In this document: piece after piece, positions 1-64,000 of the stretch
Numbering within the stretch: position 1 is the first letter of the stretch
How the letters are laid out: each line of letters opens with the position of its first letter
DNA from: Diacronema lutheri
Lineage: Eukaryota; Haptophyta; Pavlovophyceae; Pavlovales; Pavlovaceae
DNA: 64,000 bases
Reading direction: 5' to 3'
Assembly (NCBI GenBank): GCA_019448385.1
Contig: JAGTXO010000006.1
Coordinates: 248,001 to 312,000 of the forward strand
Made by a program: the position numbers and the translations under genes
Notes under the pieces: generated by a model
What the model saw: only the letters and a program-made list of their open reading frames with translations
Database searches by the model: none
Told to the model about the DNA's origin: nothing

Positions 1-703
1 AAGGGATCTCGCGCGCGGCAGCACGGCGCGCGGCCTCGGCGCCGGCTTCTGCTGTAGCTCGTGCCGCCTCCGCTTCCCGCTGCTCCTCCGCCCATGCCTG
101 CGCCCGCGCGTGCGCCGCGGCTTGGGCCTCGTCGTCCTCCAACGCCTCGGCGCCCGCGCCCGGATCGTCAGCCGCGTCTGCCCGACCGTCTGGGGCTGCA
201 CCCGTCCGGTCGCTCACCTCTTCCGCGCGGGAAGCTGAGCGGCCAAATGTGGACTGGCTGTAGCCGCCATCGTTGTCGCCCTCCTCCTCATCGTCGAGGT
301 CAATGATCTCGATCTCGTCGTCATCCGGCGCGTCGCCCGCGGCGCTCGCCGAGGCCGGCTCGCCCTCGTTGCGACGTATCCGCGCCTGCACGCGGGCGCG
401 GCGGGTGAGACGGGCGTTAAGGATCGTATCGGGTTATCGCGTGCGCGCACCCGCGTGGACTCGAGCGCGGCCACCCACCCGGAGCGCATCGAGCGCAGGC
501 GGGTGCGCCGCAATCCGCGCCAAAAGCTGCGCCTCGTCGACGACTCCGGAGACGTCGAGCCCCGCTTGGGCGCAGAGGCCTCGAAGCATTTCCACACGCT
601 CCTGCGCGGGCGATGCGTCCGTCTGCGCCTCCTGTGTCGCACACCTCGCGAGCATTCCGAGCAACACGACCAGCCCTAACCGCGTGCAGCGCGTGTCCGC
701 CAT
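1..703 (-). CDS. Secreted or anchored protein with acidic and Ala/Glu-rich coiled-coil part (3' end outside window)
   Basis: Proposed exons run 703-479 and 385-1, and the gene continues off the left edge. The start is the ATG at 703. The first 22 residues look like a signal peptide (MADTRCTRLGLVVLLGMLA, then RCATQ). The 93-base intron 478-386 begins GTGGGT and ends TGCAG, and it joins the exons in phase 0. That choice is made because exon 2 then reads a strongly acidic segment (DDDEIEIIDLDDEEEGD) and a long Ala/Glu/Arg-rich helix, while the other frames hit stops. No family is recognised. The gene is divergent from the amino-acid permease, with 126 bp between the two starts, so they probably share a promoter region. 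The partial 3' end limits any functional call. Confidence 0.6.
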
Positions 704-829
704 CGCGAACACGCGGCGCGCTTTTTGAAGTGTGTGTTTCAACTGCGAGAAGCGGGTACTGAACTTGGCGGTCGCGCTCGGACGCGCTCGCCAGGCGTCG
801 GACGCGCCTTGCGATTCGACGCTTCGCCG

Positions 830-2253
830 ATGTCGAGCTCGCGCCGGTGCGGGACGGCGTGGCCGCGCCGGTGGGCGCCGTAAGTTCCACGCGCGTCTCG
901 GGCGGCACGATCGGCGCGACGTCTGGGAACGCGAGCGGGGACGAGACAGACGCGCCGGCCGCCGACGGCGCGCCGGCCACCGAGCTGCCAAAGCTCTCCG
1001 CCGGCGCCGCGGGCGCAGCGCTGATGAAATCCATGGTGGGCAGTGGCATTCTCGCGCTGCCCTGGGCGCTCAAGCGTTTCGGCGTCGCGTCGGGCGTCGC
1101 CGGGCTGCTCGTGCTCGCGGTCATCAACGTCGTCGCGATCCGCCTGCTCATCGCGTGCCGCGTGCGACTGTTCGAGCTGGAGGGCGAGCGCACTCGCGTG
1201 CGCGAAGACGTGGGCACGGCCACGCTTGTGCCCGTGGGCGAGGACGACGACGGCATCGTGCCCAACCCGTACGAGATGGTCGCGCGCCGCGCGGTTGGCC
1301 CGCATTTCGCGCGCGCGTGCACATGCGCGCTCGTCGCGGCGCAGCTCGGCGTGGTGACGGCGTACCTCGACGTCGTGACGGTGACAGCCCTCGTCCTCGT
1401 GCCGTGGTGCCCACGCGAAGCCGTCCTCGCCGCGCTGTGGCTCGGGTTGAGCGTCGCCGGGCTGCTGCGCGGTCTGAGCGAGGTCTCATGGCTCGCGCTC
1501 GCCGGGCTGAGCTGCTACCTCTTTGTGATTGCCGCGCTGGTGCGGTACGGCATGCCCAGGCTGCGCGAGCGCGGCGCATCGGACCTCGAACTCTTTGACC
1601 CGTCGGGTTTCGGCTGGTGGTACGGGATCGCCATGTTTGCCTTTGAGGGCATCGGCACGGTCCTGCCCATTCTCGAGGAGATGCGCACGCTCGCACGGCC
1701 CGAGGTCTTCCACGCGGTCGTGCACACGTCCTACCTCACCGCCTTCTGCTTCTACGTGCTCGTCGGCGGCGTGGGCTACGTGGCGTACGGGAGCGAGACC
1801 GCTGACGTGATCCTCTTCAACTTCCCGCCGTCGCTTCTCACCACGCTCACGACGCGCTCGATGGCGGCAATGATGCTCTTCTCGGGCGTCGTGCAAATTT
1901 ACCCGATACACCGCATCGCCGACGGGCTCGCGCGCGCGCGCTTTCCGAGCGGCGGCGGCGGCGGCAGCGCGCACGTGTCGACGGGCCGCCGCTTTGCGCT
2001 GCGCGCGCTCGTCACGCTCGTGCCCGCCGGGATCGCGTGCGTCGCGCCCAACGTCTCTACGGTTGTCGACCTGGTCGGCGCGTCGTGCTTCTCCTTCCTC
2101 GGCGTGCTCGCGCCGGTCGCCATGTACTTGCGCCTCTTCGCGGACGAGGTGCCGCGCAGCCAGCGCGCGCTCCTCTGGCTGCTCGGCGCGTTCGGCCTGC
2201 TCGGCGGCGCTATCGGCACGCTTTCTCCGTTTGTGATGGACCGCCGCAGGTAG
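830..2253 (+). CDS. Amino-acid/auxin permease family transporter (AAAP, SLC36/38-like)
   Basis: About ten hydrophobic segments follow a short polar N-terminus. The AAAP entry motif lies near residue 50 (MKSMVGSGILALPWALKRFG), and a mid-protein helix reads FAFEGIGTVLPILEEM, both typical of proton- or sodium-coupled amino-acid transporters in the plasma or vacuolar membrane. The main open frame has no ATG before the first helix. The proposed start is therefore the ATG at 830, with a 56-base intron 880-935 (donor GTAAGT, acceptor GCGAG) that restores the frame and gives 455 residues. The body of the gene (936-2253) is secure; the first exon is an inference. The substrate cannot be read from the sequence. 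Confidence 0.8.
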
Positions 2254-2321
2254 CACGCGATACGGGCGTTTGCGATCCGACATTTCCGAATTCCGGGTGC
2301 GCACGGGCGCATGCTGCACGG

Positions 2322-2368
2322 GCGCATCGATGCGCTGTCATGTGAGTCTTGACAGCGCATCGATGCGC
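2322..2368. repeat. Perfect 19 bp inverted repeat (hairpin) downstream of the permease
   Basis: Arms 2322-2340 and 2350-2368 are exact reverse complements built around GCGCATCGATGCGC, with a 9-base loop 2341-2349. The loop plus the next four bases (2341-2353) is itself the reverse complement of 2474-2486, so two alternative foldings exist. The spacer 2254-2544 holds nothing else recognisable. It may act as a 3' processing signal for the permease or an upstream element for the next gene. Confidence 0.75.
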
Positions 2369-2544
2369 TCGCATCGATGCGCTCACATGCGCCCGCGGGC
2401 CTGCGGTCGGCTCCTGGGCGGGCCTGCGCCTTGAGCGTCGCCTTGTAAGCGTCGTTCAGTGTCTGTGAAGAGAGTCAAGACTCACAAGACCCAGTGACCG
2501 GCTGGGACACTAAGAATTACCCTCTTCCTCCCGCTTGAGGCGGT

Positions 2545-3765
2545 ATGATGGCCCTCGTTCGCCAAGCGCGGGCGCTCGCGCCTGGCGCGGTGGCGTGCTC
2601 GGCGTGCGGGCTGCGCGCGCGCGCGCTGGCCGCCGCTCGGCTGCTCAGCGCGCAGGCCGACGCGCGCGCGCGCGCCGTGGAAGAGAACATGGTAAAGACG
2701 AAGCGCCGCAGAGCAAAGGTTGCGCGCGAGCAGGGCGGTGGCCGCGCCACGGCCGACGCGGGCGACGACGGCATCATGCGCTGCTGCGCGTACGCCGTGC
2801 CCTTCGACTATGCTGCGCTCGAGAGCTTCCTCCGCCGCAGCGAGCACGTGGTGGCCAAGCTGCCCGGCGTGAACGACGCGATGCACGTGCGGTTGCCACC
2901 GACGCTCGCACCGGCCGAGGCCGCGCGCGACGACGCGCCAGCCGACGCGTTCGTCTTCGACTCGGGCGCGGTGGTGCTGTGGGGCATGACGTGGGAGCAA
3001 GAGCGCGCGCTCATAGACGTTGTGCGCGGCTTTGCCCGCGGCGAGCCGAGCGCGCGCGCGCCGCGCTCGTTGCTCTCGCGGCTCTTTGCGTCGGCGCCTG
3101 TCCTCGCCGGGCCCGAGCCGGCCGTGGTGGCCAAGGCGGAGCAGACGGAGGCGATGGATTGGGTGTATCGGACCGATGGCAACCGCACCAGCGAGCTGCG
3201 CCGCGACGTGATCCGCGTCGCGCGCGCCGACGAGCAGAGCGACGACGAGGTGCTCGACCGGCTCGCCTTCTCGTATGCGCTCATGCAGACGGTCAAGCTC
3301 GCGCACGTTGAGGAGCAGGTGGACACGACGCTCGACGCGATGCGCGGGATGAGCGTGCAGCTCGCGCGCACCGGTCGCGCCAACTTCATCTCGTATGTGC
3401 AGCTCAACCAGCACATTGGGCAGGTGATGCAGCTGCGCGAGTTTAACCTCGACTCGGACATAGTCGAGACGCCCGATTACTTTTGGGAGGACTCGGCACG
3501 CGAAGAGATGTACCAGCGGCTGCACAGGGAGCTCGAGATCACGCCACGCAGCGCGATGCTCAACCGCAAGCTCTCGCTGACGCAGGAGTCGCTGCAGAAC
3601 GTGAACGCCGTCATCGTCAACGTGCACTCGACGCGCCTTGAGGCGAACATCCTCTACTTTGTCGCTTTTGAAGCATGCCTCAGCGCGGCGCATCTTTTCG
3701 GCTTCCTGCCCGAGGGCGGGCTCAAGCTCCTCCTCGTCGATCTGCTGTACGGCAGCGGCGGATAG
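2545..3765 (+). CDS. RMND1/Sif2-Sif3 family protein (DUF155), probably mitochondrial
   Basis: A single exon encodes 406 residues. The first about 50 are Arg/Ala-rich without acids, like a mitochondrial presequence. The DUF155 core then follows: a start segment CAYAVPFDYAALESFLRR, a FDSGAVVLWGMTWEQE strand, and the highly conserved C-terminal helix region with NFISYVQLN, SDIVETPDYFW, RLHRELEITPR and NVHSTRLEANI. The last about 40 residues include hydrophobic stretches compatible with the membrane anchor of the family. In other eukaryotes these proteins sit at the mitochondrial inner membrane and support translation or meiotic nuclear division; which applies here is not visible. Two ATG codons stand in tandem at 2545. 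It converges on the next gene, with 38 bp and a G17 run between the stops. Confidence 0.88.
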   Translation: MMALVRQARALAPGAVACSACGLRARALAAARLLSAQADARARAVEENMVKTKRRRAKVAREQGGGRATADAGDDGIMRCCAYAVPFDYAALESFLRRSEHVVAKLPGVNDAMHVRLPPTLAPAEAARDDAPADAFVFDSGAVVLWGMTWEQERALIDVVRGFARGEPSARAPRSLLSRLFASAPVLAGPEPAVVAKAEQTEAMDWVYRTDGNRTSELRRDVIRVARADEQSDDEVLDRLAFSYALMQTVKLAHVEEQVDTTLDAMRGMSVQLARTGRANFISYVQLNQHIGQVMQLREFNLDSDIVETPDYFWEDSAREEMYQRLHRELEITPRSAMLNRKLSLTQESLQNVNAVIVNVHSTRLEANILYFVAFEACLSAAHLFGFLPEGGLKLLLVDLLYGSGG

Positions 3766-3776
3766 CGTTTCGCCCT

Positions 3777-3793
3777 GGGGGGGGGGGGGGGGG
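3777..3793. repeat. G17 homopolymer between convergent genes
   Basis: An uninterrupted run of 17 G lies in the 38 bp between the stop of the RMND1-like gene and the stop of the opposite-strand membrane protein. It is one of about ten such runs, discussed under findings. Confidence 0.95.
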
Positions 3794-3803
3794 ATGGGTT
3801 CCG

Positions 3804-4697
3804 TCAGAAGAACATTCGCCGCCTCCCGCCGCCGTAGCCGCCGCCGTAGCCGCCCCGCTGGTGGCCGGTGGGGCGGAACATGCGCATCACGATGTCGAGC
3901 AGCCAGAGCAGCTGAAACGGGTTCATGTCATGCAGGTTGCCGCGCGAGCGCCAGAGCGTGTACCCAACGATGGGCAGCATGACGAGCTGGGACACGTTGA
4001 GCTCGAGGCGCAGCTGCTCGGTGAAGAGGCTCCACGAGAGCAGCAGGCCAACGGCGAGAATCGCGAGCTGAAAAGCCGACAGCCCGTTCGCGAGCGAGCT
4101 CGCTGCGCCCACGGCGCGTGCGAGGCCTGTGCGCACCTGCCGCTGCAACGGTGTGCCCGCCGTGCCGCCGCCAGCGTCGACAAACAGCGCCCACACGACG
4201 CCCATCGCACCGAGCAGCGCGGCAAAGGGCAGGTACGGCGTTATAGCTGCCGAGCCAAACGCGCCAGCAGCACCGCTCAACGGCGACGAAAAGCTCCAGC
4301 CCGGCGGCGAGCTCGCGTGGCTCGGCCTTCCGCGAGATGCGCCGCCACGCGTCGCGCGCGCGGCGCCGACGCCGCCTGCCGACCCGCGGAAGAGGTAGCC
4401 GGCGAGGAGCGTGATACACAATCCACCTGCAAAGTGCGCCCACGGCAGCGAGGCAATGCTCTGCGCCCACGCCGGCGCGCGCATCGGCGCGCGCGCGAGC
4501 CCGTCGGTGGCCGCGTTCCGGACCGGCTGCAGGTTGGCGTTGCGAAGCGCGACGCGGCCACCATCGGCCGTGCGGCACACCCAGCGGGCCGCAGCTTCGT
4601 CAAACGTCACGAGCGTCACGATCTCGCCGTTCAGCTCGGGCCGCCCCTGCAAGGAGTGCACGCAGGCGCTCGCGCCCGCCGCCAGGATGGCGGCCAT
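3804..4697 (-). CDS. Unknown multi-pass membrane protein with N-terminal SH3/KOW-like segment
   Basis: The ATG at 4697 is preferred over the longer in-frame start at 4793, because it leaves a clean 113 bp divergent spacer to the FNT gene; this gives 297 residues. Residues 1-60 look like a small beta-barrel (ELNGEIVTLVTFDEAAARWV, VALRNANLQPV) such as a Tudor, SH3 or KOW fold. At least three hydrophobic helices follow (SLPWAHFAGGLCITLLAGYL, PYLPFAALLGAMGVVWALFV, FQLAILAVGLLLSWSLF). The tail is Gly/Tyr/Arg-rich (GGYGGGYGGGRRRMFF). No family is recognised. The gene is probably co-regulated with the neighbouring channel through the shared promoter. Confidence 0.7.
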   Translation of the reverse strand: MAAILAAGASACVHSLQGRPELNGEIVTLVTFDEAAARWVCRTADGGRVALRNANLQPVRNAATDGLARAPMRAPAWAQSIASLPWAHFAGGLCITLLAGYLFRGSAGGVGAARATRGGASRGRPSHASSPPGWSFSSPLSGAAGAFGSAAITPYLPFAALLGAMGVVWALFVDAGGGTAGTPLQRQVRTGLARAVGAASSLANGLSAFQLAILAVGLLLSWSLFTEQLRLELNVSQLVMLPIVGYTLWRSRGNLHDMNPFQLLWLLDIVMRMFRPTGHQRGGYGGGYGGGRRRMFF

Positions 4698-4810
4698 CTT
4701 TCTTGGTGCTTCCAGAAAGCTGTCTGGGACGATTCCCAAAGGCGCGAGGACGGCGTTCGATTCGCGCGGCTCAATCGGCATCGACGCGCGCACACACGTC
4801 CTCGGCCCAG

Positions 4811-5746
4811 ATGCTGCTCGCCGCTCAGGTGCTGCTCGCCTGCGCGTTCGTCCCGGGTGCGCAGCCGCGGCTCGCGCACGCGGCGAGCAGGCCGCCCGCG
4901 CCGAGCGCGCTCGCCACGCGCGCGCGCGGCGGCGCGTGCTCGGCCTCTACCGTCCGAGCGTCGGACGCGCCGCCGCCGGCGCTCAAACCGCCGGCGGCCA
5001 TCTTTGACGGCGCCATCGCGGCGGGCGCGGCCAAAGCGTCGATGCCCGCGTCCAAGATCTTCGTGCTCGCCGTCATCTCCGGCTGCCACATCGCGTTTGG
5101 GTCTTGCCTATCGATGATGGTTGGCGGTGCTGTCCCGGGAATTAAGGAGGCGAATCCGGGCTTGCAGCGCATCATCCTTGGCGCGTTCGGCCTGCCGTTC
5201 GGCCTGCTCATGACGCTCATTTCGGGTGCCGAGCTCTTCACGGGCAACACGGCGCTTGTCACGACATCCGTGCTCAACGGCAAGGCGAGCGTGCGCGGCC
5301 TCGCAAAGTCATGGTTCTACTCGTACGCGGGCAACTTGGTGGGCTCGCTGCTGATCGCGTCGCTCTTCGCCGCCTCGGGCGTGATGCACACGGGCGTCGT
5401 TGCCGTCGCCACCGCCAAGGTGGCCATGCCGTGGGCGCAGGCATTTGTGCGCGGCGTGCTCGCCAATTGGCTTGTGTGCATGGCGGTGTGGATGGCGAGC
5501 GGCTGCTCGGACCTCGCAGGCAAGGCGGTGGCGGTCTGGTTCCCCATCTCGGCCTTCGTCGCGATGGGCTTGGAGCATTCAGTCGCCAACATGGCGATCG
5601 TGCCGCTCGGCATGATGCTCGGCGCGCCTGTCACGGTGCGCGAGTTTGTGCTCGCAAACCTGCTGCCCGTCACGCTCGGCAACGCGTTCGCCGGCGTCGT
5701 CGCAATCGCCGTCGCCTTCACGCTCGCGTACGGCAAGGGCAAGTAA
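4811..5746 (+). CDS. Formate/nitrite transporter (FNT family), probably plastid envelope nitrite channel
   Basis: The protein has 311 residues and six predicted membrane helices. The family signature GLEHSVANM is present near residue 255, and the first half carries LISGAELFTGNT, the second FNT signature. The N-terminal about 60 residues resemble a signal plus transit peptide (LLAAQVLLACAFVPGAQP, then an Ala/Arg-rich stretch). That suggests transport to the complex plastid, where NAR1-type FNT proteins import nitrite made by nitrate reductase. The start is the ATG at 4811; an upstream in-frame start would overlap the divergent gene. Nitrite as substrate is inferred from the targeting signal and from the nitrate transporter elsewhere in the window; formate cannot be excluded. 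Confidence 0.88.
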   Translation: MLLAAQVLLACAFVPGAQPRLAHAASRPPAPSALATRARGGACSASTVRASDAPPPALKPPAAIFDGAIAAGAAKASMPASKIFVLAVISGCHIAFGSCLSMMVGGAVPGIKEANPGLQRIILGAFGLPFGLLMTLISGAELFTGNTALVTTSVLNGKASVRGLAKSWFYSYAGNLVGSLLIASLFAASGVMHTGVVAVATAKVAMPWAQAFVRGVLANWLVCMAVWMASGCSDLAGKAVAVWFPISAFVAMGLEHSVANMAIVPLGMMLGAPVTVREFVLANLLPVTLGNAFAGVVAIAVAFTLAYGKGK

Positions 5747-6308
5747 GGGCGCAGCGGCTGCGAGGCGCGCGCGAGGGGGCACTGGACGTTCTGTAGCTGC
5801 GAAGCTTTCAGTTGTGGCAGACACGGGCCAACGGCGTTGCGAGACTGCGGTTCTCGCTCCTCTCAGCGGACAAACTGGAGAAAGGCGATGGTTACGAAGG
5901 CTCGCCATCCGGCTCGAACAGCCGCGCGCTCACTCAAGGAGCCCACCGGGGGTCCCTGAGGAAGGAGTGGGCTCACTCCAGGTTCTAAACATACTAACGA
6001 CGCTTACAGGCGGGTCAGCAGGAGGGGCGCGCACGGGGCCGAGGCTGGACAAACGGAGCGAGCGAAAGGGCGCACGCAACATCAGGCCGAAATCAGGGCG
6101 TCGACCCTGTGCACGCCGGCAGCGGGAACGGCCGGGACGGCAAGGACGTGGCAGGACGCGTCATGGGCGGACACCCACACACGCCTAGCCACCCCTCGCC
6201 AGGTTCTAAACACGTGTGAACCAAGTCTAACGAAACCCTTTTAATCTCCTCGGGCTTTTGACGAGCGGCAGCTCGGGGGTGTCATTTGTCGTCGAGAGCG
6301 CGCGCGAA
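5747..6308. other. 562 bp spacer without recognised gene; possible 5' UTR intron end
   Basis: No credible frame is seen. A 13-base word CCAGGTTCTAAAC occurs twice (5978-5990 and 6199-6211). The first copy is followed by CATACTAACGACGCTTACAG, which looks like a branch site plus 3' splice site. A transcribed, spliced leader for the 6309 gene is possible. No snRNA, SRP or RNase P signature was found. Confidence 0.4.
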
Positions 6309-7013
6309 ATGAGCACTTTCCTCAGGATGCTGGGCTTCGGCGGGCCAAAGAAGGCCGAGCTCGTACGTGCGACGATTGTGCGCACCAACTACCGCCTCCA
6401 GAAGGACTGGGCCGCATTCCTCAAGGAGGCCACGCCGGGCCTTGAGGCGCTGGCCGCAAACGCAGGCTCGTCCGCGCCGCAGGTCGTCGTGCAGATGAAG
6501 TCGGAGCACGAGGGCGCCAACTTTGTGCTCACGCCTGCCGGCAGCAAATCGGAGCCCGCAAAGCTCGCGCACTCGCATTCGAGCGTGGTCGAGGCGTGCA
6601 TGCTGCCGGGCTCGGCGTCGACCGCGGCCTTCGACGGATTCTGCTGGAAGTGGTCAGACGCGCCCGGCACCGTGCAGGTGACGGTGACGAGCACGTGCTT
6701 CGACATCCGCGAAGGTTCGTTTGAGGCTTTCGTCGCGCAGTTCGCCACCGAGTCGCACCAGCTCAGGCCCCACGCGGCGGAGTGCGGCATCCTTTGGCAG
6801 GCCGCGTTTGAGTCGTCGCCCAGCAAGGTGACGCTCCTTTCGACCTTCCAAAAGGGCGCGGACGGGCCCAAGCGGATGGGGCCGCGGCTGCCTGAGCTGT
6901 ACAGCAAAATGGGCCTTGCGCAGTTCCTCACCGCGAAGCCACTCATCGACACGAGCGAGCACGGCTCCTACCTGTTGCCCGTTGACTGCGACGGCATCTC
7001 CGTGAGCGCGTAG
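6309..7013 (+). CDS. Conserved-looking protein of unknown function (234 aa)
   Basis: The first ATG in frame, at 6309, is taken as the start. The protein begins MSTFLRMLGFGGPKKAELVR. It is soluble, of mixed alpha/beta composition and balanced charge, without the Ala/Arg bias of shadow frames (for example YRLQKDWAAFLKEATPGLEA, FDGFCWKWSDAPGTVQVTVT, GPRLPELYSKMGLAQFLTAK). This strongly suggests a real gene. No motif, signal peptide or membrane segment is seen, and no family is recognised. It converges with the ADSL gene, 151 bp away. Confidence 0.7.
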   Translation: MSTFLRMLGFGGPKKAELVRATIVRTNYRLQKDWAAFLKEATPGLEALAANAGSSAPQVVVQMKSEHEGANFVLTPAGSKSEPAKLAHSHSSVVEACMLPGSASTAAFDGFCWKWSDAPGTVQVTVTSTCFDIREGSFEAFVAQFATESHQLRPHAAECGILWQAAFESSPSKVTLLSTFQKGADGPKRMGPRLPELYSKMGLAQFLTAKPLIDTSEHGSYLLPVDCDGISVSA

Positions 7014-7164
7014 CCCAGCGCGGGCGTATGCTTTGACTCCGGCGTTGAGGCCAGGCGGGCTGCGCGAGTGTGCGCCCGTGGACGCTTTCGCAAAATCGCA
7101 ACCCTAGCCCTTGAGCCCGATGTGGCACGGTCGGCGGTCCTCTCTTGGCTGACTGAAACGGGGC

Positions 7165-11270
<4,106 letters not shown>

Positions 11271-11911
11271 CGCGGCACAGATTCGTCAATCCTCCCCTCT
11301 GATAGAAGGAGATGTGAGTTAGGAAATAGTGATACCCTCATACCCATACAGTTTGGGGTAATTATTGCAAGACTTGGGCGGGCTCACTACTACCACCGCA
11401 CTCCCTTTTGCACAGCACGATGAAGCTTGCACCTGCGCGCCGATGGAGATGCGCCCCCAGGCCCTCGCATCATCGACGCGCAGGGCCCTCGCATCATCGG
11501 CGCGCATCATGTACAGGGCGCACAACGCCGACTTGCAGCACGCAGGCTTGTTGGGCCTCCGGGACCGCGTCGGCCTTACGTGCGGCGGCAGGACGCGGCA
11601 GCAGCAGCACATGCACACCTTCTTCGTGGCTTCAATCCAGACGCTGTGCGCGGAGCGAGCCTGCCCGCTCGACGATGCGCTGAAAAAGATTGGCGTGCTC
11701 GCCGTCGACTACAGAAGTGTCGCGGGAGTGGTTTTGGACGGGCGGTACTGGCCCGCGGGCAGGGGAAGTGGCCCCAGAGGGCGCGCCCCTGCCCCTGTGG
11801 AGAGCGTGCGTGCAGTGGGGATATCCTTGCCCGCGGGCCTTGGGCATGATCCCGAACTGGGAGTCCGGGTTGGCCGACCGGCGACCCAGCGCCGCGCGCT
11901 CATGGGGCGGC
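11271..11911. other. 641 bp spacer with one weak ORF and an AT-rich pocket
   Basis: The segment 11283-11362 is unusually AT-rich for this window and may be the promoter of the beta-helix gene. On the plus strand an open frame, 11365-11994, overlaps the 3' end of the LNR gene. It contains a short stretch that could be protein (HMHTFFVASIQTLCAERACP, LDDALKKIGVLAVDYRSVAG) but has no recognisable domain, and a 24-base near-direct repeat (CTCGCATCATCGACGCG type). It may be a gene remnant or chance. Confidence 0.3.
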
Positions 11912-13303
11912 TCAGTTGCCCGCATCCGGGCTGGCAAAGCGCTGGGCCCGGATCGCGCGGCTGCAATCATCCTGGTCCCAGCCGCAGCTTTTGACAAAGC
12001 ACGCGTCGTCGCACACGCCGTCGCCCAGAAAGTTGAAGCGGCAGCCGGGCGCGCAGAACGGGTACACCGCGCCGTGGCCCCCACTCGGCGGCCTCACGAA
12101 GTAGGTGCAATCTGCGCCGTCGTCCCGGCACGCGGGCGTAAGGCATGCCTCGTCGCAGACGCCATCTGCAACAAAGCCGTGCTTGCACCCAGGCGCGCAC
12201 GTCGACGCGCCCCCGACCGTGCGGAGCGATGCGCCGACACGGACGTCAAGCAGCCCGTATGGCTCCGGCACGTCGCCGTCCTCGCCGAAGACGCCGATGC
12301 TGACCGAAAAAGATGCGTTCGGTTCCATGCCGGAGAGCTCTGGAGCGAACAGCTGGATGGTGAGCTTGCACGGCTCTGTCTTGCAAAAAGCGGGTGACGA
12401 CCGAGCGATGCGCAGCACGCCTCCCTCGGTGACCGCCTGAGCGCCCTGCTCCGCGACCGTGCCGTTGAGCGTCATCGACCAGCTTGCGGGGAGCAGCGTG
12501 AGGTTTGCGACCGTCATGGAGAGCGCCGCGAGCAAAGGCGCGGCACGGGGCGTGCCATACTGACGACGATAACTGTTGCCGTACTCGTCGCGCGGCGACG
12601 ATGGGCTTGGAAGGTGCGACGCCCAGGCACGCACGGTGATCGCGGGCGCATCAGATGGCACGGTGATGGCCAGGCTTGCGCACCGGCGCACGCTCTGCGG
12701 GTACTCGGTGCCGTAGTGGGGTGTCGTAAAGCGGGTGGCCGACGTGTAATAGACGATGGGCCGCGGCGCGACGGTCGCAGAGTTGGCACACCTGACGACG
12801 AAGGTGCCGAGCTCCCCAAAGTTGAGCTCCTGCACGCTGCGAGTCACGGCGAACGTGAAGCGCGCCGGCCCGGTCGCAAAGACGCTCACGTGCAGGACAG
12901 TCGTTGCGTTGGCGCTCGCTGTGCCGTTGGCGCTCGCGCTCCCGTTGGAGCTTGCAGGCGTGCCACGGGCGAGTTCGAGAAGCGTCGGCTCTTGTGCGCA
13001 CCAGGAGAGTGAACGCTGGGCATCCCAGACGCTGGGCTTGGGCTTGACGAACGAGAGGAAGGCCTTGACCTCCGGCGCGCTCGAGCCGGTGGGCGCCTGC
13101 TCGCCGTCCGAGCCCGTGCCGCAGCCCGACAGCTGCGCGTGGACCGCGCCGAGGCCGGGCGGGATTTCCACCTTGAAGAAGGCAACAGTGCTCGCCACCC
13201 CGAGCGACTCGGTGACGCTCGCGCCGACCGCAAGCGAGCGCTCCTCCTGCGCGACGACGCTCGACGCCGCGACGAGCACGAGCCACAGGCCGAGGGGTCG
13301 CAT
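11912..13303 (-). CDS. Secreted protein with two C-terminal LNR (Lin-12/Notch) repeats
   Basis: The start at 13303 gives a good signal peptide (MRPLGLWLVLVAASSVVAQ), better than the ATG at 13345. The protein has 463 residues. The middle 300 residues are beta-rich with many N-glycosylation sites (NGSASANGTASANAT, NLTLL, NGTVA, NASFS) and resemble the pre-peptidase/PPC-like beta-sandwich repeats found beside LNRs, though that fold is inferred. Near residues 370-450 two LNR modules follow: CAPGCKHGFVADGVCDEAC...DDGADC and CAPGCRFNFLGDGVCDDAC...DQDDC. Each has six cysteines and the Asp/Asn residues that bind calcium in Notch. It is probably an extracellular or cell-surface protein. A markedly AT-rich promoter (13318-13385) precedes it. 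Confidence 0.85.
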   Translation of the reverse strand: MRPLGLWLVLVAASSVVAQEERSLAVGASVTESLGVASTVAFFKVEIPPGLGAVHAQLSGCGTGSDGEQAPTGSSAPEVKAFLSFVKPKPSVWDAQRSLSWCAQEPTLLELARGTPASSNGSASANGTASANATTVLHVSVFATGPARFTFAVTRSVQELNFGELGTFVVRCANSATVAPRPIVYYTSATRFTTPHYGTEYPQSVRRCASLAITVPSDAPAITVRAWASHLPSPSSPRDEYGNSYRRQYGTPRAAPLLAALSMTVANLTLLPASWSMTLNGTVAEQGAQAVTEGGVLRIARSSPAFCKTEPCKLTIQLFAPELSGMEPNASFSVSIGVFGEDGDVPEPYGLLDVRVGASLRTVGGASTCAPGCKHGFVADGVCDEACLTPACRDDGADCTYFVRPPSGGHGAVYPFCAPGCRFNFLGDGVCDDACFVKSCGWDQDDCSRAIRAQRFASPDAGN

Positions 13304-14446
<1,143 letters not shown>

Positions 14447-15008
14447 CTACGCGCTGTTGAACCCGAGGCCGTGCGACTCGGCGTAGCGCTCCTGCGGCGG
14501 CGCGGTGCGTGGGCGGCGCGGTCAGCACGAGATGGCGAGGCACGTTTGCCACGCTCTGCGCTGCGCGCGGGGCGCGCAGTCGCCGTGCGCGACGCACGAG
14601 GAAGCGCATGACACGGTCCCACGTCGGCGGGTTCTGCATGATGAAGACGGCCTCGACGACGCGCGGCTTGCCGTTGATGAACTTTGCGTTGACGTCAGTG
14701 GTGACGATCTCGCCCTCCTCGTCGACCATATACATCCCTGTGATCTCCTCCTGCGGGCCGGCCGTCGCCTCGAGAAAGCTCGGCTGCTGAAAGATGAACG
14801 TGGCCGTGCCGGTCAAGCCGTCCTTCGACCGCGTCAGTTTGATGTCGGGCACGACCGTCTCGTCGATGCCCTTGATGAACTGAATCTCCGCCGCCCGCGC
14901 CATCATACGCGCGCACGGCGTTGACACGTGCGCCGGCACCACGCGCGACACCCGCGCCGGCGAGCCCACGTGGAATGCGAGCGCGAGGATGTGAACGACG
15001 AGCACCAT
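14447..15008 (-). CDS. psb28: Photosystem II assembly factor Psb28, nucleus-encoded
   Basis: Psb28 binds the CP47 assembly module at the thylakoid during photosystem II biogenesis and repair. Exon 1 is 15008-14598 and exon 2 is 14491-14447, giving 151 residues. The mature domain begins [20 protein letters not shown] and contains the family core [25 protein letters not shown] and [17 protein letters not shown]. The 106-base intron (GTGCGT...CCGCAG) is placed because it restores the diagnostic C-terminus [18 protein letters not shown] in phase 0; reading through instead gives a basic, unrelated tail. The first about 40 residues ([20 protein letters not shown]) resemble a signal plus transit peptide for a complex plastid. 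It is divergent from the ABM-like gene, 57 bp start to start. Confidence 0.93.
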
Positions 15009-15065
15009 TACTTTGATTCGCTACGTTCGCAATGATCGAATAATCGAAATCGCGTGCATCCCGGG

Positions 15066-15785
15066 ATGGGCGGCGTCCGCCGCCTCGCGCTACGCGGGCT
15101 CCCAAGCTCCGTCAGTCGCGCAGGTCTCGGTGGCGCGCGGCTGCTGGCGCGCCCGTTGAGCGAGCGGCATTGGGACACGCGCGAGGGGAGTGGCGAAGAC
15201 GCGCCAAGCGGCGGCAGCGGCAACGGCGACGGCGGCGGCGGCAGCGACCACGAGCGCGGCGGCGAGCGAGACAGCGACGCGGGCAGCGATCCGTCCGCCG
15301 AGTTTCTCGGTCTGCACCGCGCGGCGCACCGCGACGCGCTCCGCAGCGCGATCCCGCGCCGGTTCGGCGGCGGCTTTCGCGGGGGCGGCGCGAAGGCCGC
15401 GCCCGCTGCGCTGCCGGGGCCGATCGCTCGCCTCGCGAGCGCGCGGCCGCGCGGCGACGGCAAGGCGGCCATCAAGGCGGAGTACGAGGCCTCGCTGCGC
15501 GGCCTGTATGCGTCCGCGAAGGGCTGCCTCGGCGCACATTTGCTGTGGGATCAGGACAAGGGCGAGGCGGTGTCACTCACGCTCTGGGCGAGCGCCGAGC
15601 ACCTCAGCGCGCTCACCGAGACGGACGAGTACGCCAGCCGCATGCGCGCGTTCGGTGCGCACCTTGCCGGGGTCCCCGAGGTGCGCACCGTGCAGGTCCT
15701 GGCGTCGGTGCCAGCTTGCCCACCGACGGGTGCGGACAGCGGCCCCGCGCCCGGCGCCACGGGCCCGGCCCAGCGTCGCGCATGA
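15066..15785 (+). CDS. Organelle-targeted protein with ABM-like (dimeric alpha/beta barrel) domain
   Basis: The ATG at 15066 gives about 239 residues. The N-terminus (MGGVRRLALRGLPSSVSRAG) is basic and acid-free, like a mitochondrial or plastid presequence, followed by a Gly/Asp/Ser-rich linker. Residues about 135-210 (LRGLYASAKGCLGAHLLWDQ, EAVSLTLWASAEHLSALTET, VPEVRTVQVL) have the strand-helix-helix-strand pattern and the W of antibiotic-biosynthesis-monooxygenase-like proteins. No catalytic residues can be assigned. The shared promoter with psb28 suggests a plastid link but does not prove it. Confidence 0.6.
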   Translation: MGGVRRLALRGLPSSVSRAGLGGARLLARPLSERHWDTREGSGEDAPSGGSGNGDGGGGSDHERGGERDSDAGSDPSAEFLGLHRAAHRDALRSAIPRRFGGGFRGGGAKAAPAALPGPIARLASARPRGDGKAAIKAEYEASLRGLYASAKGCLGAHLLWDQDKGEAVSLTLWASAEHLSALTETDEYASRMRAFGAHLAGVPEVRTVQVLASVPACPPTGADSGPAPGATGPAQRRA

Positions 15786-15821
15786 GCGCTGTTTGGACGT
15801 GAGTCACATTTGCCCACACAG

Positions 15822-17281
15822 TCATTCGGCCTGCGAGTCTGCGCCCGAAGCGCCGCCGTCCTCGCCCTCGAACGCGAACGGCGCGGCCCACGCGGCGGCA
15901 AAGCCGTCGAACATGGCGTTTGCAGCTTCCGCCGGGCTCAGGCCTCCCCAGCCCGTCCCGAAGGCGGGGCAGACGACGCGCGATGAGCCGAGCTTGCGCA
16001 CCTCAAACATCGCAGCACGAGCGGAGCGGCGGGCAGCGCCATTGGTGGAGCGGCGACAAGCCAACGCAGCCCGTGGCGCTTGGCGACGCATCCGTCGAGC
16101 GCGCAGGCCGCATCACACGCGGCGGCAGGCACACCTGCCTCGAGCGCCGGCTGCACGGCCACCGCCACGGCCTGCCCGACCGGCAGGCAGGCGGCGCATT
16201 CCCACCCCCCCCCCCCCCTCCTGAGCCCCGCTCCCGACTGCGCGCTGCAGCGGGTTGGGCGACGCGCTCTCGGGCCAGCCCGTTGACCAGCCCAGGCGAG
16301 CGGCCACGGCCGCATCAAAGCCGCCGCCCATGCAACACGCTGTGTTGGTCGGCGTGACGAGCGCTGTGCGCGACGCGTCGAGCGCGTGCGTGCGAATGTC
16401 GGCCCTCACGACGCGTGCGCGCGGCATGTGACCGAAGCGCGCGGCGAGCGCGGCGGCGAGCGCGTCCGCCGAAGCGCCCGGCGAGCACGGCAGCCCAAGC
16501 TCGGCCGTCGCACCATCCCACACGGCGGGCTCTCGTGCCGCGCCAGACACCCGCGGCGCGCGCGCGGCCGCGACCGCGGTCTCGGCGAGCGCGCGTCGGC
16601 TCGGTTTGCGCAGGTGTGCGGTCCAGCATGGCGCGGCGCGCTCGATCGGATCGGCCGGATCGGCGTCAAAGCGGCTCGGCGAGAGCGAGAGGAGCTGAAG
16701 CCCGCCCGCGCGCACGAACGCGGCGACCAACGCGTGGCGCGAGAGGCGCGGCGGCCCGCCCTCGGCGCGCTCGGCGCTTGCGTCCGGGCGGCTGCTCAAG
16801 CTGAAAAGGCACCCGCCAGGCCAAAGCAGGCAGGTGATGGCGCGCACGGCGCGCTCGTCATCTGCGCCGCCCGCGTGGCGGACCGTCATCTGCGCCGCCC
16901 GCGCTCGAACGCCTGGCTGTCGAGGACCAAGTCGAACTGCCCGTCAGACGCGAGCTCGGGGAGCGCGAGCTCGGCTGGCGAGCCGAGCGCGTCGCCAACG
17001 ACGAATCGGAGCGCGGCGCTGGCGGCCGCCGGAAGCGCGGCGGCGCGCGCGTCGGCCGACTCGATATAGCGCGCGTCGTGGTCCACGCCGACGACGCGCG
17101 CAGCGCCCGCCATCGCGAGGAAAGCGCTGCTCACGCCGGACCCGCAGTACAGCTCCACGCAGCGTATCCCACGCACTGGCTCGGCACCGACATGCGCGAC
17201 GAGTTGCGACGGCGGCCGAGCACCCGACTCGCTCGTCCGGACGATCACCATCGCCGAGAGGACGGCCACCCTCTGCAACAT
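15822..17281 (-). CDS. SAM methyltransferase plus macro-domain-like locus, frame not continuous
   Basis: N-terminal part, 17281-16886: a class I methyltransferase with motif I VELYCGSGVSSAFLAMAG, acidic loop VVGVDHDARYIESA and motif IV FDLVLDSQAFE. It continues in another frame with a matching C-terminal half (ADDERAVRAITCLLWPGGCL, LSRHALVAAFVRAGGLQLLS). A macro (ADP-ribose-binding) segment follows: LVTPTNTACCMGGGFDAAVA, then LPVGQAVAVAV, LRWLVAAPPM and RVVCPAFGTGWGGLSPAEAA at the end. Three frames are used. One change near 16200 is explained by a GT...CAG intron that includes a 14-base homopolymer. The change near 16880 coincides with a 19 bp direct repeat, and that near 16040 has no evident intron. 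It is either a gene with tiny introns or sequence errors, or a decaying one. Confidence 0.6.
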
Positions 17282-17357
17282 TTTGAATTTTCAGAAAATT
17301 TAAATTTTGGTACGACGCAAACCCACCCGGCGGCCGGGCGGCCACGGATCGGGTAGC

Positions 17358-18521
17358 ATGCCCGATGCGTCGTACTACATCGCACACCACGTCGCGCCGG
17401 CGGCGGGCTCGGTGCTCGCGCAACTGCTGTTCCTCTCGCCGCGCTCTGAGGTGCTTGCCGCCAAGGAGCGGGGCTCGCTCGGCAGCTTGAATCCGTGGCC
17501 TTTCGTCTTCAGTGCGCGCGCGGCGCGCGGCGCAACGCATGCAGCGGCGCTCGCGCGCGCGCGACCCGACGGGGCTCACGCGGCCGGCGCGCCGCGCGCC
17601 GCGCAACGCGCTCGCCCAGTCGTTCTCAACTGCACGGGCTGGCTCGTCTACGCGGTCGAGCTGCGTGATTGGTACGTGTTCGCGTCCAACCTGCCAGGGC
17701 TGCTCATCGGGCTCTGGTACGTGATGCAATGCCTGCCGCTCATGCCCAACCCGAACGAGCGCGCGCGCATCGAGTGGGCAACGCTCCTGTCGATCGGCGT
17801 GTGGGTGACCGTCGGCGAAGTGCGCGCGCTCGCTTTTGCGCGCGTCGACGGCGCGGGCAGCGTGTTTGCGTGGATGACGATCGTCGGGCTCGTCATGTTT
17901 TACGCCAGCCCGCTCGCCACGATCGCACAGGTCGTGCGGCAGCGCGACTCGTCGTCCATCCTGCCGCAGCTGGCGATCCTCAGCGTGATCAACGGCCTCG
18001 CGTGGACGGCATACGGCTATTTCGCGGTGCACAACTTCTTCATCGCCGGACCAAACTTTGCGGGCGTCTGCCTTGCGCTCGTGCAGCTCGGCGTGCGCGC
18101 CGCCTTCCCGGCGAAGGAGGACGGGCTCAGCATGCCCAAGCCGTACGAGCCGAGCGGGCACATTGCGCTCGTGCCCGTCGCGGGCACGGGCGCGGCCGAC
18201 GGGGTCTTCCAGCTCGAGCGCGGCGAGCTGGGCCGGTTTGCCGACGGGATCGCCGCATCCAAGTCGACGCACGACCTGTTACCCTCATCCCTCGGCGTGA
18301 CGAGCACGTCGCGGCCCGGCGTCGAGGACGGCAACGGCTCCATCCTCGCGTCGTCGTCCGATGTCGAGCTCATGCACGCCGAGCCAAAGGCGGGCGCGGG
18401 CGAGCAGGCGCTCGGCGGCGGCCTTCTGCCCGCGTCGACATCCGATGGCTCACTCGAGTACGGCAGCATCGAGGCCTCCAGCTCGCGCGCCAACCTTCTT
18501 GGCCTCGCCGCGAGGTCCTAG
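17358..18521 (+). CDS. SWEET-family sugar transporter (MtN3/saliva)
   Basis: Exons 17358-17511 and 17620-18521 encode 351 residues. The 108-base intron (GTGCGC...CCCAG) is placed so that LNPWPFVF joins IVLNCTGWLVYA, rebuilding the conserved first MtN3 repeat (GSLNPWPF, NCTGW, ASNLPGLLIGLWYV). The second repeat has FYASPLATIAQVVRQRDSSS and INGLAWTAYGYFAVHNFFIA, both hallmarks of SWEET bidirectional sugar uniporters with seven helices. About 120 residues of disordered Ser/Glu-rich cytosolic tail follow, longer than usual. The start ATG at 17358 lies only 76 bp from the opposite methyltransferase start, in a distinctly AT-rich spacer. Confidence 0.92.
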   Translation: MPDASYYIAHHVAPAAGSVLAQLLFLSPRSEVLAAKERGSLGSLNPWPFVFSARAARGATHAAALARARPDGAHAAGAPRAAQRARPVVLNCTGWLVYAVELRDWYVFASNLPGLLIGLWYVMQCLPLMPNPNERARIEWATLLSIGVWVTVGEVRALAFARVDGAGSVFAWMTIVGLVMFYASPLATIAQVVRQRDSSSILPQLAILSVINGLAWTAYGYFAVHNFFIAGPNFAGVCLALVQLGVRAAFPAKEDGLSMPKPYEPSGHIALVPVAGTGAADGVFQLERGELGRFADGIAASKSTHDLLPSSLGVTSTSRPGVEDGNGSILASSSDVELMHAEPKAGAGEQALGGGLLPASTSDGSLEYGSIEASSSRANLLGLAARS

Positions 18522-18640
18522 CCGCGGGTTCCGCTCCCATGGATGATTCCCCCGCAGCTGGTGCTGACCCCGCTGTCCCGACGTAAGCGCCGTTAGTAAA
18601 ATTCTCCAAACGACGAGACAAAGAGCGCGACGCGTGATAA

Positions 18641-19996
18641 ATGGCCGATCGGATCATCACGGTCTGCAGCGGCGGAGAGGCGAGCACGCCGCGGCGGCTG
18701 CGCGTCTTCATGAACACGCTCGGCAGCCGCGGCGACGTGGAGCCATTCGTCGCGCTTGGCGTCGCGCTCCGTGCCGCCGGCCACGCCGTCACGCTCTGCA
18801 CGGCCGAGCGTTTCCGCTCATTTGTTGTGGATCATGGCCTCGAGTACGGGTTCATGTCGGACGGCATCCTGCGGCTGGCGGGCACGGACGAGGGAAAGGG
18901 CGTGCTCGACGGAGGGAAGGAAGGAGTTCTCGACTACCTGGCAAAGCTGCGCAAGCTCTCCGCCCAGGCGCTGCCGATGCAGCGGCAAATGGTGCGCGAG
19001 TCGTGGGCCGCGTGTGAGCGACCGGACGTCATCGTGTACCACCCAAAGGCCGCGGGCGCGCCGCATTTCGCGCAGAAGCTCGGCGTACCGGCAGTTCTCG
19101 TCCTGCTGCAGCCCATGTACGTACCCACTGTCGACTTTCCCAACCCGCTCGCCCCGTCGCTGCCCTTCCGCTCCGGCTGGTACAACAAAATGACGTACGG
19201 CATGTTCACTGCGCTCATTCCATTCGGCACGAGCGGCTTCACGCGCGGCTGGCGCGAGGAGGCGGGACTTGCGCCCGAGCCGACGTCGAGCAGCGTGCTC
19301 ACTCAACCGGACGGTTCTGAGCTCCTCGTGCTGCACGCGCACTCGCCGATCGTCATCGCGACGCCCGCCGACTGGCCCAGCTGGGCGACAGCCCTGGGGT
19401 ACTGGCCGCTGCGCGCGCAGCCGGGCTGGCGCCCGTCGCAGCCGCTCGCCGACTTCCTCGCGGCAGGCGAACCGCCCGTCTACGTCGGCTTCGGCTCGAT
19501 GGCCGGCAAGGACCCCGCCGCGCTCACGCAACTCGTCGTCGCCGCGCTCGCCGCGGCGGGCGCACGTGGCGTCGTTGCGACCGGCTGGGGCGGGCTGAGG
19601 CGCGCAGGGCACGTGCCCGACACGGTGCTGATGCTCGACAGCGCCCCGCACGAGTGGCTCTTCCCGCGCATGGCCGCCGTCGTGCACCATGGCGGCGCGG
19701 GCACGACGGCCGCGGGGCTGCGCGCCGGCCGGCCGGCGGTCGTGTGCCCGTTTGGGATGGACCAGGTGTTTTGGGCGTGGCGCGTGCACGAGCTGGGCGT
19801 CGGCAGCGAGCCCATCCCGCAGGCGCGGCTCACCGTCGCGCGGCTCGCCGCGGCGATCACGCTCGTGACGCGTGACGCACAGCTCCGCGAACGTGCGGCC
19901 GCGCTCGGCGAGCGGCTGCGCGCCGAGGACGGCGCGGCGGCCGCGGTCGCGAAACTCGAGGAGCACGTCGAGCGCGTGCGCACGGCGCGCGTGTAG
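18641..19996 (+). CDS. GT1 glycosyltransferase, sterol 3-beta-glucosyltransferase type (UGT80-like)
   Basis: A single exon of 451 residues. The N-terminal Rossmann start FMNTLGSRGDVEPFVALGVA, the UDP-sugar donor region VYVGFGSMAGKDPAALTQLV and the C-terminal signature HHGGAGTTAAGLRAGRPAVV with PFGMDQVFWAWRV match the sterol/UGT80 branch of family GT1. Members transfer glucose from UDP-glucose to membrane sterols. No signal peptide or membrane segment is seen, consistent with a peripheral cytosolic enzyme. The 5' region starts directly with the catalytic domain, so the GRAM/PH regulatory modules of fungal ATG26 are absent. It converges with the DA1-like gene, 44 bp stop to stop. Confidence 0.92.
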   Translation: MADRIITVCSGGEASTPRRLRVFMNTLGSRGDVEPFVALGVALRAAGHAVTLCTAERFRSFVVDHGLEYGFMSDGILRLAGTDEGKGVLDGGKEGVLDYLAKLRKLSAQALPMQRQMVRESWAACERPDVIVYHPKAAGAPHFAQKLGVPAVLVLLQPMYVPTVDFPNPLAPSLPFRSGWYNKMTYGMFTALIPFGTSGFTRGWREEAGLAPEPTSSSVLTQPDGSELLVLHAHSPIVIATPADWPSWATALGYWPLRAQPGWRPSQPLADFLAAGEPPVYVGFGSMAGKDPAALTQLVVAALAAAGARGVVATGWGGLRRAGHVPDTVLMLDSAPHEWLFPRMAAVVHHGGAGTTAAGLRAGRPAVVCPFGMDQVFWAWRVHELGVGSEPIPQARLTVARLAAAITLVTRDAQLRERAAALGERLRAEDGAAAAVAKLEEHVERVRTARV

Positions 19997-20040
19997 CAGC
20001 AGACGAAGGGAACCGTGGCTTCTGGCCGCGACTCGGCGTG

Positions 20041-21420
20041 TCACCAGCCCGCGCGCGCGCGCGGCTGACCTGGGAGCGTGCCGTGCGTGCGCACGGAGTG
20101 CAGCACAGCGGCGAGCCCGCACTCCTCAGTGGCGCGCAGCGCGTCGCGGAAGCCACCGCCGTACGCGCGATCCGAGCGCTGCTCCATGACGCGGATTCGC
20201 TGCAGCAGCTCGCGCCGCCGCTTGGAGAGCGGCTCGGCCGCGGAGCGCTCGTGCGCCTCCTCGGAGAGGAGCCACAGGTAGGCGAGCAGCTCGCACACGC
20301 CCTCCTCCGTCCGCGCGCTGAGCGCCTCCGGGTGGTCCTGCAACCAGAGCCACGCGTGCGCCATCTCGTGCACGAGCACCTGCGCGGCGTGCTCGCGCGG
20401 CAGCCCGTGCAGCAGGTCGATGGACGGCACGGTGCGCACGCCGGCGCGTTCCGACCGGTGCGTCAGCCCCTCAAGATGGCCGTCGCCGTCGGCCGGCGGG
20501 CTGCTGACGAGCCGGAGGCGCGCGGGCTCCCATCGACCAAAGTCGAGGCCGACGGTGACGAAGAAGGACTTGAGCTCGCGCAGCAGCTCCGTCGCGCCCC
20601 GCTCGCTCACGACGGCGCTCGCGCGGCAGCTCGCGCAGAGCGCGCGCGAGGCCGCGTCCGCTCGGCCGATGGGCCGAGCGCACGAGTAGCAGGGCAGCTC
20701 GTGCACGTGGCTGGCGCAAAAGGCCTCGCCCGTGGGCAGCAGCAGCGGAGGGCGCGGGTTGCCCGCCTCGAAGCGCAGCGCGCACAGCGAGCAGTGCGTG
20801 CAGTGCGCACGCGCGTAGTGCTGCGCGCAGAGGAGCACCTCGCCGCCACCCGCCCACCCGACCTGCTCGACCGGCGGAGCGGTTGCCGCGGGCGCGGGGG
20901 CATGCAAGAAGCAGGGCTCGCCGCGCCGGAGCAGGTTGCGCCCGCAGTCGGCGCAGCGCATCGCCGAGCGCGCCCACCGCCGGCCGTACGCGTACACGTG
21001 CTCCTCGCCGGACTGGTCGGACGGCGCGCGCGTCGCTCCCCCGCGGACGAGCGCGAGCACGTGCGGCGGCAGCGGTTGGCCACGCTTCGCGCGCGGCGCG
21101 AAGAGGCCCGGCGCATCCAGCCAATCGCGGAGCGAGTAGGCAAACACGCCAACGGCGAGCGCGCCGCCGAAAACGAGCTCGAGCAGCGGCAGGCCGAAGC
21201 GCTGCTGCTCGGATGCGCGCCGCTTCTCGCGCGCGGCGCGACGCACGTTGCCGAGCGTGTCCGCGCGCCTGCGCGAGAGCACAATCTCGCGCATCGAGCG
21301 CGTCGATTGCGCTGGCGGCTCGGGCGCGGGCAGTGAGCTCCGCGCGCAGAGCGGCCGGCTGCCAGCCTGCCGCGCGACGTGCCAGCAGCGCGCGCTGCGG
21401 CTGCGCGTTGCCATGATCAT
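20041..21420 (-). CDS. DA1-like zinc metallopeptidase with cysteine-rich LIM-like region
   Basis: 459 residues from the first ATG (21420; a second is at 21414). One hydrophobic helix near residue 80 (LPLLELVFGGALAVGVFAYS) may anchor the protein. Residues about 150-290 carry Cys/His pairs in LIM-like order: MRCADCGRNLLRRGEPCFLH, LCAQHYARAHCTHCSLC, FCASHVHELPCYSCARPIGR and LCASC. The peptidase motif HEMAHAWLWL begins at about residue 351 and is followed by the DA1-typical EEGVCELLAYLWL, whose Glu would complete the zinc site. Plant DA1 peptidases are activated by ubiquitylation and limit organ growth; the role in a unicell is unknown. UIM motifs are not seen. Confidence 0.88.
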   Translation of the reverse strand: MIMATRSRSARCWHVARQAGSRPLCARSSLPAPEPPAQSTRSMREIVLSRRRADTLGNVRRAAREKRRASEQQRFGLPLLELVFGGALAVGVFAYSLRDWLDAPGLFAPRAKRGQPLPPHVLALVRGGATRAPSDQSGEEHVYAYGRRWARSAMRCADCGRNLLRRGEPCFLHAPAPAATAPPVEQVGWAGGGEVLLCAQHYARAHCTHCSLCALRFEAGNPRPPLLLPTGEAFCASHVHELPCYSCARPIGRADAASRALCASCRASAVVSERGATELLRELKSFFVTVGLDFGRWEPARLRLVSSPPADGDGHLEGLTHRSERAGVRTVPSIDLLHGLPREHAAQVLVHEMAHAWLWLQDHPEALSARTEEGVCELLAYLWLLSEEAHERSAAEPLSKRRRELLQRIRVMEQRSDRAYGGGFRDALRATEECGLAAVLHSVRTHGTLPGQPRARAGW

Positions 21421-21521
21421 GGCGGCTTTCGGCCCAGCGAGGACCCGAGGTCGAAATTCATTCAGGAAAAAAAATTAAAAAATATGTCAATCAAAAAAGT
21501 CAAAAGATCGTTTCGTGTTGG

Positions 21522-22646
21522 ATGGCCACCTTCTCGCTGCGGCGGGAACGAATCGTGAGCCAGCCGACCACCCCGTGCGTAGACGTGCTGCGCCTGAGTG
21601 GCGAGATTGTCTCACATCGCATCGTGGCGCCAGCATGGCCGCCGCGCGCGCGCTCCGCCTCACGCCCGTCGGTCGAGCACAAGCAGCTCGCACTCGCGCA
21701 AAAGCAGCTCGCTCTCGCGCTCTCGCCCGCCTTTGCCAAGGGCATGCGCGTGGCGAGGCCTTCGAGCGCGAGCCTGCCCACCAAGCCGAGTGCGTTGCAT
21801 CCACACCTCCCGTCGGCTGGCTTTGCGTCCTCCGGCGCGTCCACGCAGCGCCAGCGCGCGCCGGCCGCATGCCGCACGTCCTCGCGCTACGCGCACTTTG
21901 CGCAGCCCATCTTCCGCCCGCCGGAGCCCACGCCGCCCAACGGCGGCGGTGCGGACGCGCTGCTGGGCAGCCCGTTCTCAGCCCGGACTCCGCGCAGCCC
22001 AGCGCGTTCGCCGCGCTCGCCCGGCGGCTACGGCGCGGGCTTTAGCATGCGCGCTTTCATGCCCGGGGAGGCTGCTCTCACAATCGAAGCGCGCTCGATT
22101 GCACGCCACGCGGGCGCGACGCGCAACGGTGCACAATGGGCGCGCACCGCCGGCTCGCGGCCTGCGGTTCGCGCTGCCGGCGATTCGCCCGCAGCGGTGC
22201 TCGCCGTCAACGGTCAGAGCGCGGGTCTTGCGCTCCGGCCGCAGAGCGCGGCCGGCCGCCTCTCGCAGAGCATGCGCGCGCGCAGCCCGCCGCGCGACGC
22301 GTACGAGGTGCTTTTTTCTCCTGCCCTCCGCCCAGACCCGTACGTCTGCGCCAACGGCCCGAGCTCGCGCCCGCATTCGGCGGCGGCGGCCAGGTTGTGC
22401 GCCATCTCGGCGGCCGGGGCGGCCGGCTCGGCCGGCTCGGCAGTTGGGCATGCGGACTGCGCCGGCGGCGATGGCGCGACCGCGCCAAGCGCCCGTCACC
22501 AGCATGCTCGCGTGGGTGGACATCCTGCGCCGTCATTGGCCGATGCATATGCCCGCGCGCCGCTCGCGAGGTGCCACGTCACGCTCGCCATCGGAACCGA
22601 CGACGCGCGCGTGCACGCGATGATTCTCGTCGATCAAATTGAATGA
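21522..22646 (+). CDS. Low-complexity, largely disordered protein of unknown function
   Basis: A 374-codon open frame starts at the ATG at 21522, just after an AT-rich promoter (21460-21510), and ends 31 bp before the stop of the opposite GT8 gene. The composition is Ala/Ser/Pro/Arg-rich with short repeated Ser-Pro patches (TPRSPARSPRSPGGYG, MRARSPPRDAYEVLFSPALR). Such patches are typical of basic, phosphorylated cytoskeletal or ciliary proteins. No domain is recognised. Support comes from a clean start, a promoter-like upstream region and lack of conflict with neighbours; an alternative reading of the same region in another frame is not excluded. Confidence 0.5.
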   Translation: MATFSLRRERIVSQPTTPCVDVLRLSGEIVSHRIVAPAWPPRARSASRPSVEHKQLALAQKQLALALSPAFAKGMRVARPSSASLPTKPSALHPHLPSAGFASSGASTQRQRAPAACRTSSRYAHFAQPIFRPPEPTPPNGGGADALLGSPFSARTPRSPARSPRSPGGYGAGFSMRAFMPGEAALTIEARSIARHAGATRNGAQWARTAGSRPAVRAAGDSPAAVLAVNGQSAGLALRPQSAAGRLSQSMRARSPPRDAYEVLFSPALRPDPYVCANGPSSRPHSAAAARLCAISAAGAAGSAGSAVGHADCAGGDGATAPSARHQHARVGGHPAPSLADAYARAPLARCHVTLAIGTDDARVHAMILVDQIE

Positions 22647-22676
22647 CGACCGCGTCGGCTGTGATGCACCGCGCCT

Positions 22677-23894
22677 TCAGCCCGCGCGCGCGCTGGCCTT
22701 GGCCTTGGCCAAAGCCGCCAAGTCCTCTGGTCGGACCCGCATCACCTCGCGCCGCCTGGCGTGACAGCGTGGGTCCTTGAGCAGCGCGCGCACGTAACCG
22801 TTCGCAAACCGCCGGAGCACCGCGCGGTGGAAGGCGGTCTCGGCGGGTACCCGGCCGTTGTTCCACGGCTTGAGGTGAATGACGGTGCCCACCGACTCGT
22901 TGCGCGCCGTACCGTTCAAGAAGATGAACTTGACGAAGTCGGTCCCGTTGCTGTTGATGATCGTCTTGCGCGAGATGTGCCCCACGTTGTAGTTCTCGCC
23001 GACGAGGTTGAAGTCGGCACCCATCATATAGTTGAACCAGGTCTGGTCGGAGCCCGTAATCACGTAGCCCGCATCCGAGCCGACGAGCAGCTCTGCCCGC
23101 CTCGCCCACCACTCGCGCAGGTGCCGGCCGTACTGCGCGAGCGGCCGGACGACCATCATGCCTGCGTTCACCAGGCGGCGCGTGTACGTACCCTCCTTCG
23201 CGCTGCCAAACTTGCGCGGGAAGGCGTGCGCGGGCATGCGCGGGTCCCACACGCCGCAGAACATCTGCTCGCAACCGCACTCGTCAAAGATCCGGTCCGC
23301 GTTGGATAGGAAGAGGTGGTCCGAGTCGTAGTAGGCGATCTGGTCGTACGCGCCGTGCGCGCTCAGCCACGCGGCGGCCGAGTTGGTGCCGTTGGCGTTG
23401 AGCGCAAGCGGAGGGGCGGCCTCCGCACCGAGGTCCCACAGCCGCAACTTTGTCGCCATCGCGCCCAAGTCGCCCCTCTTGGCCGTCTCCGTCTGCAGCT
23501 GCGCGACGCGGAGCGGGATGATCGCACCCGGCCTCTCGTCGATGATTGCCTGCAGGCCCTCGTCGAGCTCAGCGGTGGTCATGAGGAGGAACGGATAGGT
23601 CGAGTTGGTGGCAAGCCAGCTTGTCAGCAGCATCGCAAGCGCCGCCTTGTAGCACGGGGAGAGCTCGCCAGTGCCCACGTGCTTTGTGATCATTGTCGCG
23701 TACGCAAACCGCCGGTTGTAGCACGGCCGCGACACGCGGTACCACCACGCGCCGGCCGAAGCGCACGCCAGCGCGAGGAGCACGCAGCAGCACACGGCGC
23801 TCGTGCGCCGCTCGCATCGCGGCGCGCGCGCTTTGGCCGGCGGGGCGGGTGGTGTGTCGACGAGGGATTCGCTCTCGTCCCGCTCGTCCTCCAT
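22677..23894 (-). CDS. Type II membrane glycosyltransferase, GT8 (glycogenin-like) family
   Basis: The ATG at 23894 is preferred to 23924, giving 405 residues. A cytosolic N-terminus is followed by one signal-anchor helix near residue 35-50 (SAVCCCVLLALACASAGAWW) and a luminal catalytic domain. The catalytic domain has the start RFAYATMITKHVGTGELSPC, the metal-binding YYDSDHLFLSNADRIFD (DxD), a NAGMMVVRP strand and the GSDQTWFNYMM and IHLKPWNNGRVP motifs typical of GT8 enzymes that use UDP-sugars in the Golgi. Several N-glycosylation sites occur. Acceptor and sugar are unknown; relation to plant GUX/IPUT or glycogenin-like enzymes is possible. Confidence 0.88.
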   Translation of the reverse strand: MEDERDESESLVDTPPAPPAKARAPRCERRTSAVCCCVLLALACASAGAWWYRVSRPCYNRRFAYATMITKHVGTGELSPCYKAALAMLLTSWLATNSTYPFLLMTTAELDEGLQAIIDERPGAIIPLRVAQLQTETAKRGDLGAMATKLRLWDLGAEAAPPLALNANGTNSAAAWLSAHGAYDQIAYYDSDHLFLSNADRIFDECGCEQMFCGVWDPRMPAHAFPRKFGSAKEGTYTRRLVNAGMMVVRPLAQYGRHLREWWARRAELLVGSDAGYVITGSDQTWFNYMMGADFNLVGENYNVGHISRKTIINSNGTDFVKFIFLNGTARNESVGTVIHLKPWNNGRVPAETAFHRAVLRRFANGYVRALLKDPRCHARRREVMRVRPEDLAALAKAKASARAG

Positions 23895-23990
23895 GCTGGA
23901 GCGCTGAATTTCAATTTCCCGCAATTATTTCCCTCCGCCGCCGCCGACCACCAGCCACGCCACGTGCGACGCGGCGGGCCGCTGCAGCGA

Positions 23991-24566
23991 TCAGCCGCCC
24001 GGCTTGAGCACCGCCTGCGCCCGTTCTCGGTTGGTCTTGCGCTTCGGCTTGATCGCCGTCATGAAGCGCTTGAACTCGACAAACGTAATCGCCGCTTCGA
24101 CGCCGTTCGCAGCTGCCTTTGGGAAGAACTCGCGTGTCTTCTTGAGCAGCTGGTCCTTGCCGAAGCGCGAGTAAAGAATCTCCATCAGCTCGTCCCGGCT
24201 GATCGTGCCGCCATTGTTGCTGTCGTGCATCAGGAACTCGACAAGCTGGAAGAGGCCGCGCGGCTCGAGCCCGGTGGTGTCGCTGATGCAGCGGTCAAAC
24301 ATGCTCACAAACTCTGGCCAGTCGACAAAGCCGTCGCAGTTCTCGTCCACCTCCCATATCATGTCTGCCGTCTCGCCCGGCTTGGCGCGGCAGCCGATGC
24401 GCAGCAGCGCCCGGTTGAGCTCCTTCTCGCCGATGAGCCCGTTGCTGTCCGAGTCGAGCATGGCGAAAACGCGCTTGAGGTTGGCCATCTCCTTCTGCTT
24501 CTGCCACTCCTCGCGGAGCGAAGCCACGTCCGCCGTCGTCTGCGGCGCCTGCTGCCTCGACGGCAT
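23991..24566 (-). CDS. Calmodulin-like EF-hand calcium-binding protein
   Basis: 191 residues in a single exon. EF-hand 1 has the loop DSDSNGLIGEKE, hand 2 DENCDGFVDWPE and hand 3 DSNNGGTISRDE, all with canonical Asp/Gly/Ile-Val/Glu spacing. A fourth, degenerate hand lies near residue 155 (AANGVEAAITFVEFKRFM). Hydrophobic Phe residues flank each loop, as in calmodulin and centrin. A basic tail (KPKRKTNRERAQAVLKPGG) ends the protein. It is probably a soluble calcium sensor. The small MULE copy is inserted 57 bp upstream of its start (66 bp to the element itself), between it and the divergent condensin gene. Confidence 0.9.
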   Translation of the reverse strand: MPSRQQAPQTTADVASLREEWQKQKEMANLKRVFAMLDSDSNGLIGEKELNRALLRIGCRAKPGETADMIWEVDENCDGFVDWPEFVSMFDRCISDTTGLEPRGLFQLVEFLMHDSNNGGTISRDELMEILYSRFGKDQLLKKTREFFPKAAANGVEAAITFVEFKRFMTAIKPKRKTNRERAQAVLKPGG

Positions 24567-24632
24567 GTGGCGCGCGCCACGGCCGCGCGAGCTGGGCGTG
24601 AAACAAGCAACGGGGGGAGAGGAAAAATAATA

Positions 24633-25234
24633 GGGAGTTCCGTACTTTTCGACGTTTCAAACTTCGCCTCCGTACTTTTAGACAATTCGTCGAAAAGTAC
24701 GGAGGCGCCGTCGAAAAGTACGGAGGCGCCGTCGAAAAGTACGGAGGCGCCGTACTTTTCGACGTGTCATTCCGTACTTTTCGACGCGCAGCTGAACTCA
24801 TTTAGCTCTCTGCTGCTTGAGCTCCGGGCAGCTCCTCTTGTTGTGCCCGGGCCTCCCGCACTGCTTGCAGCAGTTCTGCTTCCGCGCGTTCACTTCGCCA
24901 TGCGGCTGCTGCTGCGCGCCCATGCTTGTCTTGCGGCGCTTTTTGGGAACGTCTTCAGGCGAATCATCGTAGTCCTCCCAGCCCTCCTCGCCGCCGGCCG
25001 GAGGGGGCGCCGGCGCCGGCGAGCCGGCCACAGTAAAGCAGTGGCCGCACAGGTAGTCGCCGTCGCCCTCGCCGTTGCAGACCTTGTCGCAGAAGATGGC
25101 CGTGTGGATAGTTTTGGGTCCAGCGTCGAAAAGTACGGAGTCCGGGCGGAGTCCGGGCAAAAGTTTGCAAACACTTTGGAAGTGTCTAAAAGTACGGAGG
25201 CAAAGTTTGAAACGTCGAAAAGTACGGAACTCCC
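24633..25234 (-). mobile_element. 602 bp internally deleted MULE (non-autonomous copy)
   Basis: The ends are about 51 bp inverted repeats starting GGGAGTTCCGTACTTTTCGA, with one mismatch between them. A perfect 9 bp target duplication AAAATAATA flanks it (24624-24632 and 25235-25243), the size typical of Mutator-like elements. Inside, on the minus strand, it keeps the sequence next to the left end of the full-size copy, then jumps directly to the transposase 3' end with the zinc knuckle (CKQCGRPGHNKRSCPE). It therefore arose by internal deletion of an element like the one at 31986-36051, lying here in opposite orientation. Near 24690-24755 the word GTCGAAAAGTACGGAGGCGCC is repeated three times, presumably extra transposase-binding sites. 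Confidence 0.93.
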
Positions 25235-25338
25235 AAAATAATATGAAAATAATATCTGACAATTCTGCCCGTCATATTTTAAAAGGTGCGGCTGTCTGAT
25301 TTTGAACCTGCCGTTCCGGCCGAGCGCGCCGCACGACG

Positions 25339-27855
25339 ATGGCGACGAGCAGCGCCGTGGTGGCGGGCGAGGAGCAAAGCGCGCGCTTCCACCACCTGTT
25401 GCGCCCAATTCGCGACCTTGCGGACAGCTGGAACATTGACCTTGCCTCTGACCTCGCTACGTACGTCGACGAGCTGAGCGCGATCCAGATCTCTCTCGAC
25501 GGCGGCTCGACGACCGTCAACTTTGCCGAGGCGGCACTCCTCATCCAGGGCTCGGCGTGCGTGTACAGCAAGAAGGTGGAGTACCTGTACTCGCTCGTGT
25601 ACCAGACGCTCAACCGCGTCTCGGAGAAGGAGCGCGCCCCGCTGCAGACGGCGACTGTCGACGCGCGTGGCGTCGACCTCGACGCGCCGACGCCGCGGCT
25701 GCACGAGGTCGACTTCCTCACCCTCGATTTCTTGCAGGAGGGCGCCAACCTGCTGCTCAGCGAGGAGGACGCGCTCGGTTTGGACAACGAGGCCATCACG
25801 AGCAAGACGCCGATGCACGTGCTTGCGAGCGGCGAGCTCGGCGCCGGCTCGGGCGCGTTGCACATGCGCGGCGCGAGCATGCACGCGTCCGGCGTGCTGA
25901 TGCTGGACAACTGGGAGGGGGCGGATCCGGCGTCGGCGCGCATGCTTGACACGATGCTCGTCGGCATGGCGTCTGCGAGCGGCGCACGGCCGACGTGCAC
26001 GGCCGGCGCGCCGGCGCTCGGCGCGCCGGTCGGCGTAGGGCCGTCGCCTGCGATTGCTGGGCAGCTCGCGCTCACCTTCGACGCGGCCGTCGGCGCGGAC
26101 AGCGCGGACGCGGAGCGCGAGGACGAGTACGACGACGACGATGGCGGCGACTTTGGCGGCGCGCCCGATTTTGCCGACGACATGGACGACGGCCGCGAGG
26201 CGCGCGAAGGCGGCGTGCCGGTCGCCGGCGGCGGCCGCGACGGCGCGCCGCCGGCCGCCGTCGGCGCGTTCACTGTTGCGATCGCCGACGGCCAGCCTGT
26301 GCTCACGGCGCCGGCGGCATGCGCGCCGCTCGGCGGCGGCACCGCGCCGCTCGGCCCGTGGACGCCGCTCGACCCCAACGATGCGTCGGGCGCGGCTGAC
26401 CCGCGCCCGTTCCGCAAGGGCCGCACTTGGAAATTGCCGCCAAAATCGGCTGGCGCACTCGAGCCGCTGCGCGCGGGCGCCAAGCGCGACACGCACGGCC
26501 GGCCGGTGCACGTGGCGGCCGGTGGCAGTGTGTGCGGCGCACCGGCGGAGCCGTGCGCGCCCGCCGGCTCGAGCGCACCGGACTCGCCGGACGGCGGCGA
26601 TGCATGCGCGCTGCGCTCGCGCGTCGCGCTGCTCGCGGCGGACTTGCTCGCGCCGTCGGGGCTGGCGGCCGGCGCATGGTCGATCAAGGGACAGCCGGGC
26701 CTGCACGCGCACTTTGGGCCGAAGATGGAGGCGGAGAGCAGGCGCAGGGCCGCCGTGCGCAAGGCGGCGCGCGACGCCCTCGCGACGCATGCGCACGTGC
26801 CGCCCGCGGCCGAGGCGGAGGCGGATGCCGACCTTGACGTCGACGCCGATGCCGATTTGGCGGCGGACGGCGCGTTCCTCGCACTGGCCGACGGTGCGCA
26901 CGACGCGCACGGCGAGGGCGACGACGCCGACGCCGAGCTCGACGGCCTGGACGGCGGCGCGGCCTTTGGCGACGACGACGACGACGACGACAGCGGCGGT
27001 GGCGCCGTCGACTTTGCGCCCTCTGCGCGGGAAGACCCCGTCACGGACGTGCGCGCGCGCGCCGATGCGCCGCTCTGCCCAGCGCACGCGCGCGCGCACG
27101 GAGCTCGCGTGCGCGCCACTGGTGGCCCCGCTCTCCGCGCCGCGCCCACCCGCCCCCTTTTGCCCCTTTTGCGTACACGCAGGCGGCACCGCCCTCGCGT
27201 CCAAGGTCGGTCGGCGCGCGCGAGCGCGATCTGACACTGAGCGGTTACCACTTGCGGCTGCTGAACGATGAGATGGAGCGCGCGCACGAGGACGACGGTT
27301 CGCTCGCGCTGCACGCGCGCGTGAGCGCGTGGGAGGCGCGGCTGCTGCCGCTTCTCGAGGCACAGGAGAGGCGCCGGCAGTTTGACATTGCGCACTACAC
27401 CTCACGCCTCCTCGCACAGCTCCCGGACGCGCCAAGAGCCGACGCGAGTGCGTGCGCGGCGCGGCCCGTGCCGAGCGAAGGCGGCTGCGCGCGCGCGATG
27501 CCGTTTGCGACGCTCATGGCAGGCGCGGAGCGCTTCGAGGTGTGCCGCATGTTCCTCGCCGCGCTACAGCTCGCCAACAACCGCAACGTCGACATCGTCG
27601 TGCCCGCGTGCGCGCGCGCGCGCGCGCCCCGACTCCCCCCCCCCCCCCGCCCACCCCATCCCCCTTGTAGACACGATTGCGCGCGTGCGACTGCGCCCGT
27701 CCTCCGCACCGCGCCGCACCTGGCCGTCTCACCGCACCTCCACGTATGCGTCGTGCATGGCGCCCGCCGTGCCACGTGCTCGCACCCGCAGCGACGGCTG
27801 TGCAAACGGGCTCGGGTTGCAGCTGCTCACGCGCGAGCCCGTCTTCGCGCCATGA
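25339..27855 (+). CDS. NCAPH2: Condensin-2 complex subunit H2 (kleisin-beta)
   Basis: The kleisin bridges SMC2 and SMC4 in condensin II and works in the nucleus in chromosome compaction. Exons 25339-27048, 27183-27607 and 27792-27855 encode 732 residues. The N-terminal domain is diagnostic: HHLLRPIRDLADSWNIDLAS, VNFAEAALLIQGSACVYSKK and VEYLYSLVYQTLNRVSEKE. The C-terminal domain has HARVSAWEARLLPLLEAQE, RRQFDIAHYTSRLLAQL and RFEVCRMFLAALQLANNRNV, ending in GLQLLTREPVFAP. The middle is acidic and low-complexity. Introns (134 and 184 bases) start GTGCGC and end GCAG; the second contains a C14 run. Both joins were chosen to keep the conserved C-terminus in frame (phases 0 and 2). Confidence 0.92.
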
Positions 27856-28212
27856 GGTGCATCTTCTGAGTTCCAAGGCATTGGCAGTCTGAGTCTCCTG
27901 TCAACGTCTCTGATCTCTCTGCCGCCAGCGAGGCCCATGCGCGGCAAGGGTGGGCTGGCCTTCGCCAAAAGAACCCGAGACCCTCCTGTCCGCCGACGAA
28001 AGGCTGCGCCCTCTTGGCGAAATGCGCGATCTGCCGCGCCACCTGGCACCACGCCAGGTGGAACGCGCGACTCGCGGCATGGCGCCCGCTGCTCGCGCCC
28101 TGCGCTGCTGCGCTGCTGCGGGCGGGCGGCGCGGGCTCGGCGCGCGCGCGGCGCGCAGCCCGAGCCGTCGCGCGCGCCTCAGGTCTGGCTGCCCATTCAG
28201 GTGACTGCCGAG
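27856..28212. other. 357 bp convergent spacer with a small hairpin
   Basis: This lies between the stop of the condensin gene and the stop of the LRR gene. A 9 bp inverted repeat with a 5-base loop lies at 28039-28061 (CCACCTGGC / GCCAGGTGG). No gene is supported. Confidence 0.6.
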
Positions 28213-30304
28213 TCAGAAGATGGCGGAGAGCGTGATTGGTCGGCTCTCGCGCAGGTGGAGCTCGACGCCGTGCTCGCGCGCAAATTCCTCGAGCGCGCGG
28301 TTCAGCTTGCTCCCCCACACATTGCCCGCGAGATTCGCGCTCCGCACGGGCGCGCAGCCTCGGACGGCCGCGGCGCTTCGCGGCGAGCGTTCGTCGCGCC
28401 TCGCGGCGTTCAGCTTGTTGTGCAGGGCGCAGAGGAGGCACTCGCCGCCTGCGCGCGCAACACGGCGCGAGAAGCGCGAGCACGGTACGCCGTGAGAAGC
28501 GCGCGCGCGCGGGGTGGCCGCACGCGCACGTGGCGGCGCGCAGGCGCACGCCCGTCACCCCGTGGCCGCCCGTCACCCCGTGGCCGCCCGTCACCCCGTG
28601 GCCGCCCGTCACCCCGTGGCCGCCCGTCACCCCGTGGCCGCCCGTCACCCCGTGGCCGCCCGTCACCCCGTGGCCGCCACGGTACGTCGGACGCGAGCGC
28701 GCGCCGCCAGAGGCGTGGCATGGCGCGGCGCGGCGTGGCGCACCTATCTCATTGATGCCGTTGTACGCGAGCGCGATCGACTCGAGGCGCGGCGCGTTCA
28801 AGCCGAGCCAGCCGGCGATGGCGACGCCGCCCGCTTCGTACAGAAAGTTTGCACTCAGGTCGAGGGTTGAGAGCGCAGCGCACTGACGCAACGCGGGGAG
28901 AAGCGCCGCGAGGCCCTGCTCGCCGAGCAGGCAGTTGGCCAGCTTGAGCGAGCGCAGCCCCGTGCTCGAGCACGTGAGCGCGCGGCACGCCCTGAGCGAC
29001 GCTGACAGCGCCAGCGCGCCGGCAGTGCACAATTGGTTGCGCGACAGGTCGAGTTCGCATAGCGCGGGGCCTGCGCGCCGGCGGAGGCGGAGATGCGGCG
29101 TATCGCCGAGCGGCTCGAGCGCCTGCTCGTCCGCGTCGCCGCTCCCCGCCGGCGAGCGCAACGCCCGACGCGGCGAGCGGGCGGCAGGCGCGCAGCGCGA
29201 CGCGCGCACGCGCGAGAACGGAGCAAGAAGCGCACGCAGCCCTCCTGGCTCGATCATCGAGCTCGCGAGGTTGCGCGACGTGCAGATCGCGTTATCGGAG
29301 AGGTCGAGCGTGCTCAGCTCGAGCCCGTCGCTTGCCGTGCCCAGCCACTCGCCCAGCTGCTTGGCCTGCTCAGCCGTGAGACCGTTGCCGCCGAGGCTGA
29401 GAAAGCTCACACTAGACGCATCGCGAGCTGCTCGGAGGGGGCGTGCGGCGCGCGTTGAGCGACGCGCGGCGCGCGTTGAGCGACACGCGCGCGCGGAGCG
29501 AGCGCAAGCGCGCGCGCTCGAAGCGCACGCTGCGCGCTTTTGACGATCATCGTGCGACGCCCGACCGGCCGCCCGTCGTGGCGCGCGCGGCGGGCAGTGG
29601 AAGGGGAACGTGCCGGCGAAGGACGAGGGGAGGGGAAGGTGAGGTGTGTACACCGCGTGCGCGCGCGCACCAATGATCGCGTCCAGCATCCCCGCGCCGT
29701 GCGCGAGGCAGCCCGCGAGGACGAGGTGCTGCGCCGCGGGGAAGAGGTTGAGGAGCGCGTGCGCGCGGTCGGCCGTAAGCCGCCGCCTCACAGGCCTGAG
29801 GCACACGGCGGGCACGAAGAGCATGCAGGCGCGGAACTTGCGCGAGACGAGGCGCAGGTAGAGGAGGTGCCGAGTGTCGAAGAACATCAGGACCTTGATC
29901 GCGAGCAGCTCGTCGGGGAGCACGTCCAGCCAGCAGCGGCGCGCGCTCGCCGCGCGCATGAGCGCCCCGCGCGAGCGCGCACGCTTGCTCGCGGCCGGCG
30001 GCGACGCGTCGCGCACGGGCGAGCGCGTGGCTGAGCGGCGCTTGACCGCAGGTCGCTTCTCCGTCGACATGGCCGAGAGCACGCTGTCACGCCTCGCCGC
30101 CGAAGCGACCGACACGCGCTGCGTATCGGCGTCTGGCGCGGCGCGCGCGCGCGGCCGCGGCGCGCTCGCCGCGCGCCGCGCCGGCACGGCATGTGGCGCG
30201 CGCGGCGCTGCAACGGCACTGGCGCGACGCCGCGCTTGCCGAGGCAGCGTCTCGAGCGCGTCTGCCGGCTCGCCCGCCGCGATCGCCCCCGCGCGTGTGC
30301 GCAT
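28213..30304 (-). CDS. F-box-like leucine-rich-repeat (RNI type) protein, several exons
   Basis: Start at the ATG at 30304 or the internal 30070 (MSTEKRPAVKRR). Basic Ser/Arg-rich N-terminus, then an F-box-like stretch (WLDVLPDELLAIKVLMFFDT, LLYLRLVSRKFRACM). LRR blocks follow in separate exons: VSFLSLGGNGLTAEQAKQLG, LELSTLDLSDNAICTSRNLA, ALCELDLSRNQLCTAGALAL, LRSLKLANCLLGEQGLAALL and LSTLDLSANFLYEAGGVAIA with SIALAYNGINEIGA. The last exon ends NVWGSKLNRALEEFAREHGV with ELHLRESRPITLSAIF and stops at 28213. At least three introns are implied, near 29420-29660, 29070-29230 and 28450-28745, but the exact borders were not all fixed. The last intron holds an 18 bp x 7 array. F-box proteins recruit substrates to SCF ubiquitin ligases. 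Confidence 0.75.
28551..28676. repeat. 18 bp tandem repeat, 7 copies, inside an intron of the LRR gene
   Basis: Seven exact copies of CCCGTCACCCCGTGGCCG follow one another. The unit length is a multiple of three, so it creates false open frames on both strands. Copy identity is perfect, implying recent expansion. Confidence 0.95.
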
Positions 30305-30426
30305 CCCTCGCCGTCGCCTACCGCCGTCTCACAACCGTGGGGAGTTTGGCGCGAAAGTAGGGGCGGGCAATCCGCTTTGAAAATTGAAAATGCGTCCGCG
30401 CAAGCAGGCCGGGCGTCGGTGACGCG

Positions 30427-31260
30427 ATGCAGCTGTCGTGCGCGGTGCCGCACGTCGCGCAGCGCTTCAGTTGGGACTGCGGCCTCGCGTGCGTCGAGAT
30501 GGTGCTTCGCGCGCTCGGCGACGAGACGAGCCCCGCCAAGCTCCACGCGCAGGCGGGGACGGCGAGCGTGTGGACCATCGACCTCGCGTTCCTCCTCGCG
30601 GCGCACTGCGTGCCGTGCACGTACCGCACGTCGCAGCTCGGGTGCAACCCGAACTTCGCGCGAGAGGGCTTCTATGCGGAGCGGCTGCGTGACGACCGCG
30701 AGCGCGTCGAGCGTCTCTTCTCGCGCGCGCTCGCGAGCGGCACGCCGTGCGTCGAGCACCGCGCTGTCTCGCGCGACGAGCTCTGCCTCCACCTCGGCGG
30801 CGGGAGCGCTGTCGCGATCGTGCTCGTCGACAGGCAGCGCCTCTGCGGCACGGAGGATGGCGCGGCCGAGCGGGGCAACGCGCACGCCTCCGAGGGCGCC
30901 CACGCCGCGGGCGACAGGCCGGCGGGCGCGGCCGCCGCGACAGGCCGGCTGCTCGTGCAGACGCTCGGCACTCTCGTCCCGTCCGCGCTCCGGCCGTCGA
31001 GCGGCGCACAGCCGGCCAGCGACGCGCCACGGCTGGCAGCTGGCGGCGTCGGCGGCTTCACCGGCCATTACCTCGTGCTCGTCGGCGTCAGCACCGACTC
31101 GCCCGCGTACCTCGCGCTCGACCCTGCGCGCGAGCGCGGCCCTGTTGCGGTGCCGTTTGCCGAGCTCGACCGCGCGCGCGGCGCGTTCGGCACGGACGAT
31201 GACGTGCTGCTCGTCTGCGACGAGCGGCTGCCCAAGCAAATCGTGACGCAATCGCCATGA
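30427..31260 (+). CDS. GUCD1-like (guanylyl cyclase domain-containing 1) cysteine-peptidase-fold protein
   Basis: 277 residues in a single exon. The start VPHVAQRFSWDCGLACVEMV is the hallmark of the GUCD1/plant GC1 family. It is followed by TASVWTIDLAFLLAAHCVPC, TYRTSQLGCNPNFAREGFY and, later, GFTGHYLVLVGVSTDSPAYL with ALDPA. The Cys in WDCGLAC and the His in GHYLVL suggest a C39/papain-like catalytic pair, an inference from the fold. The family was once described as guanylyl cyclase, but that activity is doubtful. An Ala/Gly-rich insert of about 50 residues lies in the middle. It is divergent from the LRR gene and converges with MRM2 (28 bp between stops). Confidence 0.85.
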   Translation: MQLSCAVPHVAQRFSWDCGLACVEMVLRALGDETSPAKLHAQAGTASVWTIDLAFLLAAHCVPCTYRTSQLGCNPNFAREGFYAERLRDDRERVERLFSRALASGTPCVEHRAVSRDELCLHLGGGSAVAIVLVDRQRLCGTEDGAAERGNAHASEGAHAAGDRPAGAAAATGRLLVQTLGTLVPSALRPSSGAQPASDAPRLAAGGVGGFTGHYLVLVGVSTDSPAYLALDPARERGPVAVPFAELDRARGAFGTDDDVLLVCDERLPKQIVTQSP

Positions 31261-31288
31261 CCGGAATCCCCCACCACCCTCTCAATTC

Positions 31289-31969
31289 TCATATCAATTC
31301 CGACGGCTTGAAGCCGAGGGCCGCCACGTACACCTCGCGCGACTCTTTGCGCGAGCTTGCGGGCTTGAGCATGCGCACCTTGTCAAAGCGGAGCAGCATG
31401 GACGCGCGCAGCGCTTGCTCGTGCCCGCCCATGAACACCTTCGAGAGCAGCGTTCCGCCTGGGAGCAGGACAGCGGTGGCGATCTCGAGGCCAACCTCGC
31501 ACAGCGCGACCGAGCGCAGGTGGTCGACGGCGGCCACGCCGCTCGTGTTCGGCGCCATGTCGTTGAGCACGACGTGCGCGCCGCCGCCGCCAAGAGAGCG
31601 CACGATTCGGCCGACCGCGTCAGGCGCGGCCACGTCCATCTGCAGCACGGCGACGCCGTCGAGGGGCTCAATCGGGAGCAAGTCGGCCGCGATGATGCGC
31701 CCCGCACCGCCGATCCGCCCGGCGGCGACTTGCGCCCAGCTGCCTGGGCTCGCGCCGAGGTCGACGACCACCTGGCCTGGTCGGAAGAGCGCAAGTGCAC
31801 GGTCCATCTCCTCGAGCTTGAGCGCGGCGCGGCTGCGGAGACCGCGCCGGCGCGCCTCGGCGACCACCGGGTCGGCCGCCTGTCGCTTGAGCCACGACGC
31901 GCTCGAGCGCTGACGCCGCTGGCCCCCGCGCACCACCGCGCGGAGCGCGCCCAGCGCACCCCCGGCCAT
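31289..31969 (-). CDS. FtsJ/RrmJ-type 2'-O-ribose rRNA methyltransferase (MRM2-like)
   Basis: 226 residues. The catalytic K-D-K-E tetrad is visible: RSRAALKLEEMD (Lys about 50), DMAPNTSG (Asp), LSKVFMG (Lys) and RKESREVYVAALGF (Glu). SAM motif I reads VVDLGASPGSWAQVAAGRI. In bacteria this enzyme methylates U2552 of 23S rRNA; mitochondrial MRM2 acts on the same site. The basic, acid-free N-terminus (ALGALRAVVRGGQRRQRSSA) suits import into mitochondria or plastid. The full-size MULE is inserted 16 bp upstream of its ATG (7 bp to the target duplication), so its original promoter has been pushed about 4 kb away. Confidence 0.93.
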   Translation of the reverse strand: MAGGALGALRAVVRGGQRRQRSSASWLKRQAADPVVAEARRRGLRSRAALKLEEMDRALALFRPGQVVVDLGASPGSWAQVAAGRIGGAGRIIAADLLPIEPLDGVAVLQMDVAAPDAVGRIVRSLGGGGAHVVLNDMAPNTSGVAAVDHLRSVALCEVGLEIATAVLLPGGTLLSKVFMGGHEQALRASMLLRFDKVRMLKPASSRKESREVYVAALGFKPSELI

Positions 31970-32033
31970 TTTTGATTAGTATTTTGGGAGTTCCGTACTT
32001 TTCGACGTTTCAAACTTTGCCTCCGTACTTTTG

Positions 32034-32768
32034 CCTTCTCTACGACGAAACCTTCGCTTGCGACGGCTGCGCCCTCGCGCTCTGATGGCCGCGCTCCGCG
32101 CGCCCCGCCGCCCCTGCCCATCGACTGCGCCGGCACCGCGAACAACGTACTTTTCGCCCCGGTCGGTGGGTTTGGGGGTGGCGGGGCGCGCGCGCACGGC
32201 CGCACGAGCGACGGCGGCGTGGCCTTCTCTACGACGAAACCTTCGCTTGCGACGGCTGCGCCCTCGCGCTCTGATGGCCGCGTTCCGCGCGCCCCGCCGC
32301 CCCTGCCCATCGACTGCGCCGGCACCGCGAACAACGTACTTTTCGCCCCGGTCGGTGGGTTTGGAGGTGGCGGGGCGCGCGCGCACGGCCGCACGAGCGA
32401 CGGCGGCGTGGCCTTCTCTACGACGAAACCTTCGCTTGCGACGGCTGCGCCCTCGCGCTCTGATGGCCGCGTTCCGCGCGCCCCGCCGCCCCTGCCCATC
32501 GACTGCGCCGGCACCGCGAACAACGTACTTTTCGCCCCGGTCGGTGGGTTTGGAGGTGGCGGGGCGCGCGCGCACGGCCGCACGAGCGACGGCGGCGTGG
32601 CCTTCTCTACGACGAAACCTTCGCTTGCGACGGCTGCGCCCTCGCGCTCTGCTGGCCGCGCTCCGCGCGCCCCGCCGCCCCTGCCCATCGACTGCGCCGG
32701 CACCGCGAACAACGTACTTTTCGCCCCGGTCGGTGGGTTTGGGGGTGGCGGGGCGCGCGTGCGCGGCC
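32034..32768. repeat. 189 bp tandem array, nearly 4 copies, inside the MULE
   Basis: Units start at 32034, 32223, 32412 and 32601; the last departs from the consensus near 32760. The period is exactly 189 (63 codons), so all six frames stay open and no coding frame can be chosen. Each unit contains AACGTACTTTTCG, which matches the core of the element's terminal repeat. A unique GC-rich segment of about 370 bp follows to 33143. Origin is unknown; neither a start codon nor a recognised domain supports a gene. Confidence 0.93.
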
Positions 32769-33327
32769 ACGCGGCCAGCATCGCGGCGCTTGCCACGCTG
32801 GCGGCGGGTGGCGGTGCGCTTCGCCGCGGCGACAGGGGGCTGCGACGCGGCGGGGAGGGCGGCGGCTCGCTGGCGGCGGGCGTCGCGCTCTGCAGCGGCG
32901 GCGGGCGGCTTGGCGACGTGGCAGGCGGCGGCTCGGGGGTGGCGGTCGTCGCCGACGATCTTCGGGCCTCGGCGTGCGCGTGCGCGTCGGCCGGTGGTGT
33001 GATTGACGGCAGCCACCGGTGCGGCGGCGCGCGGGCGGCGGCGCGCGGTGGCTAGGCGCGTGTGGGCCTTTGGGCCTGCTCCGCCTGGCGCCTCGCTGCG
33101 CACTTCCTGACCCCATCTGTTGACCCGTCGGAAAGCGTCGTTAGTACTTTTAGACACTTCCAAAGTGTTTGCAAACTTTTGCCCGGACTCCGCCCGGACT
33201 CCGTACTTTTCGACGCTGGACCCAAAACTTCGTGCGGGAGCGCGCGAGTCTGTCAAGTGGGCCTGACCACGCCCTCAAGGCAGCGCAATTCCGGCTTGCT
33301 GGCGACCCTGAGAAGCGGGTGCAGCGG

Positions 33328-36006
33328 ATGCCAAACCTGATCGAGCATCTGAACAAGGCTGGGCATGTCGCAGAGCTGCTCACGTGCAACGCGGACACGA
33401 TGAAGTCGCGGCTCGTGCATATCGCCAAGCTGCGCCACGAGCGCAGTAACCGCGAATTGGGCGATGCTGCGCCAGCATTTAACGAGAACGACTGGGTCTT
33501 CCCGACCCTTGACCCGGCCAAGACGTACGTCGTTGGCTTCAACTTCATCCCCAAGCACGTGAAGGAGGTTTACGATGAGCACTTTGCGCAAGCGGGCTTT
33601 GAAGTAATCTTTGTTGATGCTGCGCACTTACGGCGGGGCCCTGGCCACGGTCACAAAGGAGGTGTGTGCTGCGTGCTTTCGCCTGTGGGGCAAGCCAGCC
33701 ACTCAATCCCATCTGCGTGTCCGCTGCGCGCGCACTCAACTCATAGGGACTATCTTTGTGATCACCACGGTCAATGCCAACCGGAACATTGTCGCGCTGG
33801 CTTACTCGTTCAGGTTTGACACGGAGAACCAGGGCGCGTGGGAGGACATGTTCGCTTTCGCCAAGACGCACTACCCCACGCTTAACACGCCGAAGGGGGT
33901 AAGCCCCTCTGACGGTGACAAGGGCATCTCGAACGCGCACCGCAAGGTCTTTCCGTTGCGGGGTAAGTTCCGGTGCTACGAGCACAAGAAGCTGAACATC
34001 TTGCAGCACTCGAGCTTGACTTCCAGGGTGCGTGGAGAGGCGCTGCGGGCATACAGGCTCTGCATCGAGGCAAAGACCGACCGTGACTTTGATGCGGCAT
34101 GGGCCTGCATGCCAGACGAGGCGCGCGGCCACTTTCCGCAGGCGCAGTGGCCAGAGTTCTTCCCGATCATGTGCAAGCACAGCCTGCACGGATGGTTCAC
34201 GTCTTCGGTCGCGGAGTCCGAGAACAACGCGCTGGCGACAGCGCGCTCGCAGGATCCGTTTGACGCCCTCCTCACGATCGTCGAGCAGTCCGCCGAACGC
34301 CTGGCCAAGCAGCAAACTTTGGCGATCGATCATGCAGCAGAGCGCGACCTCGTCATGCCTGGACTTCCGCCCGCAGTGGTCAAGCTGCTCGAACCGGTCA
34401 CGCGGCTTGCGGACTCGATGTCGACGGCCAGGACACAGAAGGTGGGCGGAGCGAACCACGTCTACAACGTCGGTCGGCTGAGCCAGGCCGATGAGGTACG
34501 TGCAGTCGTGCACGTTCCGCGGAGAGCGCGCGACGCGTAGTCGGCTGACCCTGCTCACGGCATGTGGCGGACGCGCGTTATGTGTGTGTGCGCGCGCGCA
34601 CGCGCGTTGTGTGTGTGTGTGCGCGTGCACACACGTATCTGGTTCGATCACGTGTGGTGCTGCGACGCCCCTCTCCTGCTGTCCTCACTTGGCTGTGCTG
34701 CGCTGCCTGATCAGTTTCGGACGGTTGCGCTCAGGGCGTACGCGTGCTGCCCCCTCCTCAAGCTCAAGGTGTACCCGTGCCACCACTTTTGCCACGTGTG
34801 CAGCGTTGCTAAGCTGAGGGTGTGCGACTTCGCGCCGCTATGCCACACCGAGGCAACCTGGCGCAAGCAGCTCGGCTTGTCGGCGCTACCGGCACCTGCC
34901 GCGGGTGGCGGGCAGCGCCAGCTCGCCGACAACGTGCGAAAGCAGCGCTGCCCACTGCCTGACGTGGCTGCGGTGCCCTCGGAGTCTCCGAAGGGGCCGC
35001 ACCTGCAGCTCGTGATCGCCGTCCGTCCCGGCACGTGCAGCGCCTGCGCGCGCCCCCTCCGCGCGAGCGAGCTCTCAGCGCGCTGCGCGCCATCTCACGG
35101 GCTACGGCCTCCGTCTGATCTGCTGGTGCCGCCTCCCTCCCTGTGTCGTGCATCCCTGTGCTCTCTACAGTCGCCGGACGACCACCCGCGGGTGCCGACG
35201 CGCGCTTCCGCAGAGGCACGGAGTGCCCGCCGACCGCCAAACCACTTCCCTCGCACGAGCGACGCCCGGCGTACGCGCCTGGCCGTGGCGGGCGACCGCG
35301 CGCGCGCCCCTCCGGCCCGATTGGTAAGCTGGACGCAAACTTTCCCGGGCACGATGCTGCTGCTGCGCTCCGAGCTGCGGCGACTCCTGCGCACAGGTTT
35401 GCAAAGGAATGCGCGTCGTTTAAGCCAGGTGACAACTCGCTCGCCATGATCGACGGCTACAACCAACGGGACGCGTCTACGCCCTCCGGGCACAAGTGGT
35501 GCTGCGCGTGCTATGCTGGAGCGCGTGCGAAGGACGGCGCGAGCGACGCAGACGTGGCAGCTGTGGAGAAGTCCAAGGTGTCTGGACGGCACCTGTGCCG
35601 GGGATGGCGCTGCTTTATCCACACGGCCATCCTCTGCGACAAGGTCTGCAACGGCGAGGGCGAAGGCGACTACCTGTGCGGCCACTGCTTTGCTGTGGCC
35701 GGCTCGCCGGCGCCGGCGCCCCCTCCGGCGGGCGGCGAGGAGGACTGGGAGGAGTACGATGATTCGTCTGAAGACGTTCCCAAAAAGCGGCGCAAGACAA
35801 GCATGGGCGCGCAGCAGCAGCCGCATGGCGAGGTGAACGCGCGGAAGCAGAACTGCTGCAAGCAGTGCGGGAGGCCCGGGCACAACAAGAGGAGCTGCCC
35901 GGAGCTCAAGCAGCAGAGAGCTAAGCGAGTTCAGCTGCGCGTCAAAAAGTACGGAATGACACGTCGAAAAGTACGGCGCCTCCGTACTTTTCGACGAAGT
36001 GTCTAA
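33328..36006 (+). CDS. MULE transposase (exons; SWIM and CCHC zinc fingers)
   Basis: The first ATG in the coding frame is 33328, though the frame is open from about 33230. DDE-core features: VIFVDAAHLRRG (first Asp), an 85-base intron 33662-33746 (GTGTGT...CATAG) rejoining to GTIFVITTVNANRNIVALAY, then SPSDGDKGISNAHRKVFP (second Asp) and CYEHKKLNI. The helical part HGWFTSSVAESENNALATAR is typical of MULE transposases. After a second intron starting at the donor GTACGT (34496) come the SWIM-like LLKLKVYPCHHFCHVC and, in the last exon, an acidic linker and the CCHC knuckle CKQCGRPGHNKRSCPE. Borders of the introns between 34500 and 35400 were not fully resolved. It cuts and pastes the element by binding the terminal repeats. 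Confidence 0.8.
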
Positions 36007-36098
36007 AAGTACGGAGGCAAAGTATGAAACGTCGAAAAGTACGGAGCTCCCTAGTATTTTTCTTGCTCGCGCGGGGGACCGTCGTCCGAGAGAACTAG

Positions 36099-37217
36099 AT
36101 GTGGCGGCGCGCGTCGGCCGGCGCCGGCGCCGTGGCTGTGGCCATTGGCCTCGTGGCCGCGCTCCGGCCGCACCTGTTGCTCAAGGTCCCACGCTACGGC
36201 TTCGTGCTTTGGGCGATGGCCGGCCAAAGGCTCCCGCCTTTCCTGTCGTTCGACGCGTTCGCCGGCGACGAGCACCGGACGTGGCTGCGAGACGGCGACC
36301 TGGTCGTGGCGGTCGCCGCAAAGTCGGGCACGACGTGGATGCTTTACTGCTCGCACCAGATCCGCACCAAGGCGTCCGACGAGTTTGACTTCGGCGACGT
36401 CTCCTACTCGACGCCGTGGCCCGAGATGCTGCAAGCGCCGGGGCAAACCTGGGAGGCGATGAAGGCGCTCCTCAACTCAACGGTGCTGCCGGACGGCACG
36501 CGACTCAAGGACTACTGGGACCACCCCAAGTTCCCGTTCCGCATCTTCAAGAGCCATGCGTACCCGCGCGATGCGGGCGGCACGCTGCCCGTGCGCGAGC
36601 GGCCGCGCGTGCGCTACCTGGCGATGGTGCGCAACCATCTCGACCAGCTCGCGTCCTTTGCCCCCTTCTTTGACCAGCACACCGACGCGTACCGCGCCGA
36701 GTGGGGCGGCTTCCCGCCCAGGGCGTCGGGTGACGCGCACGAAGTGGCCGAGCAGCTGCTGCGGCACATGCAGCCCGGCGGCGCGATGGCTGACCTGGTG
36801 CTGCCGTACGTGAAGGGCTGGTGGCGCGCGCGTCGCGAGCCCAACGTCCTGCTGTTGCATTACGCCGACGCACTCAACGACCTGCCTGGTACCGTGCGCG
36901 CGCTCGCCGCCTTCTTGGGCGTTGCGCTGAGCGACGCGGAGTTTGCGCGCGTGACACACCGCTGCTCGATGGAGCACATGCGCACGGTCTCACGGCAATT
37001 TTTGTACCAGCAGCCGCTCAACGCGCGGCATGTGCACGCGCTCGAGGACCGGGCGATTGTCCGGCGCGGCGCGCTTGGCGACGGCGATGCGGTGCTCAAT
37101 GGCGAGCAGAAGGTGCGCTGGCGCGCGGTCGAGGAGGCAGGATACGCGGACGAGCCCGGGCTGGTCGAGTGGGTGCGCGACGGCCGGGCCGGCACCAGCG
37201 CGGGCGCCCGTGCGTGA
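36099..37217 (+). CDS. PAPS-dependent sulfotransferase (Sulfotransfer_1), membrane-anchored
   Basis: 372 residues. A short N-terminal hydrophobic helix (AGAVAVAIGLVAALRPHLLL) suggests a Golgi signal anchor. The 5'-phosphosulfate loop VAAKSGTTWMLY lies at about residues 73-83, and the 3'-phosphate region RYLAMVRNHLDQLASF near 170. A conserved ending (FARVTHRCSMEHMRTVSRQF, then WRAVEEAGYADEPGLVEWVR) corresponds to the usual C-terminal motif, although the typical RKGxxGDWK is reduced. It transfers sulfate from PAPS to an alcohol or amine acceptor, which cannot be named. The MULE right end lies 47 bp upstream, so the gene now has a transposon-derived upstream region. Confidence 0.9.
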   Translation: MWRRASAGAGAVAVAIGLVAALRPHLLLKVPRYGFVLWAMAGQRLPPFLSFDAFAGDEHRTWLRDGDLVVAVAAKSGTTWMLYCSHQIRTKASDEFDFGDVSYSTPWPEMLQAPGQTWEAMKALLNSTVLPDGTRLKDYWDHPKFPFRIFKSHAYPRDAGGTLPVRERPRVRYLAMVRNHLDQLASFAPFFDQHTDAYRAEWGGFPPRASGDAHEVAEQLLRHMQPGGAMADLVLPYVKGWWRARREPNVLLLHYADALNDLPGTVRALAAFLGVALSDAEFARVTHRCSMEHMRTVSRQFLYQQPLNARHVHALEDRAIVRRGALGDGDAVLNGEQKVRWRAVEEAGYADEPGLVEWVRDGRAGTSAGARA

Positions 37218-37278
37218 GGAAGGAGGATGCGAGCACTGCTTCCCCCCGGCCCTCCCCCCAAAAAGAAAATTCGTAGCG

Positions 37279-38006
37279 ATGGCGTCGACGCGCGCCGGGC
37301 AAGATGCAAGCGCCAACGTCGAGGAGCGGATGCTGCTCGCGCCGTCGCCCGAGGAGCAGCGGCGGCTGGACGAAAACCGCAAGCGGCGTGACGTGCAGAG
37401 TCAGAAAATGTCCGAGCTGCTCCTCAAAGGCTGGAAGATGCTCGGTGCGCCGCGGCGCGACACGCGCACACACAGACGCTCGCGCGCGCGGCGCGCGCGC
37501 GCGGCGCGCGCGAGCGCTACCCGACCGCGCGCGCGACGCGGCGCGGCCCTGCGACTCGGCGCGCAGGCGAGCATTGTCCCGAGACGGGCGAGGTGCCGCT
37601 GATGCAGCAGCCGAAATCCGGCCGCAAGTTCTCCGTCGCGATCGGCAAGTTTATTGACGAGCTCGACCGGTGCGAGGAGCAGCCGGCGCCCGCCGCTCCG
37701 ACCGCGCCTTCTCCGACGCCGGACGTGCCACGCGTCGGCGTGGCCGCGCAGCCACCGTCGCTTCCGGCGCCCGCGCCGCCGCCGCCGCCGACGGTCGCGC
37801 GCGTGCCCGCCGCCGCGCCCGGCGCGCCATCGTCCGTTGCGTCGGCGCTCGATTCGGCGGCCGACGAGGTGACCGCCAAGCTGCAAACGTACAGCGCGCA
37901 GCTTGCTGGCCTCGGCCCTCTCGACGCGCAACTCGTGCTCGCGCTGATCGGCGAGTGTGCGCGCGCGCTCCGCGACCTGAACGCAGCGAGGGCGACGGCC
38001 CAATGA
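37279..38006 (+). CDS. ZNRD2/SSSCA1-like protein (Sjogren syndrome/scleroderma autoantigen 1 family)
   Basis: Exons 37279-37444 and 37567-38006 encode 201 residues. The family core KMSELLLKGWKMLGEHCPET with GEVPLMQQPKSGRKFSV is rebuilt only when the 122-base intron (GTGCGC...CGCAG, phase 1) is removed, which confirms the model. The usual zinc ribbon has CxxC pairs; here one Cys (HCPETG) is visible and the second pair appears replaced, so zinc binding is doubtful. A Pro/Ala-rich linker and a C-terminal helix (VTAKLQTYSAQLAGLGPLDA, LALIGECARALRDLNAA) follow. Function in animals is poorly known (centromere or tankyrase association). Confidence 0.85.
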
Positions 38007-38696
38007 GGGCCGCAGAGCGCCTCGAGCGCATGTGCGCCAACGGGCTTTCGCGCCTCCGGTCCGGTCGCCACGCGGGCAGGACGGGTGGATGGTGGCATGA
38101 CGGCTTCTCCACAAACATGCATGGCGTAGATTGTTGTCGGTAGCGCCCGGGGCGGGCGGGGGGGGGGGGGGGGGGGGGGGGGACGTGGCGCGGTCGTGGG
38201 GGTGTTTGGCAAGGGCAGTGCAAGGCTTGCAGAGCGCAAGCTGCACCCCCGCCTTGACCTGAGCGCGACGGCGGCCGCGGCACACGCGAAGCAGCTGCTC
38301 ATCTCGCGCATCGGCACGACGATGGCGCGCGGCCACGCGCTGTTCATCCTCGCGCGCCTGCATTTCGCTGTTCATCCTCGCGCGCCTTCCTCGCGCGCCT
38401 GCATTTCGCTGTTCATCCTCGCGCGCCTGCATTTCGCTGTTCATCCTCGCGCGCCTGCATTTCGCCGCTCCGCTCACCGCGCTGCGCGCGACATCTTCTC
38501 CATGCGCTTGCTCGACGTGGCGCTCGCGGCGCGGAGGGCCGGCTGTTTGCGGTGAGAGCGGGGAAGGTGGACTCCAGAGCGGGGCGGGGGGGGGGGGGGG
38601 GGGGGGGGGGTCGCGGGCTCATGCGACGACGCGACGCTTGACGTTGGGTGGGGAGGGGGGGGGGGTTGGGGGCCCACTCGCGCGGCCTTCCTCAAG
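38007..38696. other. 690 bp convergent spacer: two G25 runs and a 28 bp minisatellite
   Basis: This separates the stops of the ZNRD2-like and the membrane-protein genes. It contains G25 at 38158-38182, G25 at 38586-38610, another G-rich patch near 38650, and four copies of a 28 bp unit (GCTGTTCATCCTCGCGCGCC + TGCATTTC) at 38339-38463, the second copy lengthened by an internal 13 bp duplication. Open frames here are repeat artefacts. Confidence 0.8.
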
Positions 38697-39914
38697 TCAC
38701 AGCAGCAGCGCGTTGATTCGCCGCCGGCTCGCCGCATGGACAGCCGCCGACGCGGCGAGCAGCCCGCCGCCGACGGCGGGCAGGTTGGCCACGTAGCGTG
38801 CGCCACCGACGCACGCGGCCGCGTTGAGCGCGATCGAGAGCGGGAAGGAGAGCGCGACGATCTCGAACGCGAGCTCGGCGTCGTATCCGAGGCCCGCGCG
38901 CGCCGCGCGGTCGATGTGCCCGAGCGCGATGAGCGAGCTCGCCGCCTGCGACAAGAGGACGGCCGCGAGCCGCGCGCTTTCGTCGCGCACGCGCGCCACG
39001 CGAAAAAATGCCGCGGCGCCGAGCGCGACAAGCCCGTGCCGCGCGAGCAGCAGCGCCAGAACGAGCGGTCGGCGCGCGCCCGCAACGTGCCAGCGCACGC
39101 CGACGAGCAGGAAGAGCACGGGCGCCTGCGCGCTCGCAAGCGAACGCACGGCCGCGCCGACAAAGCTGAGCCCCTCGAGCCGCACGCCGCATGCCGCCAG
39201 CGCCAGCCCGGCAACAATCGCGGCGTTGAGCGGGTCGGCGAGCGCACCGCGCGCGTGCGCGCCGCGCGCGCGCATCGCCACGCGCGCGGCCGGCTCGGCG
39301 CGCAGCGCGAGCACGAGCGGCAGCAGCAGCAGCGCGTACGCCTTGTTGGGCAGGTCAGCGAGCGCGGCGTGGCCCGTCCGCTCGGTGCCCGCAAACTCGC
39401 GGATGAAGGCAAACGACGAGACGGCGGGCGACATCGTGCCAAGTTGCACGGACGCCGTGCGTCGTGCCGCCGCGCGTGCCGCGCCGCCGCCGCCTCCGAG
39501 CAGCGCGCGCGCCGCGACATGTGCTGCCGCGAACTGCCAGAGCACGAGCGCGCCGCCTGCGGCGCAGTACCGCGCGAGGTCACGCGACGCCTCCGTCGCC
39601 GCGAGCGAGGCGAGCACGAGCGCGGGCACGAGCGCGCGCAGCAGCAGGTCGGTGAGCGCGCGGCCGTCCAGCCGCTCGCGCGTGAGCGCGCCGAACGCCG
39701 CGATCGTGCCGAGCTCAAGGCACTTTTGCACGGGCGCGCGCGAAAGCGCCTCGCGCGCGGCGCCGAGCGCGCCGGCGGCTGCGAGCGCGGGCGTGTTAGC
39801 GCCACCTCGCGCGCGGAGCGCCGCGCCGCGCGGCGCGGCGCGAGCCGGCACCGCGCAGAGGAGGAGTGCGGCGAGCGCTGCGCGGCGGGCCGCCGTCGGG
39901 CCTGCGCACAGCAT
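38697..39914 (-). CDS. Multi-pass membrane protein, transporter-like, probably organelle-targeted
   Basis: The ATG at 39914 is chosen over 39980 because it opens a signal/transit-like start (MLCAGPTAARRAALAALLLC, AVPARAAPRGAALRARGG). The protein has 405 residues and about ten hydrophobic helices, for example ALVPALVLASLAATEASRDL, AYALLLLPLVLALRAEPAAR, LNAAIVAGLALAACGVRLEG and PLSIALNAAACVGGARYVAN. A central polar stretch, MSPAVSSFAFIREFAGTERT with GHAALADLPNKAYALLL, is weakly like the auxin-efflux-carrier/bile-acid symporter fold, but this is not certain. The substrate is unknown. Confidence 0.65.
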   Translation of the reverse strand: MLCAGPTAARRAALAALLLCAVPARAAPRGAALRARGGANTPALAAAGALGAAREALSRAPVQKCLELGTIAAFGALTRERLDGRALTDLLLRALVPALVLASLAATEASRDLARYCAAGGALVLWQFAAAHVAARALLGGGGGAARAAARRTASVQLGTMSPAVSSFAFIREFAGTERTGHAALADLPNKAYALLLLPLVLALRAEPAARVAMRARGAHARGALADPLNAAIVAGLALAACGVRLEGLSFVGAAVRSLASAQAPVLFLLVGVRWHVAGARRPLVLALLLARHGLVALGAAAFFRVARVRDESARLAAVLLSQAASSLIALGHIDRAARAGLGYDAELAFEIVALSFPLSIALNAAACVGGARYVANLPAVGGGLLAASAAVHAASRRRINALLL

Positions 39915-40019
39915 TTGGAGACTCCTTTTCGCGGGCAGCTGGTGCAAGGGAGGCCCTGGTCCCTTTTCGGCCGATGGCACAAAAGAATACGCTGATTTTC
40001 ACAATATGACATTCTCACC

Positions 40020-40094
40020 GTCGCTGTGGTCTAGTTGGTTCATGACGTCCGCTTGACACGCGGAAGGTCCGCAGTTCGATCCTGTGTGGCGATA
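40020..40094 (+). tRNA. trnV-GAC: tRNA-Val (anticodon GAC)
   Basis: The 75 bases fold into a full cloverleaf. Acceptor GTCGCTG pairs with TGGCGAT (with G-T pairs), discriminator A. The D arm is GTC...GAC around TAGTTGGTTCAT. The anticodon arm is TCCGC-TTGACAC-GCGGA with anticodon GAC, the variable loop AGGTC, and the T arm CGCAG-TTCGATC-CTGTG. Internal A box (TGGTCTAGTTGG) and B box (AGTTCGATCC) are present. It is intronless, and CCA is not encoded, as expected for a nuclear gene. A T6 terminator follows at 40101-40106. Confidence 0.95.
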
Positions 40095-40100
40095 GGTTGG

Positions 40101-40106
40101 TTTTTT
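40101..40106 (+). terminator. RNA polymerase III T6 terminator of tRNA-Val
   Basis: TTTTTT begins seven bases after the tRNA 3' end, followed by a second short T run (CTTTTG). The next 470 bases (to 40579) hold no supported gene. Confidence 0.85.
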
Positions 40107-40579
40107 GCTTTTGCCGCTCACGGCTCCAATTGGATGACGCCCGCCAAGGCCTCGCGCGGTGCCGACACAGGGAGAGTGGAGAAACCTGCACGTTGAGACG
40201 CCTTCGCGTGGCGTGCTCGACGCGCGAACGGCGATTGGCTTTTCCCTCCCTCCCTCTCCTCCGACGCACTCACTGGCCGCGCTTCCCCCCTGCTTCAGTG
40301 CTTCTCCCCGTGCCGCGCCAAGGCCGCACAAGGTCGGCAAGGCAGTCGGCGGCGCTCGGCCCGGTGCGCTCGGCTTTCCCTCTGCGGCAGGCGCGGCAGG
40401 CCCGGCGCCTGGGCAGGGCAGCCTCTCGCGTTCGAAGAGGCAGCCAGGGCGCGCGGCGCCATTCGCTTCCCGCCGTTTGGAACGTCCACAACTGCCCGTC
40501 GGCACGTGGCCGGCGCGCTCGGCGTAGCGCACGAGCAGGCAAGTGCGCTTTCCCTCCGCCACCGCCAGGCCGCCGCGCC

Positions 40580-40957
40580 CTAGCGCGCCTTTGGCGGCTT
40601 TGCCGCGCCGCCACGGCCCGCTTCGGCGCGCGCCTTTTGCGCGGCGAGCCTGCGCTGCTTCACGGCGCCCTGCTTGAAGGCCTTGGCCTCGGCCACCTTT
40701 TTGAAGACGGGCGCGTTCTTCAAGATGTCGGGCATCACGATGAAGCGCACCTGCGAGCCGCGCAGGAAGCACGCGGAGAGCGTCGTCACCTTGCCGTCCT
40801 TGGCGGTGCGCGTCACGCTGCTCATCTGGCAGTTCATGTTGTCCTCCGCCTCATCGAGCTTGCCGCGGTAGACTTCACCCGACTTGAGCTCGACGGTCAC
40901 CGTGTGCCCCTCGGCCTCGTGCAGGATCTTGATGGGCACGCCCACCTTCTCCGGCAT
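40580..40957 (-). CDS. SNRPD3: Small nuclear ribonucleoprotein SmD3
   Basis: 125 residues from the ATG at 40957. The Sm1 motif ([39 protein letters not shown]) and the Sm2 motif ([26 protein letters not shown]) are nearly identical to SmD3 of animals and plants, which binds the uridine-rich Sm site in the heptameric core of U1, U2, U4 and U5 snRNPs. The basic tail is Lys/Ala/Gly-rich rather than the long RG repeat of animals. It is divergent from the kinesin gene, with 95 bp between starts, hence a likely shared promoter. Confidence 0.96.
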
Positions 40958-41052
40958 CGCGCCGGGGAAGCCCCTCCTCACTTTGCGCGCGCTCGTCCGG
41001 ACGGCGCTTGGTCCGGACGCGCCGAAACCGCTCCGCGCGTGTTCAAACAAGA

Positions 41053-42788
41053 ATGGCCGCGCCGACAACGTCCGTCGCGGACGAGGTGATCCGCGCGCTC
41101 AACTTCTCGCCGGCAGCTCCGAGGGACGCGTCTGGCCGGCCGACCCCCGCGCTTGGCGTGCGCGTGCTGCCGCCGCCGATGCCACCGCCGCCGCCGCCGC
41201 CGTTGCTGCAGTCACCGGCCGACGTGCTGCGCGTGTACGTGCGCGTACGGCCAACGCCGCCCGAAGAGGAGCACTGTGTGCACATCGTCTCGGAGACGGA
41301 GCTGCTCTTCAGCAGGCCGGCGCCGCAGACTGGCGTCACGCCCGACGGCGCGGGCGAGCGGTACGGCTTTACGCGCGCGTTCGGCCCGCGCACGGCGAAC
41401 GACGAGCTCTTCCGCGAGACGACAGAGCCGCTGGTGCGCGGCCTTTTCCAGCGGCGCGACGCGCTGCTCTTTGCGTACGGCGTGACCAACGCGGGCAAGA
41501 CGTACACAATTCAGGGCTCGCGCGACGACGCGGGCGTCGTGCCGCGCGCACTCGCGCTCGTCTTCGACGCGCTCGACGAGGTCAGCACGCGGCGCGCGAC
41601 GCAGTCGGAGCGCTCGCTCGAAGCGTGCCGCCTCGACACGCTGGGCGTGGAAGTGGACCTGCGCGACGAATGCCGCGTCGTCCTCTCGTACCTCGAGGTG
41701 TACAACGAGAACGTCTACGACCTGCTCGCCGACCAGCTGTCGGGGCTACACGTGCAGCGTGCTGCGCTCAAGACAAAGGAGGACGGCACCGGCCGCACCT
41801 TCGTGCCTGGCCTCAAGGAGATCCAGGTGTCGTCGCACGAGGAGGCGCGCGCGGTCGTGCAGTACGGCGCGCAGCAGCGCCAGGTCGCGCAGACCCGCCT
41901 CAACTCCGACTCGTCCCGCTCGCACGCGATCCTGACGGTGCAACTCTGCCGAGCGAGCGGTGCCGTTTCGCGGCTGTGCGTCGTCGACCTGGCGGGCGCG
42001 GAGCGCACGGCGCGCACGCAGACGGGCGGTGCGCGGCTCAAGGAGGCGTCCAAGATCAACGCGTCGCTGCTCACCCTCGGCCGCTGCATGGAGGTGCTGC
42101 GCGCGAACGCGGCGGCGCGCGCGCGCGGCGCGCCCGCACGGCCCGTGCCGTTCCGCGACTCGAAGATCACGCGGCTGTTGCACGACTACTTTGTCGCGGG
42201 CGAGGGCACGATGAGCATGATCGTCGCCGTCCATCCGGGCATTGCGGACGCTGACGAGACCGCGCACACGCTCCGCTTCTCCGCCGTCGCGCGCGAGGTG
42301 CACGCGATGGAGGCGCGCGCGCCAGCGCCCGGCCGCACGGGCGCAGCGCGCCGGCCTACGACGGCGCCGGCGGCGGCGACGGCGGAGGGCGGCGAGGGGG
42401 ATGAGGACGAGCTCGAGCCCGACGCGTTCGCCGACGAGCGCGCCGCCGACCACGACGAGCTGCACGCGCAGTTACGCACGATGCGTCGGCGGCTGGTTGC
42501 GACCGAGCAGCGCTGCCTAGCGATGGAGGCCGAGATCCGCGACGAGGTGGCGGCGGAGATGTCGGCGCGGCTGGCGGAGATGGAGCAGGTGTACCGCGAG
42601 CGCCTTGACGGCGCCGGCGCCGAGGAGCGCCACCTCGAGAAGCTTGGCCTGTACAAGGCGCACTCGGCGCGCAAGGCCGAGCGTGACGCCACCGCCTCCC
42701 ACCTGCAGGCGAGGCGCGGCAGCGGTGGGGATGCGAGGATGCGGGTGGGGCAGGAAGGAGGGTGGAAGGGAGCAGCGCCACACACACG

Positions 42789-42821
<33 letters not shown>

Positions 42822-44525
42822 ACACACGCACGCGCCATTCCCGACCATCGCGTCGTCCCACCAGCGCCCGCGCGCCCATTCGCCCCCCCGCTTCCTCTTG
42901 CGCCCATTTGCCCCCGCATCCTCTTGCGCGCAGCTTGTCGAGCGCGTCAAAGAGTACGAGCGCGCCCTCGTCGCGGCCGACGAGCGGCGCGCGGCTGAGC
43001 GCGAGGGCGAGCACGCGCGGCACGTCGCCGAGCTCACCGCGCAGCAGCGCGCGCACGAGCTGCAGCTCGCCGAGGTGGAGCGCGTGCACGCCGCCGAGCT
43101 GCGCGCCGCGCGTGCCGACGTGTCCGCGCGCGGTGCCGAGCTCGGCGCACAGCGGCGGGCGGCGGACGAGCGATGCGCGGCCGAGCTTGGCGAACAGCAG
43201 CGTGCGTACGAGCTGCAGCTCGCCGAGCTCACGCGCGCGCACGCCACCGAACTGCAGCGCGCGCGCGCGGATGTGCGGCCCGCGCGCGCGCACGCCGAGG
43301 AGGCGGGGTTGCACGCCGGCCTCGAGGCGGCGCTCCGGCAGGCGGCGGACGCGCGAGACGACGCGGCGCGCGCACGGCTCGACGCGGACGCGCTACGCGC
43401 GCGCGTGGCGGAGCGCGAGCGCATGGCGGGCATCGAGCTGGCGGAGAAGGAGGCGCAGTTGGCGTCGAACATGCGGCTGGTGCGAACGGGCGTGCGCGCG
43501 GCGCGCGCGCGCGCGCCCGTTCACGCCTCCACCGACGCGCGTCGACGCGCCCGCGCCGCGCCCGCGCCGCACGCGCCACGCGCGCGCTCGTCGCGCAGGA
43601 GGTCGAGAGCCTCGAGTTCCAGCTGCGCACCGACGGGGCGGAGCGCGCGCGGCTGCTCGCGCGCGTCGCCGAGCTCGAGGGACGGCTGCGCGAGCTCGTC
43701 GCCGTCGCGCAGCACAACATGCTGCACGGCGTGCACGACGGGCGCGAGCCGGCGGGCCACGGCCGCGCCGCGCGCGCCGCGCCGCGCGCCGATGCGCCGG
43801 ACCTGTCCGGCGCGGTGCGTGCGGAGGGGCGGACTCTCATTGTTGGCGCGCGCGCGGCGCTCCCGTCGCACGCCGAGCTCATCTCGCACGCCGGCGGCGC
43901 GAAGGCGCTGCGGTACGATCAGTGCAGCCTCGAGTGCGGGCCGTCGGCGGTTGGAACGGGCGCGGCTGAGGGCTGGGCGCCTGCCGCGTACAGCGGCGAA
44001 CTGAGGCGAACGCCAACAGCGACGGGCGTGCGCATGGTGCTCGCCGGCGTCGGCGCCGAGTCGCCCGAGCCGGACCCGCCCAAGCGCAAGCTGAGCGGCG
44101 CGGCCGCCGCGCCCGGCGACGCTCAGGGCGCGCGCGAAGGCGACTCGCCCGACGCGGGCGAGCCCAAGCGCACGCGCAGCGGCGAGCTGGCGGCCAACAG
44201 CGTGCGCTCGCCCGACGTGCGCCGGCCGCTGCTCGACGCGCCGCAGCCGTCCGCGGGCGACGCTGACGCCGTCGGCGGCGGCGGTGGCGGCGGCGGCGAC
44301 GACGACGGCGGCGGCGGCAGCGAGCGAGCTGCGCAAGCCGCGGGCGGCTCGGGCCGTGCGCGCGAGATTGCAGCGAGAGTGGCGGCGCGTGAGCAGGAGG
44401 CGGTTGCCAAGCACAAGCCCGCGGCGCGGCTCCTCGGCATGCCATTCGCGCGCGGCAAGCCGCCGCCGCCGCCCGAGCCGACGCCCGTCGCCGGCCGGAC
44501 GCGCACGCGCGCCGCGCGCAAGTGA
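41053..44525 (+). CDS. Kinesin motor protein, kinesin-6 (KIF20/MKLP)-like
   Basis: Exons 41053-42744, 42934-43479 and 43599-44525 encode about 1,054 residues. The motor is N-terminal after a Pro-rich start: VYVRVRP, P-loop [13 protein letters not shown] (about 140-151), switch I NSDSSRSH (about 285) and switch [10 protein letters not shown] (about 312). The GVTNxGKT form of the P-loop is typical of kinesin-6, as is [12 protein letters not shown]. Long coiled coils with [20 protein letters not shown]-type heptads follow, then a Gly/Asp-rich basic tail. Intron 1 holds a CA dinucleotide array; its donor is either GTGGGG (42745) or a GC donor after CAG at 42708, both in phase 0. Kinesin-6 motors act at the spindle midzone and in cytokinesis. 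Confidence 0.9.
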
Positions 44526-45005
44526 GGCGCGCGCGGGCTCGTGCGCGCTACCCGCTAGATTCAGCGGAGAGCGCGCGCTGTGGGTGCTCCCCCCCCCCCC
44601 CCCCCCCTCCCCTTTTCCCCCTCGCCACGAGAGCGCGTCACGGGGCGAGAGATGGGCGAGGTCGGATGCCAATGAGCACGAGCGGGCTGTATTCTTCTTT
44701 GCAGATGAGAGGCCGCCGCGCGCTCAGGCCGCCGTCGGCGGTCGCCCGCGCACATATGCCCGGGTGGACCGCGCGCACGGGCCGAACCTTTCGGGTGACC
44801 CGCGCGTTGGCGCGCCGACTCGACCACGTCGCCTACCCAAAACCAGCGTAAAAAACCCCTCGCGCGCACCATGGAACTTTTCTCGGCACAATTCGACTGT
44901 TTCAGCTTCAGCCGCCCTCGTGTGGAGCCGCTGGACGGCGGGCTGGGCGGCAGGCTTGGCGGCGGGCTGGACGGCGGGCTGGGCGGCAAAGAGTGAAAGC
45001 TTGTT
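44526..45005. other. 480 bp spacer with C19 run and short GGCGGGCTGG repeats
   Basis: C19 occupies 44589-44607, 64 bases beyond the kinesin stop. Short direct repeats of the form GGCGGGCTGGACGGC occur at 44935-44990, directly upstream of the next gene. No gene is supported. Confidence 0.7.
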
Positions 45006-46157
45006 ATGCCGCCGCTCCTTCTCCTCCTCCTCCTCCTCCTGCTTGACCTTGCCGACGCGGCGCGCCGGGTGAGCGTCTGGCGCGAGGGCACGCCGCTACG
45101 GCCGTCCAGCGCAACCGACGTGCTCCTCCTTCCCAACTGCTCGGTTGCGCGCGCGTTCGTCGCGTCGCTGCCGGCGGCAGGCGCGCCTGCGCGCGCGTGG
45201 CGGCCGTGGCGTGCGTACGTCGACGAGGTGTACGGCGAGCCGGCGGCGGGTCTCGTGAGCGTGGCCGATTTCAACGTCTTCTTCGGCGTCGCGCTCCGCT
45301 GGCCGCCCACCGTGCCCGACCAGCTCGCGTGCGGCGCATTCACGCTATTCACGACCTTCCTCGCCGCGCACCGCTCGCCGCGCCCATCGCTGGTCGTACG
45401 CCGGCCGGCAGAGCGGTACGACGCGGCGAACGGAAGCTACGTTGAGGTGTACCGAAGCAGCCACTACCTCGCGCCCGAGGGCGTCGGCTACGGCTGCTGG
45501 TTTTACATGGCGCGCGGCACGGGCGCGTGGGTGCACGCGGGCGCGACGCGCGTCGTCACGCGCCAATACGCGGGCGTCGCGTGGGGGCTGTTGGCTGACG
45601 CGCGCGCGCGCGGCACGCGCCGGCGAGTGACGGCACTTGCGCCGCGCGGCGGCTTCCTGTGTGTAACGCTCGAATCACCCGCCGCCGAGCCGCTCTGCGT
45701 CGGCAGCGCCGACCCGCGCGCCGCGTCCGACTCGTCGCGCGCCCCAAACGAGGCGCTGCGCATCGGGCCCGAGCTGTGCACGGGCGCGCTGCGTAGCGGC
45801 GGCGACGCAGCGAGCACGGCGGGCGCGCCGCGCCGCGGTGCACTCTATGCGTTGCCCGTCGCAGACGGCACTTGGCCGCTCACCGCGCGCCGGCTTGGCC
45901 TGGATTCCTTGCAGGTCGTCCCGACCACACGCCCGGGCCACGCGGAAATCGTGCTCGTCGGGCGGAGCTGCATGGAGCAGCGCGAGGCGCTCGGCCGATG
46001 CGCGCCGCCCGGCGTCGTCTTCGCTGGGCTTCACCCCCGCGCGCGCGCCGGGCCGCCGCGTGCGTGCGACTGTCGAGAGGCCGGGTCCGTGCGCTCGGCG
46101 CGCACGCGCGCCAACGAGCTGATGCGCTGCGAGCCTTCAGGCGCACGCCACCCCTAG
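45006..46157 (+). CDS. Secreted or luminal protein of unknown function
   Basis: 383 residues. A strong signal peptide (MPPLLLLLLLLLLDLADAAR) supports the ATG at 45006. Aromatic-rich blocks (VDEVYGEPAAGLVSVADFNV, EGVGYGCWFYMARGTGAWVH, TRQYAGVAWGLLADARARGT) look like a folded luminal domain, and paired cysteines occur throughout, including a C-terminal CMEQREALGRC and CDC. N-glycosylation sites NCS and NGS are visible. No family is recognised. The stop TAG (46155-46157) overlaps the stop of the opposite gene in a CTAG tetramer. Confidence 0.7.
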   Translation: MPPLLLLLLLLLLDLADAARRVSVWREGTPLRPSSATDVLLLPNCSVARAFVASLPAAGAPARAWRPWRAYVDEVYGEPAAGLVSVADFNVFFGVALRWPPTVPDQLACGAFTLFTTFLAAHRSPRPSLVVRRPAERYDAANGSYVEVYRSSHYLAPEGVGYGCWFYMARGTGAWVHAGATRVVTRQYAGVAWGLLADARARGTRRRVTALAPRGGFLCVTLESPAAEPLCVGSADPRAASDSSRAPNEALRIGPELCTGALRSGGDAASTAGAPRRGALYALPVADGTWPLTARRLGLDSLQVVPTTRPGHAEIVLVGRSCMEQREALGRCAPPGVVFAGLHPRARAGPPRACDCREAGSVRSARTRANELMRCEPSGARHP

Positions 46158-46969
46158 CTGGCACTTTTTTCTGGCCGGGGGGCGTGCGCCGCGTGTTCCC
46201 ACCACTCGCCGTGCTCGCGGCTCGATGTAGGCGTGCGCCGGCTGAGAGCAGCGGCGATCTCGCGATGGCGGTCGACGAGCGCGACGCGGTGCTTGAGCGC
46301 ACGGAGGGCGGCGGCGAGAGCGGGGTCGGCCGCCACATCCGCTCCGCGCACGCCGCGCAGCCCGCGCTCGACAGGCTCGAAGGCCGCGCGCCGCTCGGCG
46401 ACGGCCGCCGCGTCGCGGGCGATGGCCGCGCGCTCGAACGCTTGCCGCCTGAGTGCATCGGTCGAGAGGAGCTGCTGCGCGCTGAGCGGCGCGCCAAGCT
46501 CGCCGAGTGTGAGCTTGTGCCGCAGCTCGGGCATCCGCGGCATCCTCGCCAGGGTCTTGACGCGGTTGCCCTCGCCGTCCCACTCGGCAAATGAGCCGAT
46601 CGCCTCGTTCGTCGTACGCGCCTGCCGCTCGAAGAAGGCGTCGAGCGGCGTCTTGTCGGCGCGCGCGCGCGGCTGCACGGGCGCGCGCAGTGACGGCGCC
46701 CGCGCCGCGCGTGTCGCGATCGAGACGTCTGCAAAGTCAGCGGCTGTCGCGTACGTCTCGCGCACGGCTGTCGCGGCCGCGACCTCGTCGCGCATGTCGC
46801 CCAGGCGCTCGTGCAGCCGGGCTGCGCGGTCAACATGCTCGGCGCCGGCGGCGCGGCCGCCCGGTACCCTCTCCTGGGCGCCGCCGATGATATTGGGCGT
46901 GAACCACTCGCCCATCCGCACGCCCCCCGCCCTGCCGCGAGGCGGCGGGCGTTTGGGGTCGCCCCGCAT
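46154..46969 (-). CDS. Unknown soluble protein, helical
   Basis: The ATG at 46969 (MRGDPKRPPPRGRAGG) gives 271 residues; an internal ATG precedes GEWFTPNIIGGAQE. The body is helical with balanced charge: DKTPLDAFFERQARTTNEAI, GSFAEWDGEGNRVKTLARMP and RMPELRHKLTLGELGAPLSA. The C-terminal half is Ala/Arg/Glu-rich and probably a coiled coil. It lacks signal or membrane segments. No family is recognised; cilium-associated or cytosolic scaffold proteins have this look, which is only an impression. Confidence 0.6.
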   Translation of the reverse strand: MRGDPKRPPPRGRAGGVRMGEWFTPNIIGGAQERVPGGRAAGAEHVDRAARLHERLGDMRDEVAAATAVRETYATAADFADVSIATRAARAPSLRAPVQPRARADKTPLDAFFERQARTTNEAIGSFAEWDGEGNRVKTLARMPRMPELRHKLTLGELGAPLSAQQLLSTDALRRQAFERAAIARDAAAVAERRAAFEPVERGLRGVRGADVAADPALAAALRALKHRVALVDRHREIAAALSRRTPTSSREHGEWWEHAAHAPRPEKSAS

Positions 46970-47188
46970 GCTGCCCTCCGCGGGGCGTAACCGCGCGGCC
47001 AAAAAGATTTTAAAAACAGCGTTCTCCCTTCGCTGCGCTGGCGTCAGTGACGCGTCGCCTCGCAACGATGGCCGCGCGTGACGATGTGACGTGACGTTCG
47101 TCACCGTCGCGGCATCGCGTGACGGTGACGAGTGACGGTCGCGAAGATCGTCGCGACGATGAGCGCCGGCACACTTCCAACAGCCATG

Positions 47189-47276
47189 TCGCCAGTAACC
47201 GCGAGCGCGCCGTAGGCGTCTTCCCGGGGAGACGCCTACGGCGACGCCCCCCCCCTCGCGGCGGCTACTGGCGTCG
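47189..47276. repeat. Foldback: nearly palindromic 88 bp
   Basis: The perfect core arms 47208-47221 and 47230-47243 (CGCCGTAGGCGTCT / AGACGCCTACGGCG) surround the 8-base loop TCCCGGGG. Outside them the outer arms CGCCAGTAACCGCGAG and CTCGCGGCGGCTACTGGCG also pair, with small bulges and an intervening C9. The whole could fold into one long hairpin or be a short foldback element. Confidence 0.8.
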
Positions 47277-47590
47277 CCCACGACCACGTCTCGAAGCTGC
47301 GCCATGAAGCCGCTCTTAACCTGCTCGCCTCGCTCGCTCGCAATTGCGATGGGACGTTCGCGCGGCGCCAGGACGCGGAAATCTTTTGCTCCGTGCTCGC
47401 CGGCGTGCCGCCGGCCGGGCGCGCAGCTCTGCGGTCTCGGTGCGTGCTCACCGTCGATATTGTCGTCGTGCTCAATGGCATGGGCTCGGCGCCCCAGCTC
47501 GCGCAGACACCGTGCGAGCTTAAGTCGATCTCGTACTGCCCCACGCGCTACGGCCAGTCGGACACTCGTCGCTGTCAGGCCGCTGAGAGC
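47215..47590 (+). other. Plus-strand stretch with protein-like composition, gene model unresolved
   Basis: After a stop at 47212-47214 one plus frame reads a convincing, varied sequence (HDHVSKLRHEAALNLLASLA, RNCDGTFARRQDAEIFCSVL, CVLTVDIVVVLNGMGSAPQL, ELKSISYCPTRYGQ) but has no ATG. The ATG at 47158 (MSAGTLPTAMSPVTASAP) is in another frame, and no normal-sized intron links them. Downstream, a different plus frame (47647-48204) and a minus frame compete. It may be an exon of an unrecognised gene or antisense chance. Confidence 0.35.
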
Positions 47591-48562
47591 GGCGGGCGGC
47601 GGCCGTCGGCGGCAAACGGCGGCGCGAGTGCGCCCAGCTCGACGGGGTGCCCTACGAGCGTGCGCTGCAAGGTCGCCACCTGCCGCCAACCGCGCGCAAC
47701 ATTTGCGTCCGCGTCCAGCTCCGCCTTCGTGGGCACGTCGGCGGGCCGAGCGGCATTCGACTCGTCGGATGCACCTTCTGGCCCGAGCGCACGCGCGTCA
47801 TGGCCGCGCGCGAGCGCGGCGACCGCGTGCGTGATCGCGCCGCGCAGCCGCTCCGCCGCCTCGGCGTGCTCGCCGCGCTCGACGAGACGGAGCGCAAGCG
47901 CAGCTTCGCCGCCACCGCCGCCGCCGCCGCCGGCCAGGCGTTCGTGCTGCTCGTCGGCGGACGGAGCGTCGGCGGCGGCGTCGGGCGTCGCGGCCGCGCG
48001 CGCCACGTCGTCCGCCACGCACGGGCGCAGCGCCTCGCGCGCGGCGCACGCGGCGACGCTCGCGCTCACCGCGGCGCCGACCGGCGCGCCGTCCATGCCG
48101 GCATCGTCGCCAGCACCTACGAGCTGGCGCGCGTGTACCGCGAGCGCCTGCAAGCGTTGCGTGCGCTCCGCGGCGAAGAGGGAGAGGAGGAGCTGCGCGG
48201 ATGAGCGCGCTGCGGCGTCGAGCCCGCGTGCGCCATCCGCGCCGGCCGAGCCGAGCGCGCGCAGCGTGGCAGACGCGTCGCCGTCATTGGCCGCGCACGC
48301 GGCTGCGCGCAGCGCGGCGGCGGCGGGCAGCGCGGCGGCGGCTTCGGCGGCTGTCGAGATGGCCGGCGCGCCTGCGCCGTCCGCGCCGTCCGCCGCGAGC
48401 TCGGCGAGGGCTGCGAACCGCACGGCCGCGCCGTCGAGGTCGCCCGCGATAATCCGCGCGATCGCGCAGCGCGGCGCGCGGCGGCGGCGCGCTGGCCACG
48501 GAGGGGAAGCCTGCGTCAAGCGCTCCGGCGAGCGCGGCACGCGCGTCGGCGCACGTGCCCAT
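47575..48562 (-). CDS. Ala-rich helical-repeat protein, provisional
   Basis: The ATG at 48562 starts MGTCADARAALAGALDAGFP. From about 48480 on the protein-like reading continues in a neighbouring frame (RCAIARIIAGDLDGAAVRFA, ALAELAADGADGAGAP), so an intron or an indel must lie near 48470-48520; none with good borders was found. The rest is Ala-rich with balanced Asp/Glu, including a TPR-like helix pair (ALRLVERGEHAEAAERLRGA, ITHAVAALARGHDARALGPE), and stops at 47575. A plus-strand frame over 47647-48204 is equally free of stops. Minus is preferred for its acidic/basic balance, but strand choice is not certain. Confidence 0.42.
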
Positions 48563-48641
48563 TAAAAAAAAAAAAGTTCCCGCGCGTCGGCTTAGAGTCC
48601 GCGCGCCAGAGAAGCTCCCATAAAAAAAAAAAGTTCCCGCG
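48559..48641. repeat. Direct repeat with A-runs upstream of the RIMOC1-like gene
   Basis: The word CCCAT, a run of 11-12 A and GTTCCCGCG occurs twice, at 48559-48583 and 48616-48641. The second copy also forms a short inverted repeat with TATGGGAG at 48652. This is the most AT-rich spacer nearby and probably contains both divergent promoters. Confidence 0.75.
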
Positions 48642-48688
48642 GGCGAAGTTTCTATGGGAGGAAGCTTTTGTTTTTATGAACGAATGAT

Positions 48689-49558
48689 ATGGAGACCTCG
48701 CTCCGGCACGCCTGTGTGCGCCTCGAGGCGGTCGCGCGGCGCGTCTGCGCCGACTTTGAGCCGCCAAAGCCCGTCGCGTCGGCCAATGCATGCGATTGGC
48801 TCGACGTCCTGCTCCATCTCTCCTTTGCGATCGAGCAGGCGCTCACGGTCGACGGCTTTGTGCCCGACGAGTACGACGAGCTCGTCGCGGTGCTCGACGG
48901 TGTGCGCGCCGACGGCGCGAGCATCGACGAGATGCTCGGCCACGACCACGCAGAGCTGCTTCGGTGGCGGCGCGGTGCGATTCATTACGCCGCTGCCTCC
49001 ACGTGGGTGGGCGCGCCCGTCGGCCTCGACGAGGCGGCCGAGGCCGCGCGTTGCGCCGCCGCCGCGCGCGAGCAGCCGCGCTTCATCCCGGCATGCGAGG
49101 CGGGAGCCGACGTGCTGCAGGAGCTGATCGCGTGCGCCGCGCAGCGCCACGCCGATGCCGAGCGCACGCACCCGCCCGAGCCCGCGCTCTCATCTGGCTT
49201 TGCGGAGGACGACGCGTCCGCGCACGGTGCGCCAGGCGTCCGCAGCGGTGGCAGCCCGGTGGAGGGCGGCACGGCGGGCGAGCTGCTGCGCATGGGCGTG
49301 CGCTCGGACGCGCACGTGCTCGCTCTCATGTACGCCGCGGACATGCTCTTCTGGCGGCACTGCTGCGCGGCGAGCGCGGCCGCAATCCAGACGCCGGAAG
49401 TGCAAGCCGAACCGCGTGCTGGAGGCGATTGGCGAGAGCGCTCGCTGCAGTGCGCGCGCGCATTCATCGTCGTCGTGACCGAGCTGCTGCCCCAGCACGT
49501 TGGGTGGGAGCGCGGACGAGCCGACGAGCTCGTTCGGCGTCTCTCGCGTGCGCGCTAA
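48689..49558 (+). CDS. RIMOC1-like (C5orf51 family) protein
   Basis: 289 residues from the ATG at 48689. Two blocks match the animal protein in order and spacing: AELLRWRRGAIHYAAASTW (human CLSWRRGALLYMY) and AGELLRMGVRSDAHVLALMY with AADMLFWRHCC (human AKLLSAGIFSDIHLLAMMYS, GEMCYWGSKYCA). The N-terminal helices also agree in length. Human RIMOC1 binds the MON1-CCZ1 exchange factor and RAB7A and helps late-endosome and mitophagy traffic. The assignment is from remembered sequence and is moderately certain. An acidic low-complexity insert lies at about 165-200. It converges on the nitrate transporter, with G22 between. Confidence 0.75.
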   Translation: METSLRHACVRLEAVARRVCADFEPPKPVASANACDWLDVLLHLSFAIEQALTVDGFVPDEYDELVAVLDGVRADGASIDEMLGHDHAELLRWRRGAIHYAAASTWVGAPVGLDEAAEAARCAAAAREQPRFIPACEAGADVLQELIACAAQRHADAERTHPPEPALSSGFAEDDASAHGAPGVRSGGSPVEGGTAGELLRMGVRSDAHVLALMYAADMLFWRHCCAASAAAIQTPEVQAEPRAGGDWRERSLQCARAFIVVVTELLPQHVGWERGRADELVRRLSRAR

Positions 49559-49610
49559 GTTTTTGAGTGGGAGGGGGGGGGGGGGGGGGGGGGGAGCGTT
49601 GAACTCGGCT

Positions 49611-51178
49611 TCATGCCATTGGCGGCTCGGGCGCAGTCCGCCTGCCGCGCTGCGACCTGCCGTCGGGCTGTTGCGCATCGTCAACGCGGGTCTGCGGCCA
49701 CAGCATGGAGCCAAACTCGGGGTAGTGGATGAGCGGGATGAGGAGCGCGGTGCCGACGACGCAGATGCCGTGCACGAAGAAAGGTTGGCGCGGGTCGGCG
49801 TGGTCGGCATAGGCCGTGTAGATGAGCGACCACATCACCGCGCCAAAGTTGCCGCCCGCGCCGACGATGCCCGCGACGGGGCCGAGCGCGTCGAGGTGCG
49901 CGCCCACGTAGGGCACGATGGCGTACTGCGCGCCCTCGGCCATCTGCACCATGATCGAGAAGGCGACGAGCGTGGCGATCGCGCCAGCAAAATCGTCCTT
50001 CTCAAAGCGCGAGAATGCGACGAGCATGCAGCCCACGCCGAGCTGCGTGCAAAAGAAGACCCAGTGACGGCCGCGGTGCGAGAAGCGCGCGTTGGCCAGG
50101 TCGGACGCGATGCCGCCAAGCGAGCGCGCGAAGAGGTTCATCAGACCGAAGAGCGACGCGGCGAGGCCGGCGGCCTGGAGCGAAAGGCCAAAGAAGTCAA
50201 AGAAATAGGCGGCGAGCACGTTGTTCATCGCCAGCTCGGTCCCAAAGCAGCCGCCGTACGCGACGAAGAGCAGACACACGCGCGGGTCGGACGCGGCAAC
50301 CAAAAACATGCGGATGCCGCTCTGCTCCGCGCGCTCGCCCGATGCGTACAGCGCCTGATATGTGCCCTCGGGCACATCGTCCGAGATCAGGTAGATGATG
50401 ACGCCGACGAGGAAGAGGAGCACGGCGGGCACGAGCACGGCAAAGCGCCACGCGAGATCGAAGCCCAGCGCGAGGAACCAGGTGAGCACCCACGGCATGA
50501 ACACCTGCGTGAAGCCGCCGCCCAGGTTGCCCCAGCCGGCGGACGTTGCGTTGGCCGTGCCGACGACGTTGTGCGAGAACATGACCGACGTCCAAAACTG
50601 CGTGATCACGAACGTTGCGCCCATCCCACCGATAAAGAAGCGCACGGCCGCGAACGACGCGCCGTCAACTGCCGCGCCGGCGAGCGCGAGCGGCACCGAG
50701 AAGATCATCACGACAAACGCCTGCGAGAAGCGCGGGCCGTACGTCTCGGCCCACGCGCCGACGATCAGCCGCATGCCAATTGTGCCCGCGACCGAGACGG
50801 TGTTCGCGTTGCTGATCGCGCTCCGGCACCGCACGCGGCACTCGCAGTCGCGCGGCGACGCAAAGTCGTCCCAGCCGCCATTGTCGCACAGGCCGAGCGA
50901 GACGCGCACGACCGGCATGAGCGGCGCGAGCGCAAACCAACCGGTGAAGGCGAGGAAAAAGGAAACCCACGCGCAGTGGAAGGCGCGCATGTGCGGCCGA
51001 GACGAGTCCCACAGCTTGATCTCCGTGGCCTGCGCGTGCAGCGCGCGCGCATGGGCTTGCGGGTCTCATGAAGCCCGCGCGCGGCAGAGCGAGCGCGCGC
51101 CGACGCAAGCGCGCGGTGTGTGACACGCGCCTTGTTATCCTTGTCCACCTGCAGCGCGTACACACGCGCTGGGGGCAT
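49611..51178 (-). CDS. NRT2: NRT2-type high-affinity nitrate transporter (MFS, NNP family)
   Basis: Exons 51178-51127 and 51055-49611 encode 498 residues with twelve helices. Family marks: N-terminus ATEIKLWDSSRPHMRAFHCA, WVSFFLAFTGWFALAPLMPV, the first nitrate signature SAGWGNLGGGFTQVF and the second GAGGNFGAVMWSL. The 71-base intron (GTGTCA...GCAAG, phase 1) links the short first exon (MPPARVYALQVDKDNKA) to PHARALHAQ just before the conserved KLWDSSRPH. An insert with four cysteines (CDNGGWDDFASPRDCECRVRC) after helix 1 is a lineage feature. It imports nitrate with protons at the plasma membrane and, with nitrate reductase and the FNT channel gene at 4811, would feed plastid nitrite. Confidence 0.94.
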
Positions 51179-51308
51179 GGCGGCGACCATCCGCCCTGGT
51201 GATGAAAAGGTGGCAACCGCCAACCCTGGTGATGAAGCTTTTTAGATTTTACTTTTTACCGACGCTCCTTTAGGTCAAAAGCGGTGGTCGGGGAGAGGCA
51301 GGCCTCTT

Positions 51309-52099
51309 TTGAGTCTTTTCAAAGAACTTGCGCGCTCCATTTCGGGAGGACGCTGCGTGATGGCGACATCGCCGCCCCGCCCATCTTTGCCACCGGCCTG
51401 GTCTTTCATCGCCAGCAAATTGCCCGACGACATCCGAGCGGTGCTCGAGGACATGGTAATGCAGATGGAGGATAAGGTCAGGTTGATCGACAAATCCAAC
51501 GACAAGTTGATCATCACCAAGGACAGGATCATTGTACAGATGGAGCACGAGATGGAGAAGATCAACGAGTTCAACGAGATGGAGAAGAACAGATTATGCA
51601 CAAGAACGAGATAATCATCAAGAGGCCAAGGTCAAGTGGCCTAAAGACCTGACTGGCTGCTGCGCTGCGCATACCCGGGTAGCCTCTCAAGGCCGGGTGC
51701 CCTGTTCAACCAGCTGATGGACGACCTCGTCGGCAAGACCACGGGCACACTCCAGCCCGCCTTCGAGCAGCAATACAACGAGCTGGCCGCAGAGTTCAAG
51801 GTGGGCCAGTACGAAGCGTCGTCTTTCACGGCGATCACAGGCGCAGCGGCAGCAGCAGCAGCAGCAGCATGCTTTCATCTTTGCCGCCATCCAGAGGAAG
51901 TGCGCAGACGAGGGGCTTCTGCTCGACCCGGCGCTGCAGACCATCCTGGTGCTCACGACGGACTTTGCAAACGTGGAAGGAACAATAATGGGCGGATGTT
52001 ACACGTCGCAGCCGATGCCTGCCCTCCCGCTCAAGGAGCTCGAGGAGAAGCAGATGATCGAGGGCGAGGCCGGGCGCTCGGCAGACGGCCCGCAATAAT
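51309..52099 (+). other. Lower-GC coding-like segment of unknown origin
   Basis: Base composition and codon use differ visibly from all neighbours (AAG, ATC, GAC, AAC-rich). An open frame 51309-51614 (ATG also at 51360) encodes a coiled-coil-like protein (LPDDIRAVLEDMVMQMEDKV, RLIDKSNDKLIITKDRIIVQ, MEHEMEKINEFNEMEKN). Further protein-like pieces follow in other frames (LFNQLMDDLVGKTTGTLQPA, QQYNELAAEFKVGQYEASSF; then AIQRKCADEGLLLDPALQTI, VLTTDFANVEGTIMGGCYTS), separated by a GCA repeat. No family is recognised. It may be a transferred or decaying gene. Confidence 0.5.
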
Positions 52100-52147
52100 T
52101 CGCAAAGGGCGCGGGCCAATCGAGACTCTCCCCTTGCGCGGTTTAGC

Positions 52148-52184
52148 GGGGGGGGGGTGGGGGGGGGGGGGGGGGGGGGGGGGG
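52148..52184. repeat. G10-T-G26 homopolymer at a convergent gene junction
   Basis: Between the end of the lower-GC segment (52099) and the stop of the Agenet-like gene (52285). Confidence 0.95.
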
Positions 52185-52284
52185 CAAAACCTCCGTCGGG
52201 ACGGCCAGCTCGTGCTCTTTGACCACGACGGCCTGCTGCGGCTTGCTCTTCATGCTACGTGACCACGATCGAGCCAGCCACCTG

Positions 52285-55059
52285 CTACGTTTTACAAGGC
52301 TCGATCGTGCCCACCCCGAGCCGCCGGCGCGCCTCGTCGACGGCGGCGCCGTGCGCGCCGGCGAGGAGCGCAGCGTCGAGCACGGCGCGGAGCAACTTGG
52401 CGTCCGCCGCTGCCTGCTCGTCGCCCAGCGCGTCGCGCAGCAGCGAGTCCGCCTCGGTGCGCACGTCGTCCACGCCCGCGCGTGCGCGCTTCGCGCTCGC
52501 GGCCGGCGGCGGCCGGCGTGGGCCGGCGGCAGGCGCGCGCGAGGACGTGCCGGCGGGCGCACGCGTGTCGAGCGCGGTGACGCGCGAGCGCATGAACTCG
52601 CGATGCGCCGCTGACGGGCGGCACGTGTCCTTGTCGAACCAGCCGCTCTCCCAGGTCATGCGGTTGCGTAGCAACAGACGGCCGGACGGGCGCGAGCTTG
52701 TTCCCAGCCGCTCGACCTCGAGCACGTGCGCCTCCCACCACACGTCGTCCTGCACCACCTCCACCACGTGCGACACCTCGGGCAGCCAGCCGGCGGGCGC
52801 GCACGCCGCCGGCTGCCGCAGCCGCGATGGCGGCACAACCTCCTGCGTTGTGGGGGGGGGGGGGGGGGGGGGGGGGGTGTTATTGTTGTCGGGATTGACG
52901 GAGGGAGACGCGTGAGACGAGCGAGCGCGCGCTCGCACGGCCAACCGCGTGCGACGCGCACCTGCAGAGGCGTGCCCGAGCCGGAGACAAAGCCGCGGTA
53001 TTCAACGAGCCAGTGCGTGCCAACGCTGTCCTCGAGCTCGTCGAGCTCGCGCACCGCGCCGGCGGACAGGCACGCGTGCGTCGGCGCGAGCGCGCCCGCT
53101 GCTGCGCGACCGCGCGCGGCGGGCGGCTTGCGCGGCTTGAGCAGCGTCGCGCGCGACCACGACCAGAGGAAGCCCGCCTCGACATTTCGAACGTCTGCAA
53201 CGACGCCGACGGCCGGCTCGAGCGCGGGCAGCACCTGGCGCGCGAGGCGCGCCTCGAAGGCGGCGAGCAGCTCGTCCGCGCGGACCTGCGATTCGAGCGC
53301 CCACGCTCGCGGCAGCAGCGCGCCGGGTGCGTCCGCGTCGGCGGTCGCCGCGCCGTCCCTCGCCGCGCCGCCCCCGCCGCTGCCGTCCGACTGCGGCGCG
53401 GGAAGGCGGGCGGTGACGAGGTAACGCCATTCCTGCGCGGGAAGATGTGGCGCAACGCGGCGCGGCGCGGTGAGCGCGTGCGGCGTGCCATGTGCCGACG
53501 CCGAGCGAGGGAGGGGAAAGGGGGGAGAAGGGGGAGGGGAAAGGGGGGAGAAGGGGGAGGGGAAAGGGGGGAGAAGGGGGAGGGGAAAGGGGGGAGAAGG
53601 GGGAGGGGAAAGGGGGGAGAAGGGGGAGGGGGGCGCTGGAATGCGAAGTGGCTGCGCGCTGCAATTGGCCCGCCTGCACACACCCCGTCCCCTGCCCCCT
53701 CACCTTGTCAACACGGCTGTAGAGCAGCGCATATACGCCCACCACATCCGCGAGCTCCTCGTCGACGGTGGACGTGTCCGCCGAGTCGTCGTCGGTCGAG
53801 GCGGCGTCCTCGTCGCTCGTCGAGCCGCGCGACGACGAGCCGCGCGATGACAAGTCGCTCGCGCCGCTCATCGCGCGCTCGCCGTCGCCGCGGCCGCCGC
53901 CGTCCTCACCGCCGCCGTGCGAGTCGTCAGCGCCGGTCGGCGGCGCGCGCCGCGCGCGCTCCGCGGCGGCAGCGGCCGGCCTGGCACCGGCTGCGCGCTT
54001 GTGTGGACCCTCCGCCTCGCGCCGCGCCACGATCGCCTTGAGCCACGCGGGCATGCCACGCGCGCCGCCCGCGCCGCCCGCGCCGCCCGCGCCGCCGCCG
54101 TCCGCCGCCACCGCTGCCGCCACCGCCGTGGGCGCTGGCGGCGGCGGTCGCGTCGCCTCGGCAGACACGACGTCATCGCTTAGCATCGCGGTCGCACCGT
54201 GCCCCTTCGCCGGCGCGCGCGCCGCCGCCGCGCGTGCCGCCGCCGCCACCGTCTCGCGCGCCGCGCGCGCGGCGGCCTCCTCGGCGGCGCGCGCGGCCGA
54301 GCGCTCGGCGTCCTCCGCCTGGCGCGCGCGCTTGGCGGCGGCGAGCGCCTCGCGCTTGGCGTCGGCGATGCGCGCCGCGCGGTCGCGCGCGCGCTCCGCG
54401 TTCTGCGCCTCCGCCCGCCGCATCGCCTCGAGCGTCGTCGCATCGAGGCTCGCGCGCGCAATTGCGCTCGCGGGCCGCGCGCCCGTGACGGCGGCACGCC
54501 ACTGCGCGCCTGCGCCACGCTCGCCGCCGAGCGCGCGAGCGTCGTCGCCTACGCGCTCGGCCGCCTGCCCGCTCTGCGCGTTGTCCACGGCCAACGTCGC
54601 CGCCGCTGCATCCGACGGCTCGGGCACGTCGACGGCGGTCACGCTTGCACTGTCGTAGACGAGCGTGGATGCGCGCGGCTTGAGGATCGAGCGAGGTGCG
54701 GGCAGGCTCCAGCCCGCGCGCTGCGGCGGCGGCGGCGGCGGCGGCCGGCGCGGCGGCGAGGGCCCGCTCAGTGGCGGCGGCAGGCCCAGCGGCGGCGGCG
54801 GGCCCACCGGTGGCGGTCGGCCGGGCGGCGGCGGCGCACCGGGCGGCGGCGGCGGGCCTGGCGGCGGCGGCGGGGGCCCGGGCGGCGGAGGTGGCGCGCG
54901 GCGCGTCGGCTGCGCGCGCGCGGCGAGGTCGGCCGCGAGGCGCGTGAGATCAGCGCCCGACGGTCCGCCAAAGTAGTCGTCGCGGTCCACGTTCTTGTCC
55001 AGGGTCCACAGCTGCGCGAAGAGCTCCTCCGCCTTGCGGTGCCGAACCTGGTCGTCCAT
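52285..55059 (-). CDS. Disordered/coiled-coil protein with C-terminal Agenet/Tudor-like domain
   Basis: Exons 55059-53704, 53432-52962 and 52842-52285 encode 794 residues. The start MDDQVRHRKAEELFAQLWTL is followed by a long Pro/Gly-rich stretch (about 55-120), an Ala/Arg/Glu coiled coil (about 205-285) and an acidic Ser/Asp region. From about residue 440: VGVYALLYSRVDKEWRYLVT, then WLVEYRGFVSGSGTPLQEVV and, in exon 3, VVEVVQDDVWWEAHVLEVE with RMTWESGWFDKDTCRP. These are Agenet-type chromatin or RNA reader features. The 271-base intron 1 (GTGAGG...CGCAG) contains five copies of a 23 bp purine/pyrimidine repeat; the 119-base intron 2 has a C26 run just before its CGCAG acceptor. All joins are phase 0. 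Confidence 0.8.
53512..53627. repeat. 23 bp purine-rich tandem repeat, 5 copies, inside an intron
   Basis: The unit AGGGGAAAGGGGGGAGAAGG + GGG (plus strand) repeats five times within intron 1 of the Agenet-like gene. In the transcript it is a pure pyrimidine tract located 80-195 bases before the 3' splice site. Confidence 0.9.
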
Positions 55060-55186
55060 GCTTGTCGCGCTGACTTTTGAACGCTCTCGAGTGACTGTGG
55101 AGGGCGGCCTCTCCCCAGAGCGTTTTCGGTTTCGCGGAGCCCATCGTCGTGTGCGCAGCAGCAAGCGGCGCGCGCGGGCCCGCAGC

Positions 55187-56971
55187 ATGCCGTTCGTGCT
55201 GTCGCGCCCGAGCTTCGTGGACGAGTCGCTCTTTGGCAACAACCATTCCGTCGCGCGCTCGCGCGGCGCCGCGGGTGCGACGGACACGGCGCGCCAGACG
55301 GGCGCGATCGTCGCCGCGACGGACGTCGAGCGCATGAAACTGTCGGCGACCATCGCCGGCCAGTCGACAGACGCGCGTGCGGCGCGCGAGGCGTCGCTGC
55401 GCGCCATGTCGCAGGCGCGCACGGCCAAGTGGCCTAACACGCTCGACGCGCAGCGGCAGAAGAAGGAGGCCGCGCGACACGAGCGGCTGCAGGCGGAGGA
55501 GGCGTTGCGCGTCGCGATCGACAAGGAGGAGGAGGCCTTCAAGGCGGAGCAGCGGCGGCTGGCGATCGAGCGGGCGAACAAGATGCTGTACGACCAAACC
55601 GACCGCGTCAAGGCGCTGCACACGCGCATGCACATGGCCGACATCGAGGCCGTGCGCAATGAGCAGGTCGCGTTCAAGGCGCGCACAAAGGAGCGCGACC
55701 GTCGGCGCGAGTCGCTGTGGGTCGAGCAGCAAAAGGACATGCTGCGCAAGATGGACGCGGACGAGGACGCGCGCGACGCGGAGGACCACGCGCGCCGCAT
55801 GGAGGAGCGCCGCCTCCGCGAGGCGCAGGTTGCGCTCAAGCACGCCGAGTACGCGGCCAAGCTCGAGACGATCAAGCGCGAGGGCGAGCTCATGCGCGAG
55901 AAGGCGGCGGACGACCTGCACGCCGAGCGGCAGATGGAGCAGGCGCGGCTAGCAACGGAGAAGGCCGCGCGCGAGGAGTCGATGCGCCTCAACGATTACC
56001 TCAAGGACCTCAAGAAGCAGCAAGCGCTCGACGAGGCCGCCGCCGACGACAAGATGCGCAGGTCCGCGCGTGCCGCGCGCAGCGCTGCGGCGCGCGGCGC
56101 ACCGCAACCGCGGCGGGCGCCGGCGCCGAGGCGCGCGCCCGCGTGGCGCGCGCGACCTGCCGCCGTGGCCTCCGCTCACGCCGCCGGGCCGCGCGCGCGC
56201 GCGCACCGACGGGCGTCGTCGCGCGCAGGTACGCGATCGCAAAGGAGAAGTCGCTCCTTGCACGGCGCGCGCGGGAGGACGAGCGCTTTGCGGCACGGCA
56301 GGCGGTGCGGCAGCGGATGATCGACGCACAGGTCGAGCGGCTCGCGCGCATGCAGCAGACGAGCGACACGCGCATGCAGCGCCAGGTCGACGAGCTCGAG
56401 GCGCAGGTGCGCGGGGCGGAGCGCGCGAGGCATGCAAAGGCGCGCGCCGATCTCGTCGCGACGCACATCTCGCGGCAGCAGCAGCTCAAGTGGAAGTCGG
56501 ACGCGCACAAGCAGGAGGAGCTCGAGCGCGCGCACTTTGCCTCGCAGCTCGGCGAGCTCAACGAGCGCCTGCGCAACGAGGAGCTCGCGAAGACCGTGCA
56601 TGAGCGCAAAGAGCGCGAGCGCCTCGACGACTACCTCTTCGACCAGATGGCGCAAAAGCAGGCGACCGAGCTCGCCGAGCGGCGGGCGGAGGTGCAGGAG
56701 GCTGACCACATCCAGCAGTTCCTCGACGTGCGCGCTCGCGCGTCGCGCGCGCGCTCGCGCGCTCGCGCGCGCGTGCGCGCATGCGCGCCGCGCCGTGTCG
56801 CTCGCGCGAACGCGCCGCGCCAACCCGTTCGCGGCGCGACGCGCGCCGCAGGACGAGGAGGCCATCTTCCGGCAGTACGCGAAGATGTGCGTGGCCGAAC
56901 TGCAGGAGGAGGGCAAGAGCACGCGGCCGATCGAGCTGCTGCTCTCCAAGAAGGAGAAGCTCTTCGATTGA
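55187..56971 (+). CDS. Ciliary trichohyalin-plectin-homology (TPH) coiled-coil protein, CFAP45/CFAP210-like
   Basis: Exons 55187-56061, 56229-56727 and 56852-56971 encode 497 residues. The protein is almost entirely charged heptad helix (EARRHERLQAEEALR-type, KERDRRRESLWVEQQKDMLR, RAHFASQLGELNERLRNEEL), the TPH-domain look of microtubule inner proteins in the ciliary doublet. The N-terminus MPFVLSRPSFVDESLFGNN and the ending IFRQYAKMCVAELQEEGKST with RPIELLLSKKEKLFD are compact and probably contact tubulin. Introns of 167 and 124 bases start GTCCGC and GTGCGC and end CGCAG; phases 2 and 0 fit. CFAP45 and CFAP210 cannot be told apart here. It is divergent from the Agenet-like gene (127 bp). 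Confidence 0.83.
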
Positions 56972-57156
56972 ATCCTGCAGTGAGACTAGGGACACGGCAG
57001 CACCAGGGACTGACAGCACTGGGAGCTACCGGCCCCGCAAAGCGGCTAGGCTACCGGCCCCGCAAAAAAGCGCGGCGCCACGCCGACCATTCACCATTGT
57101 ACTTACTCCCCTCCAGCAAGCGAAAGCGAGGCCGCGACGTTTTCGCGCGCTGGACC

Positions 57157-59112
57157 ATGGCAAAGCGGCTGCGCTTCGACGAGCTCGTCGAAGAGGTGGA
57201 CGCGCTCGTGGACGAGCCCATCGCGCCGCCCGCGCGCGCCAGCCCGCCAGAATACGCGCTCGTGGCCGAGCGCTTCGTCGCGGCCGCGCTGGCCGAGCGT
57301 GGCGACAGCCACGGCGAAGCGCACGCGCGCGTCGTGCGCGACACGGCATTGCACATCCTCGATCGGCTCGAGCAGCGCCCACCGGCGCCGGCCGCAGAGG
57401 CGGACGCGTCCGACCGGCGCGTCGTCGAGCTCGCCGCCTTGCTGCACGACGTGTGTGACCACAAGTACTGCGACCCAAACACGCCTGCTGGCCGCGCGGC
57501 AATCGGCGCGCGCGACACGTGCCTCGCGGCGCTCGTGCCGCCCGACGAAGCGGCGCTCGTGCTCTCAATCATCGATGCCGTCTCCTTCTCGCGCGAGGCC
57601 AAGGGGAAGCTCAACCTTGACGCGATGGCGCCGCGTGCGCGCCGTCTGCGCGACGTCGTGTCCGACGCGGATAAGCTCGAGGCGATCGGCGCCGTCGGCC
57701 TCCGCCGCTGCCTCGACTTTCGGCGCGAGCAGGCGCGCGAGCGCGGCGCGGCGGAGGGCACGCTGACGGCCGAAGTGCTCGCGCGCGACGTGGCGGTGCA
57801 CTGCGACGAGAAGCTCCTCCGCCTGACCGCCGGTTACGTGCGCACAGACGCGGGTCGTTCGCTCGCCGCGCCGCGCCACCGGATGTTACGCGAGTGGCGA
57901 GCGCGCTTTGCCGACGTGGACGGCGCGCCGCCGCTCGTCAGCGTGGTGATGACCGTGCGCAATTGCGAGCCGTGGCTCGCCGCCGCGCTCGAGAGCGTGC
58001 GCGCGCAGAGCCACCGGCCGCTCGAGCTCTCGCTTGTCGACGACGGGTCGACAGACGGCAGCTGGCAGGTTGTGACCGCGCATGTGCCCGAGCTCGAGGC
58101 CGCTGGCGTGCGCGTGCTCGCCGCGACGACGGGCGCGGCGGCCGCCGGCCGCGGCATCGGCTACGGGCAGAACCGAGCGGTGGCCCAGTCGTCCGGGGTG
58201 TACCTCTGCTTCCTCGACGGCGACGACGTCTGCCACCCGCGGCGCGCGCGCGAGCAGCTGAGGCGTGCGCTGCGGCACGATGGTGGGTGCGGCACTCGGG
58301 GCGAGGGCGGCGCGGATGGCGAGAGTGGCGGTGGCGGCGGCGGTGAGGGCGAGGGCGGCGGCGAGGGTGACGCGGGCGCTCGCGCTGCGCGCGACGTGCC
58401 CCGCGTGGCGCTCGCCGCGCCCGCCGGCGCGGCGCCGCTGCTCGTCGGCTGCGGCTTCACGCGCGAGCCGGCGGACGCGACGCCGCGGTACACCGCGTGG
58501 GCCAACGGCCTGAGCGACGCGCAGCTGCACACGCACTGCCTGCGCGAGCTCACGGTGCTCCATCCATGCTGGTTCTGCCATCGCTCTGTCTTTGAGCGGC
58601 TCGGCGGGCTGCGCGAGGACGGGCGCGGCTTTCCGGAGGACCTGCACTTCTTCTACGAACACCTGCGCAGCGGCGGAGCGCTCGCGCGCGTGCCCGAGCC
58701 GCTGCTCGTCTGGCGGCATGCGCCGACGGGTGTCACCGCGTCGCGCGGCGTCGCGTGGCAGACAATCTGGCAGCTGCGCGTGCAGCACCTCGAGGCGGCT
58801 GTCCTTGCGCTCCCGCCGTGGTCGGCCGGCTTCACCGTGTGGGGCGCCGGCCGCGAGGGCAAGCGGCTCTTCCGATCGCTCTCGGCGCGCTCGCGCGCGC
58901 TCGTGCGCGCCTTTTGCGACGTCGATGCGAAGAAGGTGGCGCGCGGCGTGTACGCGAGCCGCGAGCTCAGCGCGTCCGTTCCCATCGTGCACTTCACCGC
59001 CGCGCTTCCGCCGCTGCTGCTGTGCGTCAAGGATTTTGACGGCGCGTTCGCGGCCAACGTCGCGTCGCTCGGGCTGCGAGAGGGTGAGGACTTCTTGCAC
59101 TTTTCCTTTTGA
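57157..59112 (+). CDS. Fusion of HD-domain phosphohydrolase and B3GNTL1-like GT2 glycosyltransferase
   Basis: One exon, 651 residues, ATG at 57157. Residues about 1-240 form an HD hydrolase: the metal site is suggested by HGEAHARVVRDTALHILDRL, LAALLHDVCDHKY (HD pair) and VVSDADKLEAIGAVGL. From about 268 a family 2 glycosyltransferase starts: VSVVMTVRNCEPWLAAALES, LSLVDDGSTDGSWQV and YLCFLDGDDVCHPRRA (DxD-type). The end is B3GNTL1-specific: WQTIWQLRVQHLEAAVLALP, FTVWGAGREGKRLFRSLSAR, AFCDVDAKKVARGVYASREL and LLLCVKDFDGAFAANVASLG. A Gly/Glu-rich linker breaks the GT domain at about 375-400. Both halves keep their key residues, so a bifunctional cytosolic enzyme is likely; substrates are unknown. 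Confidence 0.9.
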   Translation: MAKRLRFDELVEEVDALVDEPIAPPARASPPEYALVAERFVAAALAERGDSHGEAHARVVRDTALHILDRLEQRPPAPAAEADASDRRVVELAALLHDVCDHKYCDPNTPAGRAAIGARDTCLAALVPPDEAALVLSIIDAVSFSREAKGKLNLDAMAPRARRLRDVVSDADKLEAIGAVGLRRCLDFRREQARERGAAEGTLTAEVLARDVAVHCDEKLLRLTAGYVRTDAGRSLAAPRHRMLREWRARFADVDGAPPLVSVVMTVRNCEPWLAAALESVRAQSHRPLELSLVDDGSTDGSWQVVTAHVPELEAAGVRVLAATTGAAAAGRGIGYGQNRAVAQSSGVYLCFLDGDDVCHPRRAREQLRRALRHDGGCGTRGEGGADGESGGGGGGEGEGGGEGDAGARAARDVPRVALAAPAGAAPLLVGCGFTREPADATPRYTAWANGLSDAQLHTHCLRELTVLHPCWFCHRSVFERLGGLREDGRGFPEDLHFFYEHLRSGGALARVPEPLLVWRHAPTGVTASRGVAWQTIWQLRVQHLEAAVLALPPWSAGFTVWGAGREGKRLFRSLSARSRALVRAFCDVDAKKVARGVYASRELSASVPIVHFTAALPPLLLCVKDFDGAFAANVASLGLREGEDFLHFSF

Positions 59113-59154
59113 CCAAGAAGACAGGGGCGTGCCGCGCACTGTACTGGGCCGGTC

Positions 59155-60675
59155 TCATTCGATGGGCTCAGACTCTGCTTCCTTCGTCCCGCCCTCGGGC
59201 TGCCACTCGACCTGCTGCGTGCGCCGGCCGGAGCGCTCACGCAGCGCGTGCTCGTAGATCAGCTGGTCGAGCTTTGTGATCGCCGTCCGCAGCGCCGGCA
59301 GCTTGCCCTCGACGCGGCGCGGCCAGGCGGTGCCGAGCGAGAGGGCGAGCTCGAGCACGGCGAGCGCGCAGCCGCGCGCGCTCAGCACGGTGGGCGCGTC
59401 GCGCACGGTCGCCTTGGCGACGGCGACGCGTGCCACCTCGCCAATGAGGTCGCCAAGCCCGCCCAAGTACTCAGACGGCTCGAGCCGCACCCCGCCGAAC
59501 GCGGGCGCGTCGCGCGCGAGCAGCCGCGCGCCGCCGAGCCACGCCTCGAACAGCCGCGCCTCCGCGAGCTCCTCGAGCATCGCGCGCACGAAGGGCGCGC
59601 CGCGCAGCGACGTGTGCGCGCGCGCAATGTCGCGCAAGATCGACGCCGATAGCTCCGTCGCCTGGCGCAGCTGTTCGGCCGCGCGCGGCGCGTCGGCGCG
59701 GTGGAGGGCGAAGATGGCGTTCTTCGCCAGCTTCTGCACGTCGCGCGCGCGCTTGATCGCGAGCTCGCGCGCCTCGTCCTCGTCCTCGTACGCGGCGCGC
59801 GCGGCGTCGAGCGCGGCCATGTCAACGAGCACGCTCACCGCCGGCCTGCTCGCCCCCTGCGCCGCGCGCGCGAGCGCCGCGGCGTCGTCATCAAAGAGCG
59901 CAAGCTCGTAGAGCGTGTCCGCGCACCGGCGGACGACGTACTTGAGCGAGTCGAAGGCCTGGCGGAGCGGGCCGTTGCGCAGGTTGAATGCGAGCAGGCC
60001 CTCCTGCAGCGCACCCACCGCCGCCGCCGCCGCCGCGACCGATGCGGCGTCGCCCGCCGCCCCACGCCGCTGCGCGTACCGCCCAATCTCGTGCGCGGCG
60101 CTGATCATCCCGTGCAGCCACTCGGTGTCGAGGAAGCGCGCGCGCGGCTCGGTGGCGGATACGGCGGACGCGGGGGCAGCGGCCGGCGGGCCGTCCGCGC
60201 GTGGCGCCAGCTGCGGTGCGCGCGCCGTCCAGTCAGCCGACGGCACGGGCTTGGCGCCGAGCGTGCCGGTTGTCAGAAAGGACTCGAACGTCTGCGCGCA
60301 CGCGAGCGCCTGCATGGCCTGCGCACAGGTGAACACTCGTAGCTCGCTCTGCGGCTCGACAAGTTGCAGCTGCGCAGCGCACGCCTGCGCAGCGCCCCTC
60401 AGGTGCTCGCGCGCGCTCAGCTCGTCGCCGAGATGGCGCGCGTGCAGGTGGAGCGCGAGGGCCTCCTGAATCTCGCGGCAGGCGGCGCCAAGCGACTCGC
60501 GCGCCGCCTTGTCGGCAAGCAGCTCGATCCGCAGCGAGGCCGCCTGCGCGAGGAACGCCGCATGCTCCGTGTCGGCAAGCCGCTCGGGCGCTGCTGGCGC
60601 CGAAAGGGCGCTCATGGCGCGGCGCGTTTCATGCGCAGAAATCCAAAGCATAAAAATCCGTCCCTGATGACTCAT
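59155..60675 (-). CDS. Tandem translin-TRAX-like protein (C3PO RNase subunits fused)
   Basis: 506 residues from 60675; an alternative ATG is at 60615 (MSALSAPAAPERLADTEH). The first half ends with the translin hallmark LLAFNLRNGPLRQAFDSLKY, VVRRCADTLYELAL, preceded by EWLHGMISAAHEIGRYAQ. After a short linker a second translin fold begins: KRARDVQKLAKNAIFALHRA, MLEELAEARLFEAWLGGARL, YLGGLGDLIGEVARVAVAKA and GKLPALRTAITKLDQLIYEH. The second half keeps acidic residues (EELAE, D and E of GLGDLIGEVAR) in the places where TRAX binds its metal and cuts RNA. In other eukaryotes translin and TRAX are separate chains of the C3PO endoribonuclease. The domain split is inferred from motifs. Confidence 0.8.
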   Translation of the reverse strand: MSHQGRIFMLWISAHETRRAMSALSAPAAPERLADTEHAAFLAQAASLRIELLADKAARESLGAACREIQEALALHLHARHLGDELSAREHLRGAAQACAAQLQLVEPQSELRVFTCAQAMQALACAQTFESFLTTGTLGAKPVPSADWTARAPQLAPRADGPPAAAPASAVSATEPRARFLDTEWLHGMISAAHEIGRYAQRRGAAGDAASVAAAAAAVGALQEGLLAFNLRNGPLRQAFDSLKYVVRRCADTLYELALFDDDAAALARAAQGASRPAVSVLVDMAALDAARAAYEDEDEARELAIKRARDVQKLAKNAIFALHRADAPRAAEQLRQATELSASILRDIARAHTSLRGAPFVRAMLEELAEARLFEAWLGGARLLARDAPAFGGVRLEPSEYLGGLGDLIGEVARVAVAKATVRDAPTVLSARGCALAVLELALSLGTAWPRRVEGKLPALRTAITKLDQLIYEHALRERSGRRTQQVEWQPEGGTKEAESEPIE

Positions 60676-60749
60676 CGTACTACAGGACGCAACTCACGGG
60701 CCCAACGCGCGGCTGCACCGCCGGGCGCCGGCTGCACGCGCGCGTGCAA

Positions 60750-63700
60750 TCACCGTCGCGCGAAGCCAAAGCTGCGGTACGCCGACGTCGCACCGGGCTG
60801 CGCCGTGCGAGGCGTCTCGGTGACGCCGATGCCGGCCGCGATCGCGCCTTTGTCGAGGCTGACGGCAACGGCATGCCTGTACGCTTCGCGCGCTCGGCGC
60901 AGCCGGCTGGCGGCCGAGTCGGCGCCCGTGGTGGCGCGCGCTCGCGCCAAGCCCTCCGCCGCGCGTGCGGCGACCGTCGGCCGCGCGAACGGCTCGGCCG
61001 CAGCCTCGCGCGTGGACTGCGCGCCGTCGACGTCCGGAGCGCGGCTGGGCACGCCCGCCGCATGGCTGCCGTAGTAGGGCGACGCCACGATGCGGTGGTA
61101 AGGCGACGCGTCGGCGCGCGGATCGAGCGCGCGCGCCACCGGACGCGCCGCGCACTCGTCTCCTCGATCGTCGAGTGCAGAGTCGGCACGTGCAATAGGA
61201 GCGGGCTGCACGCCACCGGTGCGCGAGGCGTGTGCGAGCGCGCGCGCGTGCGCGTGGCTGGCGGCGCGCTGCTCGTCGTCCTCGGCACGCGCGTCCGCCG
61301 CAAAACGCGCGCCGAGCAGCGAGCTGTGCTGCACGCCGGGCACGGGCGCACGGCCGCCGCGCGGCGAGAGCGCAGCGTGGCCCGCCGAGCGCGCACGCTC
61401 CTCGGCGGCGGGCTCGTCGTCGTCGCGCTCGCCGTGCGCGGCGTGGGGCCGGAACGCGTCCTCGTGGTCTGCGGCAAAACCCGGGCCGAAGAGCTCGGCC
61501 GCGCGCGCGCCGGGCACGCGCGCGCGCTGGCCGGCGCCGCCGCCCGCGCCGCGCCCGCCGCCCCGCGCCGCCGACACCTCGAGCGAGAAGCACGCGCCAT
61601 GCATCGATGGCTGCCGGGCGCCCGGCACCGGCGCACGCACCTTGCCGTGCAGCGCGCGCGGCGAGCGTCCGGCCGGCGCGCGCTGCGTCGCCGGCGCAGA
61701 CGGCGCGCGCCCTGCGGCAGCGGCCAGCCTGAGGCGCGGCACGGGCGGCGCGCATTCCTGGCGCGCGCGCGCGCGCGAGGGCAGGCATCGAGGTGGCGCG
61801 TCGCGCGCGTGCGTGCGCGCGTGCCGCTTTTGCCGCGTCAGGCGCAAGTGCGTCCGGTGCGGGCGCGGGATGCGCCACGTATCGGCGCCGCGTGCCCCGC
61901 ACCAGACGCACCAACGCCGTCGCGGCGCCGCGGCGCGCGCGTGCGCACGCACCCGCACGCCGGCGTCCTCTTCGACCCTGTCGCTCGAGCGGAGCGGCCT
62001 GAGCGCATCGTCAGAATGGCTGCGGCTCGTAGCAACAGCGCCGCTCAGCCCATCGCGCGCGTGTGCCGCATTGCCAACGCTGCGCACGCGCCCGTCTGCG
62101 CTGCGCACGTGGCTGTGCGCCGCCGGCCAGACGCCCTCGCTCTCGCTTGAGGCGTTGCGCGCAGCGCGCCCGCCCTTGCCGCCGAGCGCGACGACGCTGT
62201 CGATGTCCACCGCCGACATCGCCTCCACCATCGCTCGGCCGGGGCTCGCGTCGTCGCCCGTCGGCGCGCCGGCGGCGCGTGCGTCCGTCGCGGGCGCAAC
62301 CGTAACCACCGCGGCGGTCGGCTGAGCGCGTCGCGCCGACGGCTCAGTGGGCGCGTGGCGCGGCGAGGTGAGGGAGGCGGACGCGCCCGTCGAGCGGGAC
62401 GTCGGCATCGGCTGACGCCTCGCCGAGCTGCCGCGCGCCAACGAACGCGGCGAGTCAGCGAAGGCCGCGCCCGCATCAGCACCGGGCCCCGCGCGCGCTC
62501 GCAGAAGGGCGTCGGCCGCGCCGCCGCTCAGGCTGTGCGGGTACCTGCCGGACGGCTTGGCGCGCGCGAGGCTCGCGTCCCCACCGCCGCCGCGCGCGCC
62601 AGCTGGCGACGAGCCCGCGCTGGGCCCGCCCCACTGCGTGCGCGCGGGCGGCGCGGGCGCTGCGCCGGGAAGTGAAATCGACGGGTCGTGCGATGAGCGC
62701 CACACCTGCCGCTCGTGCGTGCCGCGCAGCTCGGCGGGCTGACGGTCGGCAAAGCCACGCAGGTCAAAGCGCTTGTGCTGCAGCTCGCCGAATTCGGCGG
62801 AACGTGCGCCCACGCCGCCGAGCGCACCGCCGAGCGTGCCGCCGAGTGCATCGCCGGCCGTCGCAGCCGCTGCCTCGATGCCGCACGCGGCCGGGTCGCG
62901 CGAGAGCCGCGCGGACGAGGCGCGCCCCGCGCCGGACGCGCCAGCCGTTGGCGCGCGCCGCTTGCTCTGCAGCTGCAGCTCGTCGTGCGCGGGTTTGGCG
63001 GCCATGCTGCCGGCCGCACCGCTCGCGCCGGGCTCGCCGCCGCGCGCCTCGCCGCCCAGCAGCGCGCGCATCTGCGCGCTCGAGCGCTGCGCGCCGCGGC
63101 GCGGCGAGAGCGAGAGGCGCGCAGCGGCGGACGTGGCGGCGGTCTCGTCGTCCACCCACGCCGTTTCGCCCCCCTCCCACGGCGCGCGCCGCTCGGCCGC
63201 GCGCAGCTCAGCGAGTGCGCGACCGCCGCCCTCACCGCCGCCCTCACCGCCGCCCTCACCGCCGCCCCCACCGCCGCCCTCGCCGCCGCGGTGCTCGATC
63301 CACACGTCGCCCGCCGCGCGGAGCTCACGGCTGGCCGCCTCGCTTAGCGGCCGTGCGCGCGGTCGATTGGCCGCGCGCGCCGCCCTGCCCTTGCCGCCGC
63401 GCCATGCCGTCCGCTCGGCGCTCGCCCGCGCGTGAAAAGGCGCCACGCCGCCTGCCGCCTCAACTTCGCCGTGCCGCGCGGGCGGCCAAGGGCGCGCGCG
63501 CTGGCCGCGCGAGCCGTCGGCGCGCGGCAATTCGCCTATCACCTGTGCGTCTGCCTCGCCGCCGTCTGGCGGCGCGTCGGGCGGGCGCAGCGCGTGCACG
63601 CGCTCGTCGAGGAAGTTTCCGAGGGAGTGGACGAGCTCGAGGGCGCCCAGCCGTCTGCCCGAGCCAGCGCCTTTGCGCGTGCGCGGCTTCGGCGCCGACT

Positions 63701-63947
63701 CGGCGCGCGTGAGCCGCTTGTCGAAGGACGGCCGCGTGCTCGGCGGCGCACGCGCCGACGCCACCGCCGCGCCCGCGTCCGCGTCCGCGCCGGTGCGCGC
63801 GGCTGCGTCGCCATACGAATCGTACGGCACGCGCAGCATCGAGCGCGTGGGCGCGGGCGAGCGCGCGTCGGCGCGCGGCTCAACGGCATAAGGCGCGCCC
63901 AAGCTCGGCGTGCGAGCGCGCCGCCTGCTTGGCGCCGCGTCGTCCAT
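60750..63947 (-). CDS. Long disordered protein of unknown function
   Basis: Exons 63947-61959 and 61757-60750 encode 998 residues. The 201-base intron (GTGCGG...GCCAG, phase 0) is proposed because the in-frame read-through is purely Arg/Ala/His-rich. The protein is Ser/Ala/Gly/Arg-rich with few hydrophobics, Gly-Glu repeats (EGGGEGGGEGGG), many Ser-Pro sites, and short motif repeats (VPGARQPSMHGACFSLEV; VPGVQHSSLLGARFAAD), suggesting short linear binding motifs. Some clearly structured patches occur (LGALELVHSLGNFLDERVHA, ELQHKRFDLRGFADRQPAEL). The C-terminus ends ATSAYRSFGFARR. It could be a cytoskeletal or ciliary scaffold; there is no domain evidence. Confidence 0.6.
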   Translation of the reverse strand: MDDAAPSRRRARTPSLGAPYAVEPRADARSPAPTRSMLRVPYDSYGDAAARTGADADAGAAVASARAPPSTRPSFDKRLTRAESAPKPRTRKGAGSGRRLGALELVHSLGNFLDERVHALRPPDAPPDGGEADAQVIGELPRADGSRGQRARPWPPARHGEVEAAGGVAPFHARASAERTAWRGGKGRAARAANRPRARPLSEAASRELRAAGDVWIEHRGGEGGGGGGGEGGGEGGGEGGGRALAELRAAERRAPWEGGETAWVDDETAATSAAARLSLSPRRGAQRSSAQMRALLGGEARGGEPGASGAAGSMAAKPAHDELQLQSKRRAPTAGASGAGRASSARLSRDPAACGIEAAAATAGDALGGTLGGALGGVGARSAEFGELQHKRFDLRGFADRQPAELRGTHERQVWRSSHDPSISLPGAAPAPPARTQWGGPSAGSSPAGARGGGGDASLARAKPSGRYPHSLSGGAADALLRARAGPGADAGAAFADSPRSLARGSSARRQPMPTSRSTGASASLTSPRHAPTEPSARRAQPTAAVVTVAPATDARAAGAPTGDDASPGRAMVEAMSAVDIDSVVALGGKGGRAARNASSESEGVWPAAHSHVRSADGRVRSVGNAAHARDGLSGAVATSRSHSDDALRPLRSSDRVEEDAGVRVRAHARAAAPRRRWCVWCGARGADTWRIPRPHRTHLRLTRQKRHARTHARDAPPRCLPSRARARQECAPPVPRLRLAAAAGRAPSAPATQRAPAGRSPRALHGKVRAPVPGARQPSMHGACFSLEVSAARGGGRGAGGGAGQRARVPGARAAELFGPGFAADHEDAFRPHAAHGERDDDEPAAEERARSAGHAALSPRGGRAPVPGVQHSSLLGARFAADARAEDDEQRAASHAHARALAHASRTGGVQPAPIARADSALDDRGDECAARPVARALDPRADASPYHRIVASPYYGSHAAGVPSRAPDVDGAQSTREAAAEPFARPTVAARAAEGLARARATTGADSAASRLRRAREAYRHAVAVSLDKGAIAAGIGVTETPRTAQPGATSAYRSFGFARR

Positions 63948-64000
63948 CGCGATCCCCGCGTTCCTGAGCGCGCGCGGGCTGCCGGACCGTTCGCCAGCCG

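What the first reader, a model, noticed from the sequence alone, without database searches (positions are those of the whole stretch)
59155..60675. Translin and TRAX apparently joined in one polypeptide
Two successive translin-superfamily folds are visible. The first ends in the translin tail motif and the second carries acidic residues in the TRAX catalytic positions. C3PO is normally an octamer of separate translin and TRAX chains, so a fusion would fix the ratio and arrangement of subunits.
Basis: partly seen in the sequence, partly recalled or inferred. Interest (0 to 1): 0.75.

Follow-up and report, generated by a model that had tools for sequence, protein, structure and literature searches.

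The report
Single-chain C3PO with two translin domains
In this genome (likely that of the marine alga Diacronema lutheri), one gene encodes a single protein with two translin-family domains in a row, one carrying the tail that translin uses to bind nucleic acid and one carrying the four acidic residues that TRAX uses to cut RNA, so the C3PO complex that animals build from two separate proteins would here likely be built from equal numbers of both parts.

Summary
Observation confirmed. The minus-strand gene at 59155-60615 (not 60675) encodes 486 aa with two translin-family (PF01997) domains in one open frame; two confident AlphaFold2 models give two six-helix translin folds. Domain 2 has all four TRAX catalytic acids. 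Domain 1 lacks three of them but keeps the translin R-N...R tail. In 80 proteins with both domains nearly complete (this one and 79 relatives) the division is perfect: quartet 0/80 in D1 and 80/80 in D2, tail 80/80 and 0/80. The chain occurs in haptophytes and ochrophytes (raphidophyte, chrysophyte, Chrysoparadoxa, brown alga, diatom), partly as transcript-derived entries. No other translin-family locus was found in this genome, so a 1:1 ratio would be forced. The origin is open: best trees place both domains with single-domain algal translins that hold quartet and tail together, apart from animal/fungal translin and TRAX. That favours tandem duplication and splitting of a one-gene C3PO over fusion of TSN with TSNAX, but AU tests do not reject fusion. 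Likely function: a one-chain C3PO-type RNase, predicted to form a four-chain pseudo-octamer; a RISC role is doubtful, as no Piwi domain was found. The literature searches showed no paper describing it.

The parts
59155..60615 (-). Coding sequence of the two-domain translin-family protein, 486 aa, stop TGA at 59155-59157; single open frame
59896..60570 (-). Domain 1 (aa 36-260 of the 506-aa ORF): translin-like in residues, catalytic quartet incomplete, nucleic-acid-binding tail kept
59962..59979 (-). Translin tail motif in domain 1: R233-N234...R238 (human translin K187-N188...R192)
   Evidence: present in 80 of 80 D1, 0 of 80 D2
59824..59895 (-). Linker of 24 aa (aa 261-284); 18-58 aa in the 21 aligned rows (this protein twice), sequence not conserved
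   Evidence: GC3 0.955
59221..59823 (-). Domain 2 (aa 285-485): TRAX-like, predicted catalytic
59560..59571 (-). Predicted catalytic acids E369 and E372 (human TRAX E126, E129)
59437..59451 (-). Predicted catalytic acids D409 and E413 (human TRAX D193, E197)
60616..60675 (-). Upstream in-frame extension of the ORF, probably not translated
   Evidence: GC3 0.50 over 20 codons, absent from the database protein

Best explanation
The gene encodes one polypeptide holding two translin-family domains, the first with translin's R-N...R tail but without the full set of TRAX's acidic residues and the second with all four of those acids, and it likely works as a single-chain C3PO endoribonuclease. Shown: one open frame; the acid quartet only in domain 2 and the tail only in domain 1 in 80 of 80 proteins with both domains nearly complete; no other translin-family locus found in the genome. 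Predicted: each half adopts the translin fold. Inferred: the two halves pair (within a chain or by swapping between chains) like the translin-TRAX dimer; four chains close into a barrel of eight folds in which RNA is held on the inner equator and cut by domain 2, so translin-like and TRAX-like parts are fixed at 4:4. Inferred: the substrates are precursor RNAs such as pre-tRNA 5' fragments rather than Argonaute-bound passenger strands. Inferred from trees, not decisive: both domains come from tandem duplication of a one-gene catalytic translin, the two copies then losing opposite functions, in parallel with animal TSN and TRAX.
For: Pfam PF01997 in two stretches. First half to translin, second half to TRAX in PDB sequence searches. 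Full model pLDDT 88.1, pTM 0.83; D1 alone pLDDT 89.5; structural matches to C3PO chains. Quartet EEDE 80/80 in D2 and 0/80 in D1; tail 0/80 in D2 and 80/80 in D1; both together in 9/9 single-domain algal proteins. D1 and D2 are each one clade in a tree with 29 of the 80 (100/97 and 100/98). D1 and D2 subtrees share 10 of 25 splits against a mean of 0.17 and maximum of 3 in 1000 shuffles, so the chain is inherited as a unit. No other PF01997 locus at E<=10, nor with a free algal protein as query. Entries that are transcript-derived by their source names carry both domains (P0018, P0027, P0029, P0044). Literature: catalysis lies in TRAX and only E197 of its catalytic residues is shared with translin (PMC9246224, passages); mutation of translin's 192-RKRY motif reduces nucleic-acid binding (PMC3299731, passages). 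No Piwi match at E<=10.
Against: No biochemistry, no oligomer model and no RNA reads of this locus. AU tests do not reject the rival orthology. TRAX's own basic motifs also contribute to binding (PMC3299731), and D2 keeps the equivalents of translin R21 and R86 in 79 of 80 each while D1 keeps R21 in 56 and R86 in 40 of 80, so 'D1 binds, D2 cuts' is too neat. An RdRP gene is present, so some RNA silencing may exist. Intron-split TSN or TSNAX exons could escape the six-frame search, and the published assembly has 80.8% complete BUSCOs (PMC8379373, passages). The length filter of the protein searches kept out proteins under about 277 aa, so separate translins in related algae were not looked for.
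Confidence: 0.62

Rival explanations
1. True gene fusion: an ancestral translin gene joined to an ancestral TSNAX gene, so that D1 is orthologous to TSN and D2 to TRAX, with the same function as C3PO.
For: D1 and TSN share the incomplete quartet and the kept tail; D2 and TRAX share the reverse. PDB sequence searches sort the halves that way. AU tests do not reject TSN+D1 (p 0.386, 0.221, 0.127), TRAX+D2 (p 0.164, 0.241), TSN+D1+free (p 0.373) or TRAX+D2+free (p 0.12).
Against: Best trees group D1, D2 and single-domain algal translins against TSN+TRAX: 90/94 and 93/93 with archaea (neither starred), 100/99 without, 100/100 with the trait columns blanked. The single-domain algal proteins have both traits (9/9), and 7 of the 9 fall beside D1. 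In structure D1 is not closest to translin.
Confidence: 0.37
2. Two genes read as one: separate translin-like and TRAX-like proteins made from one locus by an intron, a second promoter or internal initiation at M286.
For: M286 lies at the start of domain 2. GC-rich sequence has long chance open frames. Most relatives are predicted proteins, which hold no stop by construction.
Against: The linker varies from 18 to 58 aa in 21 rows, yet both domains stay in one frame; M286 is not in the aligned relatives; the linker has coding GC3; transcript-derived relatives hold both domains; the published annotation pipeline used RNA-seq (PMC8379373, passages), though I did not see its model of this gene.
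Confidence: 0.05
3. The protein is an RNAi factor that removes Argonaute passenger strands, as animal C3PO does.
For: An RdRP-domain gene is present, so RNA silencing cannot be dismissed; C3PO has this role in animals (PMC9246224, passages).
Against: No Piwi match at E<=10 (the control rang in M. jannaschii, a prokaryote without introns). One RNase III match at E<=0.001. PAZ and Dicer_dimer gave nothing, but their controls were silent.
Confidence: 0.12

Closest known systems
Eukaryotic C3PO (translin + TRAX hetero-octamer; human 3pja, fly 3axj)
   Same: Two translin folds, one with the catalytic quartet and one with the nucleic-acid-binding tail.
   Different: One chain instead of two; ratio would be fixed at 1:1, whereas 4:4, 5:3, 6:2 and 4:2 have been reported for two-chain complexes (PMC3299731, passages). 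Best trees do not place D1 with TSN or D2 with TRAX.
Archaeal one-gene C3PO (AfC3PO 3zc0/3zc1; NeC3PO 5jr9/5jrc)
   Different: Archaeal chains have one domain; TRAX alone degrades RNA by oligomerising in Nanoarchaeum (PMC9051087, passages). Here the traits are divided between two domains.
Single-domain algal translins (Raphidocelis P0118, Chromera P0126 and 7 unnamed)
   Same: Closest single-domain relatives of both domains in the tree; share the tail with D1 and the quartet with D2 (9/9).
   Different: One domain with both traits; I know of no experimental study (recall, not searched by name).
Human TSNAX-DISC1 read-through transcripts
   Same: TRAX coding sequence joined to another (recalled, no call).
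   Different: Not a translin-TRAX chain and not an evolutionary fusion (recalled).

Membership tests
Translin superfamily (PF01997) | Match above Pfam gathering score, two stretches | tested here: met
   84.1 bits against cut-off 25.9, 2 stretches
Translin superfamily (PF01997) | All-helical translin fold in each half | tested here: met
TRAX (catalytic C3PO subunit), domain 2 | E126, E129, D193, E197 quartet | tested here: met
   E369, E372, D409, E413; 80 of 80 D2. Residue numbers of the quartet partly recalled; E197 also in PMC9246224
TRAX, domain 2 | Orthology to animal TSNAX | tested here: inconclusive
   Not in best trees; AU p 0.164 and 0.241, a third test unfinished
Translin (TSN), domain 1 | Catalytic quartet incomplete, basic-3 tail (R192) kept | tested here: met
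   A123, C126, S192, E196 and R238; 0 of 80 complete quartets, 80 of 80 tails
Translin (TSN), domain 1 | Basic-2 motif (human 86-RFHEH-90) | tested here: inconclusive
   R86 kept here and in 40 of 80 D1; His not among the five commonest residues at 88 or 90; but position 88 also differs among the three reference translins (H, S, N)
Translin (TSN), domain 1 | Orthology to animal TSN | tested here: inconclusive
   Not in best trees; AU p 0.386, 0.221, 0.127
C3PO complex | Octameric barrel with RNA inside and RNase activity | not testable with these tools
   Only single-chain models available
C3PO complex | Translin and TRAX as separate chains | tested here: not met
   One open frame; no separate locus found

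The most novel reading that the evidence does not exclude
C3PO was invented twice: in algae with red-derived plastids a one-gene, catalytic translin duplicated inside a single gene, and the two halves split into an RNA-holding dead half and a cutting half, arriving independently at the translin/TRAX division of labour but in one chain that forces a 4:4 barrel with four active sites.
Probability: 0.45. Interest if true: 0.78.

Novelty: new variant of a known kind. Interest (0 to 1): 0.62.

Why it matters
The make-up of C3PO is disputed (4:4, 5:3, 6:2 and 4:2 are reported; PMC3299731, passages). A natural chain that ties the two kinds of domain 1:1, with no other copy found in the genome, makes the question testable: if it is active as a four-chain barrel, 4:4 is sufficient. 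If its halves arose separately from animal TSN and TRAX, the loss of catalysis in one partner and of the RNA tail in the other is a repeatable outcome of duplication. It may also show a RISC-independent role of C3PO kept in a genome in which no Argonaute was detected.

Tried and rejected
Profile search of the protein collection with 19 two-domain proteins returned the same 20 proteins as the single query; the more divergent P0020 as query opened the ochrophyte set. In all three only the roughly 8,000 candidates sharing most words were scored, and only lengths of 0.55-1.75 times the query. A weak VTA1 C-terminal match (E 0.26, under the Pfam cut-off; PDB VTA1 chains) was rejected as a helical-hairpin likeness. 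Two separate genes: unlikely (see rivals). RNAi role: Piwi silent with a working control; PAZ and Dicer_dimer silent, but their controls were silent too, so they show nothing; RdRP, POP1 (28.1 bits) and one RNase III were found. One match is printed with an open frame of 935 aa where the others show 512; the ORF listing gives 506 codons and I left this unexplained. Literature: translin with TRAX, fusion and C3PO gave 7 papers, none on such a chain by title and start of abstract; translin with haptophyte 0 and with stramenopile 0; translin with diatom and RNA interference 1, on Leishmania; broader term sets were judged by title and start of abstract of the papers listed only (8 of 8; 20 of 1,377; 3 of 3; 20 of 5,345; 10 of 18). 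The library holds openly licensed papers only. Two C3PO structure papers are not held.

Rows left out: of 127 database proteins (P0002, which is the window's own, and 126 others) 115 have D1 before D2 by the HMM rule; the HMMs were built from 19 of them. 12 were called single, but P0055 and P0085 begin inside D1 and P0128 has a broken D2, leaving 9 single-domain proteins. 35 of the 115 had one domain under 165 aa and were left out of the counts of 80; among them are P0005 (Pavlovales sp. CCMP2436) and P0115 (Cyclophora). The tree used 29 of the 80: named ones plus those under 52% identity to any kept row; P0027 and P0029 are identical in it. The program warned of long branches (NEQ131 with the archaea, D1_P0114) and of 7 rows with odd composition. 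The reruns left out archaea, P0114 and P0029. Two AU tests did not finish: D1+D2 and TRAX+D2 with trait columns blanked. The fly TRAX row is chain 3riu_C; the other fly chain, 3axj_B, has Gln at the second catalytic position, so '2 of 2 TRAX' depends on that choice.

Full report
WHAT IS THERE. The finding lies on the minus strand. The open frame 59155-60675 has 506 codons, but the gene very likely starts at 60615: a database protein identical to the rest begins there (P0002, 486 aa), and third-position GC is 0.50 in the first 20 codons against 0.882, 0.955 and 0.955 in domain 1, linker and domain 2. The window is part of a 43,492,796-base, 103-contig assembly; the published Diacronema lutheri assembly has 43,502,671 bp in 103 contigs and 73.25% GC (PMC8379373, passages). 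The sizes differ by 9,875 bases, so that the organism is this haptophyte is likely but inferred.

DIVISION OF LABOUR. Human TRAX E126, E129, D193, E197 correspond to E369, E372, D409, E413 in domain 2 and to A123, C126, S192, E196 in domain 1. The quartet's numbering is recalled; PMC9246224 names E197 and says that it is the only catalytic residue shared with translin (passages). In 80 proteins with both domains at least 165 aa long (the window's own and 79 relatives), domain 2 has all four acids in 80 of 80 and domain 1 in 0 of 80 (45 keep one, 27 none, 8 two). The tail [KR]-N...R at human translin 187, 188 and 192 is in 80 of 80 domain 1 and 0 of 80 domain 2. R192 is part of a motif whose mutation reduced nucleic-acid binding (PMC3299731, passages) and of the equatorial binding region (PMC3834833, passages). 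The split is not total: TRAX's own basic motifs also help to bind, and domain 2 keeps the equivalents of translin R21 and R86 in 79 of 80 each, more than domain 1 does (56 and 40 of 80).

HOW WIDE. The first search gave 20 proteins, all of 435-562 aa, among them the window's own, Pavlovales sp. CCMP2436 and a EukProt transcript. A second query from the most divergent group gave 109 hits, two of them seen before. By the HMM rule 115 of 127 database proteins have domain 1 before domain 2. The searches used two-domain queries and a length filter that shuts out proteins under about 277 aa, so this fraction says nothing about how common separate translins are. Named carriers are Chattonella subsalsa, a protein labelled chrysophyte, Chrysoparadoxa australica, Pylaiella littoralis and Cyclophora tenuis; the four looked up are ochrophytes, and the Pavlovales are haptophytes. 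Four entries are transcript-derived by their source names (P0018, P0027, P0029, P0044; P0027 and P0029 have identical domains). Linkers range from 18 to 58 aa in the 21 rows of the first alignment. Each domain forms one clade of 29 rows (100/97 and 100/98), and the two domain trees share 10 of 25 splits against a shuffled mean of 0.17 and maximum of 3. This indicates one origin and joint inheritance. Haptophytes and ochrophytes lie in different supergroups, so either the chain is very old with losses or it was passed between algal lineages; this is open.

ORIGIN. Nine single-domain proteins, two of them named (Raphidocelis and Chromera), have both the complete quartet and the tail (9/9). In the tree they lie with D1 and D2, away from human, fly and Trichoderma translin and human and fly TRAX: 90/94 and 93/93 with archaeal rows, neither starred; 100/99 without them and 100/100 when the trait columns are blanked. 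This is what an internal duplication of a one-gene C3PO, followed by opposite losses, would give. It is not proof: AU tests do not reject TSN+D1 (p 0.386, 0.221, 0.127), TRAX+D2 (p 0.164, 0.241), TSN+D1+free (p 0.373) or TRAX+D2+free (p 0.12); two tests did not finish; the references are five opisthokont rows; long branches and skewed composition were flagged. The shared pattern of losses itself speaks for orthology. Domain 1 has diverged more than domain 2 (mean tree distance 2.98 against 1.88).

ONLY COPY. Six-frame search of the genome with PF01997 at E<=10 finds two matches, both in this gene; a single-domain algal protein as query finds two matches, both in this gene. Intron-split genes could be missed, and the paper gives 80.8% complete BUSCOs. 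If no other copy exists, every complex has the two kinds of domain at 1:1.

FUNCTION. Two-chain complexes of 4:4, 5:3, 6:2 and 4:2 are on record and TRAX-TRAX dimers are not observed (PMC3299731, passages). Linking the partners would remove the need to balance two genes; Trax stability depends on translin (PMC9246224, passages). I infer four chains in a pseudo-octamer with four active sites. Piwi is not found at E<=10 and one RNase III match exists at E<=0.001, while RdRP and POP1, an RNase P subunit by recall, are found. A role in pre-tRNA fragment removal or other RNA clearance is therefore likelier than RISC activation, but no call tests it.

VERDICT. A real and conserved single-chain C3PO-type protein that none of the searches of the open literature showed as described. 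The residue pattern and the predicted folds are strong, the assembly and substrate are inferred, the origin is open between duplication and fusion.

Noticed in passing
G000:C91:115475-116905(-): An RdRP-domain gene (two stretches, 73.2 and 38.5 bits) stands in a genome where no Piwi match was found at E<=10; either Argonaute is lost or too divergent or split for the search.
   Followed up: partly
P0035, P0044, P0068 (relatives): These two-domain relatives have N-terminal extensions before an internal Met that look like organelle presequences; the window protein has none. Judged by eye.
   Followed up: no
55717-59112 (+): Convergent neighbour, 42 bases from the stop of the finding; a glycosyltransferase family 2 match at residues 742-855 of the 1131-aa frame, preceded by what looks like an HD hydrolase motif (by eye).
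   Followed up: no
60750-63947 (-): 1065-aa open frame just upstream with no Pfam match at E<=0.01; the region is 77-78% GC, so it may be partly a chance frame.
   Followed up: no
40020-40094 (+): tRNA-Val (gac), the only tRNA that ARAGORN found in the window.
   Followed up: no
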